DNA of 64,000 nt from Chthoniobacteraceae bacterium. GTDB taxonomy: Bacteria > Verrucomicrobiota > Verrucomicrobiia > Chthoniobacterales > Chthoniobacteraceae. Every line of letters starts with the position of its first letter. The first letter of the stretch is position 1. Where the stretch lies: assembly GCA_028293625.1 (NCBI GenBank), contig JAQGOL010000042.1, positions 186,001 through 250,000 on the forward strand. Direction: 5' to 3'. This document shows, one piece after another, positions 1-64,000 of the stretch. The position numbers and the translations under genes were made by a program. The notes beneath the pieces were generated by a model. That model was not told the DNA's origin and searched no databases. It saw only the letters and a list, made by a program, of their open reading frames with translations.

Positions 1-636
1 CACCAACAAGCGGTAATCGTCCGAGTCCGGCTCAAGCCGTTTTCCGCCACCATGGGGTGCCGTTGCGACTCCCTTTAATAAGAGAAGGCTGTTTTCGGGC
101 GCCGCGGGGAAAACGCGGCGTCCGCGCGCTTCCTTTACGAGATGCTCGTAATCTTCGGCGGGCTCAAAACCGAGCAACGAAAGCTTAAAGCCATTTTGGC
201 CGCTGAGTTTCCCGTGGCAGCCGCCTGCGTTGCAACCGGCTTTCGTAAAAATCGGGACGATCTGATTGGCAAAATTGATCGGCGGAAAACTCCCGCTTCC
301 CTCCACCTTGATCGGCAATGTTGACGCCACCCCGTCCGCCGTCACGGTAAGCATCGCCGCTCCATCACTGATTGCGGAAACCACGCCGTCGCCATCAACG
401 CTTACCACGTCATTCGGCGCCGCTTCATAGTGCGCCTTATGCGTAAAATCCCGCTCCGCCCCGGACTCCAGTTTTCCTGTCACAATGATCTGCTGGCGCG
501 CGCCTTTGCCTTTGAGGGCAAGTTCCGTGGTCCCCGTCGCATCGATCCGTAAACCGGTCAGTTTGCCATCGGCGCCGGACGCGGCCGAAACCAGCGAGGC
601 TGCGAGCGTGAAGAAAGTTACAATCCGCTTTTTCAT
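1..636 (-). CDS. PSD1-type cytochrome protein with Ig-like N-terminus (3' end beyond window)
   Basis: The reading frame is open from the ATG at 636 to the window edge (212 codons seen), so the C-terminus is missing. A signal peptide (about residues 1-20) is followed by a bacterial Ig-like (Big_2-type) region (about 25-112) and then a cytochrome-like segment with CNAGGCHG at about residues 135-142. This is a CX4CH rather than CXXCH heme-type motif. The following QNGFKLSLLGFEP and GRRVFPAAPENSLLL stretches match, from memory, the Planctomycetes/Verrucomicrobia proteins that continue into DUF1549 and DUF1553; those domains would lie outside the window. The start ATG shares one base with the stop of the DUF1501 gene upstream (TAATG), so translation is probably coupled. 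Export to the periplasm is inferred; the substrate is unknown. Confidence 0.8.
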   Translation of the reverse strand, partial: MKKRIVTFFTLAASLVSAASGADGKLTGLRIDATGTTELALKGKGARQQIIVTGKLESGAERDFTHKAHYEAAPNDVVSVDGDGVVSAISDGAAMLTVTADGVASTLPIKVEGSGSFPPINFANQIVPIFTKAGCNAGGCHGKLSGQNGFKLSLLGFEPAEDYEHLVKEARGRRVFPAAPENSLLLLKGVATAPHGGGKRLEPDSDDYRLLV

Positions 637-1982
637 TAAATGAGTTCCTTCATCGGCTGCCATCCATCGACGAGGTATTGAGGACGCCCCGAGAGATCGG
701 GCAGCGTGACCGTGTTCAGATCAATACCGAGCCAGTGATAAAGCGTGGCGAAAACTTCCCCGAAATGGACCGGTCGTTCCGTCGGCTCGCCTCCAAGGCG
801 GTCAGTGGCGCCGATCACCTGGCCCGTTTTAAATCCTCCTCCCGCCACCACTCCGCAGCCGACGCGCGGCCAATGATCGCGTCCCGCCTCTTTGTTGATC
901 TGCGGTGTCCGTCCAAATTCCCCCCACGCCACGACCGCCACATCTTTGTCGAGGCCAAGCCGATGCAGATCTTCAATAAGCGCGCTGTAACCCTGATCAA
1001 AGAGCGGCAGATGCGTGAGCAAATCGGAATGATTGTTGGAATGAAAATCCCAGCGTCCGAAATTAATCGTGACGCAACGGGCGCCCGCTTGAACCAGACG
1101 CCGGGCAACAAGAAAATGCTCGAGATTCCTCGGTGCGCCGTCGCCGAAATTCTTCGGATCGCCCTTGCCGTAGCGTTCACGAACCTTGGGATCTTCCTTG
1201 CTGAGATCAAGCGCCTCGACCAGACGGCTTGAAGTGAGGACCCCAAATGCCTGCCGATTAAATGTATCGAGACCGTCCATAAGACCGCTGCTGTCGACTT
1301 CGCGGCGAAATTTGTCGAAGCTGGCCAGCAATGTCCTGCGATCATCGAGCCGGTCGCTGGTAATGCCATTCAGGGTAAGATCGCCCATGGCCGCTCCATT
1401 CGGACGAAATGCCGAGTGCGAGGGCCCGAGAAATCCGGGATGCCCAGGCGATCCATAGGGCGGGTGCCCGGCATTTGGAGCGAGTCCAATGAATGGAGGC
1501 ACTTCTTTCGAACCGGGCGGCAGCAGTTTTGAGATCGTGGAGCCAATGGAAGGCCACCCTCCGGGCGGCTGGATGGCACCCTGTGCGGGCCGGCCGGTAT
1601 AACAGATATGCGAATCGTGATCCCCGGTGAGCGAGCCGACCATCGAACGGATCGGCACCAGTTTATCCATGATCTTCGCGCAACGCGGCATATGCTCGGA
1701 AATCTCGATGCCGGCCACATTCGTTGGAATCGGTTTAAATGGGCCGCGATACTCAAGCGGAGCATCCATTTTCAAATCAAAGAGATCCTGATGGGGCGGA
1801 GCGCCGGCCATGTAGATCATGATCACCGCTTTTGGCGAGCGTCCGACACCCGAGAGCGCTTCGGCTTGCAGAAGCTGCGGCAAACCGAGCCCGCCCATCG
1901 CCAGACCGCCAATTTTGATAAAGTCGCGCCGGGAGAGACCGTCGCAAAAGCGGCCGCTCGGGTTGCCCTTAATGGTGAGCAT
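636..1982 (-). CDS. DUF1501 family Tat-exported protein (copy B)
   Basis: This 448-residue protein has an N-terminal twin-arginine signal (LSRRDFIKIGGLAMGG, about residues 16-31). Family landmarks follow: [12 protein letters not shown], then GEFGRTPQINKEAGRDHWP near residue 345 and [19 protein letters not shown] after it. DUF1501 proteins belong, as far as I recall, to the alkaline-phosphatase/sulfatase-like fold, but no reaction is established. It is a close paralogue of the gene just upstream (3-bp gap) and its stop overlaps the start of the downstream cytochrome gene by one base. The three genes therefore look like one operon. Folded export by Tat to the periplasm or cell surface is inferred from the signal. 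Confidence 0.9.
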   Translation of the reverse strand: MLTIKGNPSGRFCDGLSRRDFIKIGGLAMGGLGLPQLLQAEALSGVGRSPKAVIMIYMAGAPPHQDLFDLKMDAPLEYRGPFKPIPTNVAGIEISEHMPRCAKIMDKLVPIRSMVGSLTGDHDSHICYTGRPAQGAIQPPGGWPSIGSTISKLLPPGSKEVPPFIGLAPNAGHPPYGSPGHPGFLGPSHSAFRPNGAAMGDLTLNGITSDRLDDRRTLLASFDKFRREVDSSGLMDGLDTFNRQAFGVLTSSRLVEALDLSKEDPKVRERYGKGDPKNFGDGAPRNLEHFLVARRLVQAGARCVTINFGRWDFHSNNHSDLLTHLPLFDQGYSALIEDLHRLGLDKDVAVVAWGEFGRTPQINKEAGRDHWPRVGCGVVAGGGFKTGQVIGATDRLGGEPTERPVHFGEVFATLYHWLGIDLNTVTLPDLSGRPQYLVDGWQPMKELI

Positions 1983-1985
1983 CGA

Positions 1986-3329
1986 TTAAACGAGTTCCTT
2001 CATTGGCACGCAGCCGGGATCGACCAGATATTGAGGGCGACCCGAGAGATCGGGAATGGTGGTCTTGCTCACATCAATCCCGAGATTGTTATAAAGCGTG
2101 GCAAAGACTTCGCCAAAACGCACCGGCCGTTCCACCGCTTCGCCGCCAAGCCGGTCGGTTGCTCCGATCACCTGTCCGCTTTTCATGCCGCCGCCGGCGA
2201 GCAACGCACACGAAACGCGAGGCCAATGATCACGCCCGCCGTCCTTGTTGATGGCCGGTGTGCGGCCAAACTCACCCCATACCACAACCGACACATCCTT
2301 ATCGAGGCCGCGCTGGCGCAAATCGGTCAGCAGCGCCGTGACTCCCTGATCAAGCAAAGGGAGATCCTGCCGCAGGGCGCTGAAATTTCCGCCGTGATGA
2401 TCCCAACGGCTGAATGCGACTGTTACGCAACGGGCGCCTGCTTCCACGAGGCGGCGTGCGACTAAAAAATGTTCCATCAACTTCGGTCCGCCGTCATCGC
2501 GGTTTTTCGGATCGCCTTTCCCGTAACTTTCCAAAACGCGCGGGTCTTCCTTTGTCACGTCGAGGGCATCGAGCAGGCGGCTTGAAGTAAGCACTCCAAA
2601 AGCCTGCTGATTAAATACGTCCAGTCCTTCCATCAATCCCGCGCCGTCGATGTCGCGCCTGAATTGGTCGAATCCGGTCAGCAACGCGCGCCGGTCTGCC
2701 AGCCGATCCAAAGTCACTCCATTGAGCGTCATATCCTCTGCGCCGCTCCCTTTGTTCGGCTGAAACGGCGCGTGCGCCACCCCGAGAAATCCCGGATCGC
2801 CCGAGCGTGCCCATTCCATATGGCCCATCTTGGGCGCGAGTCCGAGAAACGGAGGAACAGCCGGATCGAGCGCTCCCTGGATTTTGGACACAGCCGATCC
2901 AAATGAAGGCCAGCCTCCCGGCGGCTGTCCTTTAAGAGGACGCCCTGTCATGCATTGGAAAGCGTCGTGGGCGCCATCGCAGTCGGACATGGAACGAATG
3001 ATCGTGCAGCGATCCATCATCCGGGCCAGCTTCGGCATGTGCTCGCAGATCTGGATACCGGCCACGTTCGTGGAGATGGGCTGAAATTCACCGCGGATTT
3101 CCGAGGGCGCATCCATTTTCAAATCGAACATGTCCTGATGCGACGGGCCGCCCGGCAAAAAGATCATGATCACCGCCTTGTGCGAACGGCCGACATTGGA
3201 GCCGGCTTCGGCACGCAGAATCTGCGGCAAACTCATGCCACCGAGGGCCAATCCGCCGATGCGCAGGAAGTCGCGCCTGGAAACACCGTCGCAAAACTGT
3301 CCGCGGGAATTGCCGAAAATTGTAAGCAT
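1986..3329 (-). CDS. DUF1501 family Tat-exported protein (copy A)
   Basis: This 447-residue protein starts with a twin-arginine signal ([16 protein letters not shown], about residues 16-31). It carries the same landmarks as its neighbour: [33 protein letters not shown] and [18 protein letters not shown]. The two proteins align over their whole length with almost no gaps, so they arose by tandem duplication. This is the first gene of the leftward operon; a short inverted repeat lies about 20 bp before the ATG. The usual order in such loci is cytochrome gene then DUF1501; here two DUF1501 genes come first. Its biochemical role is unknown. Confidence 0.9.
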
Positions 3330-3347
3330 GATTTTGAGAAGTAAAAT

Positions 3348-3363
3348 CGGGTCCGATCACCCG
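3348..3363 (-). promoter_or_regulatory. Short inverted repeat before the DUF1501 operon
   Basis: CGGGT-N6-ACCCG is a perfect 5-bp dyad 18-34 bp upstream of the ATG at 3329. It would sit in the 5' leader or near the promoter and could be an operator or small hairpin. It is short enough to be chance. Confidence 0.2.
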
Positions 3364-3501
3364 GTTACATCAACAACCCGTATTGCCGCAAAACCCTTGG
3401 CTTTTTCGCAGGAAGTCGCCGCGGAAAACCAGGGAGCTTGCGCGGCAGGTCCGCGCCAGGCGGCCGCGACCCGATGCCATTCAGCGAGCCGATCCGGCTG
3501 T

Positions 3502-3531
3502 TTGTTAACGAAATTTCATTGTCGGTATAAT
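3502..3531 (+). promoter_or_regulatory. Sigma70-like promoter match pointing right
   Basis: TTGTTA at 3502-3507 and a perfect TATAAT at 3526-3531 are separated by 18 bp on the plus strand. No plus-strand gene follows; a transcript would run antisense into the 3' end of the WD40 fusion gene. It is seen in sequence only, and vertebrate-like sigma70 consensus may not fit this phylum well. Confidence 0.25.
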
Positions 3532-3612
3532 CAAACCCGACGTCGTCGCGGTTCTGTCGCGGACAACCCATGCTCCGTGATAGTTACGAAGCGGGTGGCA
3601 TTGAAAAAACGT

Positions 3613-6600
3613 TTACTTTCGGGCACTCGTGTGCCGCTGCCATATGCGCACCCGTTCATCGATTCCGATGGTGACCACGCGATCGAGACCGAGAACCGCA
3701 ACCCCTTCAAGCCCCCGCTCCAAATGCGGGCTGCGCCACAATTCCTCCCCGGTCTCAACGTCCCATTGGCTGAGCTGTCCGTCGCCAATGTCGGTTACGG
3801 CAAAAACAGTTTTTTCGTCGGAGGAAAAGGCCGCGCCCATTGCGTGATTGCCAATGGGGCCGATCCGGCGCTCGCCACTCAACGCGCCGTCGGGAGCCAC
3901 CTCCCAGATGTTCACGATGCCGCCATGATGCGCGCCCAGCAGACGCCGTCCATCGCGGCTGAATGAGAGCGTGTTCAGCCGATTGGTTGTTTCCTGTTTA
4001 TGGACCCAGGCCGATCGCGCGACGTTCCAAACCCAGAGGTGATCGGGTTCGCCGCCAAAATCAATGGAAACGCCAATCAACTCCCCATTCGGGGAGACCG
4101 CCACGCAGCGGTTCACGACGCCCGGCATGACAGGAATCGATTTGACTATTTCGCCGCTTTCCGAGTTCCAGATTCGCAGCCATCCTCCACGGTCACAGGT
4201 TGCAAGCTGGCGGCCATCGGGAAAAAACGAGGCTCCCCATACAGTCAGCTGGTTCACCCCAATCGACTCGCCTGAGGCTTCCTGGTTGGTGAATCGAATC
4301 AGTTCGGCGCCATCTTCGCTATTGTGAATGAGAACCGACCCAATGTCGTCGGTGCAGACAACACGTTTTCCATCGGGCGAAACCGCCAAAGTCGAAAGTG
4401 GACCGCCCCGTTGCCAATCGTGCCACATGCCTGTTGCCGCTCCAAAAGCAATGCCGGGCTTGCACGATTCCGATTCCCAGACGCGGACATGATCTTCGCC
4501 ACGGGTATAAAAGCGTTTCCCATCCGGGCTGGCAACGACGGTGCGGGCATACGAAACCGGCACCATCCTGTGCCCCTCGCCCACAAGCTCCTGCTGCCAG
4601 ACATCCTGACGGAGCACCTGTGCGACATTGCGGGCGCGAAGACGGATCTCCGGATTCGCGGCGTTTTTTGCCGCCGTTTTCACGGCGGCGAGCGCTTCCT
4701 GAGTCTCTTTTAATTTCTCTTCCGCCTCATCGCGCTCCCTCACTCGCGGCGCGCCGAGTTTTTCAATAAGCGCCGCAATATCAGCGGTGGAAATGCTTCC
4801 CTCCTCCGCCCAGGCTGGTGTCGCAAAAAAGAGAAGCAGACCGGCGACCATTGCCGCGTTCGTGGCGGCGCGGCGGCGAAACGCCCATTCCGTGCAGAGC
4901 AACGCCGTCAGCGCGGCCCACCACGGCCAGCGTGTCCATGCGGGCTGACTCCAGCTCCGCTGCGTTTCGCGGGTGCGTATCATTGCCGCCTGGCGGCAAA
5001 CCTCCACCGCATCGGCCGTGCTCTCGATCACACGCCCCCCGCCAACCTTCGCCAGCTCCGCGAGAAAAGCACGATCAGGCGCCGTTTCGGCAAACTCCGG
5101 GTTTTCGTGGCGCACGCCCACATTCACCGCATCAGTCAGCGAACCGCCCTCCGCGACGGTATCAAAGAGCACCGTGAGCTCGCGGGCCGGAAAATCGCGC
5201 GGGATAGGGATGCTGCCGGTAAACTCGCGCCGGTCTCTATCGTATTCCATACGCAGACGCGGGCTGCCGGGCCGATCCAGCCGGGCGCCGACATTCAACG
5301 CGAGCAAGGCATCCCGATTCGTTACGGCGAGCACTTCCGCGGCGACGGGCAGATCGTGTCCCGGTTGCGCCTGGGCGGTGGTTACGCGGCCCGCGAGTTT
5401 GTCGCGCCGCCAGCGCACGCTGTTTTCGCCGAGCCATTTTGCCACGTTGACCCAATACTGCGCGTAGTAGGGAGAGGGATGCGGCGGCGGCGGACCGGAC
5501 GCCGCCTTGGTGGCTGCGAGATTGACGCGAAAACGGTCGCCGTGCCCAATTTCCGTATGCGGTCCCTGGACTGGACCTCCGGGCGGCCCCCAGCCGACGA
5601 GGAACTTTGCCCATCCCCCGTTGGGATCTCCAAGATACGCGATGGAGCGGCCTCTTCCGTATTGCTGCGCGGCGATTACCGGTTCGCCGTTCATGCCTGG
5701 CCGCGTCATGAGGACCAATGCGCCGGGTTTGGCTCGGCGCACCCGATTCATGCCCGTGAAATCAGGATGCAGATTGAGGATCTCGTCGTTTTGGCCTGGA
5801 TCAGGCACAATGCGCCATGTCGGATGTTTACGAACCGATTTTGGGATTTCCACCTTAAATCGCTGCTCATTAAATCCATCGCCAAACGCCAGCATGTCCA
5901 CCGGCGTGATCCGTTCCCAGGGCGTTTGATCATAGCGCCCAACATCAAAAGAAGTGTAGCCGCCCCCCATCAGGAACCCCCCGCCGCGTTCAACCACCCA
6001 ATCGACCACCCATTCCATCTGTTCGGTGGAAAAATTGCCTACCGGCACGTCGCTGATCATCATCACATCGAAGCGGTAAAGTTCCTCCCGGGTCTTGGGG
6101 AAGTTACGCGACTTGTCCGGAATCATTTCGCCGTTGGAAAAGGTCACCCCGATGAGGTTTGGCGAATTCTGATACTCACTGACCGGCGTAAGGCATTCGT
6201 ATTCGATTTCGCCGGTCGCATCCCACGCGCGAGTCATCAACTCCATGTCGTTCCACCAATAACCGCTCGTTCCAACCGAGCGTTTTACGTGGGTACCCTC
6301 GACAAACAGCACGCGCAATTTCGACGTGGCCACTTCAATAGAAAATTCAAAATGGTTGTCCTCGGACACGAGATCCCCCGCGGCAGACGCGAGCTCAAGG
6401 AAGTATTTTGCGCTCCGCACCCCGCTCTCAAAGGAAAGGACGCATTCAGCCGAAGTGCCGCCCGACGCCGGAGCCCGCAACTCCGCGCCGCCCAGCCGTT
6501 TTCCCTCTTCGTCCCTGAGGCTGAGTGAGAGCGGTTCGCCGGGCGCGTAGCCGCTCGCGGCCAGCTCGACTTGAATCGTGACGCGCGAATTGGCGCGCAC

Positions 6601-7242
6601 CACACGCGGCGCACTCACTGCCGCGATGCCGGCGTTGCGTTGCGGTGTATCGGAGCCGAATGCCAGAGTGGAAACCCCGGTGTGGCGCGCGTGCGCCAAT
6701 GCAAGCGCGCCCGGGAGCGACTGGCGATCCTGCGCCCGCCCGTCGCTCACCACCACGATATGATCCGGAGGGGTCGCGCCCGCGGCCAGAAGCACGCGTT
6801 CAATGGCGCTGGAGAGCTTTGTTTCCACTCCGTCCGGCTTCCTCTCGACAGGATCCCGCACCGGCTCCACATCGGAAGCGAAAAGCGCCAACGCCGGTGG
6901 TTCCTGGCCCGCGCTCGTCATCGATGCGCGGAACTCGTGCACCCATTTGCATGCTTCCTCCCAACGCGACGGCGCGCCCAGGCTCATGCTTGCGGATGCA
7001 TCCAAGAGCACAAGCGCACGGCTTTGCGGCGCCTTCACCGCGATCGAGTCGGAAGGGTTCATCAAAAAGAGCGTGACAAGCGCGATGGCCGCCAGCCTCA
7101 ACACCATGACCGGCGCATGCATCCACGCCGGTTTGAGTGGCTTGCCGAATATCGCGCGTCCGATTGCCAGCAATGCCGAAGCCGACGTGATCCCGATGAT
7201 AACCGGCACCGGGAAAACGGGTTCAAAAAGGGGGAAATTCAT
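3613..7242 (-). CDS. VWA/BatA-like, amidotransferase-like (DUF1355) and WD40 fusion membrane protein
   Basis: This 1209-residue protein is the last gene of the leftward operon; its ATG overlaps the htrA-like stop (ATGA). Two N-terminal membrane segments (about 10-30 and 42-62) precede a VWA domain with a MIDAS-like DASAS at 81-85. A class I glutamine-amidotransferase-like region (about 310-460, with GGGFLMGGGYTSFDVGRYD) resembles DUF1355 and shows no obvious catalytic Cys. A membrane segment lies near 775-790. A second hydrophobic stretch starting at Met798 and ending in ATPAWA (cleavage-like after A812) looks like a complete signal peptide inside the protein. A charged helical/HEAT-like region (about 815-875) and WD40 repeats (about 890-1205) follow. 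The layout suggests fusion of a membrane protein with a secreted WD40 protein. Function unknown. Confidence 0.8.
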   Translation of the reverse strand: MNFPLFEPVFPVPVIIGITSASALLAIGRAIFGKPLKPAWMHAPVMVLRLAAIALVTLFLMNPSDSIAVKAPQSRALVLLDASASMSLGAPSRWEEACKWVHEFRASMTSAGQEPPALALFASDVEPVRDPVERKPDGVETKLSSAIERVLLAAGATPPDHIVVVSDGRAQDRQSLPGALALAHARHTGVSTLAFGSDTPQRNAGIAAVSAPRVVRANSRVTIQVELAASGYAPGEPLSLSLRDEEGKRLGGAELRAPASGGTSAECVLSFESGVRSAKYFLELASAAGDLVSEDNHFEFSIEVATSKLRVLFVEGTHVKRSVGTSGYWWNDMELMTRAWDATGEIEYECLTPVSEYQNSPNLIGVTFSNGEMIPDKSRNFPKTREELYRFDVMMISDVPVGNFSTEQMEWVVDWVVERGGGFLMGGGYTSFDVGRYDQTPWERITPVDMLAFGDGFNEQRFKVEIPKSVRKHPTWRIVPDPGQNDEILNLHPDFTGMNRVRRAKPGALVLMTRPGMNGEPVIAAQQYGRGRSIAYLGDPNGGWAKFLVGWGPPGGPVQGPHTEIGHGDRFRVNLAATKAASGPPPPHPSPYYAQYWVNVAKWLGENSVRWRRDKLAGRVTTAQAQPGHDLPVAAEVLAVTNRDALLALNVGARLDRPGSPRLRMEYDRDRREFTGSIPIPRDFPARELTVLFDTVAEGGSLTDAVNVGVRHENPEFAETAPDRAFLAELAKVGGGRVIESTADAVEVCRQAAMIRTRETQRSWSQPAWTRWPWWAALTALLCTEWAFRRRAATNAAMVAGLLLFFATPAWAEEGSISTADIAALIEKLGAPRVRERDEAEEKLKETQEALAAVKTAAKNAANPEIRLRARNVAQVLRQDVWQQELVGEGHRMVPVSYARTVVASPDGKRFYTRGEDHVRVWESESCKPGIAFGAATGMWHDWQRGGPLSTLAVSPDGKRVVCTDDIGSVLIHNSEDGAELIRFTNQEASGESIGVNQLTVWGASFFPDGRQLATCDRGGWLRIWNSESGEIVKSIPVMPGVVNRCVAVSPNGELIGVSIDFGGEPDHLWVWNVARSAWVHKQETTNRLNTLSFSRDGRRLLGAHHGGIVNIWEVAPDGALSGERRIGPIGNHAMGAAFSSDEKTVFAVTDIGDGQLSQWDVETGEELWRSPHLERGLEGVAVLGLDRVVTIGIDERVRIWQRHTSARK

Positions 7243-8660
7243 TCGATCCTCACCGCCAGCGTCCGCTCTCCATCAGCGGCGCGAGCCTTTACTTTGTTCA
7301 CGCCCCGGCGCAACGCTGCCTCCGCGGCGCTCACAGTTGCCGCCGGCTGGCCATTAATTTCGAGAATCTCCATCGCGGCTTCGATCTGCGTTTTGCGCCC
7401 CGCCTGCGGCGTAACGCTCACAACGATGAGCCCATCCTGTCCGGCGCGAAATTTCACACCGGGCAACGAAGCCAGTTCAAAGATCCCACGCTCCTTCGCA
7501 TCCGGATCCGCCATTGAGACCAGCGCCGCTTTTTTGTGCTCGCCTGCCCGGCTGAATTCGACCTCCAATTCCCCACCAGGCCTGACCAACGATAACGCAA
7601 GCCGCAAAGCCGCACGGGTTTCCACCGGACGCCCGCCCGCCCGAATAATCACGTCGCCCGCGAGCAGCCCCGCCTTGGCGCCTGGACCGCCATCCATCAG
7701 GACCGATATCTTCGCACCCTGGATACGCTCCAGCTTTGCCACCGTGGCGGAATCCGCGTCGACTTCCTCGATTTGCATGCCGAAAAATCCGCGGACGACT
7801 TTCCCTTCCTCGGCCAACCGCATGACGATCTGCCGCATAAGATTGCAGGGAATCGCAAAGCCAATTCCGACATTTCCCCCGGTCCCGCTATAGATGGCGG
7901 AGTTGATGCCAACCAGCCGGCCCGACGCATCCACCAGCGAGCCGCCCGAGTTGCCGGGATTAATGGCCGCGTCGGTTTGAATGAAATCCTCGAACCCGCC
8001 GGCGCCATTGATACCGATCGTGCGTTGTTTGGCGGAAACCATTCCCATCGTGGCCGTCATCCCGACCTTGAATGGATTGCCCACCGCGAAAACAAGGTCG
8101 CCGATCTTTACCGCATCGCTGTCGCCAAGCGGCAACGCAGGTAAACCGGTAGCCGCTATTTTTAAAAGTGCGAGATCGGTGGCCGGATCGACGCCCGCCA
8201 CTTCGGCCGGTAGCCGCCGCCGGTCACTCAATTCCACTGAGATCGCATCGGCCACTTTGCCATTGGCGAGGTGAACGACGTGGCTGTTTGTCACAATCCA
8301 ACCATCCGAAGAAATAATGACTCCGGAACCGAGGCCCTGCGTCCTTTCACGCTCCTTATCGGACTCTTCTTTTGAGCGGCCAAAAAACCGGTCGAGCGGC
8401 CCCTCCTCGGCGCTTTCCTTGATCATGCGCGCGGGAAAAACCGAAACAACGGCTGGAGTCACCCGTGCCAGCAACGCCGAATAAGTGACCGGCTGCACCG
8501 CCGGAGCGGGCATCTCCGTGGAGTCAGCAATCGGAAAATGCGCCGCGGCCGTTCCTGACGGAAGACGCGGGACATCCGCGCCGTTTGCGGCGGCGAATGC
8601 CGTGACAATCAATAGCCAGCGCCCCACCTGCAGCGGCCGTTTTACAAATTGGATGATCAT
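7239..8660 (-). CDS. HtrA/DegP-like serine protease with two PDZ domains
   Basis: Trypsin-like periplasmic protease of 473 residues. The start at 8660 is chosen over the longer frame from 8696 because its ATG overlaps the upstream stop (ATGA) and it opens directly into a signal sequence/anchor (about residues 1-30). The catalytic triad is visible: His127 in VTNSHVVH, Asp162 in DPATDLALLKI and Ser238 in NPGNSGGSLVD. A PDZ domain follows at about 290-375 and a second, more diverged one at about 385-473. HtrA proteins degrade or refold damaged envelope proteins. Being embedded in a VWA/MoxR-type operon, with an ATGA overlap also at its own stop, it probably serves that system rather than acting only as a general stress protease. 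Confidence 0.92.
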   Translation of the reverse strand: MIIQFVKRPLQVGRWLLIVTAFAAANGADVPRLPSGTAAAHFPIADSTEMPAPAVQPVTYSALLARVTPAVVSVFPARMIKESAEEGPLDRFFGRSKEESDKERERTQGLGSGVIISSDGWIVTNSHVVHLANGKVADAISVELSDRRRLPAEVAGVDPATDLALLKIAATGLPALPLGDSDAVKIGDLVFAVGNPFKVGMTATMGMVSAKQRTIGINGAGGFEDFIQTDAAINPGNSGGSLVDASGRLVGINSAIYSGTGGNVGIGFAIPCNLMRQIVMRLAEEGKVVRGFFGMQIEEVDADSATVAKLERIQGAKISVLMDGGPGAKAGLLAGDVIIRAGGRPVETRAALRLALSLVRPGGELEVEFSRAGEHKKAALVSMADPDAKERGIFELASLPGVKFRAGQDGLIVVSVTPQAGRKTQIEAAMEILEINGQPAATVSAAEAALRRGVNKVKARAADGERTLAVRIE

Positions 8661-11600
8661 TCGGTTTTCTCTCCGGGAGCCGGCGCGGCGTCCCACTGTT
8701 CACTTCCGAAGTCATCGGATAGGTTGCGAAAATAATCTTCGACTTCACGTCGCCGCGATTCCGGAATCCGCCCGGCTGTGGCAAGGGGCGCAGTGGCCGT
8801 GGGAAGCGCCGCCACGAGTTCGGTGATGCGCTGAGCAGCTTCCTCCACCAGAGGGAGTGAATCGAGCGAGAACGGCGACTTGAAAAGTTTGATCGCGAAG
8901 TTATTAAGCTTCTCATCGCCAATACTGCGAAGCGCCATGGAAAAACGGCCCATCGCCTGGCCGCCGGGGCCTTCCTTTGCCGTTTCCAAATCGCCGGCAA
9001 TACCTCCCTGCCCGCTCTGTTTGCCATCTTCCGGCTTCTCACCGGCGCCAGGTTTGCCAGACTTATCGCCCTTGGCCAGATCGCCTTTGCCGCCGGGTTT
9101 TTGTGCGTTTGCGCTGCCTTTTGCGCCGGGCTTTCCGCCCGGTTTATCTCCTGGCTTTCCGCCCGGTTTTCCGGCGTCGCTCCCCGCCGCGGCGGCGATC
9201 TGTTTCTCCAGGGCCTGCGCTTGCGCTTGCGCGGCTGCCAGCTTTGCGGCACGCGACGCTTCAAGACGCTGGGCGGCATCGCGAAACTCCCGTGCCATCC
9301 TGTTGAGTTGACCCGCGGCATCCCCGGCCAGCGCTTTTGCTTCTTCACCGCCGGGAATTTTCTCCTGCGAATCGGCCAGTTTTTTCAAGTCGCCGGCGAT
9401 CTTTCCCGGAGCAACCTGGTCGCGGAGTTCCGATAAGGTCTCACCCACGCTCTTTTGGGCGCCGTCCGCTTCGGAATCCGGTGCTTTGCCCGAACCTCCG
9501 GCTTTTTCAGCCAGTGCACCGAGAATCTCGTCCGCCATCGTCGTATCACGCGCGGCCCGGCGGGCTGGGGATTCGGCCGCCGCTTTTGAACTTCCCATCC
9601 CTTTCTTGCCGTCGCCTGAATCCTTCTTGCTGTCGCTGGAATCGTGTATCGACTCACCGGATTTTTCGGCTTTTCCAGCCAGTTGCTTCAGCGTCTCGGC
9701 CGCCTGGGTCAATTCCATGGCGCGCAGAAACTCGGCCACTTCCTGCAAACGATGCTCCGCTGTTTCAAGTGGTTGAACGGCATCCGCGGATTGCGGGCCG
9801 TGCAAGGTTTCATCGGCGGCGCGAAACGCTCTCTCGGCGTCGCCCATCAGACGGATCGCCGCGTCGTTGGTTTGGGGATGATCGACGACCGCCGCGTAAA
9901 GTTCACCGCCATCGCTCACTACAATTTCGTGCTGGCGGCGCGTGGCGTCGAGATTAGTGCCCGCAGCCGCTTCGGGAGAGAGTTGACCGCGCACGTCACG
10001 CTCTTCCCTCGCCAGGCGCTCAGCTTCCTTTGCCAGTTCGGCAAGCGGCCGGATCTGGTCTTCGGGCTTCGGCTTCTCGCCGCTCCCCTCGCCTTTCATT
10101 AGGATGGTTAAGAGCTTCTTGCGGAGTTGCAGCAAGGTGGTGAGCGCTCGGTCGGTGGTGGCAAATCCTTTCCCGACGTTTGCAGGCCCCCTGAGTCCAA
10201 GACTCTGGGAGGCTTCTTCCATCTGAGCGCGCGCCGTGTCGAGCAGCGCCACGTCGTCCTGTGGAATGCCGCCCTCATCAAGCCATTGCTCCCCAAGGGC
10301 GCCCGCTTTTTCTCCAAGCTCGGATTCCCTTTGGCCAATGGGAAGCGCCGAAGCGGTCACGGCCACCCCGGAAGAGCGGCTGTTTTCGCGAAGCAGAAAA
10401 GTATCCGATACAACGCCGCGTTGCGCCGTGATGATGGCACCCAGCTTCATCAATCCATCGGACACTTTTTCCCGGTCGGCACTGCTGCCGCCGCCACCTC
10501 CGCCGTCCCGAAACATCCAGCGCTTTTTGAATTCGCGAATATCGATCGACCGCAATGGGCTGACTGCCCGCGGGCCGCCACGTGGTTTGTGATCAAGCGC
10601 GTAGGCGTAAAGTCTCACATTGTCCCGCAAGGTGAGCGGGACTTTTTCCAGCATTGCGATGGCCATTTCGGAAACATTCCGCTGATCGCGCTCCGAGATG
10701 ACTTTTTCAAGCACCCACTCGCGTTGCCCGGCGGACTCCAATACAAGGCCCACTTCACTGACGCCAAAATCATCCCTCGCCCGGATGCGGACCGGCAGCT
10801 CGGTAATACTCGTTGCCTCCTGATCCTTGACCGGCTCAAGAAGTTCAACAGTCGGCAGCGCGTCCACAAAACCCTCCGCGGTGTAGCGCCACGAATCAAC
10901 GACCTCCCCGGATTCGCTCAGCACGCTAACAGCCGCGTTGGAACGGTTGGTGTCCGCAGTCCATTCCACCGAAGCGGTCAGTGTGGCCGGATCCAATGAA
11001 AGCCTTTGCGCAGGTTCACTGCCGATGCGCCACTCAATTGTTTTGGGTGGAATGTTAAACGTAAAATCCCAACGCACCCGCGTATCCTCGACCACCGAGA
11101 CATCGCCCTGTTTGCGCTCCTCGGCCGGCAAGCCGGTGTAGCCGGGATAAAGGAGATGGACGCGTGTTCCGATGAGCTTGGCGATCGGTTGGAAAGCAGC
11201 TTTATGCGGCGTCGTCCGTGCATCGCCCGCGGTGGCGTAAAGTTCAAGATCGCATGTTCGGCCCGTCAGTACGATGTCCCATGAACGTCCATCGGGTAGA
11301 GCGGTCAGGTTCGTTTTCACCCATTCACCACCGCGTTCCCGAATAAAAAGAGAGGGCTCCGCGAGGCGGCGTCCTATCCGCAATTCAAACCGCGGCGGGT
11401 GACGCTCATCAAAAACGCCCGGTGCAATCGTCCAATCCAATTTGGTATAAGTGCCTGCGGTGACTGGCGAAATGATGCGCGACAGTGCAAATCGAAAGTC
11501 CGGCCAGTGCGATGCCCCAAACGCCAGTGCCGATCCGATGGCAAAGACCGCGGCCACAGAGAAGATCCAGCCTCCGCGGGGGACAAGCCCATTCCACGAA

Positions 11601-12007
11601 AACCTGCCGAGCGCCTCTTCCGCCTGGCTGATGAGCTGTGCGGCGAAAAGCTTTGCTTCTGGTTCCGCATTTGCCGGGACACCGCGCCGGACAAGTTCCA
11701 ACGCCGTCCGGAACTGCTGTCCAAACTCGGGATGCGCCGATTCCATCGCTTTCGCGGCCGTGGCGTGCGTGTGCCGGCGGCGGGCCTCGTCCCAACGGAT
11801 CGCCATCCAGCCAAGCAGCGCCATCGCCCCGATGCCCGACACGAAAATCCTGGCCGCGCGTGGAAACGGCAGCATCAAATCGAGCGCGGCGAGCCCCCCG
11901 ATAACAAGCAATGCCACAGTAAACACGACGCCGGCCGCCGTGCCGATGGCGCAAATCCGACGCGCGCGGGCCAGCGAAGCGACAGGCTGCATGAGATTCC
12001 GATTCAT
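8657..12007 (-). CDS. Large DUF4175-like membrane protein with helical and Gly/Pro/Lys-rich C-terminal part
   Basis: The protein has 1116 residues from the ATG at 12007, which overlaps the BatA-like stop (ATGA); the longer frame to 12268 runs inside the upstream gene and is not used. Three membrane segments (about 15-40, 45-65 and 150-170) come first. An extracytoplasmic part of Ig-like/beta character (about 190-490) and a long alpha-helical, charged region (about 520-880) follow. Near residues 930-1010 it has a repetitive KPGGKPGDKPGGKPG-type low-complexity stretch. Such DUF4175-type proteins often lie in BatA/MoxR clusters of this phylum, as I recall. It could be a scaffold; no catalytic motif is seen. 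Confidence 0.75.
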   Translation of the reverse strand: MNRNLMQPVASLARARRICAIGTAAGVVFTVALLVIGGLAALDLMLPFPRAARIFVSGIGAMALLGWMAIRWDEARRRHTHATAAKAMESAHPEFGQQFRTALELVRRGVPANAEPEAKLFAAQLISQAEEALGRFSWNGLVPRGGWIFSVAAVFAIGSALAFGASHWPDFRFALSRIISPVTAGTYTKLDWTIAPGVFDERHPPRFELRIGRRLAEPSLFIRERGGEWVKTNLTALPDGRSWDIVLTGRTCDLELYATAGDARTTPHKAAFQPIAKLIGTRVHLLYPGYTGLPAEERKQGDVSVVEDTRVRWDFTFNIPPKTIEWRIGSEPAQRLSLDPATLTASVEWTADTNRSNAAVSVLSESGEVVDSWRYTAEGFVDALPTVELLEPVKDQEATSITELPVRIRARDDFGVSEVGLVLESAGQREWVLEKVISERDQRNVSEMAIAMLEKVPLTLRDNVRLYAYALDHKPRGGPRAVSPLRSIDIREFKKRWMFRDGGGGGGSSADREKVSDGLMKLGAIITAQRGVVSDTFLLRENSRSSGVAVTASALPIGQRESELGEKAGALGEQWLDEGGIPQDDVALLDTARAQMEEASQSLGLRGPANVGKGFATTDRALTTLLQLRKKLLTILMKGEGSGEKPKPEDQIRPLAELAKEAERLAREERDVRGQLSPEAAAGTNLDATRRQHEIVVSDGGELYAAVVDHPQTNDAAIRLMGDAERAFRAADETLHGPQSADAVQPLETAEHRLQEVAEFLRAMELTQAAETLKQLAGKAEKSGESIHDSSDSKKDSGDGKKGMGSSKAAAESPARRAARDTTMADEILGALAEKAGGSGKAPDSEADGAQKSVGETLSELRDQVAPGKIAGDLKKLADSQEKIPGGEEAKALAGDAAGQLNRMAREFRDAAQRLEASRAAKLAAAQAQAQALEKQIAAAAGSDAGKPGGKPGDKPGGKPGAKGSANAQKPGGKGDLAKGDKSGKPGAGEKPEDGKQSGQGGIAGDLETAKEGPGGQAMGRFSMALRSIGDEKLNNFAIKLFKSPFSLDSLPLVEEAAQRITELVAALPTATAPLATAGRIPESRRREVEDYFRNLSDDFGSEQWDAAPAPGEKTE

Positions 12008-13914
12008 GGTGATGGGACGGTGACGTTGCGCGTGGCGACGATGTTTTCGAGAGCAAGAAGCAGCAGGAGACCGATCAGCAACCATGGCCAGAATTCTCCC
12101 GGCCGCGTCCGTTCCGCAGCCTGTTCCGGGGCAGGCAGCGCAGGGGGGATTGCATCCGCGGTTGGCAGTCCGAACGCGGAGCGAAACGCTCCCTCGCTTG
12201 CCGAGGCAACAAGTCCCTCGTTGGCGTCCGGCGCAACGATTTCCATGACTCCTTCCACCACGTGACACCCAATTGGACGGAGCTCGCGGGCGCCAGGCGA
12301 AATCACACGCGCCTCGGGTGCCGCCGGCTCCACACGGCCCAGTGCGGTGAAGAGGCTTTTTATCAGTGGCACAAAAAGCGGCTCGCGCGGGATGTCACTC
12401 CACTTGCGATTGAGCGGATGAAAACAAACCGCCACCGAGCCGGTGGCACCATCCCTTTTCTCTTTTTCCAAAAACAACGCATGGCCGCCATCCAATGTCG
12501 CCAGCGCACGCCAGCCGGCGCCCGCCTGCGCACCAAAGCCATCGCGCCATGGCAACTCGCGCAAATCACCTCCATCGCGCCCGTCGAAAAGCGACAACGC
12601 CGGGTGCTCCCGGTCCCACGAAACAAGCGGACGCTTTTCCTCGGCGCCGGTCAGCGCGATTGACTCGGGAAAAAGTCCGGCTTCCACCAGCGCGGCGGCC
12701 GCGGAGGGCGTCCATTTGTCGTTAAGAACAGAAATGAGTCCCCCACCCCGGGCCACGAAATCCGCAAGAAGACGCGCTGAAGCCGGCGAACAATCCGTGA
12801 CTCCGCAGAGCGCGATCGCGCGTACGCCGGTCAGATCCACCGGTCCATTGCGTCCATCAAGCGCGAAAATAATCTCAGGCTTGAATGCGGATTTGCCGTG
12901 CGCTGCGCCCGAGGCGGCAAGCGCCTTTTCAATGAAGTAAGCCTCCCCTTCAAATGGCGTGCTCCCGGGCTGCCCGTCCACCAGTAATACACGCGCCGGC
13001 TCAGTCCAATGCACCGCAAAAGGCCGTTGATCGTCCGCCGGCCACGGGTCGCCGCCGGTCACGCTCACGCGGCCATGCACCTCGGCATGGGGCGGATGAA
13101 ATCGAAACACGACGCGCTCCGATCCGGGTGGGACGACAGCCGTTTCATGCAAACCTTCCGCCTCCAACGTAACCGTGCGATCCTCCTCGCTTGTGCGGCT
13201 CGGCGGCATCCAGACCAACGCTTCGATTTCCATCGCCTCCGCTCCGTAAGGGGTGAGCAGGGAAAGGCGCCGCACCGCCGCGTTGTCGACCGAAGGCGGC
13301 TTGAGCGCGACGAGCTCGACTGCCATCTGCGGCGGCCAGACCCGAGGCGGCTGCGAGGGAAGTCCCTCCGCGGCGAGATGGGAAACAAGCACCACCTTTC
13401 CCGCGTTTCCGCCTTCGAGAACAAAATGATCCAGCGCCCACCCAAGCGCCGTCCCGACCCTGGTAGGCGCGCCGGCAATGGGCCGGTATGCGGCCAGCGA
13501 ATCGAGCGGCTGCACTTCATCGGAAAACTGCGCGATTTTTATCTTCCCCCCGCCCGCTGTTGAAATCACTCGCTCCGCGGCTTTTCGCGCGGTTTCCGCC
13601 ATCCCCGGCGTGATGCTTCCCGACGCATCGAGAAGGATGATTGTTTCCGCTTCTTTCTCAGCCGCTCTCTCCGCGCGCGGCCAAAATGGTCTGGCAAAAA
13701 CCACCGCCAGCAGTCCAACCGTGGACATCCGCAGAAGGAGCAGCACAATTTCTTCGATTCGCGATTTTTTGCGGCGTTCACGCAACGCCTGATGCAAAAA
13801 CCGTAATGTGCCGATCTCAATTTTCTGATACTTCCGGCGCCGGCTTAAATGAAGCCAAAGCGGCACGCCTATGGCCACCGCCGCCAGAAGGAACGGGGGG
13901 TTCAGGAGGGGCAT
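12004..13914 (-). CDS. BatA-type VWA domain membrane protein
   Basis: This 636-residue protein begins with the BatA signature (LNPPFLLAAVAIGVPLWLH, then a basic stretch RRRKYQKIEIGTLRFL) and a second membrane segment at about 56-75. The VWA domain follows with the MIDAS motif DASGS at 96-100. A second domain with a Rossmann-like opening (VLLVDGQPGSTPFEG near 310) resembles an amidotransferase-like fold. A C-terminal membrane anchor (FWPWLLIGLLLLLALE) lies near 605-625. VWA proteins of this type act with MoxR AAA+ ATPases in metal-dependent complex assembly. It is the first gene of the leftward operon and faces the caspase-like gene across a shared 120-bp intergenic region. Its stop overlaps the next start. 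Confidence 0.85.
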   Translation of the reverse strand: MPLLNPPFLLAAVAIGVPLWLHLSRRRKYQKIEIGTLRFLHQALRERRKKSRIEEIVLLLLRMSTVGLLAVVFARPFWPRAERAAEKEAETIILLDASGSITPGMAETARKAAERVISTAGGGKIKIAQFSDEVQPLDSLAAYRPIAGAPTRVGTALGWALDHFVLEGGNAGKVVLVSHLAAEGLPSQPPRVWPPQMAVELVALKPPSVDNAAVRRLSLLTPYGAEAMEIEALVWMPPSRTSEEDRTVTLEAEGLHETAVVPPGSERVVFRFHPPHAEVHGRVSVTGGDPWPADDQRPFAVHWTEPARVLLVDGQPGSTPFEGEAYFIEKALAASGAAHGKSAFKPEIIFALDGRNGPVDLTGVRAIALCGVTDCSPASARLLADFVARGGGLISVLNDKWTPSAAAALVEAGLFPESIALTGAEEKRPLVSWDREHPALSLFDGRDGGDLRELPWRDGFGAQAGAGWRALATLDGGHALFLEKEKRDGATGSVAVCFHPLNRKWSDIPREPLFVPLIKSLFTALGRVEPAAPEARVISPGARELRPIGCHVVEGVMEIVAPDANEGLVASASEGAFRSAFGLPTADAIPPALPAPEQAAERTRPGEFWPWLLIGLLLLLALENIVATRNVTVPSP

Positions 13915-14034
13915 GGCGCGCAGAGTGGCATTCCAAAAGAAGAGGTCAATTCATAAATCTGCGAAACTATCTAACATACAACATGCGCGACATGCGCCTT
14001 GCTTCGTTAGACGCCGCTGTTAGCGTCGCCGCTC
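13915..14034. promoter_or_regulatory. Divergent intergenic region controlling both arms of the BatA/MoxR cluster
   Basis: This 120-bp gap separates two divergent operons and must hold both promoters. It contains two perfect 8-bp direct repeats, ACATGCGC at 13981-13988 and 13990-13997 (9-bp period). An imperfect repeat beginning GTTAG lies just before the caspase-like gene. The pair of repeats looks like a regulator site. On the minus strand TTGTAT ... TTATGA is a weak promoter match. Confidence 0.4.
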
Positions 14035-14847
14035 ATGCCGCCAGGAAAACATCTCGCCCTCATCTGGATGCTCGCAACCGGCATAACGGCCTTTGCACAG
14101 GAGAGTCCACGAGTTTGGATATTCAACGGCACGCCGGGCGATGATGAGCATCATGTTTTTTACGAAAAAAACATCGCCCGGCTGCGCACAACGTTCATCA
14201 ACCGCTTCGGAATCCCCGCTCAAAATCTGACCGTCCTTTATGGTCCAAAAGAGGCCGGATACGATGGCCCCTGCACTCGCGAGGCGCTGCTTGCTGAGCT
14301 GGCAAAAGTCGCTGCCCATACGAAAGAGCCAAATGCCGCGCCGGTCTGGCTCGTTTTTCAAGGACACGCAAATCCGATCCCGGGAGGTGCGAATTTTAAT
14401 TTGCCGGGGCCGGATGCAAGCGCTCGAGACATTGGCGAGGCGCTCAGGACCGCCGCGCCAAAGGCCTCTATTGTCGTGCTTGCCACGACGGCTTGCTCGG
14501 CGGCATTTGTGCGTCCGCTATCCGGGCCCGGGCGCCTGATCATTGCGGCGAGCACGCCGGCCGATCCGGAAAATGAAACTGAATTCCCCGAGGCATTGGC
14601 CAACGCGCTGCAGGCTCCCTCCACGGACGCCAATCATGATGGGACGGTGAGCGTCACCGAACTTTTCCTGGCCTGCCACGGAGAAGTGCAGCGCATTTAT
14701 GAATCGCAAGGATTCATGATCAAGGAACACGCCCAGCTCGACGGCAACGGAGATGGGCGCGCCACGCAACGGCCCTCGCCGGCCGATGCGGAGCCGGCGG
14801 CGCTCGTGGGCCTGCGAGTTATAAAAGAGCAAAACAAGTTTGATTAA
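14035..14847 (+). CDS. Secreted caspase/legumain-like (clan CD) putative peptidase with EF-hand loops
   Basis: This 270-residue protein has a signal peptide (about 1-22, cleavage after AFAQ/AFA). The order strand-GH-strand-AC typical of clan CD cysteine peptidases is present: WLVFQGHA gives His111, and VVLATTACSAA gives Cys154. The spacing of about 43 residues is in the expected range for C13/C14-like folds. After the catalytic part come two calcium-loop-like motifs: DANHDGTVSVTE at 198-209, an almost ideal 12-residue EF-hand loop, and DGNGDGRA at 236-243. It leads the rightward operon with MoxR and DUF58 and faces the BatA-like operon. A calcium-dependent exported protease is inferred; activity and substrate are unproven. 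A non-catalytic relative is possible. Confidence 0.65.
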   Translation: MPPGKHLALIWMLATGITAFAQESPRVWIFNGTPGDDEHHVFYEKNIARLRTTFINRFGIPAQNLTVLYGPKEAGYDGPCTREALLAELAKVAAHTKEPNAAPVWLVFQGHANPIPGGANFNLPGPDASARDIGEALRTAAPKASIVVLATTACSAAFVRPLSGPGRLIIAASTPADPENETEFPEALANALQAPSTDANHDGTVSVTELFLACHGEVQRIYESQGFMIKEHAQLDGNGDGRATQRPSPADAEPAALVGLRVIKEQNKFD

Positions 14848-14860
14848 CACCATCCCCCAA

Positions 14861-15850
14861 ATGACTGATCCCGCAAAATCGCTCGCCGCCGCTCGTGAGG
14901 CGTTGCACGGCGAACTCCGTAAATGCATTATCGGCCAGCAAAACGCCGCTGAACTTTTGTTTATCACACTCCTCTGTGGAGGCCATGCGTTGCTCCTTGG
15001 CGTGCCCGGTGTCGGCAAGACACTCCTGGCGGCAACGCTTGCGCGGGCTCTCAGGCTGGAGTTCCGCCGCATTCAATTTACGCCCGACCTCATGCCTGCC
15101 GACATCACGGGAACCGAGGTGCTCGAAGAGGATCCTACGACGGGCCGGCACAAACGCGTGGTCATGACGGGGCCGCTTTTTACCAATGTGCTCCTGGCCG
15201 ATGAGATCAACCGGACGCCTCCAAAGACCCAGGCCGCGCTTCTGCAGGCGATGCAGGAAGGCGAGATCACCATCGGTTGTGAGACACATCGCCTCTCCGC
15301 GCCGTTCCTGGTTCTTGCAACACAGAATCCGATTGAGATGGAAGGAACGTATCCGCTGCCCGAGGCACAGCTTGACCGTTTCCTCTGCTGCATCCGCATC
15401 GGATACCCCACCCAGGAGGAAGAACTGACCATCGCCACCACGGGGCCGGCGGGCGCATTGAGCTCGGTGGAGGCAGTGCTCAATCCCGAGGAAATACTCA
15501 GTTTGCAAAGAGCCGTTCGCGCGGTTCCAATTGCAAATGACGTGGCCGCTTACGCGGTGCGCCTTGTGGCCGCCACGCGGCCCGGCTGCAAGAACGGTGC
15601 GCCGCCCGGCGTTGCGGAATTTATCGATTGCGGCGCAAGCCCCCGTGCCTCGCAGGCACTCATTGCCACGGCCAAGGCACGCGCGCTTCTGAACGGACGG
15701 ATCCATGTCGATTTTGCCGATATCCGAGCGCTTGCACCCGACATCCTGCGTCATCGGCTGGTGCTTAATTTTCGCGCCCGCGCCGAGAAACTCGACAGCG
15801 ACATGCTCGTGCATCGCGTGCTCGATCACGTTAAAACCGACGCGGCGTGA
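14861..15850 (+). CDS. MoxR family AAA+ ATPase
   Basis: Cytoplasmic ATPase of 329 residues. The ATG at 14861 is preferred; an in-frame TTG at 14840 overlapping the upstream stop would add seven residues. Walker A is GVPGVGKT at 47-54 and Walker B is LLADEINR at 111-118. The MoxR-specific GPLFTNVLLADEINRTPPK context and a sensor-1 segment ATQNPIEMEGTYPLPEAQLD are present. A C-terminal AAA lid completes the usual length. MoxR proteins are chaperone-like ATPases that mature target complexes together with VWA partners. It lies 13 bp after the caspase-like gene and overlaps the DUF58 gene by GTGA, so the three are co-transcribed. Confidence 0.93.
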   Translation: MTDPAKSLAAAREALHGELRKCIIGQQNAAELLFITLLCGGHALLLGVPGVGKTLLAATLARALRLEFRRIQFTPDLMPADITGTEVLEEDPTTGRHKRVVMTGPLFTNVLLADEINRTPPKTQAALLQAMQEGEITIGCETHRLSAPFLVLATQNPIEMEGTYPLPEAQLDRFLCCIRIGYPTQEEELTIATTGPAGALSSVEAVLNPEEILSLQRAVRAVPIANDVAAYAVRLVAATRPGCKNGAPPGVAEFIDCGASPRASQALIATAKARALLNGRIHVDFADIRALAPDILRHRLVLNFRARAEKLDSDMLVHRVLDHVKTDAA

Positions 15851-16725
15851 GCACGGCCTCGATTGCCGTCACCGATCCAGGCCTCTTTCTGGAGATCGAC
15901 GATTTGGAATTAGCCGGACGCGGTCTGGCGGACACCGTATGGCTTGGGCGCCATCAAAGCGTGCTGCGCGGTTCCGGAGTGGAATTTCACAGTCATCGCG
16001 CCTACGAACGCGGCGACGATCTCCGGCTCGTAAACTGGGCTTTATACGCCCGCCATCGACGCCTTTTTATCCGGGAAAGCCGACAGGAATCGCGACGGCC
16101 CGTTTATCTACTGGTCGATTCGACGGGTTCGATGGGAGTCAGGCACGGCCCATGGTCCAAATTCCATTACGCCGCACGGATCGCCGCGGCGCTTGCCCAT
16201 CTGGCCAGCTCCCAAGGCGATGCCCCGGCGCTTGGGCTCCTTCAGGAGCGCCTGCACGCCGTGCTGAAGCCTCGACCCGGCACCGCACAAACCGCCGCCA
16301 TCTGCGCCGCGCTTGCCGGCATGACTCCCTCCGGCCCTGGCGATCCGGCGCGCGCGCTGGCTGATGCCCGCCATCTCTGCCGCCAGCGCGGATTCGTGGT
16401 GCTGATATCCGATTTCTTCGACAAAGAAAATTTACTGCTGGGCGAACTGGCGCAGCTCCGCGCTCAGGGTCACGATGTGCTCGCGCTCCAGATTCTCGAT
16501 CCCATCGAGGCCGAGCTTCCACTCAATGGAGATTATGAATTCCTCGATGTGGAAGGAAACGGAAGCGTGCAGACGAGCACCGAGGAACTCCATCGGGTTC
16601 ACGCGCGCGTCGTGGCCGATTGGCGGGCGTCTCTGCGCGCCATCAGCCTCGCCGCCGGCCTGCGCTGGGAAAGCGTGACAACAGCCGACCCGCTTGTTCC
16701 CTTGCTTCGCCGCTGGCTGGCATAA
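15847..16725 (+). CDS. DUF58 (VWA-like) protein, MoxR partner
   Basis: This 292-residue protein starts at a GTG that overlaps the MoxR stop (GTGA). It shows the DUF58 signature GSGVEFHSHRAYERGDDLR followed by LVNW (about 43-64) and a MIDAS-like DSTGS at 91-95 within a VWA-like fold. There is no clear membrane segment, unlike many DUF58 proteins that carry two N-terminal helices, so it is likely cytoplasmic. MoxR-DUF58 pairs are a standard functional unit; DUF58 is thought to act as adaptor or substrate receptor for the ATPase. It ends the rightward operon, 35 bp from the convergent hybrid kinase gene. Confidence 0.92.
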   Translation: MSTASIAVTDPGLFLEIDDLELAGRGLADTVWLGRHQSVLRGSGVEFHSHRAYERGDDLRLVNWALYARHRRLFIRESRQESRRPVYLLVDSTGSMGVRHGPWSKFHYAARIAAALAHLASSQGDAPALGLLQERLHAVLKPRPGTAQTAAICAALAGMTPSGPGDPARALADARHLCRQRGFVVLISDFFDKENLLLGELAQLRAQGHDVLALQILDPIEAELPLNGDYEFLDVEGNGSVQTSTEELHRVHARVVADWRASLRAISLAAGLRWESVTTADPLVPLLRRWLA

Positions 16726-16760
16726 CCAACCTTGCCGCACACGCGTCCGACAGAGTCTCC

Positions 16761-18932
16761 TTACTGGATTCGGCGTCCAATGACGGCGGCAAGTTCGGCG
16801 GAACGAAAGGGCTTGGAAAGGTAATCGTCCATCCCGGCGGCCAGACAAACTTCGCGGTCGCCGGCCAAAGCGTTGGCGGTCATCGCGATGATATAAGTAT
16901 GCCTTTGGCTCCCCTCGAGCTCGCGAATGGCGGCCGTCGCGGTGTAACCGTTCATATCGGGCATCTGGCAATCCATCAGCACAATGTCATAGGCTTTTTT
17001 CTTCAGCGCGGCCAGAACCTCATACCCATTTTCAACCAGGTCAGCCTGATAACCGAGCTTCCGCAAATGAGCCATGGCGACCTTCTGGTTCACTGTATTA
17101 TCTTCAGCCAGAAGGATACGTACATGGGAAAAAAGGAGTGTTTCCGCCGATGATTTTTCATTCAACGACGCAGCGGGTTTCACCTGCGCGTTGGCTGCGA
17201 CCTTCTTCACGCATTCGAAGAACTTCGCCTGGCGCACCGGCTTGGAGCGGCACTCGATAAACCCGGCCTCCGTGAGTTTTTCGTCAGGAATACGCTGACC
17301 GTAATCGGTTAATAAAATGAGCCGCGTGCTGGCGATAAGCGGATCGCTTTTGATCGAGCGAGCCAAAGAAAGCCCGTCGATATCCGGCATTTCCTGATCG
17401 ATCACGGCAAAGAGGTATGGATCGTTTTCAATGGCGGCCTTGTGCAAGCGCTCAAGCGCCACCGTGGCCGATGCGGCAGCATCGTTGCGCACTCCCCACG
17501 CCGAGAGTTGTTCGTGAAGAAACGCGCTGCTTGTCGCATTATCGTCCACCGTCAGGCAGCGGATATTTGGAAGCCGTCCGTATGGCGACGCAACGGCGCC
17601 CTGCTGTTTTTCAAAGCGGACCGAAAACCAGAACGTCGATCCCTGGCCCACCACGCTCTCAAGTCCTATTTTGCCGCCCATCAATTCCACGATCTGGCGT
17701 GAGATCGTAAGCCCGAGACCTGTTCCTCCGTAACGCCTCGTGGTGGAAAGATCCGCTTGGTTAAAGGACTCAAACAATCGCGTGCGAGCCTCGGCAGGAA
17801 TCCCGATGCCGGTATCTTTAACGCAAAAATGCAGCTCCACATCCTCAGCCGTTTCGTCAACCAGGGTGACCGTCAGACTGACCTCGCCTTTAGCCGTGAA
17901 TTTGATCGCGTTTCCAATCAGGTTAACAAAAACCTGACGCAACCTATTTGAATCGCCGCGCAGCGCCGTGGGGACATTTGGTTTTACCAAGCCGGCCAGT
18001 TCAAGCCCGGCTCCCTGGGCGCGTCCGGCCAGAAGTTCAAGAGCGCCTTCCACACTCTCATGCAGATCAAAATCGACCACCTCCACGATGACTTTGCCGG
18101 CCTCCATTTTTGAAAAATCGAGGATGTCGTCGATGATGGTCAGGAGTGCCTCGGCGCTTTCGAGAATGGTTTTTGCATAGTCTTCCTGCGAGTCGTCAAG
18201 GCAGGTATCGACCAGAAGGTTGGTCATGCCGATGATTCCATTCATCGGAGTGCGGATTTCATGGCTCATATTCGCCAGGAATTGCGCCTTGATTTTAGCC
18301 GACTCCAAAGCGGCATCGCGCGCCTGGGCGGCAATGGCATTGGCAATCTCAAGCTCCCGTGTCCGTTCGCTCACGGTGCGTTCAAGCAGCTCAAGGTTCT
18401 GACGGGACCCCTGTAACAAAGACCATTTCTCAGTAAGCGCATGGGCAAACTGCAGCACTTCGATGGTATCGAACGGTTTTTTTAAGATAAGCAGCCGCTC
18501 CGGCGTGCCGATCATCTCCATCATTTGCTCCCACGAATAATCGGAATACGCGGTGCAAATAACAACCTGAAGGTCCGGATCGACTTCCCAAAGTTTGATC
18601 GCGGTCTCAATCCCGTCCCACCCCGGCGGCATTCGCACATCCATAAACACCATCGCGTAACGCTGCCCTGTCTCAAGCGTCGCTTTGACAAGATCAAGCG
18701 CTTCACTCCCCTGAAAGGCAAAATGCATCTCAAAACGCACCCGTGGATTTGCCACAGCCGCGTTGCCAAAGATCTCCGCCTCTTCGGCGTCAAACTCCGT
18801 GCCCGCGGTATCCAGATCGAAGATTTTTTTAAAATCGGCATGAATGGCTTCGTTGTCATCGACGACCAGAATCCGATGATTTTTTTGAAAAACGCCGCCA
18901 GCGATGCTGGGCGGACTCGATGGAGAGATCAC
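16761..18932 (-). CDS. Hybrid sensor histidine kinase/response regulator (REC-HisKA-HATPase-REC-REC)
   Basis: The GTG at 18932 gives 723 residues; a TTG at 18986 would extend it, and no clear ribosome site decides. Domain order: an N-terminal receiver ([11 protein letters not shown], phosphoacceptor in [14 protein letters not shown]); a linker coiled coil; HisKA with [11 protein letters not shown] (His224); HATPase with [16 protein letters not shown] and [15 protein letters not shown] second receiver ([22 protein letters not shown]) and a third ([24 protein letters not shown]) follow. There is no membrane segment, so input probably comes through the first receiver, as in phosphorelays. No output gene is adjacent. 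Confidence 0.92.
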
Positions 18933-19309
18933 GGTTTTGATATTACAAGGAGATGCCGGGGGTGGTAAGCAAAAGCGTGGGAACAATTGTTTTCCGCTGT
19001 CACAAAATTATCGTTCAGAAAAGTCAATCGTCCTTCCAATTGCAAAATGACAAGAACGTCGTGATGAAGGCCAGCGCACTCTTTGGAACCGCAAGGCAGG
19101 AAGGCGCTTATCGGCATGGTTCAATCGCCTTTCTTAAATAGTCAACCCGCTCAGCATGGGTGGCCGGATTCCCTTTCCCCACGATCAAACGGAGTTCAAG
19201 GGTAAATGTAGAAGTCGGCCGGTTACCAGGCAGGCAACCGCGCGACTTTGAACGTTGAAACAACGGCGTGCCGGTCATGCGTTGTGGGGGAAATGGAGAG
19301 GATACAAGG
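18933..19309. other. Intergenic region between two kinase genes
   Basis: These 377 bp lie downstream of the PAS-rich kinase and upstream of the hybrid kinase. I see no convincing gene. A 62-codon minus frame (18929-19117) overlaps the kinase start and lacks family resemblance. The region should hold a terminator for the first gene (a hairpin at 19220-19240 is the best candidate) and the promoter of the hybrid kinase. Confidence 0.6.
19220..19240 (-). terminator. Candidate hairpin downstream of the PAS-rich kinase
   Basis: Read on the minus strand, CGGTTGCC-TGCCT-GGTAACCG forms an 8-bp stem with one G-U pair and a 5-nt loop, about 70 nt after the kinase stop. There is no run of U after it, so it is not a classical intrinsic terminator. 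Confidence 0.3.
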
Positions 19310-22300
19310 TTAGTTCTGCTTAATCCCGTGATCTGTTAGAATCGGGAGTTCAAGTGTGAAGGTGGCGCCCAAGCCGGGTCCGTCGCTCTGCACGCGCAAA
19401 GTGCCGCCCATTTGTTGAGCTGCCAGCACTCCGCTATGAAGGCCAAAGCCGTGGCCTTCTTTTTTTGTTGTAAAGCCGTGCCCGAATATCCGGGTAAGAT
19501 TCTCGGCCGGAATGCCAATCCCGTTGTCGCTCACACTGACTGCGACGCGATCGGTGCCAGCTAGAGCAATCCGTAAAACGAGCTTCTTATGTCCATGGCT
19601 GCTCTCCGAGAGGGCGTGCTTTGCGTTTTGGACAAGATTAACCAGGATCTGAAGAACCTTATGTTTTTCGATGCAAACCGCCGGCACCTCCTCAAACTCG
19701 CGAACGACGTCAAGTTGATGCCGGTTCAAAGCCGCTCCATGCATTTGCAGTGCATCTTCAACCAACCCGGCAAGCGGCAGTATCTCCTTGACGCCTGCAA
19801 CATTTGCATAGCTCTGCTGCATGGCGACGATTTCCTTAATATGCTCAATGTTGCGGGCAAGAAGCGCAAGTTCGTTGAGCACCGCTGACTGCTCTTCAAC
19901 GAGCTTCTGAGCTAATCTGGAAAGAAAACGTGGCAGCTTGATACCCGCCGGATCATTGGAAAAAAAGCCGCTGAGGTCCCCCTCGTTACTTTGTAGCAAG
20001 TCGGCCGTTTTTGAGACCGTGACGATTCGTGACCGGCGCACCTTGTCGGAGATCACCGCGCAGGAGACATTCACGCTATTAAGCACATTGCCGACATTAT
20101 GCAGCACGCTCGAGGCTACTTCGGTCATCCCGGCATGGCGGGAAACATCAAGCAATTGCATATGCATGCGCTGCATTTCCAACTCAGCGCGCTTTTGCTC
20201 GGTGATGTCGCGAAACGTCCAGATCCGCCCGTAATAAGTGTTATCCTTTCCTACAACCGGAGCCGTATACCGATCCAGGACAGAGCCGTCCGCGAGTTCA
20301 ATCTCGTCGCGGCTGGTTTCATTGGGATGACTATTAAGGTAAGTGACCTTCTCAAGAAAACCGGCCGGGTCTTTCGTATTCGCCAGGACAAATTGCACGA
20401 CTGCCATGTCGTCCTGCCGGGCAAGGATCTCAGTGGGGATCTTCCACATTTTGACAAACTGACGGCTCTGCAGGATTTGCTTGCCGTCCATGTCCACAAC
20501 CAGCGTGCCATCGAGGGTTGAGTCGACCTGGGCTTCAAGTAATGCCGTTTTGCGCTGCAGTTCTTCCTGCGCCCGCATCCGGGCGGAGACATCAAGGGTG
20601 ACTCCCCGCATCCCGATGAGTTCACCGGCCGCGTCACGCATGGCCACCAGATGTGTTTCCCCCCATACCGTCCGGCCATCCCGCGCCAGGAGCCGGAATA
20701 AGAGCTGACTTTCAGCAAGACGGCCCGCGAAGACTTCGAGGGCTACATCAACCACCCGCTGCCGATCGTCGGGATGTACACGGCTCAAACTAAAGCCCGG
20801 CGTGGCGAGCCATTCCTCGGCACTGAACCCGTAGATTGTCTGCACATAATTGCTGACAAAATCGGCTCCGGAATTGCCGGCCATCGGCTTATGCGTCTCA
20901 AACACCACCGCCGGCACGCTGTTAAGAATATCGGCCAGCCGCCGGCGCTCCCCGGCAAGCTGGGTGGCCATTTCCTTTTGAAGCGCCTCGTGACGTTTGC
21001 GTTCGCTGATGTCTTCCACCTGCGAGATGAAATAAAGCGGGTCTCCCCCGGAGTTACGGACAATTGAAGCGGTCAGGAGCGTCGAAACGATATGCCCTTT
21101 TTTATGAATATAACGTTTTTCGATTTGGTAGCTTCGCAACTCGCCGCTGATAAGCCGACTGACCAAAGCGAGGTCTCCTTCGAGGTCCTCGGGGTGGGTG
21201 ATTTCCTGAAAGGTGATCTCCAGCAGACGCGCCTCCGAATAACCGACAATCTCGCAGATTTTTTGGTTCACTTTGAGCCAATGGCCTTGGAGAGAAACCA
21301 GCGCCATCCCGATGCCGGCAAATTCAAAGCCGAGCCTGAAACGCTCCTCGCTTTCCTGAAGGGCGGTTTCCGCGCGCTGAATTTCGGTGATATCTTCGTA
21401 GGTGCCGAGCACGGCAAAAACGTGCCCATCGGCATCACGCACGGGCACTTTGCTTGTGCGCAACCAGCCTGTGGAGCCGTCCGAGCGCCTTTGGATCTCG
21501 GCGTATTGGGACCTGGCGATACCGGACCGAATCACCTCGATGTCATCCGCGCGGTAGCGTTCCGCATCGGTTGTCCAGACGAGTTCGAAATCTGTTTTGC
21601 CCACGACATCGGCCGGGGACGCCAGGCCGGTGTCTTGGGCAAAGGCGCGATTGCACGCAATGAAAGTCAGATCGGTGCTTTTTAAGAAAACGCGTTGGGG
21701 AAGATGATCAACGATTGTCTGGAGCATTGCCTGAGTACGGCAAAACTCTTTGGTTCGTTCGCCCACCTGCTGCTCAATGCTGTTATTCAACGCCTCCAGC
21801 GTTGCCTGACGCTGCGCGATCACGAGCATTTCCAGACAGCTCTGACGGATAGAAATGAAAAGAAACAAATCAAGGAACAAAACCCATCCGGTATGTTCAA
21901 TCCACCGCGCCGGGCTGATGGAGAGCACGCCGAAGATCGATTGCGGCAGGTAGATCCCGCGAAGAACATGGTCGGCAATAACAAGCACCGAGGCTGACGC
22001 AATCAGGCGCCAATCACGGTAAAACGCCAGAAACGCAAGCGATCCAAAAATATGGAAATGCGTCTCGATGCGGCCCCCGCTTAAATGAATGAGCAGGGAG
22101 GACATCAACATCTGAGCAACGGCGATCGTATGGCGCGTCAACCTTGTTCCAGGCCGGACGAGTGCGTTGTAAACCGGCCAGACCGTCATCAGGCTTCCAA
22201 GCAGCAGCGCCGCCCAAACGTGCGGATGCACGAAGCTGGCCGGCCCGTCCCACGTCCTGGGAGATATCCAAAGCGCGGCGAGGAGACCCGCCATCCATTG

Positions 22301-22465
22301 CAACGGCAGCAGCCATGCAAAGAGCCGATCGCTCCGTTTGTAAATCTCCTGCCTGTGACGCGCCCACAATTCTTCCACGCGCTGCTCAGTGCCAGGAAGA
22401 GACGGCTCCCCTATTGCGGGCATACGATCGTTTTCCGCAATTCGCCCGTTCCAAAAATCGGACAT
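19310..22465 (-). CDS. Membrane-bound multi-PAS sensor histidine kinase
   Basis: This 1051-residue protein begins with about six membrane helices (48-215). One holds the motif GGRIETHFHIFGSLAFLAFYR, seen here over about 20 residues, which I recall from other sensor kinases and chemoreceptors. A coiled coil (218-250) and four PAS domains (about 258-370, 375-500, 513-630, 640-760) with PAC-like ends follow. The kinase core has an unusual His box, SSVLHNVGNVLNS (His789), then NLVQNAKHALSE, SVSDNGIGIP and GHGFGLHSG. This His-box type is common in kinases of this phylum. The start overlaps the RedB-like gene by 55 bp; an internal ATG at 22423 overlaps by 13 bp and is an alternative. It probably phosphorylates the NarL-type regulator two genes upstream. 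Confidence 0.88.
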   Translation of the reverse strand: MSDFWNGRIAENDRMPAIGEPSLPGTEQRVEELWARHRQEIYKRSDRLFAWLLPLQWMAGLLAALWISPRTWDGPASFVHPHVWAALLLGSLMTVWPVYNALVRPGTRLTRHTIAVAQMLMSSLLIHLSGGRIETHFHIFGSLAFLAFYRDWRLIASASVLVIADHVLRGIYLPQSIFGVLSISPARWIEHTGWVLFLDLFLFISIRQSCLEMLVIAQRQATLEALNNSIEQQVGERTKEFCRTQAMLQTIVDHLPQRVFLKSTDLTFIACNRAFAQDTGLASPADVVGKTDFELVWTTDAERYRADDIEVIRSGIARSQYAEIQRRSDGSTGWLRTSKVPVRDADGHVFAVLGTYEDITEIQRAETALQESEERFRLGFEFAGIGMALVSLQGHWLKVNQKICEIVGYSEARLLEITFQEITHPEDLEGDLALVSRLISGELRSYQIEKRYIHKKGHIVSTLLTASIVRNSGGDPLYFISQVEDISERKRHEALQKEMATQLAGERRRLADILNSVPAVVFETHKPMAGNSGADFVSNYVQTIYGFSAEEWLATPGFSLSRVHPDDRQRVVDVALEVFAGRLAESQLLFRLLARDGRTVWGETHLVAMRDAAGELIGMRGVTLDVSARMRAQEELQRKTALLEAQVDSTLDGTLVVDMDGKQILQSRQFVKMWKIPTEILARQDDMAVVQFVLANTKDPAGFLEKVTYLNSHPNETSRDEIELADGSVLDRYTAPVVGKDNTYYGRIWTFRDITEQKRAELEMQRMHMQLLDVSRHAGMTEVASSVLHNVGNVLNSVNVSCAVISDKVRRSRIVTVSKTADLLQSNEGDLSGFFSNDPAGIKLPRFLSRLAQKLVEEQSAVLNELALLARNIEHIKEIVAMQQSYANVAGVKEILPLAGLVEDALQMHGAALNRHQLDVVREFEEVPAVCIEKHKVLQILVNLVQNAKHALSESSHGHKKLVLRIALAGTDRVAVSVSDNGIGIPAENLTRIFGHGFTTKKEGHGFGLHSGVLAAQQMGGTLRVQSDGPGLGATFTLELPILTDHGIKQN

Positions 22466-23064
22466 CCAAATACAGGCGGGCTCGCTGCCAAGACCGCCCG
22501 TTTATTCAATTGGTCAGCCAGGGCGCTGCGTCCCGGATTTTCCCCCGCATGGCCTCGCGATGCCGTAATCCCGCCGCTGAAACCGAGCTTTCCGGTTTCG
22601 TCATAAAACACCACATATCCGGACGTGTCAGCCCCGAAGCGCACGGTCTCGCTCCCCTCCATATCGCTGTGGAGTTCCACGCCCGGAATGGCGGCGGCCA
22701 CATTTCGCAGATCCGTGGAAGGCAGCTGTTCGGAGCCCTCAGTCGGATCGTAAAAAACGACATGGACGCGCACCGGCGCGCTGTTTTGGGCAAGTAACGC
22801 GTCAAGTTCGCCAAGGGTAGCCCGCGTGCAGGGACAGTGGGAGTGAGCAAAGAGAATCAGGGTCGGCTTGCCAGCAGTGCGTTCCACCAAACTTTCCTCT
22901 GGCCATAACGCAGGGCTGGCACGGCGGCTGCCGGCATGACTCTCGTAATTGGAGAGCGCCGCCAAACCAATTACGCAAAGCCCCAGCCAAATGACTCCGA
23001 TAAAAAGCGAAGCCCCGCGCCGGTGAAGCGGCTGTCTCGGAGGGGAAAGTGAATCAATCGGCAT
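22411..23064 (-). CDS. RedB-like membrane-anchored thioredoxin-fold protein
   Basis: This 217-residue protein has one N-terminal membrane segment (about 18-38) followed by a periplasmic thioredoxin-like domain. The strand PTLILFAHSHCPCT carries a Cys-Pro-Cys pair (Cys77, Cys79) where thioredoxins have CXXC. The rest (RVHVVFYDPTEGSEQ, then FSGGITASRGHAG) resembles proteins annotated RedB. A redox or metal-related role is inferred. It lies between a NarL-type response regulator and a multi-PAS membrane kinase, overlapping the kinase gene, so it may supply the redox input of that pathway. Identity as RedB is from memory of the family and not certain. Confidence 0.6.
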   Translation of the reverse strand: MPIDSLSPPRQPLHRRGASLFIGVIWLGLCVIGLAALSNYESHAGSRRASPALWPEESLVERTAGKPTLILFAHSHCPCTRATLGELDALLAQNSAPVRVHVVFYDPTEGSEQLPSTDLRNVAAAIPGVELHSDMEGSETVRFGADTSGYVVFYDETGKLGFSGGITASRGHAGENPGRSALADQLNKRAVLAASPPVFGCPIFGTGELRKTIVCPQ

Positions 23065-23107
23065 GGTTGAACCTTCCCTATAGAGCGAGCCACGTGCCGC
23101 GCACGCG

Positions 23108-23129
23108 GTGGAAATTAGTTCATTTCCAC
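23108..23129. promoter_or_regulatory. Inverted repeat between regulator and RedB-like genes
   Basis: GTGGAAAT-TAGTTC-ATTTCCAC is a perfect 8-bp dyad with a 6-bp spacer, 44-65 bp before the RedB-like start. It fits an operator for a dimeric regulator such as the adjacent NarL-type protein, or a weak hairpin between the genes. Confidence 0.35.
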
Positions 23130-23213
23130 TGCCGGAATTCCAGATGCCCTTTTCGGCGGAAAAATTCCGCAGCAGCTCGATTAGTTCAGCGCTTAAACAG
23201 TGCCCGGGCCGCG

Positions 23214-23873
23214 TCAGCTTGAAATGATATTGTTGCGAATCGCGTACCGGATCAGGTCGCTGAACGCATGGAGCCCCAGCTTTTTCATGATGGTTGCGCG
23301 GTGGGTCTCGGCGGTCTTGATGCTGATCCCAAGCGCCGCGGCCACTTCCTTGTTGCTCGCGCCTTCACCAAGAAGCTGCACGATCTCGCGTTCCCGTGCC
23401 GTCAGACGTCCCTGGCCTGTCTCTTCATCGCCCGATTTTTTCTCCCTCAAAAATTTTGCGAAAAGGATCTCACCCACCTCGGTTGTAAAATATGACTTGT
23501 GATCCGCAAGCGCGCGCAATGCGGTTTGCAACGACTCGGTGCCTGCGGTCTTTGAAATGTAACTGCGTGCCCCCGCTTCGAATACCTGATGCACCAGCGC
23601 CTCGGTCTCGTGCCCGGTGAAAATAAGCACCTCGGTTTCCGGGCAGACCTTTTTGATCTGCCGCGTGGCTTCCAATCCGTTGAGCACCGGCATCGCCATG
23701 TCCATGATGACAATATCCGGATGCAGCTTTTCGGCCAGTTCGACGGCTTCGCGGCCTGTTCTGGCTTCAGCGCAAACAGACCAGCCCGAGAGCGTTTCCA
23801 CCAATGCACGCAGTCCCCGGCGGACCATCGCGTGGTCATCAGCCAGCAGCACCCGGATTAATTGTTCAGACAT
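23214..23873 (-). CDS. NarL/FixJ-type response regulator
   Basis: This 219-residue regulator has an N-terminal receiver (RVLLADDHAMVRRGL, phosphoacceptor Asp58 in IVIMDMAMPVLNG, then the conserved Lys in YISKTAG). A C-terminal LuxR-type helix-turn-helix follows (about 150-210, LTAREREIVQLLGEGASNKE and KTAETHRATIMKKLGLH). Length and architecture are standard. It is the first of three same-direction genes that continue with the RedB-like protein and the multi-PAS kinase; the 150-bp gap after it holds an inverted repeat. A DNA-binding transcription factor controlled by that kinase is the likely role. Confidence 0.93.
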   Translation of the reverse strand: MSEQLIRVLLADDHAMVRRGLRALVETLSGWSVCAEARTGREAVELAEKLHPDIVIMDMAMPVLNGLEATRQIKKVCPETEVLIFTGHETEALVHQVFEAGARSYISKTAGTESLQTALRALADHKSYFTTEVGEILFAKFLREKKSGDEETGQGRLTAREREIVQLLGEGASNKEVAAALGISIKTAETHRATIMKKLGLHAFSDLIRYAIRNNIISS

Positions 23874-23995
23874 CAGCTAAAAGTGTAATGAACTGGCAAC
23901 AGGCAGCCAAATATCTTGGCGCGCAACCTTCGAAAAATCGATGCTTCCCATTTGAAAAGTGAAGAGGGTCGGGTGGGATTTGTTCATCTTTGGAT

Positions 23996-24871
23996 TTAAC
24001 GATGCACTATCAACCCAATGGCAGCCAGCACCAGTGCCGCCCCCCCCAATCGGCGCAGCATGACAGGCGTTCCCTGCGAGCGCTCAACATTGGCGAACCA
24101 ATGGCCAACGCTCCAAACCAGGATCACACTCCAGATTCCTCGCGAGCTGTAGATGATGTTGGTGGTGGTTGCTGAACCAAACACCATGATCGAGTAGGCG
24201 ACTCCAATGCACTGAAGGCCGAGGAAAAGACCACCCGGAACGACCCAGCGCCATGGCAGCAGCCGCAAGCTTCCATTGAAAAAGGGGATCAGGCCAAACG
24301 AACAGATCGTGACCATTGCAAACATTGCCGGAGCAAAATGGCCAAATCCCCAGAGCGGCGCCCATTTCTGGCAAAATACATCGGTGAGTGCAAAGCAGGC
24401 GGCAGCGCTGAACCCGAAGCACAAACCAGCAACGAGGGAGTGTGTCCGATGCGGCTTGCCGATGCCAAGGAGCGCCGTGGCAAGCGTGGTCAAAAGCGCC
24501 GCCAGCCAGGTTGATCCATTCAGAGGTTCGGCTCCAAGAAGCACCGAGAAGAGCGCGACAAAGATCACCTTGGTCCCAAGCACCGGTGTGGCCACCGACA
24601 CGTCGCCCCGGCTTAACGCGAGAAATGTGAAGATTTGCCCGACAAAAAAGAAGAGCCCGCAGAGCGCCGCGTGCCAGAGATGAACAAACGCAAACGGCTT
24701 TCCGCCCATCAACCAGAACGGCGCGAACATTGCCGCCATGATCAAATTAGAGGTGAAACTGATCCGCCACGGACCGATGCCGTCTTCGGTCGCCCGTTTA
24801 AGCATCAGCGCGGCCACCGCGTAAAGAAAAGCGGCAAGCAGCGGTAAAAGCAGCGGCAGGGTGGTCGGCAT
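23996..24871 (-). CDS. EamA/DMT-superfamily transporter
   Basis: Inner-membrane protein of 291 residues with about ten hydrophobic helices arranged as two five-helix EamA repeats. The second half contains the typical SSRGIWSVILVW segment before the last helices. The ATG at 24871 is chosen because it opens directly into the first helix; the frame extends to 24973 but the extra residues are not hydrophobic and would overlap the divergent gene's promoter region. DMT transporters export amino acids, nucleotides or other metabolites; the substrate cannot be read from sequence. It stands alone between a regulator and a divergent exported protein. Confidence 0.85.
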   Translation of the reverse strand: MPTTLPLLLPLLAAFLYAVAALMLKRATEDGIGPWRISFTSNLIMAAMFAPFWLMGGKPFAFVHLWHAALCGLFFFVGQIFTFLALSRGDVSVATPVLGTKVIFVALFSVLLGAEPLNGSTWLAALLTTLATALLGIGKPHRTHSLVAGLCFGFSAAACFALTDVFCQKWAPLWGFGHFAPAMFAMVTICSFGLIPFFNGSLRLLPWRWVVPGGLFLGLQCIGVAYSIMVFGSATTTNIIYSSRGIWSVILVWSVGHWFANVERSQGTPVMLRRLGGAALVLAAIGLIVHR

Positions 24872-24991
24872 CGAGGCGCAGACGCTGCCGCGAACATCGG
24901 CATCAGGCAAGTTTCCATTACTGGCGGAGCGGCCTCCTTGAAATCCGAGATTCGGTGTACATTTTTCCCCCAACCTGCTATCATCACGTTA

Positions 24992-25537
24992 ATGAAAGCT
25001 CTTCCCAGGACTCTTCTCTCCGCCTTGTCGGTTGCCCTGCTCGCCATGACCGCGTTGGGCGAGTCAACCGCCACCCTGCTTACCGAAGCGCAGACGGCCT
25101 ATTTGCGCGGCGATCTGGAGACGGCCAAACGCAATTTTGAACTGGTCAACCAGATCGATTCCCATAACACCACGGCGATTAACTATTTACGGATGATCAA
25201 AGTGCAGCAGGCAAAAGGCAACGCCGCTTCCAAGGTGGAAAAGGAACTTGCCACAGTCGTGTTGCCCCAGGTCCAATTTCGTGAGGCGACCCTTGGGTCC
25301 GCCCTGGACGCGCTCAAGCGCCAGATCGCCAAGGCTTCGGAGGGAAAGGTCAACGTCAGCTTCGTATTGCAACTTCCCGAGGAGACCGTGAAAACGGCGC
25401 CTGTTACATTGAATCTTTCCAATGTTCCTGCAAAGGAAGTGCTTCGTTACATGGGGGAACTCGTCAATGTGACCTTCGCTTATGAAGCTTACGCAATCGT
25501 TGTTAGGCCAAAAGTGGTCAAGGCTGAGGTAAAATAA
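24992..25537 (+). CDS. Small exported protein with TPR-like and secretin-N (STN)-like parts
   Basis: This 181-residue protein begins with a signal peptide (about 1-22, cleavage after LGE/ALG). The ATG at 24992 is used instead of an upstream TTG. Residues 25-70 look like one and a half TPR helices (AYLRGDLETAKRNFELVNQ). Residues about 85-178 have the alternating pattern of an STN/secretin N-domain: VVLPQVQFREATLGSALDAL, then VTLNLSNVPAKEVLRYMGEL and VTFAYEAYAIVVRP. Stand-alone exported proteins of this type are frequent in Verrucomicrobia as I recall; a role in secretion or envelope binding is inferred. Its last 20 bp overlap the 3' end of truA on the other strand. Confidence 0.65.
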   Translation: MKALPRTLLSALSVALLAMTALGESTATLLTEAQTAYLRGDLETAKRNFELVNQIDSHNTTAINYLRMIKVQQAKGNAASKVEKELATVVLPQVQFREATLGSALDALKRQIAKASEGKVNVSFVLQLPEETVKTAPVTLNLSNVPAKEVLRYMGELVNVTFAYEAYAIVVRPKVVKAEVK

Positions 25538-26291
25538 TCGGAGCGATCTCCGTTTTGTAGGTGACCCTGACCAGAAAAAGCCCTTCCGCCGGCGCCGCAA
25601 AACTGCTCTTGATACGGCCTTCGCCGGCGAGCAATTCGCCGATTCGCTCCAGTTCGGCACGGCCCTGGCCTACGCGTGCCATCGTGCCGATTAAGAGCCG
25701 CACCATGCGGTAAAGGAAACCTTCCCCGTGAAAGCGCACGGTGATAAGCGCCCCGCGCCGCTGTACCGAGATCCGGTGAATGGTGCGCACCGTATTCTCT
25801 CCAGGCTTGCCGCGGTTGGCCGCAAACCCGCCAAAGTCGTGCCGTCCCTCCAGCATGCGCGCACATGCCCGAATCCGGTCGATGTCGAGCGGCGTTGGAA
25901 AATGCCAAACCCGCCCGCGCTCAAGCGGATGCAAAACCGGCGAGTTCCAAATCCGGTAGGCATAAATTTTCCCGGAAGCATCAAAACGCGCGTGAAAATC
26001 CGCGCGGGCGCGAGTGACTTTTAGGATGCGGATTTCGCCGGGCAAAAAGGAATTCAGCGCCGTAAGCCAGCGTGGAAGCGTGAGCTTTTTGTCAGGCACA
26101 TCGGCATGCGCGACCTGCGCAAGCGCGTGGACGCCGGAATCGGTGCGGCCGGCCCCGTGCACGACGATGCGCTCGCCGCACAGCTGAAAAAAAGCGCGTT
26201 CGATATGATCCTGAATCGCCTCCCCGCCGGCCTGGCTTTGCCAGCCTCGAAACGGGCCGCCATCGTAGGCGACCTGCATTTTCAGGCGCAC
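25518..26291 (-). CDS. truA: tRNA pseudouridine(38-40) synthase
   Basis: TruA isomerises uridines 38-40 in the anticodon arm of tRNAs. The protein has 257 residues from the GTG at 26291, one base after the ruvX stop. A TTG at 26321 lies inside ruvX and is less likely. The catalytic Asp51 lies in GAGRTDSGVHALAQV. The N-terminus has the usual YDGGPFRGWQSQ and the C-terminal half carries FHGEGFLYRMVRLLIGTM. It is the last gene of a manC-ruvX-truA run. Its stop region overlaps the end of the convergent STN-like gene by 20 bp. Confidence 0.95.
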   Translation of the reverse strand: MRLKMQVAYDGGPFRGWQSQAGGEAIQDHIERAFFQLCGERIVVHGAGRTDSGVHALAQVAHADVPDKKLTLPRWLTALNSFLPGEIRILKVTRARADFHARFDASGKIYAYRIWNSPVLHPLERGRVWHFPTPLDIDRIRACARMLEGRHDFGGFAANRGKPGENTVRTIHRISVQRRGALITVRFHGEGFLYRMVRLLIGTMARVGQGRAELERIGELLAGEGRIKSSFAAPAEGLFLVRVTYKTEIAPIILPQP

Positions 26292-26292
26292 C

Positions 26293-26721
26293 TTACTCAA
26301 GAAGCATTGCCTGTGAATCAAGCCATCCTTGCAGAATCAAATGCGCGGCCACCTGATCGATCACGCCGCGGCTCTGCTTGACGTTGCGTCCGTTTTCATG
26401 GAGCAGCCGCTGGGCAGCGACCGAGGTGAGCCGTTCATCCCAAAGTTTGATTGTGCACGTGGGAAGCCTGGCACGGAGTTTCTCCGCATAGGCGCGCACC
26501 TTTTCGGAGGCCGGGCCGTAGGAGCCATCCATGTTGCGAGGCAGCCCCAGGACAATGACTTCAATTTTGTCCCGTTCAACAATCTGGACGATGCGGCCGA
26601 TCGAATCGCGCACTTCCTTGAGTTTGATTGTCTCAAGCGGATGGGCCAGCATTCCAAGCTCGTCTGAAATGGCCAGTCCGATCCGCGCCTCACCGTGATC
26701 GATTCCCAGAGCGCGTTTCAT
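26293..26721 (-). CDS. ruvX: Putative pre-16S rRNA nuclease / Holliday junction resolvase-like (YqgF family)
   Basis: This 142-residue protein starts at the ATG that overlaps the upstream nucleotidyltransferase stop (ATGA); the longer frame to 26784 lies inside that gene. It has the RNase H-like fold motifs of the YqgF family: ALGIDHGEARIGLA at the start (first Asp), VIVLGLPRNMDGS, LWDERLTSVAA and the late VIDQVAAHLILQ (last Asp). The family processes the 5' end of 16S rRNA in E. coli. Length is normal. It is translationally coupled on both sides within the operon. Confidence 0.93.
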   Translation of the reverse strand: MKRALGIDHGEARIGLAISDELGMLAHPLETIKLKEVRDSIGRIVQIVERDKIEVIVLGLPRNMDGSYGPASEKVRAYAEKLRARLPTCTIKLWDERLTSVAAQRLLHENGRNVKQSRGVIDQVAAHLILQGWLDSQAMLLE

Positions 26722-27791
26722 TGCACCTGGAGTGGCACCATCGCTACGAGGTGTTTGATACGCTCGGCGTCGTTTCGATGGCAAATAAGCAATGCGTCGG
26801 CGGTTTGCACAACGATCAAGTCGCTCACACCCATCAACGCCACCACCGTTTTCTGATCTGAAAAGACCAAATTGTTGGCGGCATCGAGCGTTTGGAGCGG
26901 CAGATTGGCCGTGTTCTCCGAGTCGTCCTTGTTGAGATATTTGGCAATGGCAGGCCAGCTTCCCACGTCGTCCCAGTCAAATGCCGCCTCAACCATCAGA
27001 ACACGGCTCGCTTTTTCAAGCACCGCGTAATCGATTGAAATCTTGGGAAGCGTGGGAAAAACGTCGCGCAACAGGCTCGGAAAATCACTTGTGCCGCGCA
27101 CCTCGCCCACAAAGTCAGCCAGCGCCGGCACATGTTTTTCCAGAGCCGAATAAATCGCGGGAATGGTCCAGATGAACATCCCTGCGTTCCAGCGGAAGTT
27201 GCCTTGTAAAAGGAAGCTTTCAGCCAGCTCCACGCTCGGCTTTTCACGAAACCGTGCCACCTCGTAGACCGCCGGTGTTGACGGCGCGTCTTCAAGGAGC
27301 AGCTTCGCACCCTGCTCGATATATCCAAACCCGGGACATGCCCAGGACGGCTTGATCCCGATGGTTACAAGATCGCCGGACTGCCGGGCGGCGGCGGCCG
27401 CCACGCGCAACGTCTGCTGGAACGCCTCCGCATCGTTGATCACATGGTCAGCGGGGAGCACAATCATCGTCGCATCGACCGCGCGGGCGGCGATCCAGCC
27501 GACCCCCAGGGCGATCGCGGCCGCCGTGTCGCGTTTGGCGGGTTCAGCCACGATGTTTCCGCTTGGGAAATGCGGCAAAAGCTTTCGCACGGCCGGTGCC
27601 TGCTCGGTATTGGTGAGAATCAGAATATTCTCCAAAGGAACAAGCCCATCGAGCCGGCGCACGGTCGCTTCAAGCATCGTTTCTTCGGAAAAAAGGGAGA
27701 GCAGTTGCTTGGGCCGCGCTTTGCGGCTAAGTGGCCAAAAGCGTTCACCGCTGCCGCCTGCCAGGATAAGGACGTAAAGAAGGGAAGACAT
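26718..27791 (-). CDS. Mannose-1-phosphate guanylyltransferase-like sugar nucleotidyltransferase
   Basis: This 357-residue protein has the nucleotide-binding signature LAGGSGERFWPLSRKARPKQ at about residues 11-30. PADHVINDAEAF follows near 115 and FRWNAGMFIW near 200, matching ManC/GMP-type enzymes that make GDP-mannose from mannose-1-phosphate and GTP. It lacks the extra C-terminal isomerase domain of bifunctional AlgA/ManC proteins; the short form is common. GDP-mannose would feed polysaccharide or glycoprotein synthesis, in line with glycosyltransferases elsewhere in the window. It heads the operon with ruvX and truA, and a 175-bp divergent gap separates it from a small membrane protein gene. 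Confidence 0.9.
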   Translation of the reverse strand: MSSLLYVLILAGGSGERFWPLSRKARPKQLLSLFSEETMLEATVRRLDGLVPLENILILTNTEQAPAVRKLLPHFPSGNIVAEPAKRDTAAAIALGVGWIAARAVDATMIVLPADHVINDAEAFQQTLRVAAAAARQSGDLVTIGIKPSWACPGFGYIEQGAKLLLEDAPSTPAVYEVARFREKPSVELAESFLLQGNFRWNAGMFIWTIPAIYSALEKHVPALADFVGEVRGTSDFPSLLRDVFPTLPKISIDYAVLEKASRVLMVEAAFDWDDVGSWPAIAKYLNKDDSENTANLPLQTLDAANNLVFSDQKTVVALMGVSDLIVVQTADALLICHRNDAERIKHLVAMVPLQVQ

Positions 27792-27966
27792 TTAAAAAGG
27801 GGGCGTTGAATTACGACATCCGCACCGCAATGGAAAGCGGCGACTCTGTTCCCTTGGCGAAGAATGCATGTTTTCAGGCAAAACCGCCCCTTGGATTTCC
27901 AGTTCGGGAATGCGCCACCCATCCCTTGCCATTTGAGTGGTGCCCGGGTCATATTACATCACCGTC

Positions 27967-28254
27967 ATGATCAGCACGAAGTCCCCCGATCCCCTCCAAT
28001 CCAGTCTCCTCGCAGTTACCCAGACCGCCGTCGGTTGCGCCGTCGGTTTGCTTATTGCCGGCAAGCTGGGCCGGCGCGCCCAAAAAGTAACCGCCGCTTC
28101 CCTCTTTGGCATCGGCGCGCTCCTTGTGATGCCTGTCATTATTGAAGTGGTCAGCAATGCGGTGGTTGGCCCTGGTTCCGCTCGAGGTGAACAGCGCCGG
28201 CTTGATTCGATCCGCAAAGATCCCGGCTTCCCGGACGACGCGGAAATTTTTTAA
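27967..28254 (+). CDS. Small membrane protein of unknown function
   Basis: This 95-residue protein from the ATG at 27967 (a GTG at 27937 is an alternative) has two likely membrane helices: about 14-30 (LLAVTQTAVGCAVGLLIA) and about 40-65 (AASLFGIGALLVMPVIIEVV). A short basic loop (GRRAQKV) lies between them and a hydrophilic charged tail follows. I recognise no family. It is divergent from the nucleotidyltransferase operon and convergent with the FtsX-type permease gene, ending 10 bp from it. Confidence 0.6.
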   Translation: MISTKSPDPLQSSLLAVTQTAVGCAVGLLIAGKLGRRAQKVTAASLFGIGALLVMPVIIEVVSNAVVGPGSARGEQRRLDSIRKDPGFPDDAEIF

Positions 28255-28264
28255 GGTTTCGGCG

Positions 28265-30808
28265 TTACTCCTCGCGAATCGATTGGGCAATCACGGCTCG
28301 GCTGGCACGCCATGATGGAATCCATGCGGCGGCGATCGCGGCGGGCACAATCCAGAGCGGGGTGGAAATCAGTGCCCAAATTGGGAATCGCAATTCGATG
28401 CTCCAGCCAAAGAAAGCCGGATTGACCACCCAGGTGAGCACCATGGCCAGAGCGAGTCCTGAGGCGACCCCCAGGGTGGAAGCCAGCAGGCCGATCATGG
28501 CCGACTCAACCATGAACAATCCCTGGACCTGGGGCCGCGAAGCGCCGATGGCCCGCAACACGCCGATCTCCCTGGCTCGTTCCGTGACAAGCGTCGTCAC
28601 AGTTAAAAAAATCCCGACCAGGGCGACCAATACCGCGATGGTTCGCAGCAGGTAGGTTACTGTGAAGGTCTGATTAAAGATCGTCACAATGCGTTCCCGC
28701 AATGAGCGGTTGGAATAAACGGTAAACTCCCCCGCCCCGCCGAATCTCGTCTGAAACGCCTCGGCAACCGGTGCCCACTCGACGCCGGGATGAAGATAAA
28801 CGGAAAGCGACTGGACCTGCGGTTCCTGCCAGAACTGATCAAAGAGCGGGCGCGCCATCAGGATGATCCCCTGGTCGCGGGTGTAATCGGAAAAAACGCC
28901 TGCCACCTGAAATTCGACGCGTCCTTTTGGCGTTGCCAATGTGATGCGGCCCGTTTTTCCGGTATGAAACCGGCGCTCGAAACTCTCACTGACAACAACC
29001 GCCTTGCCCGCGCATACCAGCGCCATCTTCTCCTCCGCGCCGCCGCCAAGAAAACGCATGTTGTGCCTGTAAACTCCATTGATCACTGAAAGCAGCGCCC
29101 TCTCGGAATCGACCGCGACCGGCATCTCCCGAAAGCTGTCGACGCCTTCAACGCCCGGCTGCCCACGCAGCCAGCGGATTGCTTCCTCAGGAATGAATGC
29201 GTTCAGTCCGATGGTTTCGTTTGAGGCGGGCGCAATAAAGAGATCCGCCACCACCGCCCGATCGACCCAGCTGTTAAGGCTGTTTCGGAAGGAAAAAATC
29301 ATCGTGGTCAATCCGCTCATCATCGCCACGGCCACCGAGAGCGCCGCGACGGTAATACCGGTGCGGTGCAGCGATCTTTGCAGGTTCTCGGCGGCGAGCC
29401 GGATCAACAATGTTCCAGGCAGGAGTTTTGCAACGACCGCTCCAAAACCGAGCGTCAGGCCGGGCGCGAAAAAAGCGAATCCGGCCAGAACGAAAAAAGC
29501 GGCTGCAAACCCAAGCACGGCAGGCCCGAAATGGAGTGCGGTCGCCGAGAGCAGGAGGCCAAGCGAGAGAAAACCGCATCCAAACCAATGCCATCGATGT
29601 GCACGGACAACGGTGCGTTCAGCATGGGTCCCCAGACTTAATGCAGCCAGCGGGCTGATGCGCGCGGCTTCATTTGCCGGGAGCCAGGCGCCGGCAAAAA
29701 CCGCGCCAAAGCCGAAGGTGGCGGCGAGCAACAGATCGCTGAGCGCGACCTGCGGATGCTCGATGCTGACCAGCAGATAAAGAGAGGAAATCGTCCTGGA
29801 GACTGCCCCCACTAAAAAGCGGGCGAGAAAAATCCCACCGAAGGTTCCAAGTAGAATGCCTAGCAGGCCGCAAAAACAGGCTTCCCCAAGGAAAAGCAAT
29901 CGCACTTCAAATCGCGTTGTGCCAAGCGCCCGCAAAATCCCGATTTCGGCACGGCGCCGGGTTACTGAAGCGGAAACGGTGGTATAGATCAGAAATGTGC
30001 CAACGAGCAGCGAAACGAGGCTCAAGGCGCCGAGGTTTAATTGGAAAGCGGCGAGCATCTGCTGCATCTGAAAGCTGCGTTGACGAGGCGGCTCAACCAC
30101 GAGGTTCGGGGGAAGTTGGGCACGCAGCGCCTTGGCGACCTCCATCGTCCGTTCCGGTTCATTGAGCAGAAGCTGGATGCTTGAAATCCGGCGGCGATTG
30201 CCAAAAAGTTCCTGTGCCCAGCCAAGGTCCATGACCGCGAACCGCGGCTGGGTAGCCGCCGGCGAGTCGCCCGGATCGATCACCGCCAATACAATCATTT
30301 CCTTAATGACGCTGTTGACCAGGACCCGGATTTTTGTTCCCAGGCCAATATGGAGCTTCTCGACAAACTCCTTGCTCAATGCGACGCCGCCCGCAGTGGC
30401 AAGCCACTTCTCAAAATCGACCCCCTCTCCGTTGAGACCGACTTTGAACGTGGAGAAAGGCTCGTTGGTAAACAAGTCGATCCCGAGCACTTTCAAATAC
30501 TCGCCCGGATAATCCGGCAGCGTCACCACTCCTTCCAGGACCGCTGTTGAAGCGCGAACTCCTGGCTGCTTTGCAATCGTTGGCCAGAGCGTTTCATCAA
30601 TCTCCCCGCGCACCTCAAGCTGCGTCTTTCCAGCCACCAGGTCGACCCCGGCACCGAGGGCGCGGTTCGCGCTGCCATTGGCGATCTGGATGGCAAGGTA
30701 GACGGCAATCCCAAGCGCAATGCTCAGCACATTAAGCAGTGCCAAAAGCCGGTGACGCGCAAAGTTGCGCACCACGTGCCACCAAAAAAGGATCAGGAAC
30801 CGGGACAC
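28265..30808 (-). CDS. ABC transporter permease with duplicated FtsX-type domains
   Basis: This 847-residue protein begins with an anchor helix (about 18-40) and a MacB-type periplasmic domain (about 45-240). A first FtsX core of three helices follows (about 265-400), then central helices (about 415-490), a second periplasmic domain and a second FtsX core at the C-terminus (about 720-840). The core motifs TRRRAEIGILRALGTT and TERAREIGVLRAIGAS mark the two halves. Such double permeases extract lipids or lipoproteins from the inner membrane with a separate ATPase. No ATPase gene is next to it: glnD is 42 bp upstream in the same direction, so the partner is encoded outside the window. Confidence 0.88.
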   Translation of the reverse strand: MSRFLILFWWHVVRNFARHRLLALLNVLSIALGIAVYLAIQIANGSANRALGAGVDLVAGKTQLEVRGEIDETLWPTIAKQPGVRASTAVLEGVVTLPDYPGEYLKVLGIDLFTNEPFSTFKVGLNGEGVDFEKWLATAGGVALSKEFVEKLHIGLGTKIRVLVNSVIKEMIVLAVIDPGDSPAATQPRFAVMDLGWAQELFGNRRRISSIQLLLNEPERTMEVAKALRAQLPPNLVVEPPRQRSFQMQQMLAAFQLNLGALSLVSLLVGTFLIYTTVSASVTRRRAEIGILRALGTTRFEVRLLFLGEACFCGLLGILLGTFGGIFLARFLVGAVSRTISSLYLLVSIEHPQVALSDLLLAATFGFGAVFAGAWLPANEAARISPLAALSLGTHAERTVVRAHRWHWFGCGFLSLGLLLSATALHFGPAVLGFAAAFFVLAGFAFFAPGLTLGFGAVVAKLLPGTLLIRLAAENLQRSLHRTGITVAALSVAVAMMSGLTTMIFSFRNSLNSWVDRAVVADLFIAPASNETIGLNAFIPEEAIRWLRGQPGVEGVDSFREMPVAVDSERALLSVINGVYRHNMRFLGGGAEEKMALVCAGKAVVVSESFERRFHTGKTGRITLATPKGRVEFQVAGVFSDYTRDQGIILMARPLFDQFWQEPQVQSLSVYLHPGVEWAPVAEAFQTRFGGAGEFTVYSNRSLRERIVTIFNQTFTVTYLLRTIAVLVALVGIFLTVTTLVTERAREIGVLRAIGASRPQVQGLFMVESAMIGLLASTLGVASGLALAMVLTWVVNPAFFGWSIELRFPIWALISTPLWIVPAAIAAAWIPSWRASRAVIAQSIREE

Positions 30809-30850
30809 GATGGAGAAAGAGCGGCTTAAATTTTCTCCGGGAACAGGGCG

Positions 30851-33628
30851 TTATCCCTGGAAAGGCATCGTGGAGGCCTCTCGCAGGGCTTGCTGAAGAC
30901 GGGCAATGCTGGCGCCGTCCTTCGGCTTGCGGCTATCCATATCCGTCACGTAAAAACTGTCGATGGCCGCCCCTTTTTCGGTCGTGATGCGTGAAAGAGC
31001 GATCTGCACACCAACCCGGCCGAGTGCTTTCAGCAGGTAATAGAGCAGGCCGAGCCGGTCCGGCGTCTGGATATCGACCAGGGTGTAAGTGGGATGCGCG
31101 TCGTTATCGATGCCGATGGAGGTGGGAAAATCGAGTTCCTGCGAAAGATGAAAGTCCCGCCGTTGCATCGCTTTGCCCAGGATCGGGGTGAAATCGTGGT
31201 CGATGGTCTGAAGCGATTGAGCCAGCAATTCCTCCACCCTGGCGATGTCGCGCTTGTCAGTGACCGCCTCGAATTTCGTGTTGCAGACCCGGAAAATATC
31301 GAGCACGAGCCCATCGCCTCGCGTAAACACATCGGCGCTCAAAATATTGAGCTGCACGCAGGAGAACGAGCCGGCGATCCGCTCAAGAAGCTGCTTGCGG
31401 TCCCAGCCGCAGATCCAGACTTCGCTGTGGCCCTGGTGCGGGTGCGCGATCCATCGAATGGCCGGCGAAACCGCGTCGTGCTCGGAAGTGAAACGCATTT
31501 CCAAAAACCGGCGGAAAAGTTGGATATGCTCCGCGATCTCCTCCGTCGAGTAGCCTTGGAAATAACGATCAGGCATGTGCTCAAAATGCGCATTGATCTC
31601 ATCGGCGTAATCCTCGCCAAGATCAGCACGCACGGCTACCCGCAACCCCTCGCGTTCAATGGTGCGCTGGCGGTAAAACGCTTCGCCATCCGCCAGATAC
31701 AACGAGGTGCTCCGGTAAAGGTGCCAGACCAACGATTCCTTCCAATCCGACCAGTTTTCATCGCCGGTTCCCTGCCCGTCGACGAGGGTCAAAAGCATGA
31801 GCGCATCGAGGTTGGCCTGATCTTTTACCACGGCCGCAAACTCCGCGACCGTGGCCGGGTCCTCGACATTGCGCCGTTGCGCGGTGCTCGACATGATGAT
31901 GTGGTTGTCGACGAGCAGGAGGAGCGATTTGCGCCGCTCGGGCGACAGCTGAAGCCGCCGGGAAACGCGCTGGGCAAAAACGGCGCTCGCCTCCGCGTGC
32001 ACACGGGCATTGGAAGCCTTTCCCGTGTCGTGCAAAAGCAACGCCAGATAAAGGACAAAAGGATCTTCGAGCTTCTGAAAAAGGCTCCGGTATTCCGCCA
32101 GCTTTGGACTGTCGGTATCGATGATCCGGTCAAGTTTCTCGATGCAGACCAGCGTGTGCTCGTCAGCCGTGTAACGATGGAAAAACTCGTGCTGCACCAA
32201 ACAGGTCAGCAGGCCGAATTCCGGCGTGTAACGTCCCAGGAAATCGACCTGATGCATTGCCCGCAAGATCCAGCCAACCTCCCCTTTTCGCGAGCAGATC
32301 GCCGTGAACGTCTCGCGTGTTGCACGCGCATATTGAAACGTTTTATCGACCAAATGCAGCCGCCGCCGCACGAGCTGCTGCAATTCCGCACTCATCCGCA
32401 AAGCGCGCAATTGCATATGCTGGAAAAGGCGCATCAACCGATGCGGATCCTGATTAAAAATATCCCGGGCGTCCGGGTAAAGCTGGCCGTCGAGACTGTA
32501 AAATCCGTCAAAATGGTCAACCTGCGGCGAAGAGGGACTCCGGCGAAGGAATCCAAAAAGACTCTGCTTTTTCTCCGGCGGCGGCGGTGCAACGCTCAGG
32601 CGCTGGGAAATGAGTTCCGTGATATTAAAAATACTGCGCGCGTGCTGGTAATAATCGCGCATGAACGCCTCGCTGCGGCGGAGCACGTTTTTCTGGGGAT
32701 AATTGAGCTTGGTGGCGATCTGGGTCTGCTGGCTGAGGGCGATGACGTCGGAGGACCGTTTATTAAAGTAATGGAGCTCGGTGCGGACCCGGAGCAGGAA
32801 ATCGTAGGCGCGATCCAGAAGCCGGCGTTCGGCTTCGTTGAGCAGCTTTTTTTCCACGAGCCCGGCGGTCGATTGGACGCGCTCTTTGAAAAAGCTGATC
32901 CAAAGCAGGTTTTGATAGTCGCGCAGGCTGCCGCATCCGTTTTTTACATTGGGCTCCTGCATGTAAACGCTGCTGCCGAATTTGAGATGGCGTTCGGCCT
33001 GATTGGTGACCCGATCGGCAATGTATTGATCAACATGGGCCGCCACGCATTCCTCGACAAAGCGGGTGCGAAACTGGGTGAAAAGCGCCTCGTCCCCGGC
33101 TACCAGACGCGACTCCAGAAGCGAGGTTTTGGAGAGCATGTCGGCATTGGCCTGTTTGATCGCCCCGGCGATCGACCGGGTGGAATGCCCAACCTTAAAC
33201 CCGATGTCCCAGAGCATGTAGAGGATCTGCTGAACGACTTCATTGATGCGCGGATCAATCTTCTTGGGCGTGTCGCCGTAAAGAAACATGATATCCACAT
33301 CGCTGAACGGATTAAGTTCACCCCGGCCATAACCGCCAATCGCCACGAGCGCGATCTTCACCGGGCGTTTTGAAGTCGATTCGTCCGCGGCAAAGGCCGC
33401 CGTCAGCAAATGCCTCAGAACAATGTCGACCAAACTCGCCCGCTGGCCGCATGTCTCGCGTCCCCCGCCGCCGCTGTGATGCTTGAGGCGGATTCGATGG
33501 TTCTCAATTTTGAGGAACTTTTTATAGAGCGAAAGCAGCTCGGCTGAATTGAGTTTGCCTTGGGAAAGAAGCTGTTGCTCAGCATGGGCCAGAACTTTTT
33601 CACGATGACGGAGAACGTTGGCGGACAT
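30851..33628 (-). CDS. glnD: [Protein-PII] uridylyltransferase/uridylyl-removing enzyme
   Basis: GlnD senses glutamine and adds or removes UMP on PII proteins. The 925-residue protein has the nucleotidyltransferase motif GGYGRGELNPFSDVD at 98-112. A GlnD-specific helical region follows, then an HD phosphohydrolase domain with LLLHDTGKA near 531. Two C-terminal ACT domains lie at about 735-820 and 845-925. Length and order are typical. It lies 123 bp downstream of an NtrC-type regulator gene in the same direction, which fits but does not prove a nitrogen-control locus; no PII gene is in the window. A very long open frame on the opposite strand is a composition artefact. Confidence 0.94.
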   Translation of the reverse strand: MSANVLRHREKVLAHAEQQLLSQGKLNSAELLSLYKKFLKIENHRIRLKHHSGGGGRETCGQRASLVDIVLRHLLTAAFAADESTSKRPVKIALVAIGGYGRGELNPFSDVDIMFLYGDTPKKIDPRINEVVQQILYMLWDIGFKVGHSTRSIAGAIKQANADMLSKTSLLESRLVAGDEALFTQFRTRFVEECVAAHVDQYIADRVTNQAERHLKFGSSVYMQEPNVKNGCGSLRDYQNLLWISFFKERVQSTAGLVEKKLLNEAERRLLDRAYDFLLRVRTELHYFNKRSSDVIALSQQTQIATKLNYPQKNVLRRSEAFMRDYYQHARSIFNITELISQRLSVAPPPPEKKQSLFGFLRRSPSSPQVDHFDGFYSLDGQLYPDARDIFNQDPHRLMRLFQHMQLRALRMSAELQQLVRRRLHLVDKTFQYARATRETFTAICSRKGEVGWILRAMHQVDFLGRYTPEFGLLTCLVQHEFFHRYTADEHTLVCIEKLDRIIDTDSPKLAEYRSLFQKLEDPFVLYLALLLHDTGKASNARVHAEASAVFAQRVSRRLQLSPERRKSLLLLVDNHIIMSSTAQRRNVEDPATVAEFAAVVKDQANLDALMLLTLVDGQGTGDENWSDWKESLVWHLYRSTSLYLADGEAFYRQRTIEREGLRVAVRADLGEDYADEINAHFEHMPDRYFQGYSTEEIAEHIQLFRRFLEMRFTSEHDAVSPAIRWIAHPHQGHSEVWICGWDRKQLLERIAGSFSCVQLNILSADVFTRGDGLVLDIFRVCNTKFEAVTDKRDIARVEELLAQSLQTIDHDFTPILGKAMQRRDFHLSQELDFPTSIGIDNDAHPTYTLVDIQTPDRLGLLYYLLKALGRVGVQIALSRITTEKGAAIDSFYVTDMDSRKPKDGASIARLQQALREASTMPFQG

Positions 33629-33751
33629 TTCGGAACGGAAATAATGGACGGTTGCGGGGTGGTGTCGGTTTCACGGGCGCACTTCAATGCGCGGAGGATT
33701 CCGCAAACTGGCGTTCGTGGATTGAAGCGGTCAAAGCGGGAGGCGCCGCCG

Positions 33752-35143
33752 CTACAGCGTGATCCCCAAACGCTTCATTTTACCATAAAGTGTCGGTCGA
33801 TGGATTCCCAGGATGGCGGCTGCTTTTTTCTTGTTGTTATGAGACTGGGCAAGCGCCTGGAGAATGGTTTGTTTTTCCCGGGTCTCCAGGTTCAACGCTT
33901 CGCTCTCGGATTTGAGCGGATGAATCTGCAACTCGGGCGGGAGCTGGATTTCCTTGGGCAATTGTTTGCCGCCAATGATTCCGTTCTCGGCGAGAATCAC
34001 GCTGTATTCGATCGTATTCTGGAGTTCCCGCACATTGCCGGGCCAGGAATAATCGAGCAGGAACTGGAGCGCCTCGGACGTGAAAGACGGGGCCGGCTTG
34101 CCGAGCGTGGAGGAGAAATGCTCCAGAAAAGTCGAGATCAGGGCGGGAATGTCTTCCCGGCGATCCCGCAAGGCAGGAATTTCAATCTGAAATGTATTGA
34201 GGCGGTAATAGAGATCCTGGCGAAACGAACCGTCCCGCAATGCCTCCCCCAGGTTCCGATTGGTGGCCGCCACCAGCCGGAAATTGGCCGCGATGGTTTT
34301 GGTGCTCCCCAGTGCTCGGAATTCGCGTTCCTGTAAAACGCGCAGGAAACGGGTTTGCAGCTCAGGCGGCATTTCGGCCACTTCATCAAGGAAAAGCGTG
34401 CCGCCGGAGGACTCGCGGATCATGCCGGGAAAATCGGTCAGCGCGCCGGTAAAAGAGCCTTTGACGTAACCAAAAAGCTCGGCCTCGATCATGTTGGCCG
34501 GGAAGGCGGCGCAATTTAACTTAACCAGCGGACCCGAAGCGCGTTTGCTCATGCGATGGATCTGATTGGCGAGCACTTCTTTGCCAACGCCGCTTTCACC
34601 TGTGAGCAGAATATTGGCGTCAGTGGGCGCCACACGTTCAAGCAGCTCATGGACGCCGCGCATTGAGCGGCTTTTATTAACGGGAGCGAGCTGTCGTTCG
34701 GCGCGTTCGAGCCGTTTGGAGAGCTGCTGCTTTTCGGCCCGTAGACTCTCGGTTTCTTTCACCAACTCGCGCTGCTCGATAGCGCGTGCCATCAAACACA
34801 TCAGCTCCTCGGCCGCGTAAGGTTTGCTGATAAAATGAAAGGCGCCTTCCTTGATCGACTCAATGGCGTTGTTCAGCGAATCATTGGCGGTAAGCATCAC
34901 CACCGGCAGGTTCGGGAACTCCCGTTTGAGATCCCGCAACACATCCAGCCCATTCGCATCGGGCAGCCCAATGTCGAGCAACACCAAGGCAGGGCTGAAT
35001 TTGCGTACTAACGCAATGCCTGCCGATGCCGTGGGCGCAAGATGCGGCTCGTATCCATGCCGCTTAAGCAAAAACTCAAGCGTCATTAAAATGGGACGCT
35101 CGTCGTCGATAACAACGAGATGATGGCCTGGTTTATCCCCCAT
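33752..35143 (-). CDS. NtrC-family sigma54-dependent response regulator
   Basis: This 463-residue protein has a receiver (HLVVIDDERPILMT, phosphoacceptor Asp57 in LVLLDIGLPDANG) and a coiled-coil linker. The AAA+ sigma54-interaction domain has Walker A GESGVGKE near 178 and Walker B GGTLFLDEVAEM. The sigma54-contact loop reads GSFTGA (near 228) rather than the usual GAFTGA. The sequence SWPGNVRELQNTIEY is present near 370. A Fis-type helix-turn-helix ends the protein (KKKAAAILGIHRPTLYGKMK). Its ATG lies inside the last codons of the upstream kinase gene (11-bp overlap), so the two are a cognate pair. Confidence 0.93.
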   Translation of the reverse strand: MGDKPGHHLVVIDDERPILMTLEFLLKRHGYEPHLAPTASAGIALVRKFSPALVLLDIGLPDANGLDVLRDLKREFPNLPVVMLTANDSLNNAIESIKEGAFHFISKPYAAEELMCLMARAIEQRELVKETESLRAEKQQLSKRLERAERQLAPVNKSRSMRGVHELLERVAPTDANILLTGESGVGKEVLANQIHRMSKRASGPLVKLNCAAFPANMIEAELFGYVKGSFTGALTDFPGMIRESSGGTLFLDEVAEMPPELQTRFLRVLQEREFRALGSTKTIAANFRLVAATNRNLGEALRDGSFRQDLYYRLNTFQIEIPALRDRREDIPALISTFLEHFSSTLGKPAPSFTSEALQFLLDYSWPGNVRELQNTIEYSVILAENGIIGGKQLPKEIQLPPELQIHPLKSESEALNLETREKQTILQALAQSHNNKKKAAAILGIHRPTLYGKMKRLGITL

Positions 35144-35858
35144 GTTCGTTCTCTGAGACCAACGGCAACATTACACGCGTCGTGAGTATTCCGGCGTCCG
35201 GATTGTGGTCAAACTCGACGTGCGCACCATGCGCCGCCAGCATTTGCCTGGCATGGAAAAGGCCGAGGCCAAATCCGCCCCGGCGAGTGGTTACCAAAGG
35301 AGTACTGCCCCAGGTCTCCACCGGGGCATCAATCGCCGCGCGTTTTTCGCGCAATTCGATCACGAAACTTTCGTCCTCGCACCGCACCCGGGCGCCGATC
35401 GGCTGGCCGGCTTCGCTGAAGTAGAATGCGTTTCGGCAAAATTCCGAGAGCGCCGTGAACATCATCTCAATATCCACGGAGACGACTTCACTGGAAATTT
35501 CCACATCCCACTTGAGGCGGGTCGATTCCTCGGGGAAAAGCTTCGTCAGCCGGTCCTGAAAATCCTGGAAAAAGATCTCCACGCTCAAGGTAAGCGGATG
35601 GGCCTGCGGCAGCCAGAAATGGGAGGAAATCGTTTGAATGGATTTGGCCGCCACGCTGATCATGCTGCGCAGCTTTTTGAGTTCCGAGGCCGCCTCCGGG
35701 TCCGTGATCAGCTCGGCAATGTAAGCGGATTGCAAATCCATCGAGCCGAGGTGGTTGCGGACGTCGTGAGAAAGCTGGCGCACGAATTTGGCCACCCGCG
35801 TAAACGGGACCTCCAATTCATCCGTGTCCACGGGCATTTTGCCGCCGATTTGTGCCAT
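35133..35858 (-). CDS. Short sensor histidine kinase with atypical ATP-binding region
   Basis: The 241-residue form from the ATG at 35858, one base after the pgi stop, is preferred over the frame running into pgi. There are no membrane helices and no PAS domain. The His box is QLSHDVRNHLGSMDL (His31). An N-box like SEFCRNAFYF is present. At the G1-box position, where DXGXG is expected, the sequence reads ELREKRAAIDAP, while the later RRGGFGLGLFHARQML gives a good G2 box. The kinase may depend on partner input or be weakly active. It overlaps the NtrC-type regulator gene and is presumably its partner. Confidence 0.8.
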   Translation of the reverse strand: MAQIGGKMPVDTDELEVPFTRVAKFVRQLSHDVRNHLGSMDLQSAYIAELITDPEAASELKKLRSMISVAAKSIQTISSHFWLPQAHPLTLSVEIFFQDFQDRLTKLFPEESTRLKWDVEISSEVVSVDIEMMFTALSEFCRNAFYFSEAGQPIGARVRCEDESFVIELREKRAAIDAPVETWGSTPLVTTRRGGFGLGLFHARQMLAAHGAHVEFDHNPDAGILTTRVMLPLVSENEHGG

Positions 35859-35859
35859 A

Positions 35860-37413
35860 TTAAATGAGGGTAAAACGATCTTCGGCTGGAGACGCTCCGA
35901 CAGCGACACTGACGGCGGCATCATTGGCGGCAAGATGCGTTAAGACATGATAAACCGCCTCCGCGTCGGCATGCACATGGGCGGCAACTTCATCCGCGGT
36001 TTGCGCTTTGGAGCCGCTTTCCGCCAAAGATTGACGCACCAAAAGCTGAAGATCAATGACCGCGGTGGCCGCTTTTTTCCCGGCTTCCACACCGGGCTGA
36101 TGATACGCATTGATGTTAACCAGCGTGGCGTAAAAACCGACCGCACGCTCGTAAAGGGCAATCAGCGCTCCGACATTAAATGGGGTGACTTCAGGAATGC
36201 TCACGGTGATTGAATCGCGACTCCCTTCATACAGTGCAGTCCGGGTGCCGCGTAAAAAACCTTGAAGATAATCGCCTGTGGTCATGCCCGGCTCAACCGC
36301 AATCGAAACACCGGCGCGCGCCTTGCGGACCTCGATGAATGTGAGGAAAAAGTTGGCGACGCCATCGCGGAGTTGCTGGACGTAGGCATGCTGGTCGGTG
36401 GAGCCTTTGTTTCCGTAAACCGCGATGCCTTGGTTCACCTTGGCGCCGGCGAGATCGAGTTCCTTTCCGAGCGATTCCATGACGAGCTGCTGGAGATACT
36501 TGGAAAAAAGAACCAGCCGATCCTTGTAGGGAAGCACCACCATGTCTTTTTCCCCGCGCCCGTTGCCGGCGAAGTGCCACATGAGGGCAAGCATCATTGA
36601 AGGGTTCTTCGTTGTTTGGGTCACGCGCGTCCATTCATCCATTGCAGCCGCCCCGTCCAGAAAAGCTTTCATGTCGAGCCCCTGGAGAGCGAGCGGCACC
36701 AGGCCGACGGCACTCATGACCGAAGTGCGGCCGCCCACCCAATCCCACATCGGAAACCGCCGCAGCCACCCTTCATTGATGGCCACCTTGTCGAGCTCGC
36801 TGCCGGGTCCGGTCACCGCCACGGCGTTGCGCGCAAAATCAAGCCCCAACTTTTTATAACGCGCCTGCGCCTCGAGCATTCCATTGCGGGTTTCCTTGGT
36901 GCCGCCCGATTTGGAAATGACCACGGTAAGCGTGTGTTCCAGCCGGAACTCAAGCGATTCAAGCACCCGATCGATTCCCTGCGGATCGGTATTATCCAAA
37001 TAATGGAGCCGCATCGCATCGTCGCCGCCGCCGAGCGCATCGGAGACAAATTGCGGCCCCAGCGCCGAGCCGCCGATCCCGATTAAAAGCACATCCGTAA
37101 ACCGGCCCGTGCCATGGATCTGCGCGGCAAACTCCAGGATATCGTCCAGCGTTGAAGAAATCTCCGTGGCCAGTTCCGGTGTCGGCGCCAATTTCGGCGC
37201 GCGCAGCCAGTAATGTCCAACCATGCGTTTTTCGTCCGGATTAACGATTTCACCCGCTTCAAGCGCGGCCATTTCTTTAAAGCCGCGTTGAGCAAGCGGT
37301 TCCATCTTGGAAAGAAATGCGTCAGTGAAACGCATCCGGCTCACATCGAGCGAAAAGCCAAGCTGTTCGTTGCGGAGGAAGTAAGTTTGGTACCGGGTCC
37401 AAAGGGAGTTCAT
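35860..37413 (-). CDS. pgi: Glucose-6-phosphate isomerase
   Basis: This 517-residue enzyme interconverts glucose-6-phosphate and fructose-6-phosphate in glycolysis. It shows the phosphosugar-isomerase segments [20 protein letters not shown] (about 107-126), [16 protein letters not shown] and [20 protein letters not shown]. The late [11 protein letters not shown] contains the conserved catalytic-region Gln/Lys. It heads a run with the kinase and NtrC-type regulator; the gap to the kinase start is a single base. A 201-bp divergent region separates it from the PSD1 operon. Confidence 0.93.
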
Positions 37414-37614
37414 GATTTGTTCAGCGAAGCGGCGCGCGGGGCGAGTGTCGAGTTTGGAGTACGTTGAGCACCGTTTCCTCTTGATAAATCGTCCGATTCG
37501 GTCCCCAACCGCAGCGATTACGCCAAAACGCGAAAGAACTAAGGATTTCTTTGCACAATCATTTTAATAATCTGAAGTCCGCCGCCCTCAACCCACGGCA
37601 TCCCTGTCGCCCTC

Positions 37615-40600
37615 GTGAACCGTTATTTTTTCCTACTCCTCCTTTGCGCCATGCCCGCGTTTGCGGCTGATGCTCCACCCGACTTTAACAAGGAAGTCCG
37701 CCCAATCCTTTCGCAGAACTGTTTCAAGTGCCACGGGCCGGACGACAAATCGCGCAAGGGCAAGCTGCGGCTCGATCTGCGCGAGGCGGCGCTCAAGCCT
37801 GGCAAATCCGGGGAAATCGCTGTCGTGCCCGGCAGGCCGGAGAGCAGTGAAATGCTCACCCGCGTCTTTTCGAGCGACAAAGACGAAGTCATGCCGCCGC
37901 CGGGAGCAAAAAAAACGCTTACCGAGGCCGAAAAAGAGATCCTGAAACGGTGGGTGGCAGCCGGGGCCGAATATGTGCCGCACTGGGCGTTTGTGCCGCC
38001 GCGCCAGGCCGCGCCGCCCGCAGCGCCCGGGTTCCGAATCCAAAATTCGATTGATGCGTTTGTCGGGGCCAAACTGCAAAAGACTGGTCTGAAACAATCT
38101 CCCGCCGCCGATCCCTATACCCTTGTCCGCCGTATTTCGTTGGATCTGATCGGCCTGCCCCCGACCCAGCAGGAAACCGATGCGTTTGTGCAGGCGAGCC
38201 TTCGCGATCCGCAGGCGGCAACCGACGCCTTGGCTGACCGGCTTCTCGCCTCGCCATTTTACGGGGAACGTTGGGCGCGCAAATGGCTCGATCTCGCCCG
38301 TTATGCCGACACCAACGGATATGAAAAAGATCGGCCCCGCTCGATCTGGCCTTACCGCGACTGGGTCATTGGAGCCCTCAATGCCGATATGCCGTTTGAT
38401 CAATTTACCATTGAACAAATCGCCGGCGACATGCTTCCCAATGCGACTCCTTCGCAGATCGTGGCGACTGGTTTTCACCGAAACACGATGCTGAACGAAG
38501 AAGGCGGGATCGATCCTCTCGAATTTCGATTCAACGCCGTGACCGATCGGGTGGCAACGACCGCAAAAACGTGGCTCGGCCTTACAGTCCAGTGCGCTCA
38601 ATGCCATACCCATAAGTACGATCCGATTACGCACCACGAGTATTACCAGCTCATGGCGTTTCTAAATAACGCCGATGAACCCGATTACGAAATTGAACCG
38701 GCCGATCACTTGGCTCGCCGAAACGAGGCGGAAGCGAAAATCGCCCGCATCACCGCCGACCTGCCCAACCGTTTTAAAATCAGCAGCTCCAGCTGGACCG
38801 CCCCGGCAGCGGCAACGGTGCTGGCTGCAAGCGGACAAAAAGCCGAGCCGCTTGCCGATGGATCGTGGCTTTTCCCAGAACAAAGCGCCGAGACCGATAC
38901 TTATACGGTCACGCTCGAGACCGACCTCGCCACGGTCGACTCAATCCGGCTTGAAGCATTGCCGGATCCGAAAATCACGCGTGGCGGCCCTGGCCGCGCT
39001 GAAAGCGGCAATTTTGTCTTAAGCAAAATCAGCATCGTGGCTGCTGCCAAGGGATCTGATTCCCCGCCGCAACCGGTCCGGATCAGCAACGCAACCGCCG
39101 ATTTCTCGCAAGCCAACTACGATGTGAAGGACGCGCTTGATGAGAACCCGCGGAGCGGCTGGGGAGTTGCCGGCCCAGGGAAGAGCGATGTTGCCCGGAG
39201 CGCCATATTCGCCTTTGAAAAGCCTGTCACGTTTGCGGGCGGCACGAGGCTTAGAGTCACCCTTAACCAGGATTATGGACAGCGCCATACGCTGGGCCGA
39301 TTCCGGATCAGCCTCGGCGGCGCCCCGGTGGATGCAAAACAGCCGTCTCGAAGCGAAGCGCTCGAAAAAGCGCTGGCCTCGTGGATCGAGCGCGAATCGA
39401 GCGAAGCCGTCCGATGGAGCCTTCAAAAGCCCATCACGGCCAAGTCCAATCTGCCGCTTCTCACCGTGCTCGACGACGCATCCGTGCTCGCCAGCGGTGA
39501 CCAAACCAAGGCCGATACTTATACCGTGACCTTCCGGCCCGGCTTGCGTGGGATCACGGCATTGCGGCTTGAAGCGCTGCCCGATGCGAGCCTGCCCGCG
39601 CATGGTCCGGGCCGGACTTTCTATGAAGGGCCAAAGGGCGATTTTAATTTGAGCAATTTTTCCGCGAAGCTCGATGGAAAGCCGCTGAAGTTCAGTTCCG
39701 CCTCCCACAGTTTCGCGGCGAAAAACATGCCTGCTTCCGACGCTATCGACGCGAATCTCCAAACGGGCTGGTCAACCGATGGAGCGCAGGGCGAGGCTAA
39801 TTCGGCCGTTTTTAACCTGAGCGAACCGCTCGCCGAAGATGGGGAACTCACCGTCGAACTGCATTTTGAAAGGCATTACGCGGCCAGCCTTGGGCGTTTC
39901 CGCATTGCGTTCACGACCGACTCCCGGCCGATAAAAGCCAAGGCGATTCCGCAAGAGATCCAGGATATCCTGATGGCGGCCGCCCCAGCCCGGACTGAGG
40001 CGCAAAACGCGCGGTTGCGGGCTTATTTCCTCTCGGTCACGCCGGAACTGGCCGAAGCGCAGGCGGAAATAGCCGCGATCAAAAAAGGCCTCGTGGCGGA
40101 TACAAAAACGCTTGTAATGAAGGAGCGCCCGGCATCGAATCCGCGTCCGACATTTGTCCATCAGCGCGGCGAATTTCTTCAGGAAACAGACCTCGTCACG
40201 CCGGGCGTGCTTGCCGTGCTGAATCCCCTGCCCCAAGGCGTGACACCCAACCGCCTAGAATTTGCCCGCTGGCTGGTTTCCAGGGAAAACCCCCTTACTG
40301 CGCGGGTCACCGTCAATCGCCAGTGGGCGGCATTTTTTGGCCGCGGATTGGTGAGAACCGCCGACGACTTTGGTTTTCAGGGCGATGCGCCCAGCGACCC
40401 GGCGCTACTCGACTGGCTGGCGATCGAATTTATCAATCAAGGATGGTCGCTGAAAAAACTCCACAAGCTCATCGTTACCAGCGCCACTTACCAGCAAAGC
40501 TCCCGCGGCACACCCGAGCTTTTTGAGCGCGATCCGGCTAACATTCTCCTTGCACGGGGACCACGGTTCCGCCTCGATGCCGAGATCATCCGCGACAGCA

Positions 40601-41166
40601 TCCTGAGCGCTTCAAGCCTGCTGACTGTGAAGCTGGGCGGGCCGAGTGTTTATCCGCCCCAGCCTCCGGGCGCCCAGGAAACCGCCTACGGTGGCAGCAC
40701 CTGGACTGCGAGCACGGGGCCGGATCGTTACCGGCGCGGGCTTTATACTTTTGCCAAACGTTCCGCGCCGTATGCGATGTCGAGCAATTTTGACGCGCCA
40801 AACGGGGATGTCTGCATTGCCCAACGCGAAGTCTCTAACACACCGCTCCAGGCGCTCGCGATGCTGAACGACACGGTGATTATTGAAGCAGCCCAGGCGC
40901 TCGGCTCCGTGATTGCCGCGCTGCCGTGCGGTGACGAGGCAAAGATTGAGACGCTCGTGCGCCGTTGCCTTACCCGTCCTCCGAGTATGGAGGAAAAAAC
41001 CATGCTGCTCGGTTTTTATAACGATCAGAAAAAGCGGTGTCTCAATAAGGAACTCGATCCGGCGTTGCTCGCTGGAAAAGGCGAGGGCGATGTGAACGAT
41101 CGCGCCGCCTGGACCGCTGTCGCGCGTGCCGTATTCAACCTCGATGAAGCGCTCACAAAGAGCTGA
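37615..41166 (+). CDS. PSD1-type cytochrome protein (DUF1549/DUF1553) with two inserted beta-sandwich copies
   Basis: This 1183-residue protein starts at a GTG and has a signal peptide (about 1-18). A planctomycete cytochrome domain follows with NCFKCHGPD (CXXCH at 36-40). DUF1549 comes next (about 145-370) with a second heme-type motif QCAQCHTHKYDPI near 327-331. Two related beta-rich modules of about 160 residues follow (about 395-575 and 618-775). Each has a DTYTVT opening, an IRLEALPD or LRLEALPD strand and an ending of the GRFRI type. DUF1553 closes the protein (about 860-1150; PLTARVTVNRQWAAFFGRGL). Export and heme binding are inferred; the substrate is unknown. It is the first gene of a four-gene operon. 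Confidence 0.9.
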   Translation: MNRYFFLLLLCAMPAFAADAPPDFNKEVRPILSQNCFKCHGPDDKSRKGKLRLDLREAALKPGKSGEIAVVPGRPESSEMLTRVFSSDKDEVMPPPGAKKTLTEAEKEILKRWVAAGAEYVPHWAFVPPRQAAPPAAPGFRIQNSIDAFVGAKLQKTGLKQSPAADPYTLVRRISLDLIGLPPTQQETDAFVQASLRDPQAATDALADRLLASPFYGERWARKWLDLARYADTNGYEKDRPRSIWPYRDWVIGALNADMPFDQFTIEQIAGDMLPNATPSQIVATGFHRNTMLNEEGGIDPLEFRFNAVTDRVATTAKTWLGLTVQCAQCHTHKYDPITHHEYYQLMAFLNNADEPDYEIEPADHLARRNEAEAKIARITADLPNRFKISSSSWTAPAAATVLAASGQKAEPLADGSWLFPEQSAETDTYTVTLETDLATVDSIRLEALPDPKITRGGPGRAESGNFVLSKISIVAAAKGSDSPPQPVRISNATADFSQANYDVKDALDENPRSGWGVAGPGKSDVARSAIFAFEKPVTFAGGTRLRVTLNQDYGQRHTLGRFRISLGGAPVDAKQPSRSEALEKALASWIERESSEAVRWSLQKPITAKSNLPLLTVLDDASVLASGDQTKADTYTVTFRPGLRGITALRLEALPDASLPAHGPGRTFYEGPKGDFNLSNFSAKLDGKPLKFSSASHSFAAKNMPASDAIDANLQTGWSTDGAQGEANSAVFNLSEPLAEDGELTVELHFERHYAASLGRFRIAFTTDSRPIKAKAIPQEIQDILMAAAPARTEAQNARLRAYFLSVTPELAEAQAEIAAIKKGLVADTKTLVMKERPASNPRPTFVHQRGEFLQETDLVTPGVLAVLNPLPQGVTPNRLEFARWLVSRENPLTARVTVNRQWAAFFGRGLVRTADDFGFQGDAPSDPALLDWLAIEFINQGWSLKKLHKLIVTSATYQQSSRGTPELFERDPANILLARGPRFRLDAEIIRDSILSASSLLTVKLGGPSVYPPQPPGAQETAYGGSTWTASTGPDRYRRGLYTFAKRSAPYAMSSNFDAPNGDVCIAQREVSNTPLQALAMLNDTVIIEAAQALGSVIAALPCGDEAKIETLVRRCLTRPPSMEEKTMLLGFYNDQKKRCLNKELDPALLAGKGEGDVNDRAAWTAVARAVFNLDEALTKS

Positions 41167-41183
41167 ACCCAAAGATCTTGCCC

Positions 41184-42620
41184 ATGACTCCCCGCTCTTA
41201 CCTCGAACAGGTTACCCGCCGGCATTTCTTCCGTGAATGCGGTGTCGGTGTTGGAAAAATCGCCCTTGCCTCGCTTTTAACCGATTCGTTTTCGCCATTT
41301 TCAGCGCGGGCGGCGGTGATTGATCCGCTGGCGCCAAAACAGCCGCATTTCCCGCCCAAGGCAAAGCGGGTGATTCATCTTTTCATGGCGGGCGCGCCGT
41401 CGCAGCTCGACCTCTTTGATTACAAACCGGAGCTGGCGAAACTGCAGGGCAAACCGTTGCCGCCTTCCGTGATCGGCGGACAGCGTTACGCATTTATCCG
41501 TCCCGACGCCGCAGTTTTGGGGCCGCAATTCAAATTTAACAAGCACGGCCAAAGCGGTGCGGAACTCTCTGAGATGCTGCCCAACCTGGCCCGGATTGCC
41601 GATGACATCTGCCTGATCAAATCGTGCAATACCGATCAGTTTAACCACGCGCCGGCTCAGATTTTTTTCAACACCGGCTTCCAGCAACCGGGCCGCCCGA
41701 GCATTGGATCGTGGGCGCTTTATGGGCTTGGCGCGGAAACCCAGGAGTTGCCGGCGTTTGTGGTGATGAGCACCGGGGCGGGGATCAGCGGCGGTTCGGC
41801 ATGTTGGTCGAGCGGGTTTCTTCCAACCCTCTACACCGGGGTCCGCTTCCGGAACCAGGGCGATCCAATTCTTGATGTCTCGAGCCCGGCCGGGATTGAT
41901 CAAAAGCTGCAGCGCGATTCACTTGATCTGGTTGGCGAAATGAACCGCCGCCGCATGGCGTCCGATGGCGATCCGGAAATCGCCACCCGCATTTCCCAAT
42001 ATGAAATGGCCTTTAAACTCCAGACGTCCGCCCCGGAACTGATGGATTTTAAAAGTGAAAGCAAAGAAACCCTGGAGCTTTACGGATGCGATCCTGACAA
42101 ACCGTCGTTTGCGCGCGCCTGCCTGCTCGCGCGCCGGATGATCGAACGCGGCGTGCGTTTTGTGAATATCTACCACGAAGGCTGGGATGCGCATTCGGAT
42201 GTCTCGGGCAACCTGAAGAAAAACTGCGGGGAAACCGACCGGGCCTCAGCCGCCTTGGTGCAGGATCTCAAGCAGCGCGGCCTGCTCGATGATACGCTCG
42301 TGATCTGGGGCGGCGAATTCGGGCGGACGCCAATGGTGGAAACCAACCCGGTGCTCGGCCGCAGCATGGGGCGCGATCATCATCCGCAAGCCTTCACGAT
42401 GTGGATGGCGGGTGGCGGACTCAAAGGCGGCGTCAGCTACGGCGCGACCGACGACCTTGGGTTTCACGTCGTTGATAACCCGGTCCACGTGCATGATGTG
42501 CAGGCCACCATTCTCCATCTGCTCGGGTTTGATCACGAAAAGCTCACTTTTCAAAGCCAGGGCCGCGATTTCCGTCTGACTGATGTGCACGGGAAAGTGA
42601 TCAAAGCACTGCTTGCATAG
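41184..42620 (+). CDS. DUF1501 family Tat-exported protein
   Basis: This 478-residue protein from the ATG at 41184 (an upstream TTG at 41178 adds two residues) has a twin-arginine signal VTRRHFFRECGVGVGK near residues 11-26. Landmarks are [50 protein letters not shown] and GATDDLGFHVVDNPVHVHD. The last two are the conserved C-terminal His-rich signature of the family. It belongs to a different subgroup from the pair at the left end, which have GRDHWP instead of GRDHHP. It lies 17 bp after the PSD1 gene and 3 bp before the next. Confidence 0.92.
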   Translation: MTPRSYLEQVTRRHFFRECGVGVGKIALASLLTDSFSPFSARAAVIDPLAPKQPHFPPKAKRVIHLFMAGAPSQLDLFDYKPELAKLQGKPLPPSVIGGQRYAFIRPDAAVLGPQFKFNKHGQSGAELSEMLPNLARIADDICLIKSCNTDQFNHAPAQIFFNTGFQQPGRPSIGSWALYGLGAETQELPAFVVMSTGAGISGGSACWSSGFLPTLYTGVRFRNQGDPILDVSSPAGIDQKLQRDSLDLVGEMNRRRMASDGDPEIATRISQYEMAFKLQTSAPELMDFKSESKETLELYGCDPDKPSFARACLLARRMIERGVRFVNIYHEGWDAHSDVSGNLKKNCGETDRASAALVQDLKQRGLLDDTLVIWGGEFGRTPMVETNPVLGRSMGRDHHPQAFTMWMAGGGLKGGVSYGATDDLGFHVVDNPVHVHDVQATILHLLGFDHEKLTFQSQGRDFRLTDVHGKVIKALLA

Positions 42621-42623
42621 ACC

Positions 42624-45600
42624 ATGAGCACTTTGTCGCGCCCGCCTTTCACTGTTGCGGCTTTTCTGTTCCTGACGATGGCCGCTTACGCGGAGGGAAC
42701 CATCGAGTTCAACCGCGATATCCGGCCGATTCTTTCGGAAAACTGTTTTCAATGTCACGGGCCCGATAAGAACAAGAGGAAAGCCAAACTGCGGCTCGAC
42801 GTGCGCGAGGATGCGCTTAAACCGGCTGAGTCCGGCGAGATTGCCATTGTCCCGAAAGTGATTTCCAAAAGCGCTTTGATCGACCGGATCGTTTCCACCG
42901 ATGAAGACGAGCAAATGCCGCCGGCGGAATCCCATAAAAAACTGACGGGCGCGCAGAAGGAAAAACTCAGGCTCTGGATAGCTGAAGGGGCCGATTACCA
43001 GGCGCCGTGGGCGTTTATCGCCCCAAAACGAATCCCTGCTCCTGGCATTCGCGGGATCGGTTGGGCGAGAAATCAAATTGATCAGTTTATCGCGCAGGAA
43101 TTGGAAACGCGCCGTCTTGGACATTCACCCGAAGCTCCCAAAGAGCTTCTACTGCGCCGGGTAAGTTTCGCCCTGACGGGATTGCCCCCTTCAATTTCCC
43201 AGATGGACCGGTTTTCCGCCGATACCGCCCCCGATGCGTATGAAAAGGAGATCGATCGGCTCCTGGCCACTCCACAATTTGGCGAGCACATGGCGGTCTA
43301 CTGGCTCGACGCCGCCCGGTACGGCGACACACATGGGCTGCATCTTGATAACGAACGTTCGATGTGGCCCTACCGCGACTGGGTCGTGCGCGCTTTTAAC
43401 GAGAACCTCCCTTTTGATCAATTCACCCTCTGGCAACTCGCCGGCGACCTAATCCCCAACGCTACTCGCGACCAAAAAATCGCGTCCGGATTCAACCGCT
43501 GCAATGTCACGTCCGGGGAAGGTGGTTCAATCAACGAGGAATTGCTTTTCCGTTATGCCCTCGATCGCACCGAGACCGCAGTCAACACATGGATGGGGCT
43601 CACCGCCGGCTGCGCCGTCTGCCATGATCACAAGTTCGATCCGATCACGCAGAAAGATTTTTATTCGCTTTTTGCTTTCTTCAATTCCGCCGCCGATCCG
43701 GCCATGGACGGGAATGAAAAGTTCACGCCGCCGGTGCTTAAACTCCCCTCGCCCGCCCAGGAAAACCAGCTTCGCGAGTGGACGGAAAAAATCGCCGCCG
43801 CGCGGGCCGGAATCAAAGCCGAGCTGGCCAGGATTGAATACGTCGATCCCGCGGCGCTTGACCCGATTCCTCCGATTTCTCAAGTGGAGGAGATCTGGCT
43901 TGAGGATGATTTCCCGGCGGACGCAAAACCGGCGAGCGCAGCGACGTGGGCGACAGACCGGGTGCAAAGTGGCAAACGCGCTATTAAACAGACCGGGCAA
44001 GGCATTACACAGAATTACTTCGAAGGGGCGGAAAAGCCGTTCCCGGCACCCTCAAACGGGAAAATATTCGCGTATGTCTGGCTCGATCCGGCCGATCCGC
44101 CAAAGGCCATTATGTTGCAATGGCACGGGGACGGGAATTGGAATTGGCGGGCAAACTGGGGCGATAAAGACGCGATCACTTTTGGACAGGCCGGCACGCC
44201 TGCGAAACTGCAAATCGGCGAACTGCCGAAGCCTGGAGAATGGGTGCGGCTGGAAGTCTCCGTGGAAGATCTTAAGCTCAAGCCGGGCGCGAAGTTTGAT
44301 GGGCTCGCTTTTACCCAATTCGGCGGCACGGTTTATTGGGATCACTCCGGAGCGGCGTATGAAGTGAATCCGGCGGCGGATCCTGAGCGTTCGCAGATTG
44401 CCTGGGAAAAACGAAATGAAGGGCATGATCCGGGCGAAAAGGTGCCCAAGGCAATTCGAGATATCTTCCTCGCGAACAAGGAACGTACGGCCGAGCACAA
44501 ACAAACGCTGCGCGACTATTTTTTAAGCGAGGTTTTTGCCGGAAACCGCGAACGCTTTAACCTGCTCCAAACAGGCGTTAAAAAGCTCGAAGACGAAAAG
44601 AAGGCCTTTGAGGCGGGGATCCCTGCCACGCTGGTCATGGCCGATATTGAGCAGAAGCGCGAGGCGCACATCATGTTGCGCGGCCAGTACGATAAGCCGG
44701 GAGAGAAAGTGGAGCCTGCCGTGCCGGCAATCTTTGGCAAACTGCCGGTTACCGGACGAGCCACCCGGCTTGATCTGGCAAACTGGCTGATTGCGCCGGA
44801 GAACCCGCTTGCTTCGCGCGTGATCGTCAACCGGCTTTGGCAGCAGATTTTCGGCAATGGCCTGGTGCGGACGGCGGGCGATTTTGGCGCGCAAGGAGAA
44901 ACCCCCTCGCATCCCGAATTGCTCGACTGGCTTGCTGTCGAGCTCCGGGAAAGCGGCTGGGATATCAAACATCTCATCAGGTTGATGCTCACAAGCGCCA
45001 CATTCCGGCAGGATTCGCGCATGACGCCCGCACTTCTTGAAGCCGATCCTGAAAACCGGTTTCTGGCGCGCGGTCCGCGTTTTCGTCTCGATGCCGAGGA
45101 ACTGCGCGACAATGCGCTCGCGGTTGGCGGCCTTCTCGATCTGACGTTGGGCGGCGTCCCGGTGCGGCCATACCAGCCGGAGAATATTTGGGAACCGCTC
45201 GGCTTTGTCGGTTCAAACACACGCGAATACAAACAGGATCATGGCCAGGCGCTTTACCGGCGCAGTCTTTACACGTTTTGGAAACGCAACGCGCCCGCGC
45301 CTTTCCTCACCACTTTTGATGCGCCGTCGCGCGACAGTTCGTGCATCCGGCGTGAACGCAGCGACACGCCGCTTCAGGCGTTGCTCCTGATGAATGACGT
45401 GCAGCATTTTGAAGCCGCCCGTGCCCTGGGCCAGCGCATGCTTCTTGAAGGCGGCACCACTGCGAACGAACGCATTAGCTACGGGTTCCGGCTGGCGACC
45501 ACGCGGCGGCCGGCCGAATCCGAGCAAACTGTGTTGAAAGAAACGTTCGAGAAAGAACTCGAACATTTTGCCGCCAACCTGCCTGCGGCCCAACAAGCCG

Positions 45601-45713
45601 TTACCTTTGGCGAGTCCAAACCCAAACCGGACCTTAACCCGGCTGAGCTCGCCGCATATACCATGGTGGCCAATGTGCTTCTGAACATGGATGAAACGTT
45701 AACCGAAAACTGA
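42624..45713 (+). CDS. PSD1-type cytochrome protein (DUF1549/DUF1553) with jelly-roll-like insert
   Basis: This 1029-residue protein has a signal peptide (about 1-23), a cytochrome motif NCFQCHGPD (CXXCH at 41-45) and DUF1549 with [12 protein letters not shown] at about 329-340. DUF1553 follows in the C-terminal part ([20 protein letters not shown] near 735). Between them, at about 425-590, is a beta-rich insert with [17 protein letters not shown] and [17 protein letters not shown], which looks like a concanavalin/LamG-type carbohydrate-binding fold. This insert differs from the paired beta-sandwiches of the paralogue two genes upstream. Heme-dependent periplasmic function is inferred; the reaction is unknown. 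Confidence 0.9.
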
Positions 45714-45747
45714 TCCCCAAAAGGCTCGCACATTCCCTCCAGAACTT

Positions 45748-47220
45748 ATGCAACCCTTGCACGACTTCGCGGCACTCCAGTCCAGACGCGCTTTTTTGTC
45801 CAATACGGGACTCGGCGTTGGAGCCATCGCGCTCAATTGCCTGATCGGCGGGCGGCAGGCGGCGGCTGCGGCTCAAAATTACGGCTCTGCCGTGCATCCG
45901 TCGCTCCCCGGCCTGCCGCATTTCCCGGCCAGCGCCAAGCGGATCATTTACCTGCACATGAACGGGGCTCCGTCGCAGCTCGATCTGTTTGATTACAAAC
46001 CGAATCTGGGCGGCTATTTTGACAAAAACCTGCCCGAGTCGGTGCGCATGGGACAACGGATCACGACGATGACCTCCGGTCAGACGCGGCTGCCGGTGGC
46101 GCCGTCGATGTTCAAGTTTTCCCAGCACGGCCGCAGCGGGATCTGGATCAGCGAACTGCTTCCGCACACCGCCTCCGTCGTTGATGAAATCACGCTGCTA
46201 AAAACGGTGCACACGGAGGCGATCAATCATGATCCGGCCTGCACTTTTTTGATGACCGGCAATGAGCTGCCAGGAAAGGCCAGCCTTGGTTCGTGGCTGA
46301 GCTACGGACTCGGCAGCGAGAACGAAAATCTGCCCGCCTTTGTGGTGCTGACGCCGAGCTGGTCCTCCAAGGCCAACGCACAGGCTCTTTTTACGCGCAT
46401 GTGGAACAGCGGTTTCCTGCCCACCCGCTTTAACGGGGTGCCGCTGCGTTCCGGAGCCGATCCGGTGCTTTTTATTAAGGATCCACCCGGCGTTGACCGC
46501 GATATGCGCCGCACAATGCTCGATGCGCTAAACAAGCTTAATCAGAACGCTTCCGAACGATTCGGCGACCCGGAAACCCAGACGCGCATCGCCCAATACG
46601 AAATGGCGTTTCGAATGCAAGCCAGCGTGCCCGAATTGGCTGATATTTCAGGCGAATCAAATGAGACCATTGAAATGTACGGACCCGATGCACGCAAGCC
46701 GGGCACTTTTGCCGCGAGCGCGCTGCTTGCCAGGCGCCTGGTGGAACGCGGGGTGCGTGTCGTTAAAATCCTGCATCGCGGCTGGGATCAACATAGCAAT
46801 CTCCCGAGCGAACTGCGTGCTCAATGCCTCGATGTCGATCAGGCTTGTGCCGCTCTCATCAAAGATCTCAAGCAGCGCGACCTGTTAAAAGAGACACTCG
46901 TTGTCTGGGGCGGTGAATTTGGTCGCACGGTGTATAGCCAGGGAACACTCACTGCCACCGACTACGGACGCGACCATCATCCCCGCAATTTCTGCATGTG
47001 GATGGCGGGCGGTGGCATTAAAGCCGGCACCGTTTTCGGCGAGACCGACGATTTCTCCTACAACCCCATTGTCGATCCGGTCCACTTGCGGGACCTCAAT
47101 GCCACCATCCTGCGCTGCATGGGGATCGACCATAAGCAACTTGCCTTCAAGTCCCAGGGACTCGACCAAAAGCTCACCGGCGTGCAGGATGCCGAAGTGA
47201 TAAAGGGCATTCTCGGCTAA
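45748..47220 (+). CDS. DUF1501 family Tat-exported protein
   Basis: This 490-residue protein has an N-terminal twin-arginine signal ([16 protein letters not shown], about 11-26). Family landmarks are [49 protein letters not shown] and [19 protein letters not shown]. It is most similar to the DUF1501 protein two genes upstream, so the PSD1-DUF1501 module has been duplicated as a unit. It ends the operon, just before a hairpin with T-runs on both sides. Confidence 0.92.
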
Positions 47221-47232
47221 AGGGCTGGCACC

Positions 47233-47262
47233 AAAAAAAAACCCGGAGTTGATACCCCGGGT
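47233..47262 (-). terminator. Intrinsic terminator between convergent operons
   Basis: Read on the minus strand directly after the sigma factor stop, the 6-bp stem ACCCGG/CCGGGT (47241-47246 with 47257-47262) is followed by a nine-T run. This is a textbook intrinsic terminator for the sigma gene. Read on the plus strand the same stem is followed after 8 nt by six Ts (47271-47276), so it may also end the PSD1-DUF1501 operon. Confidence 0.8.
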
Positions 47263-47880
47263 CTACTCGATTTTTTCCCGCACAGCCAGCACCGCACACG
47301 CCAGTTTGCGCATGCCCAGCTCGATTCGCGTTTTGATCGTACCGAGCGGGATGCTGGTCTTGGCGGCGATCTCGCGCTGGCTCATTCCTTCGAAAAAAGC
47401 GAGCATGATGGCTTGCCGCTGAAAGGCGGGCAAACCGTCGATGAGCTTGGAAAGGAGTTCTCGCAGGTCGTCGTGAAAGACGTGCCGCTCAAAGCCGCCG
47501 CGTTCCCGCGTCTGATATGGCACCTTGCATTCCCATTCAAATCGATCGGTCGCGCGGCGATATGCTCGGCGCTGGCGCAATCGGTCAATCGCGCGGCGGC
47601 GGGCCAGGGTCACCAGCCAGCCGAGTGGCTTCCCTTTTTCCGGGGAATAATTCTCCGCGCGTCCCCAGACCTGCATGAAAATCTCCTGAAGGAGATCCTC
47701 GGACTCGGCTTCATCGTGGACGACGCGCATGACGACTCCTTTGATGACTGCCGAGTAGCGGCGATAAAGGAGATCAAGATAATAGGGCTGCTGTTGGACG
47801 AGCCCTTCCATGAGCGCTTCATCGGAGGGTTCATCGGGTATGGTGTCCGGCATCAAAGAATTCATATTATTTTTCTTCAT
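47263..47880 (-). CDS. ECF-type RNA polymerase sigma factor
   Basis: The protein has 205 residues from the ATG at 47880; the frame is open to 47967 but the extra residues do not resemble the family. Region 2 is at about 25-105 (YLDLLYRRYSAVIKGVVMRV, DLLQEIFMQVWGRAENY, LGWLVTLARRRAIDRLRQR) and region 4 at about 145-200 (LPAFQRQAIMLAFFEGMSQR, IPLGTIKTRIELGMRKL). No anti-sigma gene is next to it. Its start overlaps a possible 41-codon frame upstream. It ends at a clear terminator facing the PSD1-DUF1501 operon. Its target genes cannot be read from the sequence. Confidence 0.92.
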   Translation of the reverse strand: MKKNNMNSLMPDTIPDEPSDEALMEGLVQQQPYYLDLLYRRYSAVIKGVVMRVVHDEAESEDLLQEIFMQVWGRAENYSPEKGKPLGWLVTLARRRAIDRLRQRRAYRRATDRFEWECKVPYQTRERGGFERHVFHDDLRELLSKLIDGLPAFQRQAIMLAFFEGMSQREIAAKTSIPLGTIKTRIELGMRKLACAVLAVREKIE

Positions 47881-47992
47881 GCGGACGTCCGTTTTCGAAG
47901 CGTTTGTTTTGCAACGGTAGGGAGATCCGCTGCCCCCAGACGATAACGGCTTCACCATTGCGGCCAATCGGTTCGACGGCGGAACCTGCCAT
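47867..47992 (-). CDS. Possible small protein coupled to the sigma factor gene
   Basis: This is a 41-codon frame starting at an ATG at 47992, with in-frame GTG/TTG starts further up to 48019. It ends in TAA at 47867, 14 bp inside the sigma factor gene. The peptide has an ordinary, mixed composition (SAVEPIGRNGEAVIVWGQRI) unlike a random shadow frame. It might be a leader or small regulator translated with the sigma factor. It resembles no family I know and lacks a clear ribosome site, so it may be chance. Confidence 0.3.
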   Translation of the reverse strand: MAGSAVEPIGRNGEAVIVWGQRISLPLQNKRFENGRPHEEK

Positions 47993-48088
47993 CAGCAAAT
48001 CCCCCACGGGATCGCTCAAAATGGCTTCAGTTGCCTGGGGGCGCCAAGGAAAGCCCCTATCCCGGGAGGGGGAAAACGCCCTTTAGAC

Positions 48089-48109
48089 GGGTAATTTACC
48101 CTGAGTAAA
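48089..48109. promoter_or_regulatory. Overlapping dyads upstream of the sigma factor gene
   Basis: GGGTAA-T-TTACCC (48089-48101) is a perfect 13-nt palindrome. It overlaps a second dyad TTTAC-CCTGA-GTAAA (48095-48109). The AT-rich TTTTATTTTAA follows. The location, about 210 bp before the sigma start and 45 bp after the glycosyltransferase stop, fits an operator or a switchable leader hairpin. Confidence 0.35.
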
Positions 48110-48153
48110 TTTTATTTTAACCCCGTATTTTTAGCGGTCCCTTATAAAACTGC

Positions 48154-49221
48154 TTACTGAACACCAGTAGAGAGTATCTTCCGGTAAATACTCATATATT
48201 CATCAACCATCGCCCTGTATCCAAAACGGCTCCGGGCGTGCTCCCGCACCATTCTCCGATCGAGCTTTAAAGCCGGTTCCACCAACTCCGCCATCCCGTC
48301 AATGATGCCGGCATGAAACCCGGTGAGCCCATCGTCGACCACCTCGGCCACCGATCCGCGCCGATGCGCCACCACGGGGGTGCCGCATGCCATCGCCTCG
48401 ATCATGACCAATCCAAACGGTTCATCCCATTGGATGGGAAAAAGCAAGGCCGCCGCATTGCGCAGAAATTCATTTTTTTGAGGATGATTGACCGGCCCGA
48501 TCCAGCGCACCTGAACGCCATCGATGAGCGGTTTGATCTCTTCGTTAAAATAGTGGGCTTCCGAGGCGTTCTGCGGTTGCCCGGCAAGCACGATTGGCAT
48601 TCCGACCGCTTCAGCGATGCGAATGGCACCGAGAGGGTTTTTTTCCTTGGACATGCGGCCGAGGTAAGCCAGGTATTCGCCGCTCTCAAAGAGCGGATTG
48701 TAAGCGTCAAAATCGCATCCGTTGTAGACGATTGGGAACTTGCGTCCGCTGCGCAATTCGGCGGCGCGCATCTGGCAATGGCTGATTCCGTTGACGCTTA
48801 CGGTGGGCCAGCGATTGAAGACCCATTCATCGTCGCACATGGTGCTGGTGTGCAGGGTAAAAAGACCCGGGGCGCGTGCCGCCGCGGCCATTGGAAGCCA
48901 GGCGTTGCTCAGGTGGTAATGAATGACATCAAAATTGCCCGATTCGCGGAGCACCTCAGCCATCATGGAGTTTGTGTAATACTCGTAGCAGTAAGCATTT
49001 CCGCCGACAATCAGGTCGGTCAGATTCATTTCCACGACGGGATGAAGCCGCCCGGAGGTTTCACAATCGGCGGACGAAAAAAGGGTGACGTCGTGGCCGC
49101 GGGCGACGAGTTCATCGATGAGCAATTTCATGATGAGTTCGATTCCGCCGTAATTGCGCGGAGGAATGGCGGTCCAGAGGGGGGCGACTTGTGCGATGCG
49201 TAGCTTATCAGTTTTAATCAT
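48154..49221 (-). CDS. GT4 family glycosyltransferase
   Basis: Cytoplasmic retaining glycosyltransferase of 355 residues from the ATG at 49221; upstream residues in the frame are out of character and would overlap the divergent gene. The N-terminal Rossmann half has LRIAQVAPLWTAIPPRNYGG and GGIELIMKLLIDELVARGHD. The C-terminal half has AYLGRMSKEKNPLGAIRIAE and the GT4 EX7E signature in EPFGLVMIEAMACGTPVV. Sugar donor and acceptor are unknown. It may act in surface polysaccharide synthesis. It is divergent from an L,D-transpeptidase gene across 70 bp. Confidence 0.9.
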   Translation of the reverse strand: MIKTDKLRIAQVAPLWTAIPPRNYGGIELIMKLLIDELVARGHDVTLFSSADCETSGRLHPVVEMNLTDLIVGGNAYCYEYYTNSMMAEVLRESGNFDVIHYHLSNAWLPMAAAARAPGLFTLHTSTMCDDEWVFNRWPTVSVNGISHCQMRAAELRSGRKFPIVYNGCDFDAYNPLFESGEYLAYLGRMSKEKNPLGAIRIAEAVGMPIVLAGQPQNASEAHYFNEEIKPLIDGVQVRWIGPVNHPQKNEFLRNAAALLFPIQWDEPFGLVMIEAMACGTPVVAHRRGSVAEVVDDGLTGFHAGIIDGMAELVEPALKLDRRMVREHARSRFGYRAMVDEYMSIYRKILSTGVQ

Positions 49222-49291
49222 GCTCTTGCGGATGAGGTTGTGCGATGATAGCTGCTGCGCTCCTTTCGCCAACCCATAGGAGCTCTCCCGT

Positions 49292-50269
49292 ATGAAAACT
49301 TTTACCACCCTTGCTATGACCGTTCTCTTTTCGAGCGCGGCTGCCCTTGCACAAGATGAACCAGCTGAACCCGCTGTTGCCCGCGCCGTGCCGGTCATGG
49401 AACGCGATGTCACCACGCAGTTGCAGATTTTTCTCGATCAACAACTCTTTGGTCCGGGCAAAATTGACGGACGCCCCGGTGAATTTGTAACCAAGGCGCT
49501 CAAACGCTACCAGCGCGCCAATGCCCTGCCCGAAACGGGAAAAATCGACGAGAACATCCCGCTCGACACGGTTTTCCCGTTGTATCTCATCTACACGATC
49601 CAGGAAGGCGACCTGCAGTTTGTGGGCGATTCACCAACGCAACCGGCTGAGCAGGCCAAAAAGAAGTATCTTCCCTACAGCTCGCTGCTTGAGTTTTTAA
49701 CCGAGCGCTTCCATTGCGCGCCTGAGTTCCTTGCCAAGCTCAACAAGGGAGTGAACCTGGAAAAAATCAAGCCGGGCGACGCTGTCCGCGTTCCGAACGT
49801 GGAGCCGTTCAAGATTGAGGAATTGCCGAAACAAGGATTTCTTCCCGAGAACCTTGAATACAAAAAGCGGCTTATCACCGTGCATCGCGCCGAAAAGATG
49901 CTCGACCTGACGGAAGGCGACAAACTGATTGCCAGCCTCCCGATCACGCCGGGCGGAGGCAAATTGCAAACGCCCGCTGGTAAATGGACCATCCTCGGCA
50001 TCGCGACGGCGCCAACCTTTCGCTGGGACAAAAGCGTGCTTGAGACCGGAAAACGGAGCGACAATTTTTATAATTTGCCGGCCGGTCCGAACAATCCTGT
50101 CGGCGTGCTCTGGTGCGGTTTAAACAAACCAGGGATCGGGATCCACGGCACCAACAACCCGCAAACCATTGGGCGCGCGGCCAGTCACGGCTGTATGCGC
50201 GTGGCAAACTGGGACATTGTGCGGCTCAGCAAGCTCATTACCAAAGGGATGACTGTCGTTATCGAATAG
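49292..50269 (+). CDS. L,D-transpeptidase (YkuD domain)
   Basis: This 325-residue exported protein forms or edits meso-diaminopimelate cross-links or anchors proteins in peptidoglycan. A signal peptide (about 1-20) is followed by a peptidoglycan-binding-like helical region (about 38-90). A LysM-like stretch lies near 130-170 (FLAKLNKGVNLEKIKPGDAV). The YkuD catalytic domain covers about 195-325, with GIGIHGTNNP (His near 285) and SHGCMRVANWD (Cys301). A good Shine-Dalgarno AGGAG at 49278-49282 supports the start. It stands alone between a glycosyltransferase and rplI. Confidence 0.93.
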   Translation: MKTFTTLAMTVLFSSAAALAQDEPAEPAVARAVPVMERDVTTQLQIFLDQQLFGPGKIDGRPGEFVTKALKRYQRANALPETGKIDENIPLDTVFPLYLIYTIQEGDLQFVGDSPTQPAEQAKKKYLPYSSLLEFLTERFHCAPEFLAKLNKGVNLEKIKPGDAVRVPNVEPFKIEELPKQGFLPENLEYKKRLITVHRAEKMLDLTEGDKLIASLPITPGGGKLQTPAGKWTILGIATAPTFRWDKSVLETGKRSDNFYNLPAGPNNPVGVLWCGLNKPGIGIHGTNNPQTIGRAASHGCMRVANWDIVRLSKLITKGMTVVIE

Positions 50270-50329
50270 AACGTCGTAAAAAATTCCGTTCGCCGGTTGA
50301 CAAGCCCCGTTAGCTCGGCTTTTCTCGAC

Positions 50330-50363
50330 GCCCCGCCAAAACCGGGGCCACTCCATTTTTTTT
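50330..50363 (+). terminator. Hairpin with T-run between the L,D-transpeptidase gene and rplI
   Basis: GCCCCG-N7-CGGGGC (50330-50348) is followed 7 nt later by eight Ts (50356-50363). It ends 13 bp before the rplI start. A TTGACA hexamer lies upstream at 50297-50302. It may be the terminator of the L,D-transpeptidase gene, or a leader attenuator of rplI if that promoter is used. The 7-nt spacing to the T-run makes it non-ideal. Confidence 0.45.
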
Positions 50364-50376
50364 ATCGCTTATCGCC

Positions 50377-50916
50377 ATGTCTACGACCGAAATCATTCTC
50401 ACTGAAAAGATCGCAAATCTAGGAGCGGAAGCCGACATCGTGCGGGTGAAGCGCGGGTATGCACGCAACTTCCTGGTTCCCCGGGGCAAAGCGCTCGAAG
50501 TGACCCAATCGACCCTCAAGCGCCTCAACTCGCTTAAGACCAAACGCGCCGAGCGCGAAGCTCAGGAACAGAACGAGGCCGATGAACTCGCGCGCCGCAT
50601 CAACAAGCTCAAGATTTCCATGGAACTGGAAACCGGCGAGCAAGGCAAAGCGTTCGGTTCAATCACCGCCGCCGATATCGCGGATCGCCTTAAGAAAGAA
50701 CTCAAGGTTGAGATCGATCGTCATCGCATCCACCTTGAAAAGCCGATCAAGGAGACCGGCGATCATGAGGTCCAGATCAAGCTGCATGCCGATGTGACCG
50801 CCAAGCTCAACATCAGCGTCAAAGCCAAGGGAACTGAAAAATCCCCTGAAGAAGCCAAACCTGAAGTTGAAGAAAAAGGGTTCAAGGCGAAGGTAAAAGC
50901 CAAGCACTCAAAGTAA
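50377..50916 (+). CDS. rplI: 50S ribosomal protein L9
   Basis: L9 binds 23S rRNA and bridges ribosomes. The N-terminal RNA-binding domain shows ILTEKIANLGAEADIVRVKR and GYARNFLVPRGKALEVT. A long connecting helix (about 52-85) and the C-terminal domain with GKAFGSITAADIAD follow. The 179-residue length exceeds the usual ~150 because of a charged Lys/Glu-rich C-terminal tail (about 153-179). In many bacteria rplI follows rpsF, ssb and rpsR; here only dnaB is next, 6 bp downstream, and none of the others is in the window. Confidence 0.96.
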   Translation: MSTTEIILTEKIANLGAEADIVRVKRGYARNFLVPRGKALEVTQSTLKRLNSLKTKRAEREAQEQNEADELARRINKLKISMELETGEQGKAFGSITAADIADRLKKELKVEIDRHRIHLEKPIKETGDHEVQIKLHADVTAKLNISVKAKGTEKSPEEAKPEVEEKGFKAKVKAKHSK

Positions 50917-50922
50917 TCTTTC

Positions 50923-52386
50923 GTGTCCAACGAGGCTTCCAGTAAGTCTGGCAAGTCTCCCTTCAAGCAAGGAGATAAGCCGGGCGGCGACCTTCAAAAC
51001 AAGGTTTCCTATCTTCCCGATGTCCACCGGCTTCTTCCACAAAGTCCGGACGCCGAGCAGGGTGTGCTCGCGTCCTTTCTCCTCGACCCGCGCAACGTTG
51101 GCGGGCTCTGCGCTGAAAAACTGATCCGCTCCGAGCATTTCCATCTTCCGGCCCATGGCACGATTTATTCCGTGCTCATGGAGCTCTGGGATGGAAACAA
51201 GCCGATTGATTTCATCACGCTCACGCAGGTGATGCGCGATCGCGGGCTGCTCGATCAGGTCGGCGGCGCGGCCTTTGTCACGAGTCTTTTCACGTTTCTG
51301 CCAACGGCAGCAAACGCTTCCTACTACCTGGACATTCTCCAGGAGAAATACACCCTGCGGGAGATCATCAAGGTCTGCACCGAATACGCCGCGCGCTCGT
51401 ACGACGAACAGGACGACGTTCCAAATCTGCTCAACGACGTGGAGCAGAAAGTATTCGCCATCGCCCAGGATCGGTTCAAGGACCGCGTCGCAAGCATGAA
51501 ACAGATGGTCGTGGCCGCCATCGGCTCGATCCAGGAACTCTACGACCGGCGCGGAAGCATCTCAGGATTGCCCACCGGGTTCGCCGATTTCGACAAGATG
51601 ACCGACGGCCTGCACGGCGCGGAAATGATCATCATCGCCGCGCGGCCTTCCATGGGAAAGACCGCGTTTGCGATGAACATTGCCGAGCACATCGCCGTGG
51701 AGCTTAAAAAGGCGGTCGCGGTGTTCAGCCTCGAAATGAATGCCCAGCAGCTCGTCCAGCGGCTCCTTTGCTCCCGGGCGCGCGTGAACCTCGGCCGGGT
51801 TCGGGACGGCTTTCTGAGCGAGCGCGATTTTCCCGCGCTTCAGGCCGCCGCTTCAAAGCTTGCGGAAGCCAAAATTTTCATCGACGACACCTCGGGCCTG
51901 AGCATTTTGGAATTGCGCGCCAAAGCCCGCCGCCTCAAGAGCCAGCACGACATCGCGGCCATCTTTATTGATTACCTTCAATTGCTCCGTTCGACTTCAA
52001 AACGGGGCCAGGACAATCGGCAGCTCGAAATCGCGGAAATCTCCAGCGGCCTCAAGGCGATCTCCAAGGAGCTCAACATCCCCGTCGTCGTGCTTGCCCA
52101 GCTTAACCGGAATCCGGAGCAGCGTTCCGGCGACAGCAAAGGACGACCACGCCTGAGCGATTTGCGCGAATCCGGTTCCATCGAGCAGGATGCCGATCTG
52201 GTTGGATTGCTTGTGCGCGAAGAATATTACGCGGACAACGACGAGGAGAAAAAGGAGTCCGAAGGGAAGGCAACTCTCATCATTGCCAAGCAGCGTAATG
52301 GTCCGGTTGGCGATGTGCTCCTCACCTTTCTCAAGGAATTCACCCGGTTTGAAAACCGCGCTCCGTCCTCGGGCGACGGCGATTAA
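50923..52386 (+). CDS. dnaB: Replicative DNA helicase
   Basis: DnaB is the hexameric 5'-3' helicase of the replication fork. The protein has 487 residues from a GTG start. The N-terminal helical domain has PDAEQGVLASFLLDPRNVGG. The RecA-like core has Walker A ARPSMGKT at about 240-247, the Walker B-type segment IAAIFIDYLQLLRS and the conserved LAQLNRNPEQRSGDSKGRPR and LRESGSIEQDADLV. The C-terminus RNGPVGDVLLTFLKEFTRFE is typical. There is no intein. It follows rplI by 6 bp, so the two are co-transcribed, and is convergent with a GT39-like gene 8 bp away. Confidence 0.96.
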   Translation: MSNEASSKSGKSPFKQGDKPGGDLQNKVSYLPDVHRLLPQSPDAEQGVLASFLLDPRNVGGLCAEKLIRSEHFHLPAHGTIYSVLMELWDGNKPIDFITLTQVMRDRGLLDQVGGAAFVTSLFTFLPTAANASYYLDILQEKYTLREIIKVCTEYAARSYDEQDDVPNLLNDVEQKVFAIAQDRFKDRVASMKQMVVAAIGSIQELYDRRGSISGLPTGFADFDKMTDGLHGAEMIIIAARPSMGKTAFAMNIAEHIAVELKKAVAVFSLEMNAQQLVQRLLCSRARVNLGRVRDGFLSERDFPALQAAASKLAEAKIFIDDTSGLSILELRAKARRLKSQHDIAAIFIDYLQLLRSTSKRGQDNRQLEIAEISSGLKAISKELNIPVVVLAQLNRNPEQRSGDSKGRPRLSDLRESGSIEQDADLVGLLVREEYYADNDEEKKESEGKATLIIAKQRNGPVGDVLLTFLKEFTRFENRAPSSGDGD

Positions 52387-52394
52387 AGCCGGCC

Positions 52395-53939
52395 TCAGTC
52401 GGTAAAGACGCTCCGATTCAAATCGCGGAGCCGGTAAACGCGCAGGCCGGGATGCAGATAAATCATGGTGCCGCGTTCGCGTTCCCACATCAATTCGCCA
52501 TCGCGGAAAAGCTCTTCGTAAAAGCTTTTGCGCTGTTCGAAGCTTTCGGCTTCGCTTTTTTGCGGACGCAACCCTTGGAGGAAGAATTTCCCGTAATCGG
52601 TTTCAGAAACCATGACGTGGGTGACGCCTTTGGCGCGGAGTTCCGATATTGAACCGAGATCGGCGGCGAAATGCGCGGCGAGAATCTTCTGCGGAACACG
52701 CGCGATCCGATCCGCATGTTTCTTTTTTCCCGGAACAGGGAGGCCAACGCGGTTATCTTTGGCAATGACGGCGGTGGGCGGCAGGGTTTCGTTAATCCAG
52801 GCGATCAGCTCTTTGACATCATCGTGCTGAAACGCGACGTCATATCGCAACAAACCGGCCCGGCTCGCGCTCCAGCCGGTTATTTGGAATACAATCAGTA
52901 ACAAGGCGCCTGCCGCCAAAACGACGTTGCGCCTCACGCAGCCAAGGAGCAAATGCGCGGAATCCTCAATGCCCAGCACGGCCAGAAGAGTGAATAACGC
53001 GGAGGCGGGAAGAAAATAGCGGTCGTTTGATTTTGGCGAGAACGACAAGATCAATGCGTAAGCAAAAGGAAACAGGATGACAGCCCACTCCGGCGGTGTA
53101 ATCGCGAATCGTTCCCGCCAGCGCGAATATAAAAAGACGCCAAGCAGGAGCCAGATGGCGGGAGTGGAGTTATCGAGGAAAACGCTCCAGTACTGCGAAT
53201 GAGGAACTCGGCGGGTCATTCCTTTCTGCCCTTCGACCACGAAGTTGATCTCGCGGCCCAGGCTTTTTTCAAACACTCCAAGATCCATCAGGAGCGGCAA
53301 ATTAATCAGGATCAACGCCATGACGAGTCCGATGAAAAAAAGACCCGTGCTCCACGGGCAGCGGCGTTTCCACAAAACCGGGGCGGCCACCGCCAGCGAG
53401 AGCACCCCAAGGTATTTGCCCGAAATGGCCAGCGCGCAGGCGATCCCAAGAAATGCCGCCCGCTTCCAGGATGGAGCCTGCCAATAGAGGGCCGCCGCCA
53501 GGAACGTAAGCGCGAGCCCCATGAGCATCGCCGAATCCTCCTTCATATAGTGGGCCAGTTCGTAAAATTGATGGTGCAGCCCAAGCACGGCTCCCGCGGT
53601 GAACGCCCCGGGCCACCCGCGCCAAATAAAGGCCAGCAGCGAAAAAGAGACGACAGCCACGGCAGTGAAAATCGCCGAGACCAGGCGGCCCTTTTCCACC
53701 ACCTTCTGTTGGGTGTGCGGTGTTTTTGCGATGGCGACCGCCAGCTTGGTTGTGCTGAGCAAAAGCATCGGATGATGGAAATTCCATTTGCCCGAAATCA
53801 CCTGCTCCACCTTGCCGGGTTCGTCCGGGTGGTAATGATACGGGAAATTGTTGTGCCGCGTATGCAGGATGAGACAGCCCGCAAAAAGGGCCACGCACCA
53901 GAGCGCCAAAAGCGCGTTTTGAACAAACCGTTCGCTCAC
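52395..53939 (-). CDS. GT39/ArnT-like polytopic membrane glycosyltransferase
   Basis: This 514-residue protein has about ten membrane helices. The first periplasmic loop carries YHYHPDEPGKVEQV (acidic pair at 39-40), the DE/DD position used by GT-C enzymes to bind the lipid-phosphate sugar donor. A soluble C-terminal periplasmic part covers about 390-514. It lies 4 bp downstream of a second GT-C-like gene. It probably transfers a sugar from a polyprenyl-phosphate donor to a surface glycan or protein; the exact donor and acceptor are unknown. The family call rests on topology and the acidic motif. Confidence 0.75.
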   Translation of the reverse strand: MSERFVQNALLALWCVALFAGCLILHTRHNNFPYHYHPDEPGKVEQVISGKWNFHHPMLLLSTTKLAVAIAKTPHTQQKVVEKGRLVSAIFTAVAVVSFSLLAFIWRGWPGAFTAGAVLGLHHQFYELAHYMKEDSAMLMGLALTFLAAALYWQAPSWKRAAFLGIACALAISGKYLGVLSLAVAAPVLWKRRCPWSTGLFFIGLVMALILINLPLLMDLGVFEKSLGREINFVVEGQKGMTRRVPHSQYWSVFLDNSTPAIWLLLGVFLYSRWRERFAITPPEWAVILFPFAYALILSFSPKSNDRYFLPASALFTLLAVLGIEDSAHLLLGCVRRNVVLAAGALLLIVFQITGWSASRAGLLRYDVAFQHDDVKELIAWINETLPPTAVIAKDNRVGLPVPGKKKHADRIARVPQKILAAHFAADLGSISELRAKGVTHVMVSETDYGKFFLQGLRPQKSEAESFEQRKSFYEELFRDGELMWERERGTMIYLHPGLRVYRLRDLNRSVFTD

Positions 53940-53943
53940 AATA

Positions 53944-55506
53944 TTAAGCCTGGCGTTGCGGTTTGAACCAGCCGGTCACCAGGGAAACGAGAAAATCGGC
54001 GGGAACCGCAAGCAGCGGCACAAGGACCGGCCAGGCGGCGCCGAAATAACGCGGGTTAATCTGGGAAACCAGGAAAACGCCCAGGAGATAGCTGAGGGCA
54101 ACAACCATCCAGACGCCGTAAGTGGCACGGTATTGAGGGAGCAAAGCAAGAAGGAATGCCGCCAGCAGCCACCAGCCGAGCGGCGTTGGCCGAGCTGCGG
54201 TAATCTTTCGATCCTCGCTCTGCCCGTTTGGCAATCGCACCAGCTCGGAGACATTCTCAAATCCTTGTACATACGCCTGCAGGGTGTGGGCAGCCCAGCC
54301 GTTCGGTGCCGGGGAAATCCGCTTTTGAAATTCCGAATACGGCGGCAGCGGACCTTTTTTCGGCAACGCGAAAAGCATCCGCAGCGGGGAGCGCTCCTTA
54401 CTCTGCGATTCCTCGTAAAAATGCTCAAACTTATCAACGTAATTTTGTCCCTGGAAACGGATGTCCTTAAATTGGGAAGGATTTGCGGAGCCGACCAGGC
54501 GTTGCACGGCAAAGTAGAGAAAGTTGGCGGGCTCCGCCTTGATTCCTTCAATGGCGAGATCCATAAAAAGACGCGACTTGCGAGGCACGTCGGTTTGGAG
54601 CGTTTTCCAAAGGGGCCGTTCCTCCTGAAGGCCTGGATTTTCCAGGAACGCAAAAGGCCAGTCGTCGTTTAAGTAATAGACACCCAGATTGCGATGGAGC
54701 GGTTCGACATCGCCGCGAATTTCAGCCTTGAAATCCGCATGTTTGGGCGACTCAAGCTGAGTGAGCGGGAAAGTGGCGACATACAAGAGCCAGGCGCCCT
54801 GTTTTTTCGAGCCAACGGTGAGAGTCACGATCATCAGAACGCCAATTGCCGCAAAACGCGTCCAATCGAGCCTGCGCCATGCGCCTGCCAGCACCAGGCC
54901 GACCACGATTCCCGGCCAGACAAAGCGGCCGGAAGGTTTGGTGAGAATAAAAAGCGTGAACGGGATGAAAAAGCACCAAAAGAGCCGGCGCGACCGGGTC
55001 AGGTCTGGTTCGCGCACCCACGCCACCCAGCCCGCGAATGTCCAAAGTAATGTTGCGAAGAAAATATTCTCCCCGAGCAGTTCGTGTTCATACCAAAGGA
55101 CCATCGGCATCCCCGCGTAAATCAACGTGACGGGGATCACCCAAAGCTTCCAGCCGGGGAGTGTTTTTCGCACCAGATATGCGAGCGGTACGAGCGTCAG
55201 CAGCCCGATGCCATGTTGAATCCAGGCCAGCCAGCGCAACGGTTCGCCGGGGAGCGCCGCGATCGGAAGTAAAAAAATCGGATAAAGAAAGCGCCGTTTC
55301 TCATCCAGGCTCACATAACCCTGGGAAAGGAGCTTGTGCGCGAAGCTGAAATACGAGCGCGAATCGCTTCCCCAATACGCGTACGGCATGTAGCTCAAAA
55401 GCAGGAGCCGCAACGCTGCACCGATCAAAATGGCGGGTATTGCCCAGAGCAACGCATCGCGCAGTGACGGGTGACGACGAAGAAACAAGCGCGCAGAGGC
55501 AAACAT
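53944..55506 (-). CDS. GT-C-type polytopic membrane protein (putative glycosyltransferase)
   Basis: This 520-residue protein has about nine to ten membrane helices. After the first helix (about 20-40) it has YAYWGSDSRSYF, with Asp48 in the GT-C acidic position. Near residues 137-147 it has LWYEHELLGEN, a motif also present in the divergent gene at 55708 (LWYEHTIMAE), so the two are paralogues. A periplasmic stretch lies at about 255-410. It is the first gene of the leftward pair. Donor and acceptor are not known. Confidence 0.7.
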   Translation of the reverse strand: MFASARLFLRRHPSLRDALLWAIPAILIGAALRLLLLSYMPYAYWGSDSRSYFSFAHKLLSQGYVSLDEKRRFLYPIFLLPIAALPGEPLRWLAWIQHGIGLLTLVPLAYLVRKTLPGWKLWVIPVTLIYAGMPMVLWYEHELLGENIFFATLLWTFAGWVAWVREPDLTRSRRLFWCFFIPFTLFILTKPSGRFVWPGIVVGLVLAGAWRRLDWTRFAAIGVLMIVTLTVGSKKQGAWLLYVATFPLTQLESPKHADFKAEIRGDVEPLHRNLGVYYLNDDWPFAFLENPGLQEERPLWKTLQTDVPRKSRLFMDLAIEGIKAEPANFLYFAVQRLVGSANPSQFKDIRFQGQNYVDKFEHFYEESQSKERSPLRMLFALPKKGPLPPYSEFQKRISPAPNGWAAHTLQAYVQGFENVSELVRLPNGQSEDRKITAARPTPLGWWLLAAFLLALLPQYRATYGVWMVVALSYLLGVFLVSQINPRYFGAAWPVLVPLLAVPADFLVSLVTGWFKPQRQA

Positions 55507-55707
55507 GGGCGGAGATTCTTAAAGGTGCTCCGAGGCGATGTCACGCTTCCGCAGATCCGAGGCGGGGTTTATGCGCGAATTTAAAGCCCGCAGGCAAAAA
55601 AGGCGCGCATCCCCTTTCCGGCAGGCGGGCGATCAGAGGAACTCGTCCACCCTTTCATCGATAAACCCTCTTCCCAAATCTGTGCCGCACGTTTTAATCG
55701 GCGCACT

Positions 55708-57258
55708 GTGTCCAGCCTTTCTGTCCCATTAAAATCCATCTGGCGCGATCCGCGCGTTCGCGAAATGCTGGGGTGGTGCCTGCCGGGCCTTCTGTTGGCC
55801 ATCACTCTGCGGATCGTGCTCATGTGGCAGATGCCGATGGCCGTTTACCACGATGATTCACCGGATTTTCTGACCACTCCGGACCGGCTTCTTTTTGAGC
55901 ACCGCTTCGAGCTGCATTCCAAAAAGACGTTCCTCACTCCGATTCTTTTCTCGGTTCCGTTTCTGCTTCACGTTCCCGCCCTGATTACCATACCGGTGTT
56001 TCAGCACGTCCTTGGCCTTCTGGTTGTACTCATGGTCGGGCTCCTTTGCCGGCTCTGGTTTACGCATTGGAAGCTCTTCATCGTGCCGCTTACCGTGATC
56101 GCCGCGGCCGACCCGTTCATGCTCTGGTACGAGCACACGATCATGGCGGAAACCCTTTTTCTCTTTTGCACACTCACGGTGGCAGTCGCCGGCACTCTGT
56201 ACGCGCTTAAACAATCCCCCGCTCGCTTTTATTTCCTTTGTCTCGCGCTGTTTTTAACCGCCGGAGCGCGTCCTGAAGGAAAGCTGCTCTTCGGCTTCGG
56301 GATTGTGTTCGTCGCATTCCTCCACTTTCGTACTTTCAGGGAATCGTGGCCACGCCTGGCAGCCATGATTCTCCTCGCCCTCACCACCCACTTGCTGACG
56401 GCCACCTCGCAAGCGGGGCTCCTGCTTTACACCTCCGTCGCACGGCTCACTCCGCATGACTTGAAATGCGCCCCGGGTTTTGAGCCATATATCGCTCCGA
56501 TCCGCGCCGATCTTCAAAGACGCTGGGATGAAAAGCCGTCGTTTCCGAAAGTCAATGACCGGCGAGCCATTGCCGAAGCGGTTCGCCTCTATCTTAGAAC
56601 CAATGTCGACGCCAAACGGGCCAAGCATAGTGGTGTCAACGACTTCTGCCTGAAGCTCGCCAAGGAGACTTGCCGGAAAAACCTCCTTCATCTGCCGGTT
56701 CACGCTTATGAAAAATTCCGGTTCTCCGCCAATGACTCTCCGAGCGGTTTGCTGGATGATGAATGGCTTTTTAGCCGCCAATACGCCGCTTATAACGACG
56801 AATCGGGCCGCGCCGTCCGACTCTCCCGCGGCCTGACTGGAATCACGTTGAACGCCGAGGCGGATTTCGAGCAATTTGTCGATACCCACTACGTTGAGTC
56901 GCATTGGTTTAATAGCCTGGCCGAACACTGGCTTGCCTTTGTCGACGCGTGGCGTTTGCCCGATGCCGTCTATCCCGATCTGGAAAAACCTTCGAAACCT
57001 TTCGTTTACCACGGTATCCCAGTTTATTTCCTGCTTGGCGCCGCGGGGCTGATTGCCGTCGCATTTCGCAGGGGCCCCGTGCAACCCTTTCATATCATCT
57101 GGGCACTCACCCTTTTCGGATTCTTTTTCACCATTATGCTCACCGCGAATATACGCCCTCGGTTCCGGTTTGTTTTTGAACCATTCTGGTTTCTTTACAT
57201 CGCTCTCCTGATTGAAACCATCTGCCTGGGCATCCAAGCGAGCTTCCGACGCCCATGA
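55708..57258 (+). CDS. GT-C-type polytopic membrane protein (paralogue of the 53944 gene)
   Basis: This 516-residue protein starts at a GTG. It has about ten helices, with the acidic motif VYHDDSPDFL at 47-55 after the first helix. The shared FMLWYEHTIMAETLFLFC is near 137-154. A large periplasmic region at about 245-405 is rich in charged residues and has Cys257 and Cys residues near 310-320. It is divergent from its paralogue across a 201-bp region in which I see no gene, and overlaps the next gene (ATGA). It may glycosylate a surface polymer or protein; specificity is unknown. Confidence 0.7.
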   Translation: MSSLSVPLKSIWRDPRVREMLGWCLPGLLLAITLRIVLMWQMPMAVYHDDSPDFLTTPDRLLFEHRFELHSKKTFLTPILFSVPFLLHVPALITIPVFQHVLGLLVVLMVGLLCRLWFTHWKLFIVPLTVIAAADPFMLWYEHTIMAETLFLFCTLTVAVAGTLYALKQSPARFYFLCLALFLTAGARPEGKLLFGFGIVFVAFLHFRTFRESWPRLAAMILLALTTHLLTATSQAGLLLYTSVARLTPHDLKCAPGFEPYIAPIRADLQRRWDEKPSFPKVNDRRAIAEAVRLYLRTNVDAKRAKHSGVNDFCLKLAKETCRKNLLHLPVHAYEKFRFSANDSPSGLLDDEWLFSRQYAAYNDESGRAVRLSRGLTGITLNAEADFEQFVDTHYVESHWFNSLAEHWLAFVDAWRLPDAVYPDLEKPSKPFVYHGIPVYFLLGAAGLIAVAFRRGPVQPFHIIWALTLFGFFFTIMLTANIRPRFRFVFEPFWFLYIALLIETICLGIQASFRRP

Positions 57259-59333
57259 ATCTTCCTGAAACCAGTTCCCCTGACCCCTCCCCCGTTTCCC
57301 TCAACGATTCCCCGCGGCAGTCGTCCTCGCGTTGCTGCGGCAGTTCGTTGAAAACGAAGCTCTTCGCCATTTCCCTGGTCCTGCTTGGGTTTGCTGTCGG
57401 CGCTCTTTTTCTTCAACCACCCGGCTTCGGCGACGACCTCACCTACTGGAATTTCGCGTTTAATCTTCATCGCGTTGGATTGGACGCCTGGCATCTCCAC
57501 AGCTTCCATGACCTGCGCTGGCCGGTCTGGGGCGTCTGCTGGCTGCTGCAAAAGCTCTTTCACTTCGGGTTCGCCTCATATTTTGGCGAGCCGCTCCTTT
57601 ATCTGGCGGCGGGCGCTCTTCTCAGCTTCCTTTTCGGAAAAAAAATCACGGGATCGCTCTGGGCCGGGTGGTCGTGCGGCGTGGCATTTCTTTTTCATCC
57701 GCTTCTCGACACGGTGGCCTACCGGCCGATGCCTGATTTATCGGAAGGAGTTTGGGGTGCCTGCGTCATACTTGGCTGGTGGGCAATGATGAATGCGCCA
57801 GGCCGGTCGCGCAGCCTTCTCTTTGCGGTGTTGACCGGCATAAGCGTTTACATAGCGGAATCAAACCGGATAACCGGAGTGTTCATCATTCCGGTATTGA
57901 TTGTTTGCACCTTGATGGAATTTCGCACCCGATTCCACTGGCTGCTCATTGCCGGCGGCGTCGCGGCTCTTTTCTACGGCGCGGAAGCGCTCTTCTATCA
58001 CGGCCTCTTCGGGGACTGGCTGCATAACATTCATGCCAACCTCGGAAACAAAGGGGCGAAAGGAACCGGCTCTATCGCCCTGTGGCGGTTGCCGCTTCGT
58101 TTTATGCCTTCGCTTTGGAAGGGCTCACTGCTTGCTCCCGCTTACTGTCTGCTTGCGCTGTTGGGCAGCTGGCTTGTGCTGCGCCATCGTTTTCCCTGGA
58201 GCGCCGCGCGGCTTGACGATGGCGTTTCACCCGTGGCCCCAAACACCGGTGCGCGCGCGCTCGGCCGGGTCACCTTTGTTTGGTTTGCCACCCTCTATCT
58301 GGAATACTCCTGCGCGCCGCAGGGATTTAAGGGCGGCTGGAATCCGATGATCCGCGATGCTGACCGGTTCCTTTGCGGACTCGTTGTTCCAATGTCGATC
58401 CTCGCGGTCCTGGGGTTGGTGGCGTTCTTCCGTTTCGCCCGGCAATCGCGTCCGGCCGCAAGCTTGTCACGGAGCCCCGTGCTACTTGCCGTTGCCGGGA
58501 TTGCGGTTCTGATTGCCTGCACCGCCCGGGAAACATTCGACAGCGGTTTCATTCCAAAAATGCGGCGTTATATGGCGGCGCTTCCCCCCGGCACCAAAAT
58601 TTTCACCCACGATTCGATGCGTGGCATCGCCTATCTCGTTGACCCGGTCGCAGCGGATAAACTGGTTTGGAACGCGGAGAACTCGATCCTGAACCGCGAG
58701 CCGCAACTTGAAACACTCGCCGCCCAATCCGATGAGTTTTGGTATGTCCGCAAACTTGTCTGGCTGAACACGCGAAAGAGACTCCAGAAGTCGGGCATCG
58801 CCGAGCAGGAACAGCTTGGGAGCTATTTTGAAGAGCCCGATCGCAATTGGATTACCACAAACCTACTTGCCAAGGGCGATACACCCGATTTGATCTTTCT
58901 ACGGCGCCGCACGCCGGCCGATCCCCTTCCAAAAATTCTTCCCTCAACGGCGCCGGAGTTCAACGGCTTGATTCCCGTCCTTCCCGCGATCTGGACAAGA
59001 ACGGGAAATCAACCCCAGCACGCCGAGACAATCCATTGGCCCGTGCCGCAATCGTTGCGCGGGCAATTCGTGCGAATTGAACTCGAAGCTGCGGCAAAGC
59101 ACGTTGAAGCGCTCGTGATTCGGCTCCAGTTCTTCAACGGCAAAAAACTGCGCGCTGAATATCTTCTCAAGCCCTACTTTCATCCCCAGCCCGGCAAGGA
59201 ATTTTTCGCATTCGAGATCCCGTCTGATGCTGATACGTGCGAAATCCAGCCGCGCTTTTCAAAGGAAGCGGCAACCATCTCAGTTACCAGCTTCCGCGCC
59301 GTGATTACCGCGCCACCAACGGCCACCAGATGA
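57255..59333 (+). CDS. GT-C-type polytopic membrane protein with periplasmic C-terminal domain
   Basis: The ATG of this 692-residue gene overlaps the upstream stop. The N-terminal tail (about 1-33) is Ser/Pro-rich and cytoplasmic. About ten helices follow (about 36-425), with GFGDDLTYWNFA (Asp60-Asp61) in the first periplasmic loop at the GT-C acidic position. The C-terminal 260 residues are hydrophilic and probably periplasmic, ending in a beta-rich part. It is convergent with the tandem-repeat protein gene 39 bp downstream. Family placement rests on topology and the acidic motif. Confidence 0.7.
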   Translation: MNLPETSSPDPSPVSLNDSPRQSSSRCCGSSLKTKLFAISLVLLGFAVGALFLQPPGFGDDLTYWNFAFNLHRVGLDAWHLHSFHDLRWPVWGVCWLLQKLFHFGFASYFGEPLLYLAAGALLSFLFGKKITGSLWAGWSCGVAFLFHPLLDTVAYRPMPDLSEGVWGACVILGWWAMMNAPGRSRSLLFAVLTGISVYIAESNRITGVFIIPVLIVCTLMEFRTRFHWLLIAGGVAALFYGAEALFYHGLFGDWLHNIHANLGNKGAKGTGSIALWRLPLRFMPSLWKGSLLAPAYCLLALLGSWLVLRHRFPWSAARLDDGVSPVAPNTGARALGRVTFVWFATLYLEYSCAPQGFKGGWNPMIRDADRFLCGLVVPMSILAVLGLVAFFRFARQSRPAASLSRSPVLLAVAGIAVLIACTARETFDSGFIPKMRRYMAALPPGTKIFTHDSMRGIAYLVDPVAADKLVWNAENSILNREPQLETLAAQSDEFWYVRKLVWLNTRKRLQKSGIAEQEQLGSYFEEPDRNWITTNLLAKGDTPDLIFLRRRTPADPLPKILPSTAPEFNGLIPVLPAIWTRTGNQPQHAETIHWPVPQSLRGQFVRIELEAAAKHVEALVIRLQFFNGKKLRAEYLLKPYFHPQPGKEFFAFEIPSDADTCEIQPRFSKEAATISVTSFRAVITAPPTATR

Positions 59334-59372
59334 GCAATCGCGAAGCCCACTCTTTTTGAAACATCCGCCGGT

Positions 59373-61544
59373 TTACTTGCCCGCAGGCTCCCTGATCGGC
59401 CACCCTTCTTTGAATACCCGTATCACCCGGCCTTTCGAAAAACCTTCAGGCAATACTTCAGGCTCAATGATCCAGCGAACTCCGCTGCTTCCGTAGGTGC
59501 CGCCACTGTTTCCTTCGGGTAAATGCCCGCCGTAAGCCATCTTAACCGGGTTCGCCCCCTCGGCCGATAACGCGTCGTCCGCGAGCATCACAAACACACT
59601 TTTTCCGTTTGGGTCGCCGTCCAGCACGGATGCGAACTCCTTCCGGTCGCCTGAAAAAAAGTGGATCGTCAGCTTTTTGCCTTCCACTGACTCTATCCAG
59701 GCGGGCAAACCGTGTTCCCTTAGAAAGGTGGTCATTTTGGCGCGTTGCGTCTCGGTTGCCTGCTTCATATCGTCACCCACCCATACCTCCAGACAACGGC
59801 CCCGATCCTTGCTCGTGCGGCCCGTTGAATTAACCAGCAACTCATCCCCAATTAAAAGAGCCCCGGGTTTTTCCAGGCTGCCGTTTTTTTGGATTCGAGT
59901 AGTGTCATCGAAAGCAAGTTCAAGGCGGCCGTAATCGGGCGGCCTCACCAGTTGCTCCTTTTCGTCTTTTACCGGCGCCATCTGGCGGGCGGCAATCAAC
60001 TTTCCCTGCTCCGCTTTGATTTCTTCAATCCGATAAGTGAGCTGACTGCCGGCGAGTTCGGTGAAAGCATCCATGATCACCGAAGCAACCGTAAAGGCGC
60101 CCTTTGCATCAGGATGCAGAAAAAACAGATAGCGCATTCCAAGAGGCGCATCCTGAAGATTCACCTCGGCATTGAGATACATGACCGAGCCAAAAGGAGG
60201 GAGCGTGAAGTTGATCAGTTCGCCGGTATAATCCGCGCGGAATTGTCCCGAGCGATGCGACGCGTCGATCTTCAGCAACTCGCCGCCGATCCGGTGTTCG
60301 GACATTTCCGGGGGAAACTCGCCCGGCTTTAGCTGATACCACGGCAGCGCTTCATTCGCAAAATCGGTCCTGAATGGATATTGATTGGCTTCGTAGCCGG
60401 TCCTTACTCCGAACACTTCGCTATAGAGCGATTCGCCAAATGGCATGTCCTGCAGAGGCCAGCCTTCCTTGAAGATGCGGACCACGCGGCCTTTGCGAAA
60501 GCCTTCAAGAAGCAGGTTTGGTTCAAGCACCCAGCATATGCCGGCGCAGCCGAAGTTGGCCACGGGCACGCTTTCAAACTCCAGCACCTTTGAGCCTTGC
60601 CCATCGACCGGCGGGTTATAGGTGCGCAGCTCCTCGTTCGCTACCACGGTGCGCACACGGCGTCCTTCGACTGCCCACTTGGCCGGATCGATCGCTTCCT
60701 CGCTCAAAAACGCACGCATTCCGGCCGGATCGCCAAAGAGCGTCACCGCCATCTTTTTCCCTTTCACATAATCAATCCACGCAGGAATGCCTCGGAACTT
60801 GAGAAATGCGTGATGTTTTTTGCGTTGCTGCTCGGTGACAAGACGATGGGTTTCTGTTCCCACCCAGATATCTGTGCAGAATCGCGCATCGTCGCGCGGC
60901 CCCGTGCCGTAATTAATCAGCAATGCATCTCCAACCACGAGATCATGCAGCTTCACCTGCCGCTCGCCTTTCCAAACACGGGTCTTGTCGCTAACCGGCA
61001 ACTCGATCTGATCGGCGTCCGCTGTATTCGCGGAAAGCTTTTGCCGGGTCACAACCAATCTATCGGCGTCGGTCTTTATTACATCGAGTCGATAGCTTAC
61101 CCCCTCGCCCGCAAGCATGCTATACTTGTCCCGAATCGCGGCAACCCGGGTAAAAGCGCCTTTTTGATCCTGGTAAAGGAAAAAGAAGTAGCGGTTTCCC
61201 AAAGGGAGATCGCGCAAGTCCGCTTCCGCATTGAGATAGCTGATAACGGCGAACGGCGTGAGGGTAAAATCGAGCAGATCGCCGGTCCCATTTACCCGGA
61301 ACTGGCCTGTGCGATGAATAAAATCGACTTCGAGAAGTTCACCGGCGACGCGGTTCTCAGTTCCAATCGGAGGAAACTCCCCGGGTTTCAGCTGATACCA
61401 GGAATGAGGTTCAGAGCCGGACGTGGTTGTAAACAAATCGGCCGCATCGGAAGCGAGCACATCGGCATCAATGCAAGCTGGCCAAATAAAGCCTCCTATC
61501 AATAAAGTGACCGACCATCGGACGGCAAAACACGCAAGATTCAT
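59373..61544 (-). CDS. Exported protein of two tandem ~320-residue copies, unknown function
   Basis: This 723-residue protein has a signal peptide (about 1-28). The rest consists of two homologous copies at about 49-372 and 402-720. Each begins with WYQLKPGEFPP (Trp49 and Trp402). Each then has a HRTGQFR/HRSGQFR-type segment, an aromatic strand (YFFFLY or YLFFLH), an IWVG/VWVG-type strand and a GIPAWIDYV/GLPAWIESV segment. Each ends in EGFRKGRVVRIFKEGWP or the equivalent at the C-terminus. I do not recognise the family. It lies 6 bp after the DUF1552 gene, so it is the third gene of that operon and likely works with it outside the cytoplasm. Confidence 0.75.
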   Translation of the reverse strand: MNLACFAVRWSVTLLIGGFIWPACIDADVLASDAADLFTTTSGSEPHSWYQLKPGEFPPIGTENRVAGELLEVDFIHRTGQFRVNGTGDLLDFTLTPFAVISYLNAEADLRDLPLGNRYFFFLYQDQKGAFTRVAAIRDKYSMLAGEGVSYRLDVIKTDADRLVVTRQKLSANTADADQIELPVSDKTRVWKGERQVKLHDLVVGDALLINYGTGPRDDARFCTDIWVGTETHRLVTEQQRKKHHAFLKFRGIPAWIDYVKGKKMAVTLFGDPAGMRAFLSEEAIDPAKWAVEGRRVRTVVANEELRTYNPPVDGQGSKVLEFESVPVANFGCAGICWVLEPNLLLEGFRKGRVVRIFKEGWPLQDMPFGESLYSEVFGVRTGYEANQYPFRTDFANEALPWYQLKPGEFPPEMSEHRIGGELLKIDASHRSGQFRADYTGELINFTLPPFGSVMYLNAEVNLQDAPLGMRYLFFLHPDAKGAFTVASVIMDAFTELAGSQLTYRIEEIKAEQGKLIAARQMAPVKDEKEQLVRPPDYGRLELAFDDTTRIQKNGSLEKPGALLIGDELLVNSTGRTSKDRGRCLEVWVGDDMKQATETQRAKMTTFLREHGLPAWIESVEGKKLTIHFFSGDRKEFASVLDGDPNGKSVFVMLADDALSAEGANPVKMAYGGHLPEGNSGGTYGSSGVRWIIEPEVLPEGFSKGRVIRVFKEGWPIREPAGK

Positions 61545-61550
61545 TCGCTC

Positions 61551-62933
61551 TTAGATCAGCTCCGAGACAGGTCCCAAGCTATCGACGAACTTCTCCGTGT
61601 TGACTTCCATTTTTTGGATCATGGTTAGCATGACGTTACTCAGCCGTGCCTTCTCATCCTTGGGCCGGCCGCAAAGGCTGCGCCACTCGTCGTAATCGAG
61701 GTTGTAAGACGGGACAAACGGCTGGTTATAGTCAATATGTTGCCCATGCTTGAGGCCGAGTCCGCGGCCGCCTGCGAGGAGAATCGGCAGATTGCTGTTT
61801 GAATGGCTGTGGCCGTAGCTCATTCCACTGCCAAAGAGAACCATGGTGCGATCAAGCAACGGCTCTCCTCCGTCGGTTTCGGTTTTGAGTTTATCGAGAA
61901 AATAAGCGAACTGCTGCATGATAAACGCATCGCTTTTGGCGAGGCGCCCGAGCACTTCCACATCGCCATTATGATGAGAAAGTTGGTGGCGCGACTGGGT
62001 AATTCCAATCTCGGGAATTGCCAATCCATTCCCTTCGCTGCCGCTCATATAGGTCACCACGCGCGTCGTATCGGTCCGCAACGCAAGGACGATGAGATCA
62101 TACATTGTCCGATAGTATTCCCCGGCTTGCGCCTTGGAGACGTTGCGATGAAAAGGGGCCGCGTCGACTTTGGGTTTCGGCACGTCAAGCCACGCATCAA
62201 GCCGCTCGGTTCGCTGCTCCACATCGCGCACCGAATGCAGGTATTCATCCAGCTTGGTCCGGTCGTCGGTTCCAAGGGCCGTTCGCAACGACTTCGCTTC
62301 ATCGAGCACCGCATCCAGAACGCTGCGCCGCTTATTCAGTGCCGCGCGTTGCGATGCCGCTCCACCCGCGGCCTCCCCGAACAGGCGGTCGAAGACATTC
62401 CGCGGATTCTCCTCGGCGGGAAGCGGCACGCCATCGTGGGAAAAGGCAAGCGTCGACGAGTTGTTCGGCTGCCCTGTGCCGGAACTGATGGAAAGTTCAA
62501 GTGAACCAAAACGCGTATGCTCGGAAGTAACCTCCGCCATCACCTGGTCGCATGAAATCGTATTGTTATATTGCCGGGCGCTTTGCGCGTCGATCTTCGC
62601 GCCGGTAAGCCAGGTATCCGCGCAGACATGCGCCTGGCCAAGTCCGTTTGGATGATGCAACCCGCTGAAAATGGTCAACTCCTCGCGATGCGCCTCCAAT
62701 GCTTTTAATGCCGGTGAAAACTCATAACCGCGTCCGGGCTTTGTCACCTGCCATGTCATGCCGTTGACTCCGTTTGGAATGTAAACAAAGACGCTGCGGC
62801 GAGGTTTCGCCACGGCGGCGGCCGCGCGCAGCGGGGTCATCGCATCAAGTAGCGGCAATGCCACCGTGGCGCCGAGTCCGCGAAGAAAATGACGCCGGGA
62901 AAGCAGCCAGCGCTGGGAAAGGATATGACTCAT
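61551..62933 (-). CDS. DUF1552 family Tat-exported protein
   Basis: The protein has 460 residues from the ATG at 62933, just after the stop of the DUF1592 gene (62959); a TTG at 62972 would overlap that gene. A twin-arginine signal LSRRHFLRGLGATVALPLLD is at about 11-30. The family features VFVYIPNGVNGMTWQV, IFSGLHHPNGLGQAHVCADT and the later FGSGMSYGHSHSNSNLPILL are present. DUF1552 proteins are found next to DUF1592-type cytochrome proteins in Planctomycetes, Verrucomicrobia and myxobacteria. Their reaction is not established. Periplasmic location is inferred. Confidence 0.92.
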   Translation of the reverse strand: MSHILSQRWLLSRRHFLRGLGATVALPLLDAMTPLRAAAAVAKPRRSVFVYIPNGVNGMTWQVTKPGRGYEFSPALKALEAHREELTIFSGLHHPNGLGQAHVCADTWLTGAKIDAQSARQYNNTISCDQVMAEVTSEHTRFGSLELSISSGTGQPNNSSTLAFSHDGVPLPAEENPRNVFDRLFGEAAGGAASQRAALNKRRSVLDAVLDEAKSLRTALGTDDRTKLDEYLHSVRDVEQRTERLDAWLDVPKPKVDAAPFHRNVSKAQAGEYYRTMYDLIVLALRTDTTRVVTYMSGSEGNGLAIPEIGITQSRHQLSHHNGDVEVLGRLAKSDAFIMQQFAYFLDKLKTETDGGEPLLDRTMVLFGSGMSYGHSHSNSNLPILLAGGRGLGLKHGQHIDYNQPFVPSYNLDYDEWRSLCGRPKDEKARLSNVMLTMIQKMEVNTEKFVDSLGPVSELI

Positions 62934-62958
62934 AGGTAAATAATAACGAGGACGGTTA

Positions 62959-64000
62959 CTACCGGCGTTCAAAGAGTTCGCTTAAAACCAACGCTTCAAC
63001 TAATGACGCCAGCCGGAACTCTTTGGTCTGCTCGGCAATCTGCTTAAGTTCCGCCCGATCGGCGAACGTCATCCCACGGCGCAACGCATACGTGGCAAGC
63101 TTTTCACTCAAAACAACGGCGAACTTGTTGATATCAGCCGCCATCAGTTTTTTCAGCTCGGCTGCATTGGCGAACCTGCGGCCATCGGGCAGTTCACCGC
63201 TTGCATCAAGCAAAGGGTTTTCACCCGCTCCATCGCGCACTACCTCCTCAATGCGCCAATGCCCGATCGCGTCGTAGTTTTCAAATGCAAGGCCAAGCGG
63301 GTCGATCTTACGATGGCACGCCGCGCAATTGGCATCATCACGATGCGCTTCGAGTTTGGACCGCAGCGAAGCCTTCGGTTGATTCGGCGCGCTTGTCTTG
63401 ATCGCAGGCACGTTGGCGGGCGGCGGCGGCGGCGCTTTGCCGACAATCGATTCCAGCACCCATTTGCCTCGATGCACAGGACGATGCCGGGTGCCATCCG
63501 ATGTCAAACTAAGGACAGACGCCTGGGAAAGGAGTCCGCCACGGTGATCTTCCGGTTTAAGCGTCACCCTGCGCATTGTTTCTCCGCTCACCCCTTCAAT
63601 GCCATAATGGCCCGCCAGCCGTTCATTTAGCATCGTCCAGTCCGATTCAAGGAATTCGCGCACGCCGAGATTGCGATCGAGCACTTCACGGAAAAAGGAG
63701 GTCGTTTCGCCCAGCATGCTTTTTTCCAGATAACCGTCGTAGTCAGGGTAAAGCTTTTTGTCGGGTTCGAACATGCCGACCCGCCGCAATTGTAGCCATT
63801 GCCGGGGGAACGAACCGGAGAATGCGCCCGCCTTCGGATCGTGCAGCATGCGGCGCACTTCGGAGAGCAATACGGCGGGCTGATGGAGCGTGCCCTGGCC
63901 TGCGAGTTCTTGAAGCTGCTCATCGGGCATCGTGCTCCAGAGAAAATAAGAGAGCCGCGATGCCAGTTCCCAATCGTTGAGACGCGCTGCCGGCGCATCG
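62959..64000 (-). CDS. DUF1592/DUF1588/DUF1585-type cytochrome protein (5' end beyond window)
   Basis: The frame is open to the window edge, with the N-terminus missing. The in-frame sequence before the internal ATG at 63930 reads LASRLSYFLWSTMPDEQL, the DUF1592 signature, so that ATG is not the start. RKWLQ-like segment FPRQWLQLRRVGMFEPDKKLYPDY follows, in pieces, and then LTSDGTRHRPVHRGKWVLE. CAACHRKIDPLGLAFENYD (a CXXCH heme-type motif of DUF1588/DUF1585) lies near 63320-63265. The missing part should hold further cytochrome and DUF1587/DUF1595 domains. It is followed by the DUF1552 and tandem-repeat genes as one operon. Confidence 0.9.
   Translation of the reverse strand, partial: DAPAARLNDWELASRLSYFLWSTMPDEQLQELAGQGTLHQPAVLLSEVRRMLHDPKAGAFSGSFPRQWLQLRRVGMFEPDKKLYPDYDGYLEKSMLGETTSFFREVLDRNLGVREFLESDWTMLNERLAGHYGIEGVSGETMRRVTLKPEDHRGGLLSQASVLSLTSDGTRHRPVHRGKWVLESIVGKAPPPPPANVPAIKTSAPNQPKASLRSKLEAHRDDANCAACHRKIDPLGLAFENYDAIGHWRIEEVVRDGAGENPLLDASGELPDGRRFANAAELKKLMAADINKFAVVLSEKLATYALRRGMTFADRAELKQIAEQTKEFRLASLVEALVLSELFERR

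Follow-up and report, generated by a model that had tools for sequence, protein, structure and literature searches.

The protein encoded at the centre of this analysis, from a window of 64,000 nucleotides (the whole stretch of DNA that was analysed), belongs to a genuine family that none of the searched libraries names. This family is very probably a dedicated third component of one branch of the DUF1592–DUF1552 modules, as follows from the split of DUF1552 genes by score: all 27 distinct high-scoring DUF1552 matches share a contig with a family gene (adjacent in 26 cases, 8.5 kb away in one), whereas none of the 137 distinct lower-scoring matches listed is, by coordinates, within 5 kb of such a gene. 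As the main reading of its function, with a probability of roughly 0.55, the third component would act as an exported non-catalytic docking or binding subunit with paired modules.

Linkage of the family to one DUF1552 branch

Most rows of the DUF1552 tree were fetched through the family itself; since such loci bias the tree, the test was repeated starting from DUF1552. In a search of 38 genomes with the window DUF1552 protein, 126 matches at E ≤ 1e-60 were found, 17 of which scored 447–1078 bits, the next score being 329. All 17 share a contig with a family gene, which is adjacent in 16 cases and 8.5 kb off in one (G018 contig 52); a partial match at a contig edge (G006 contig 49) is also accompanied by a family gene. 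The other 108 matches have no family gene within 5 kb, the nearest being located at 5.03 kb (G002 contig 17). Of the 17 genomes in which DUF1552 was matched, eight are devoid of family genes, and their matches do not exceed 329 bits. A search of 377 genomes of the phylum with a planctomycete DUF1552 protein gave 13 matches of at least 455 bits, all beside the family, and 30 matches of at most 240 bits, none of them beside a family gene. Three source-genome matches are present in both high-scoring sets and one match is shared by the low-scoring sets, giving 27 and 137 distinct matches, respectively; both searches cover matches at E ≤ 1e-60, and in the 377-genome search the four best candidates of each genome were scored; lower-scoring DUF1552 genes are consequently undercounted.

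In a rapidly built tree that covers 113 DUF1552 proteins, flagged by the program for long branches among the unlinked rows, 91 of the 93 linked proteins and L085 form one clade of 92 with an SH-aLRT support of 100. The linked rows outside the clade are L124 and L092; the L092 gene is located directly upstream of a clade member, and by coordinates the same is true of L124. L085 falls into the clade though it was labelled unlinked, its family gene being 2.4 kb away, beyond the linkage limit of 1.5 kb. At a few loci outside the listed matches, a non-clade DUF1552 gene is located only a few kb from a family gene: a second DUF1592–DUF1552 pair comes after the family gene in L105, L120 and L236, and in L045 the DUF1552 gene faces a short family member.

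Sampling through the family gave a corresponding picture. DUF1592 followed by DUF1552 was found upstream on the same strand at each of the 49 named loci whose upstream sequence reaches 4.5 kb or more, the other 31 of the 80 named loci being too short upstream to judge. DUF1552 lies within 300 bp of the family gene or overlaps it in 42 of these 49 loci, and 0.4–2.4 kb intervene in seven; an apparent absence of DUF1552 from five of the 49 was an artefact of the longest-ORF start rule, and the gene is present in all five. The order is kept in ten of ten full-length loci from eight genomes across the phylum, and the succession DUF1592 cytochrome, DUF1552, family gene recurs in Verrucomicrobiota and Planctomycetota. 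In 51 stretches taken from relatives and from genomes across the phylum (L034–L073 and L230–L240), DUF1552 is located at most 5 kb upstream of 61 of the 71 full-length members, and four members are at contig edges. An upstream DUF1552 is missing for six of the 67 full-length members clear of contig ends; for these six, the cytochrome gene is upstream in four (at 19 bp to 3.4 kb) and directly downstream in two. Of the 76 junctions with an overlap or a gap of up to 60 bp between DUF1552 and the family gene, a few of which come from the same contig present in two collections, 57 are 4-bp start–stop overlaps (41 ATGA and 16 GTGA). These overlaps point to coupled translation of DUF1552 and the family gene; in the window, the two genes are separated by 6 bp.

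The link to DUF1552 and DUF1592 is accordingly genuine and old, and among full-length members it is close to exclusive. The constant neighbourhood that the original prediction proposed to check is largely kept by these members and breaks down in a short subfamily, which is mostly found elsewhere. Six of the nine short members, which are without the last part, have neither DUF1552 nor DUF1592 upstream; the other three are located beside a full-length member, beside a cytochrome gene and at a contig edge, and a tenth listing was left out as a truncated full-length gene. Short proteins of about 320–365 aa, with the end of the third barrel missing and without upstream DUF1552/DUF1592, are encoded in L049, L053, L054, L056, L057 and L240; in L054, a cytochrome gene is located about 0.7 kb downstream.

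Over 67 operons, the distance matrix of the family agrees with that of DUF1552 (r = 0.958) and with that of the cytochrome (r = 0.942; p = 0.001, 999 permutations). This agreement comes largely from deep subgroups and therefore indicates joint inheritance rather than residue-level co-evolution; joint inheritance of the operon is by itself no proof of physical contact with DUF1552 or DUF1592.

Two other genes recur in these loci. A gene for a 23S rRNA intervening-sequence-type protein (PF05635) is located between DUF1592 and DUF1552 in 11 of the 12 loci carrying it (e.g., L069:4079-4453). A gene for a leucine-rich-repeat protein, possibly a further partner, was found at most 400 bp after the family gene in 23 of 35 cases from 32 loci (e.g., L074:1536-2807 and L034:528-1742).

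Window protein, its operon and the module as the family unit

The features of the window protein and of its partners are collected in Table 1. The reading frame of the window protein starts with ATG. Two copies of about 320 residues, sharing the opening WYQLKPGEFPP and the ending KGRVxRxFKEGWP, had been recognised by the original prediction and are recovered by alignment: residues 46–375 and 401–723 are 41% identical (136 of 329 columns; E = 1e-84, 246 bits), a similarity far above chance. The signal peptide proposed at the same time stands as a plausible hydrophobic N-terminus, judged by eye in the window protein and clearer in its relatives.

Table 1. Window protein, its copies and barrels, and the upstream partner genes (coordinates of the window)
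Feature	Coordinates	Strand	Basis
Probably exported protein of 723 aa with two family modules	59373..61544	-	ORF and translation; profile matches across both copies
Probable N-terminal export signal, about residues 1-31	61452..61544	-	Hydrophobic N-terminus by eye; relatives' N-termini clearer
Copy 1, residues 49-371, three predicted beta-barrels	60432..61400	-	Profile match 1-327; AlphaFold2
Copy 1, barrel 1, OB-like, nearest CusF in the window model	61119..61400	-	VIA
Copy 1, barrel 2	60861..61100	-	Strand order in AlphaFold2 model
Copy 1, end of long helix and barrel 3	60462..60794	-	AlphaFold2 model
Copy 2, residues 402-719	59388..60341	-	Profile match 1-322; 41% identical to copy 1
DUF1552 (HXXSHH) protein with twin-arginine-type signal	61551..62972	-	PF07586, E = 8e-96; HQLSHH motif
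PSCyt1-DUF1587-DUF1595-DUF1592-DUF1588-DUF1585 cytochrome, C-terminal part	62959..63999	-	Pfam; gene runs past the window edge

The stop codon of the DUF1552 gene occupies positions 61551–61553 and the ATG of the window gene begins at position 61544, which bears out the distance of 6 bp stated for the two genes. The DUF1552 protein consists of 473 aa with HQLSHH at residue 329, and its match to the TAT_signal model (E 0.0021) is below that model's cut-off; the HxxSHH motif is present in 106 of 122 long DUF1552 ORFs. The full DUF1592 cytochrome gene of the operon encodes 802 aa with two CxxCH motifs, the number found in 93 of 97 long DUF1592 ORFs, one motif being present in the remaining four. 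Because the same strand continues past the window edge, the window gene ends a run of five genes, namely, a DUF1549/DUF1553 cytochrome (974 aa), DUF1501 (484 aa), the DUF1592 cytochrome, DUF1552 and the window gene itself. In this run (L216:2374-12799), the two planctomycete cytochrome systems, one pairing DUF1549/1553 with DUF1501 and the other DUF1592 with DUF1552, are united on one strand. Among the 14 DUF1552 genes of the source genome, three are followed by a family gene. Elsewhere in the window, positions 52395–59333 contain four large genes, likely for membrane proteins; the Pfam search at E ≤ 1 gave a match to PMT_2 glycosyltransferases for one of them, chance-level matches only for another and none for the other two.

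Homologues were found in 20 of 147 genomes, the source genome included, all 20 belonging to one taxonomic family; a profile search across the phylum detected them in nine of 387 genomes (source counted) from five taxonomic families. In the named collection, 390 relatives were confirmed, and the best 80 of the 390, which resemble the query's subgroup and are 76–100% identical, belong to Verrucomicrobiota (55) and Planctomycetota (24), one being unassigned. A remote family match in G002 contig 8 (35923–36555; E 2.3e-13, profile positions 24–256) may represent a further subgroup.

The 40 stretches taken from relatives, a subset of the matches from the 147-genome search, contain together with the window 66 ORFs with 77 profile matches, and 59 of these ORFs carry one module. 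Since most relatives have one copy per protein, it is the single module that defines the family, and the fused pair is a subtype; the tandem layout, presented originally as the distinguishing trait, does not extend to the family as a whole. Besides the window, six loci of relatives (L036–L041) encode two-module proteins. One more, in the genome of another taxonomic family (G358 contig 58, L235), indicates that the fusion is not restricted to the window lineage. The six second copies of sufficient length to be placed form one group with a support of 99, and this separate grouping marks the fusion as old; the first copies fall outside it but form no single supported group themselves.

Paired modules are also encoded by two adjacent genes, and two to four family genes follow one another at 43 of the 80 named loci. 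For 76 genes from such rows, first and last positions require 7 changes on the tree, compared with about 25.7 when the labels are shuffled, and well-supported branches force at least 3 of these changes. The first and last genes thus tend to be old paralogues, which we read as selection for the module pair.

Predicted fold and candidate functions

No Pfam or NCBIfam family above the cut-off was found for the window protein. For 38 members, only weak matches to these libraries were obtained (best E 0.014 and 0.035, respectively), to small barrel families (CusF_Ec and KOW2_Spt5) and to unrelated families, and a search of PDB sequences with the family profile gave nothing significant, with one match at E 1.2. 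The absence of a described family, suspected from the beginning, is consistent with these Pfam, NCBIfam and PDB sequence searches, none of which gave a usable match. The partners DUF1552 and DUF1592 also had no usable match in a PDB search, and text searches of the literature on the domains brought up no description of the third gene. Among motifs, no ligand-binding, catalytic or heme motif that would support or exclude substrate binding was found in the family, and CxxCH is absent from all 196 family ORFs, a set that includes some duplicates. Five residues (E20, R29, R34, D122 and Q242 in single-copy numbering) are invariant in all 38 aligned rows and could be functional rather than structural.

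AlphaFold2 models were obtained for copy 1 of the window protein (pLDDT 77.6, pTM 0.78; below 50 pLDDT at residues 243–267) and for a single-copy Limnoglobus member (pLDDT 89.7, pTM 0.89). Modelling suggests that each module consists of three small beta-barrels with a long helix preceding the third. Profile matches of the first copies of L036, L037 and L041 skip the segment of barrel 2. Comparison of the barrels with each other by profile gave no similarity of the N-terminal or the middle barrel to the C-terminal one (E 0.52 and 0.23, respectively), and the match between the N-terminal and middle barrels came from overlapping slices. Barrel 3 of the single-copy model resembles Sen1-type and riboflavin-synthase-type barrels with Z 7–9.6; such middling values were set aside as a clue to function. 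Foldseek matches of the whole single-copy model to MHC chains were regarded as spurious (TM below 0.2, rmsd about 18).

According to the main reading, an exported protein of one or two predicted three-barrel OB-type modules would be translated together with DUF1552 and would be located outside the cytoplasmic membrane as a non-catalytic subunit. The barrel protein may hold DUF1552 and the di-heme DUF1592 cytochrome together in a putative complex, or it may present a ligand to both. One working pair would be made up of two modules, which the window protein contains as a fusion and for which many relatives have two neighbouring genes.

A ligand- or substrate-binding subunit, close to the partner proposed in the original prediction, is a rather unlikely alternative; here the barrels would bind an oligosaccharide or a small molecule and pass it to the DUF1552 and DUF1592 enzymes. 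OB-type barrels are frequently ligand binders, which counts for this alternative, as do sulfatase-type genes in nine of 121 clustered loci. A published survey of PSCyt genes ties them to carbohydrate use (PMC5615132). However, scanning 38 rows against Pfam revealed no carbohydrate-binding family, and the proteins structurally nearest to barrel 1 are binders of metals or nucleic acids.

The metal-binding relatives raise the possibility, improbable overall, of a metal or cofactor chaperone, in which a CusF-derived barrel would load copper or another cofactor into DUF1552 or the cytochrome. CusF is an exported periplasmic Cu/Ag chaperone (PF11604), and its OB-type fold matches barrel 1 of the window model with Z 8.4–8.8 over 69–72 residues, the best match being Cu(I)CusF (VIA Z 8.8, rmsd 2.1, 69 residues, 17% identity), while a silver chaperone gives Z 7.8. 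By profile comparison with 11 CusF domains, barrels 1 and 2 are weakly CusF-like (pairwise E 0.0004–0.0007, probability 26–35%, without a decoy control), and the Pfam model CusF_Ec matches two of 38 rows, with a best E of 0.16 that does not reach the cut-off, and is unlisted for the whole window protein at E ≤ 1. Against this, CusF ranks 49th for the better, single-copy model (Z 4.8, rmsd 4.4, 77 residues; the list is filled by barrel 3). The MxM motif of the CusF metal site is missing from all 38 barrel-1 rows, whereas the His and MxM columns are invariant across the 11 aligned CusF domains, and positions 26 and 60, where histidine is frequent in other subgroups, carry other residues in the window copies. 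Unlike CusF, a family member would have three barrels in each of its one or two modules, and its partner operon is fixed. Cold-shock barrels, including the tandem cold-shock domains of Unr, are nearly as similar (Z 6–7; Foldseek and VIA), and the likeness to CusF may therefore reflect the common OB fold only; from the cold-shock proteins themselves the family is set apart by an exported-type N-terminus, the lack of a sequence match (none of 38 rows scanned against Pfam gave a cold-shock family) and an operon of exported redox proteins.

Least of all would a passive protein of the outer surface or for stability, co-transcribed with the module without acting in it, be expected: an export signal without a recognised catalytic motif would suit it, but a link to one clade, start–stop overlaps and matching distances in two phyla would be difficult to account for if no function were shared.

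Known cytochrome systems and significance of the third gene

PSCyt3 genes usually adjoin a gene family of unknown function, which from the survey text we read as DUF1552; according to the same text, nothing is known about the function of PSCyt genes, those of the PSCyt3 type and their neighbours included, and its consulted parts mention no third family beside PSCyt3 genes (PMC5615132). The window operon shares with the PSCyt3/DUF1592–DUF1552 pairs the domains PSCyt1, DUF1587, DUF1595, DUF1592, DUF1588 and DUF1585, two CxxCH motifs and an HxxSHH-containing DUF1552, and differs from them by the extra gene, which accompanies one DUF1552 branch only (3 of 14 genes in the source genome).

A second point of comparison is Cbp2D of Cellvibrio japonicus, a secreted multi-domain cytochrome annotated with DUF1587, whose X183 heme domain reduces polysaccharide monooxygenases according to the consulted parts of its description (PMC8981238). 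DUF1587 is common to Cbp2D and the partner cytochrome rather than to the window family, and in those parts neither DUF1552 nor a third gene is described for Cbp2D. Taken together, the link of PSCyt genes to carbohydrates and the reduction of monooxygenases by the Cellvibrio heme domain make an oxidative role of the module in carbohydrate breakdown a reasonable guess.

PSCyt genes are abundant in some of these bacteria, and the third gene marks one DUF1552 branch almost perfectly. It thereby offers a handle on these systems, as it defines a subtype and predicts a complex, and named carriers, Limnoglobus roseus PX52 and Brevifollis gellanilyticus NBRC 108608, are available as targets. The work also provides a profile for a family missing from the Pfam and NCBIfam copies searched, and the short subfamily could reveal what the fold does alone. 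On a bolder and doubtful view, the family would be an unnamed exported three-barrel class, perhaps derived from CusF, whose members would serve in pairs as obligate subunits of an extracytoplasmic oxidoreductase with three parts, the di-heme DUF1592 cytochrome, DUF1552 and the barrel protein. If true, this would be a new type of enzyme degrading resistant organic matter in Verrucomicrobia and Planctomycetes, in which the barrel pair would set the target.
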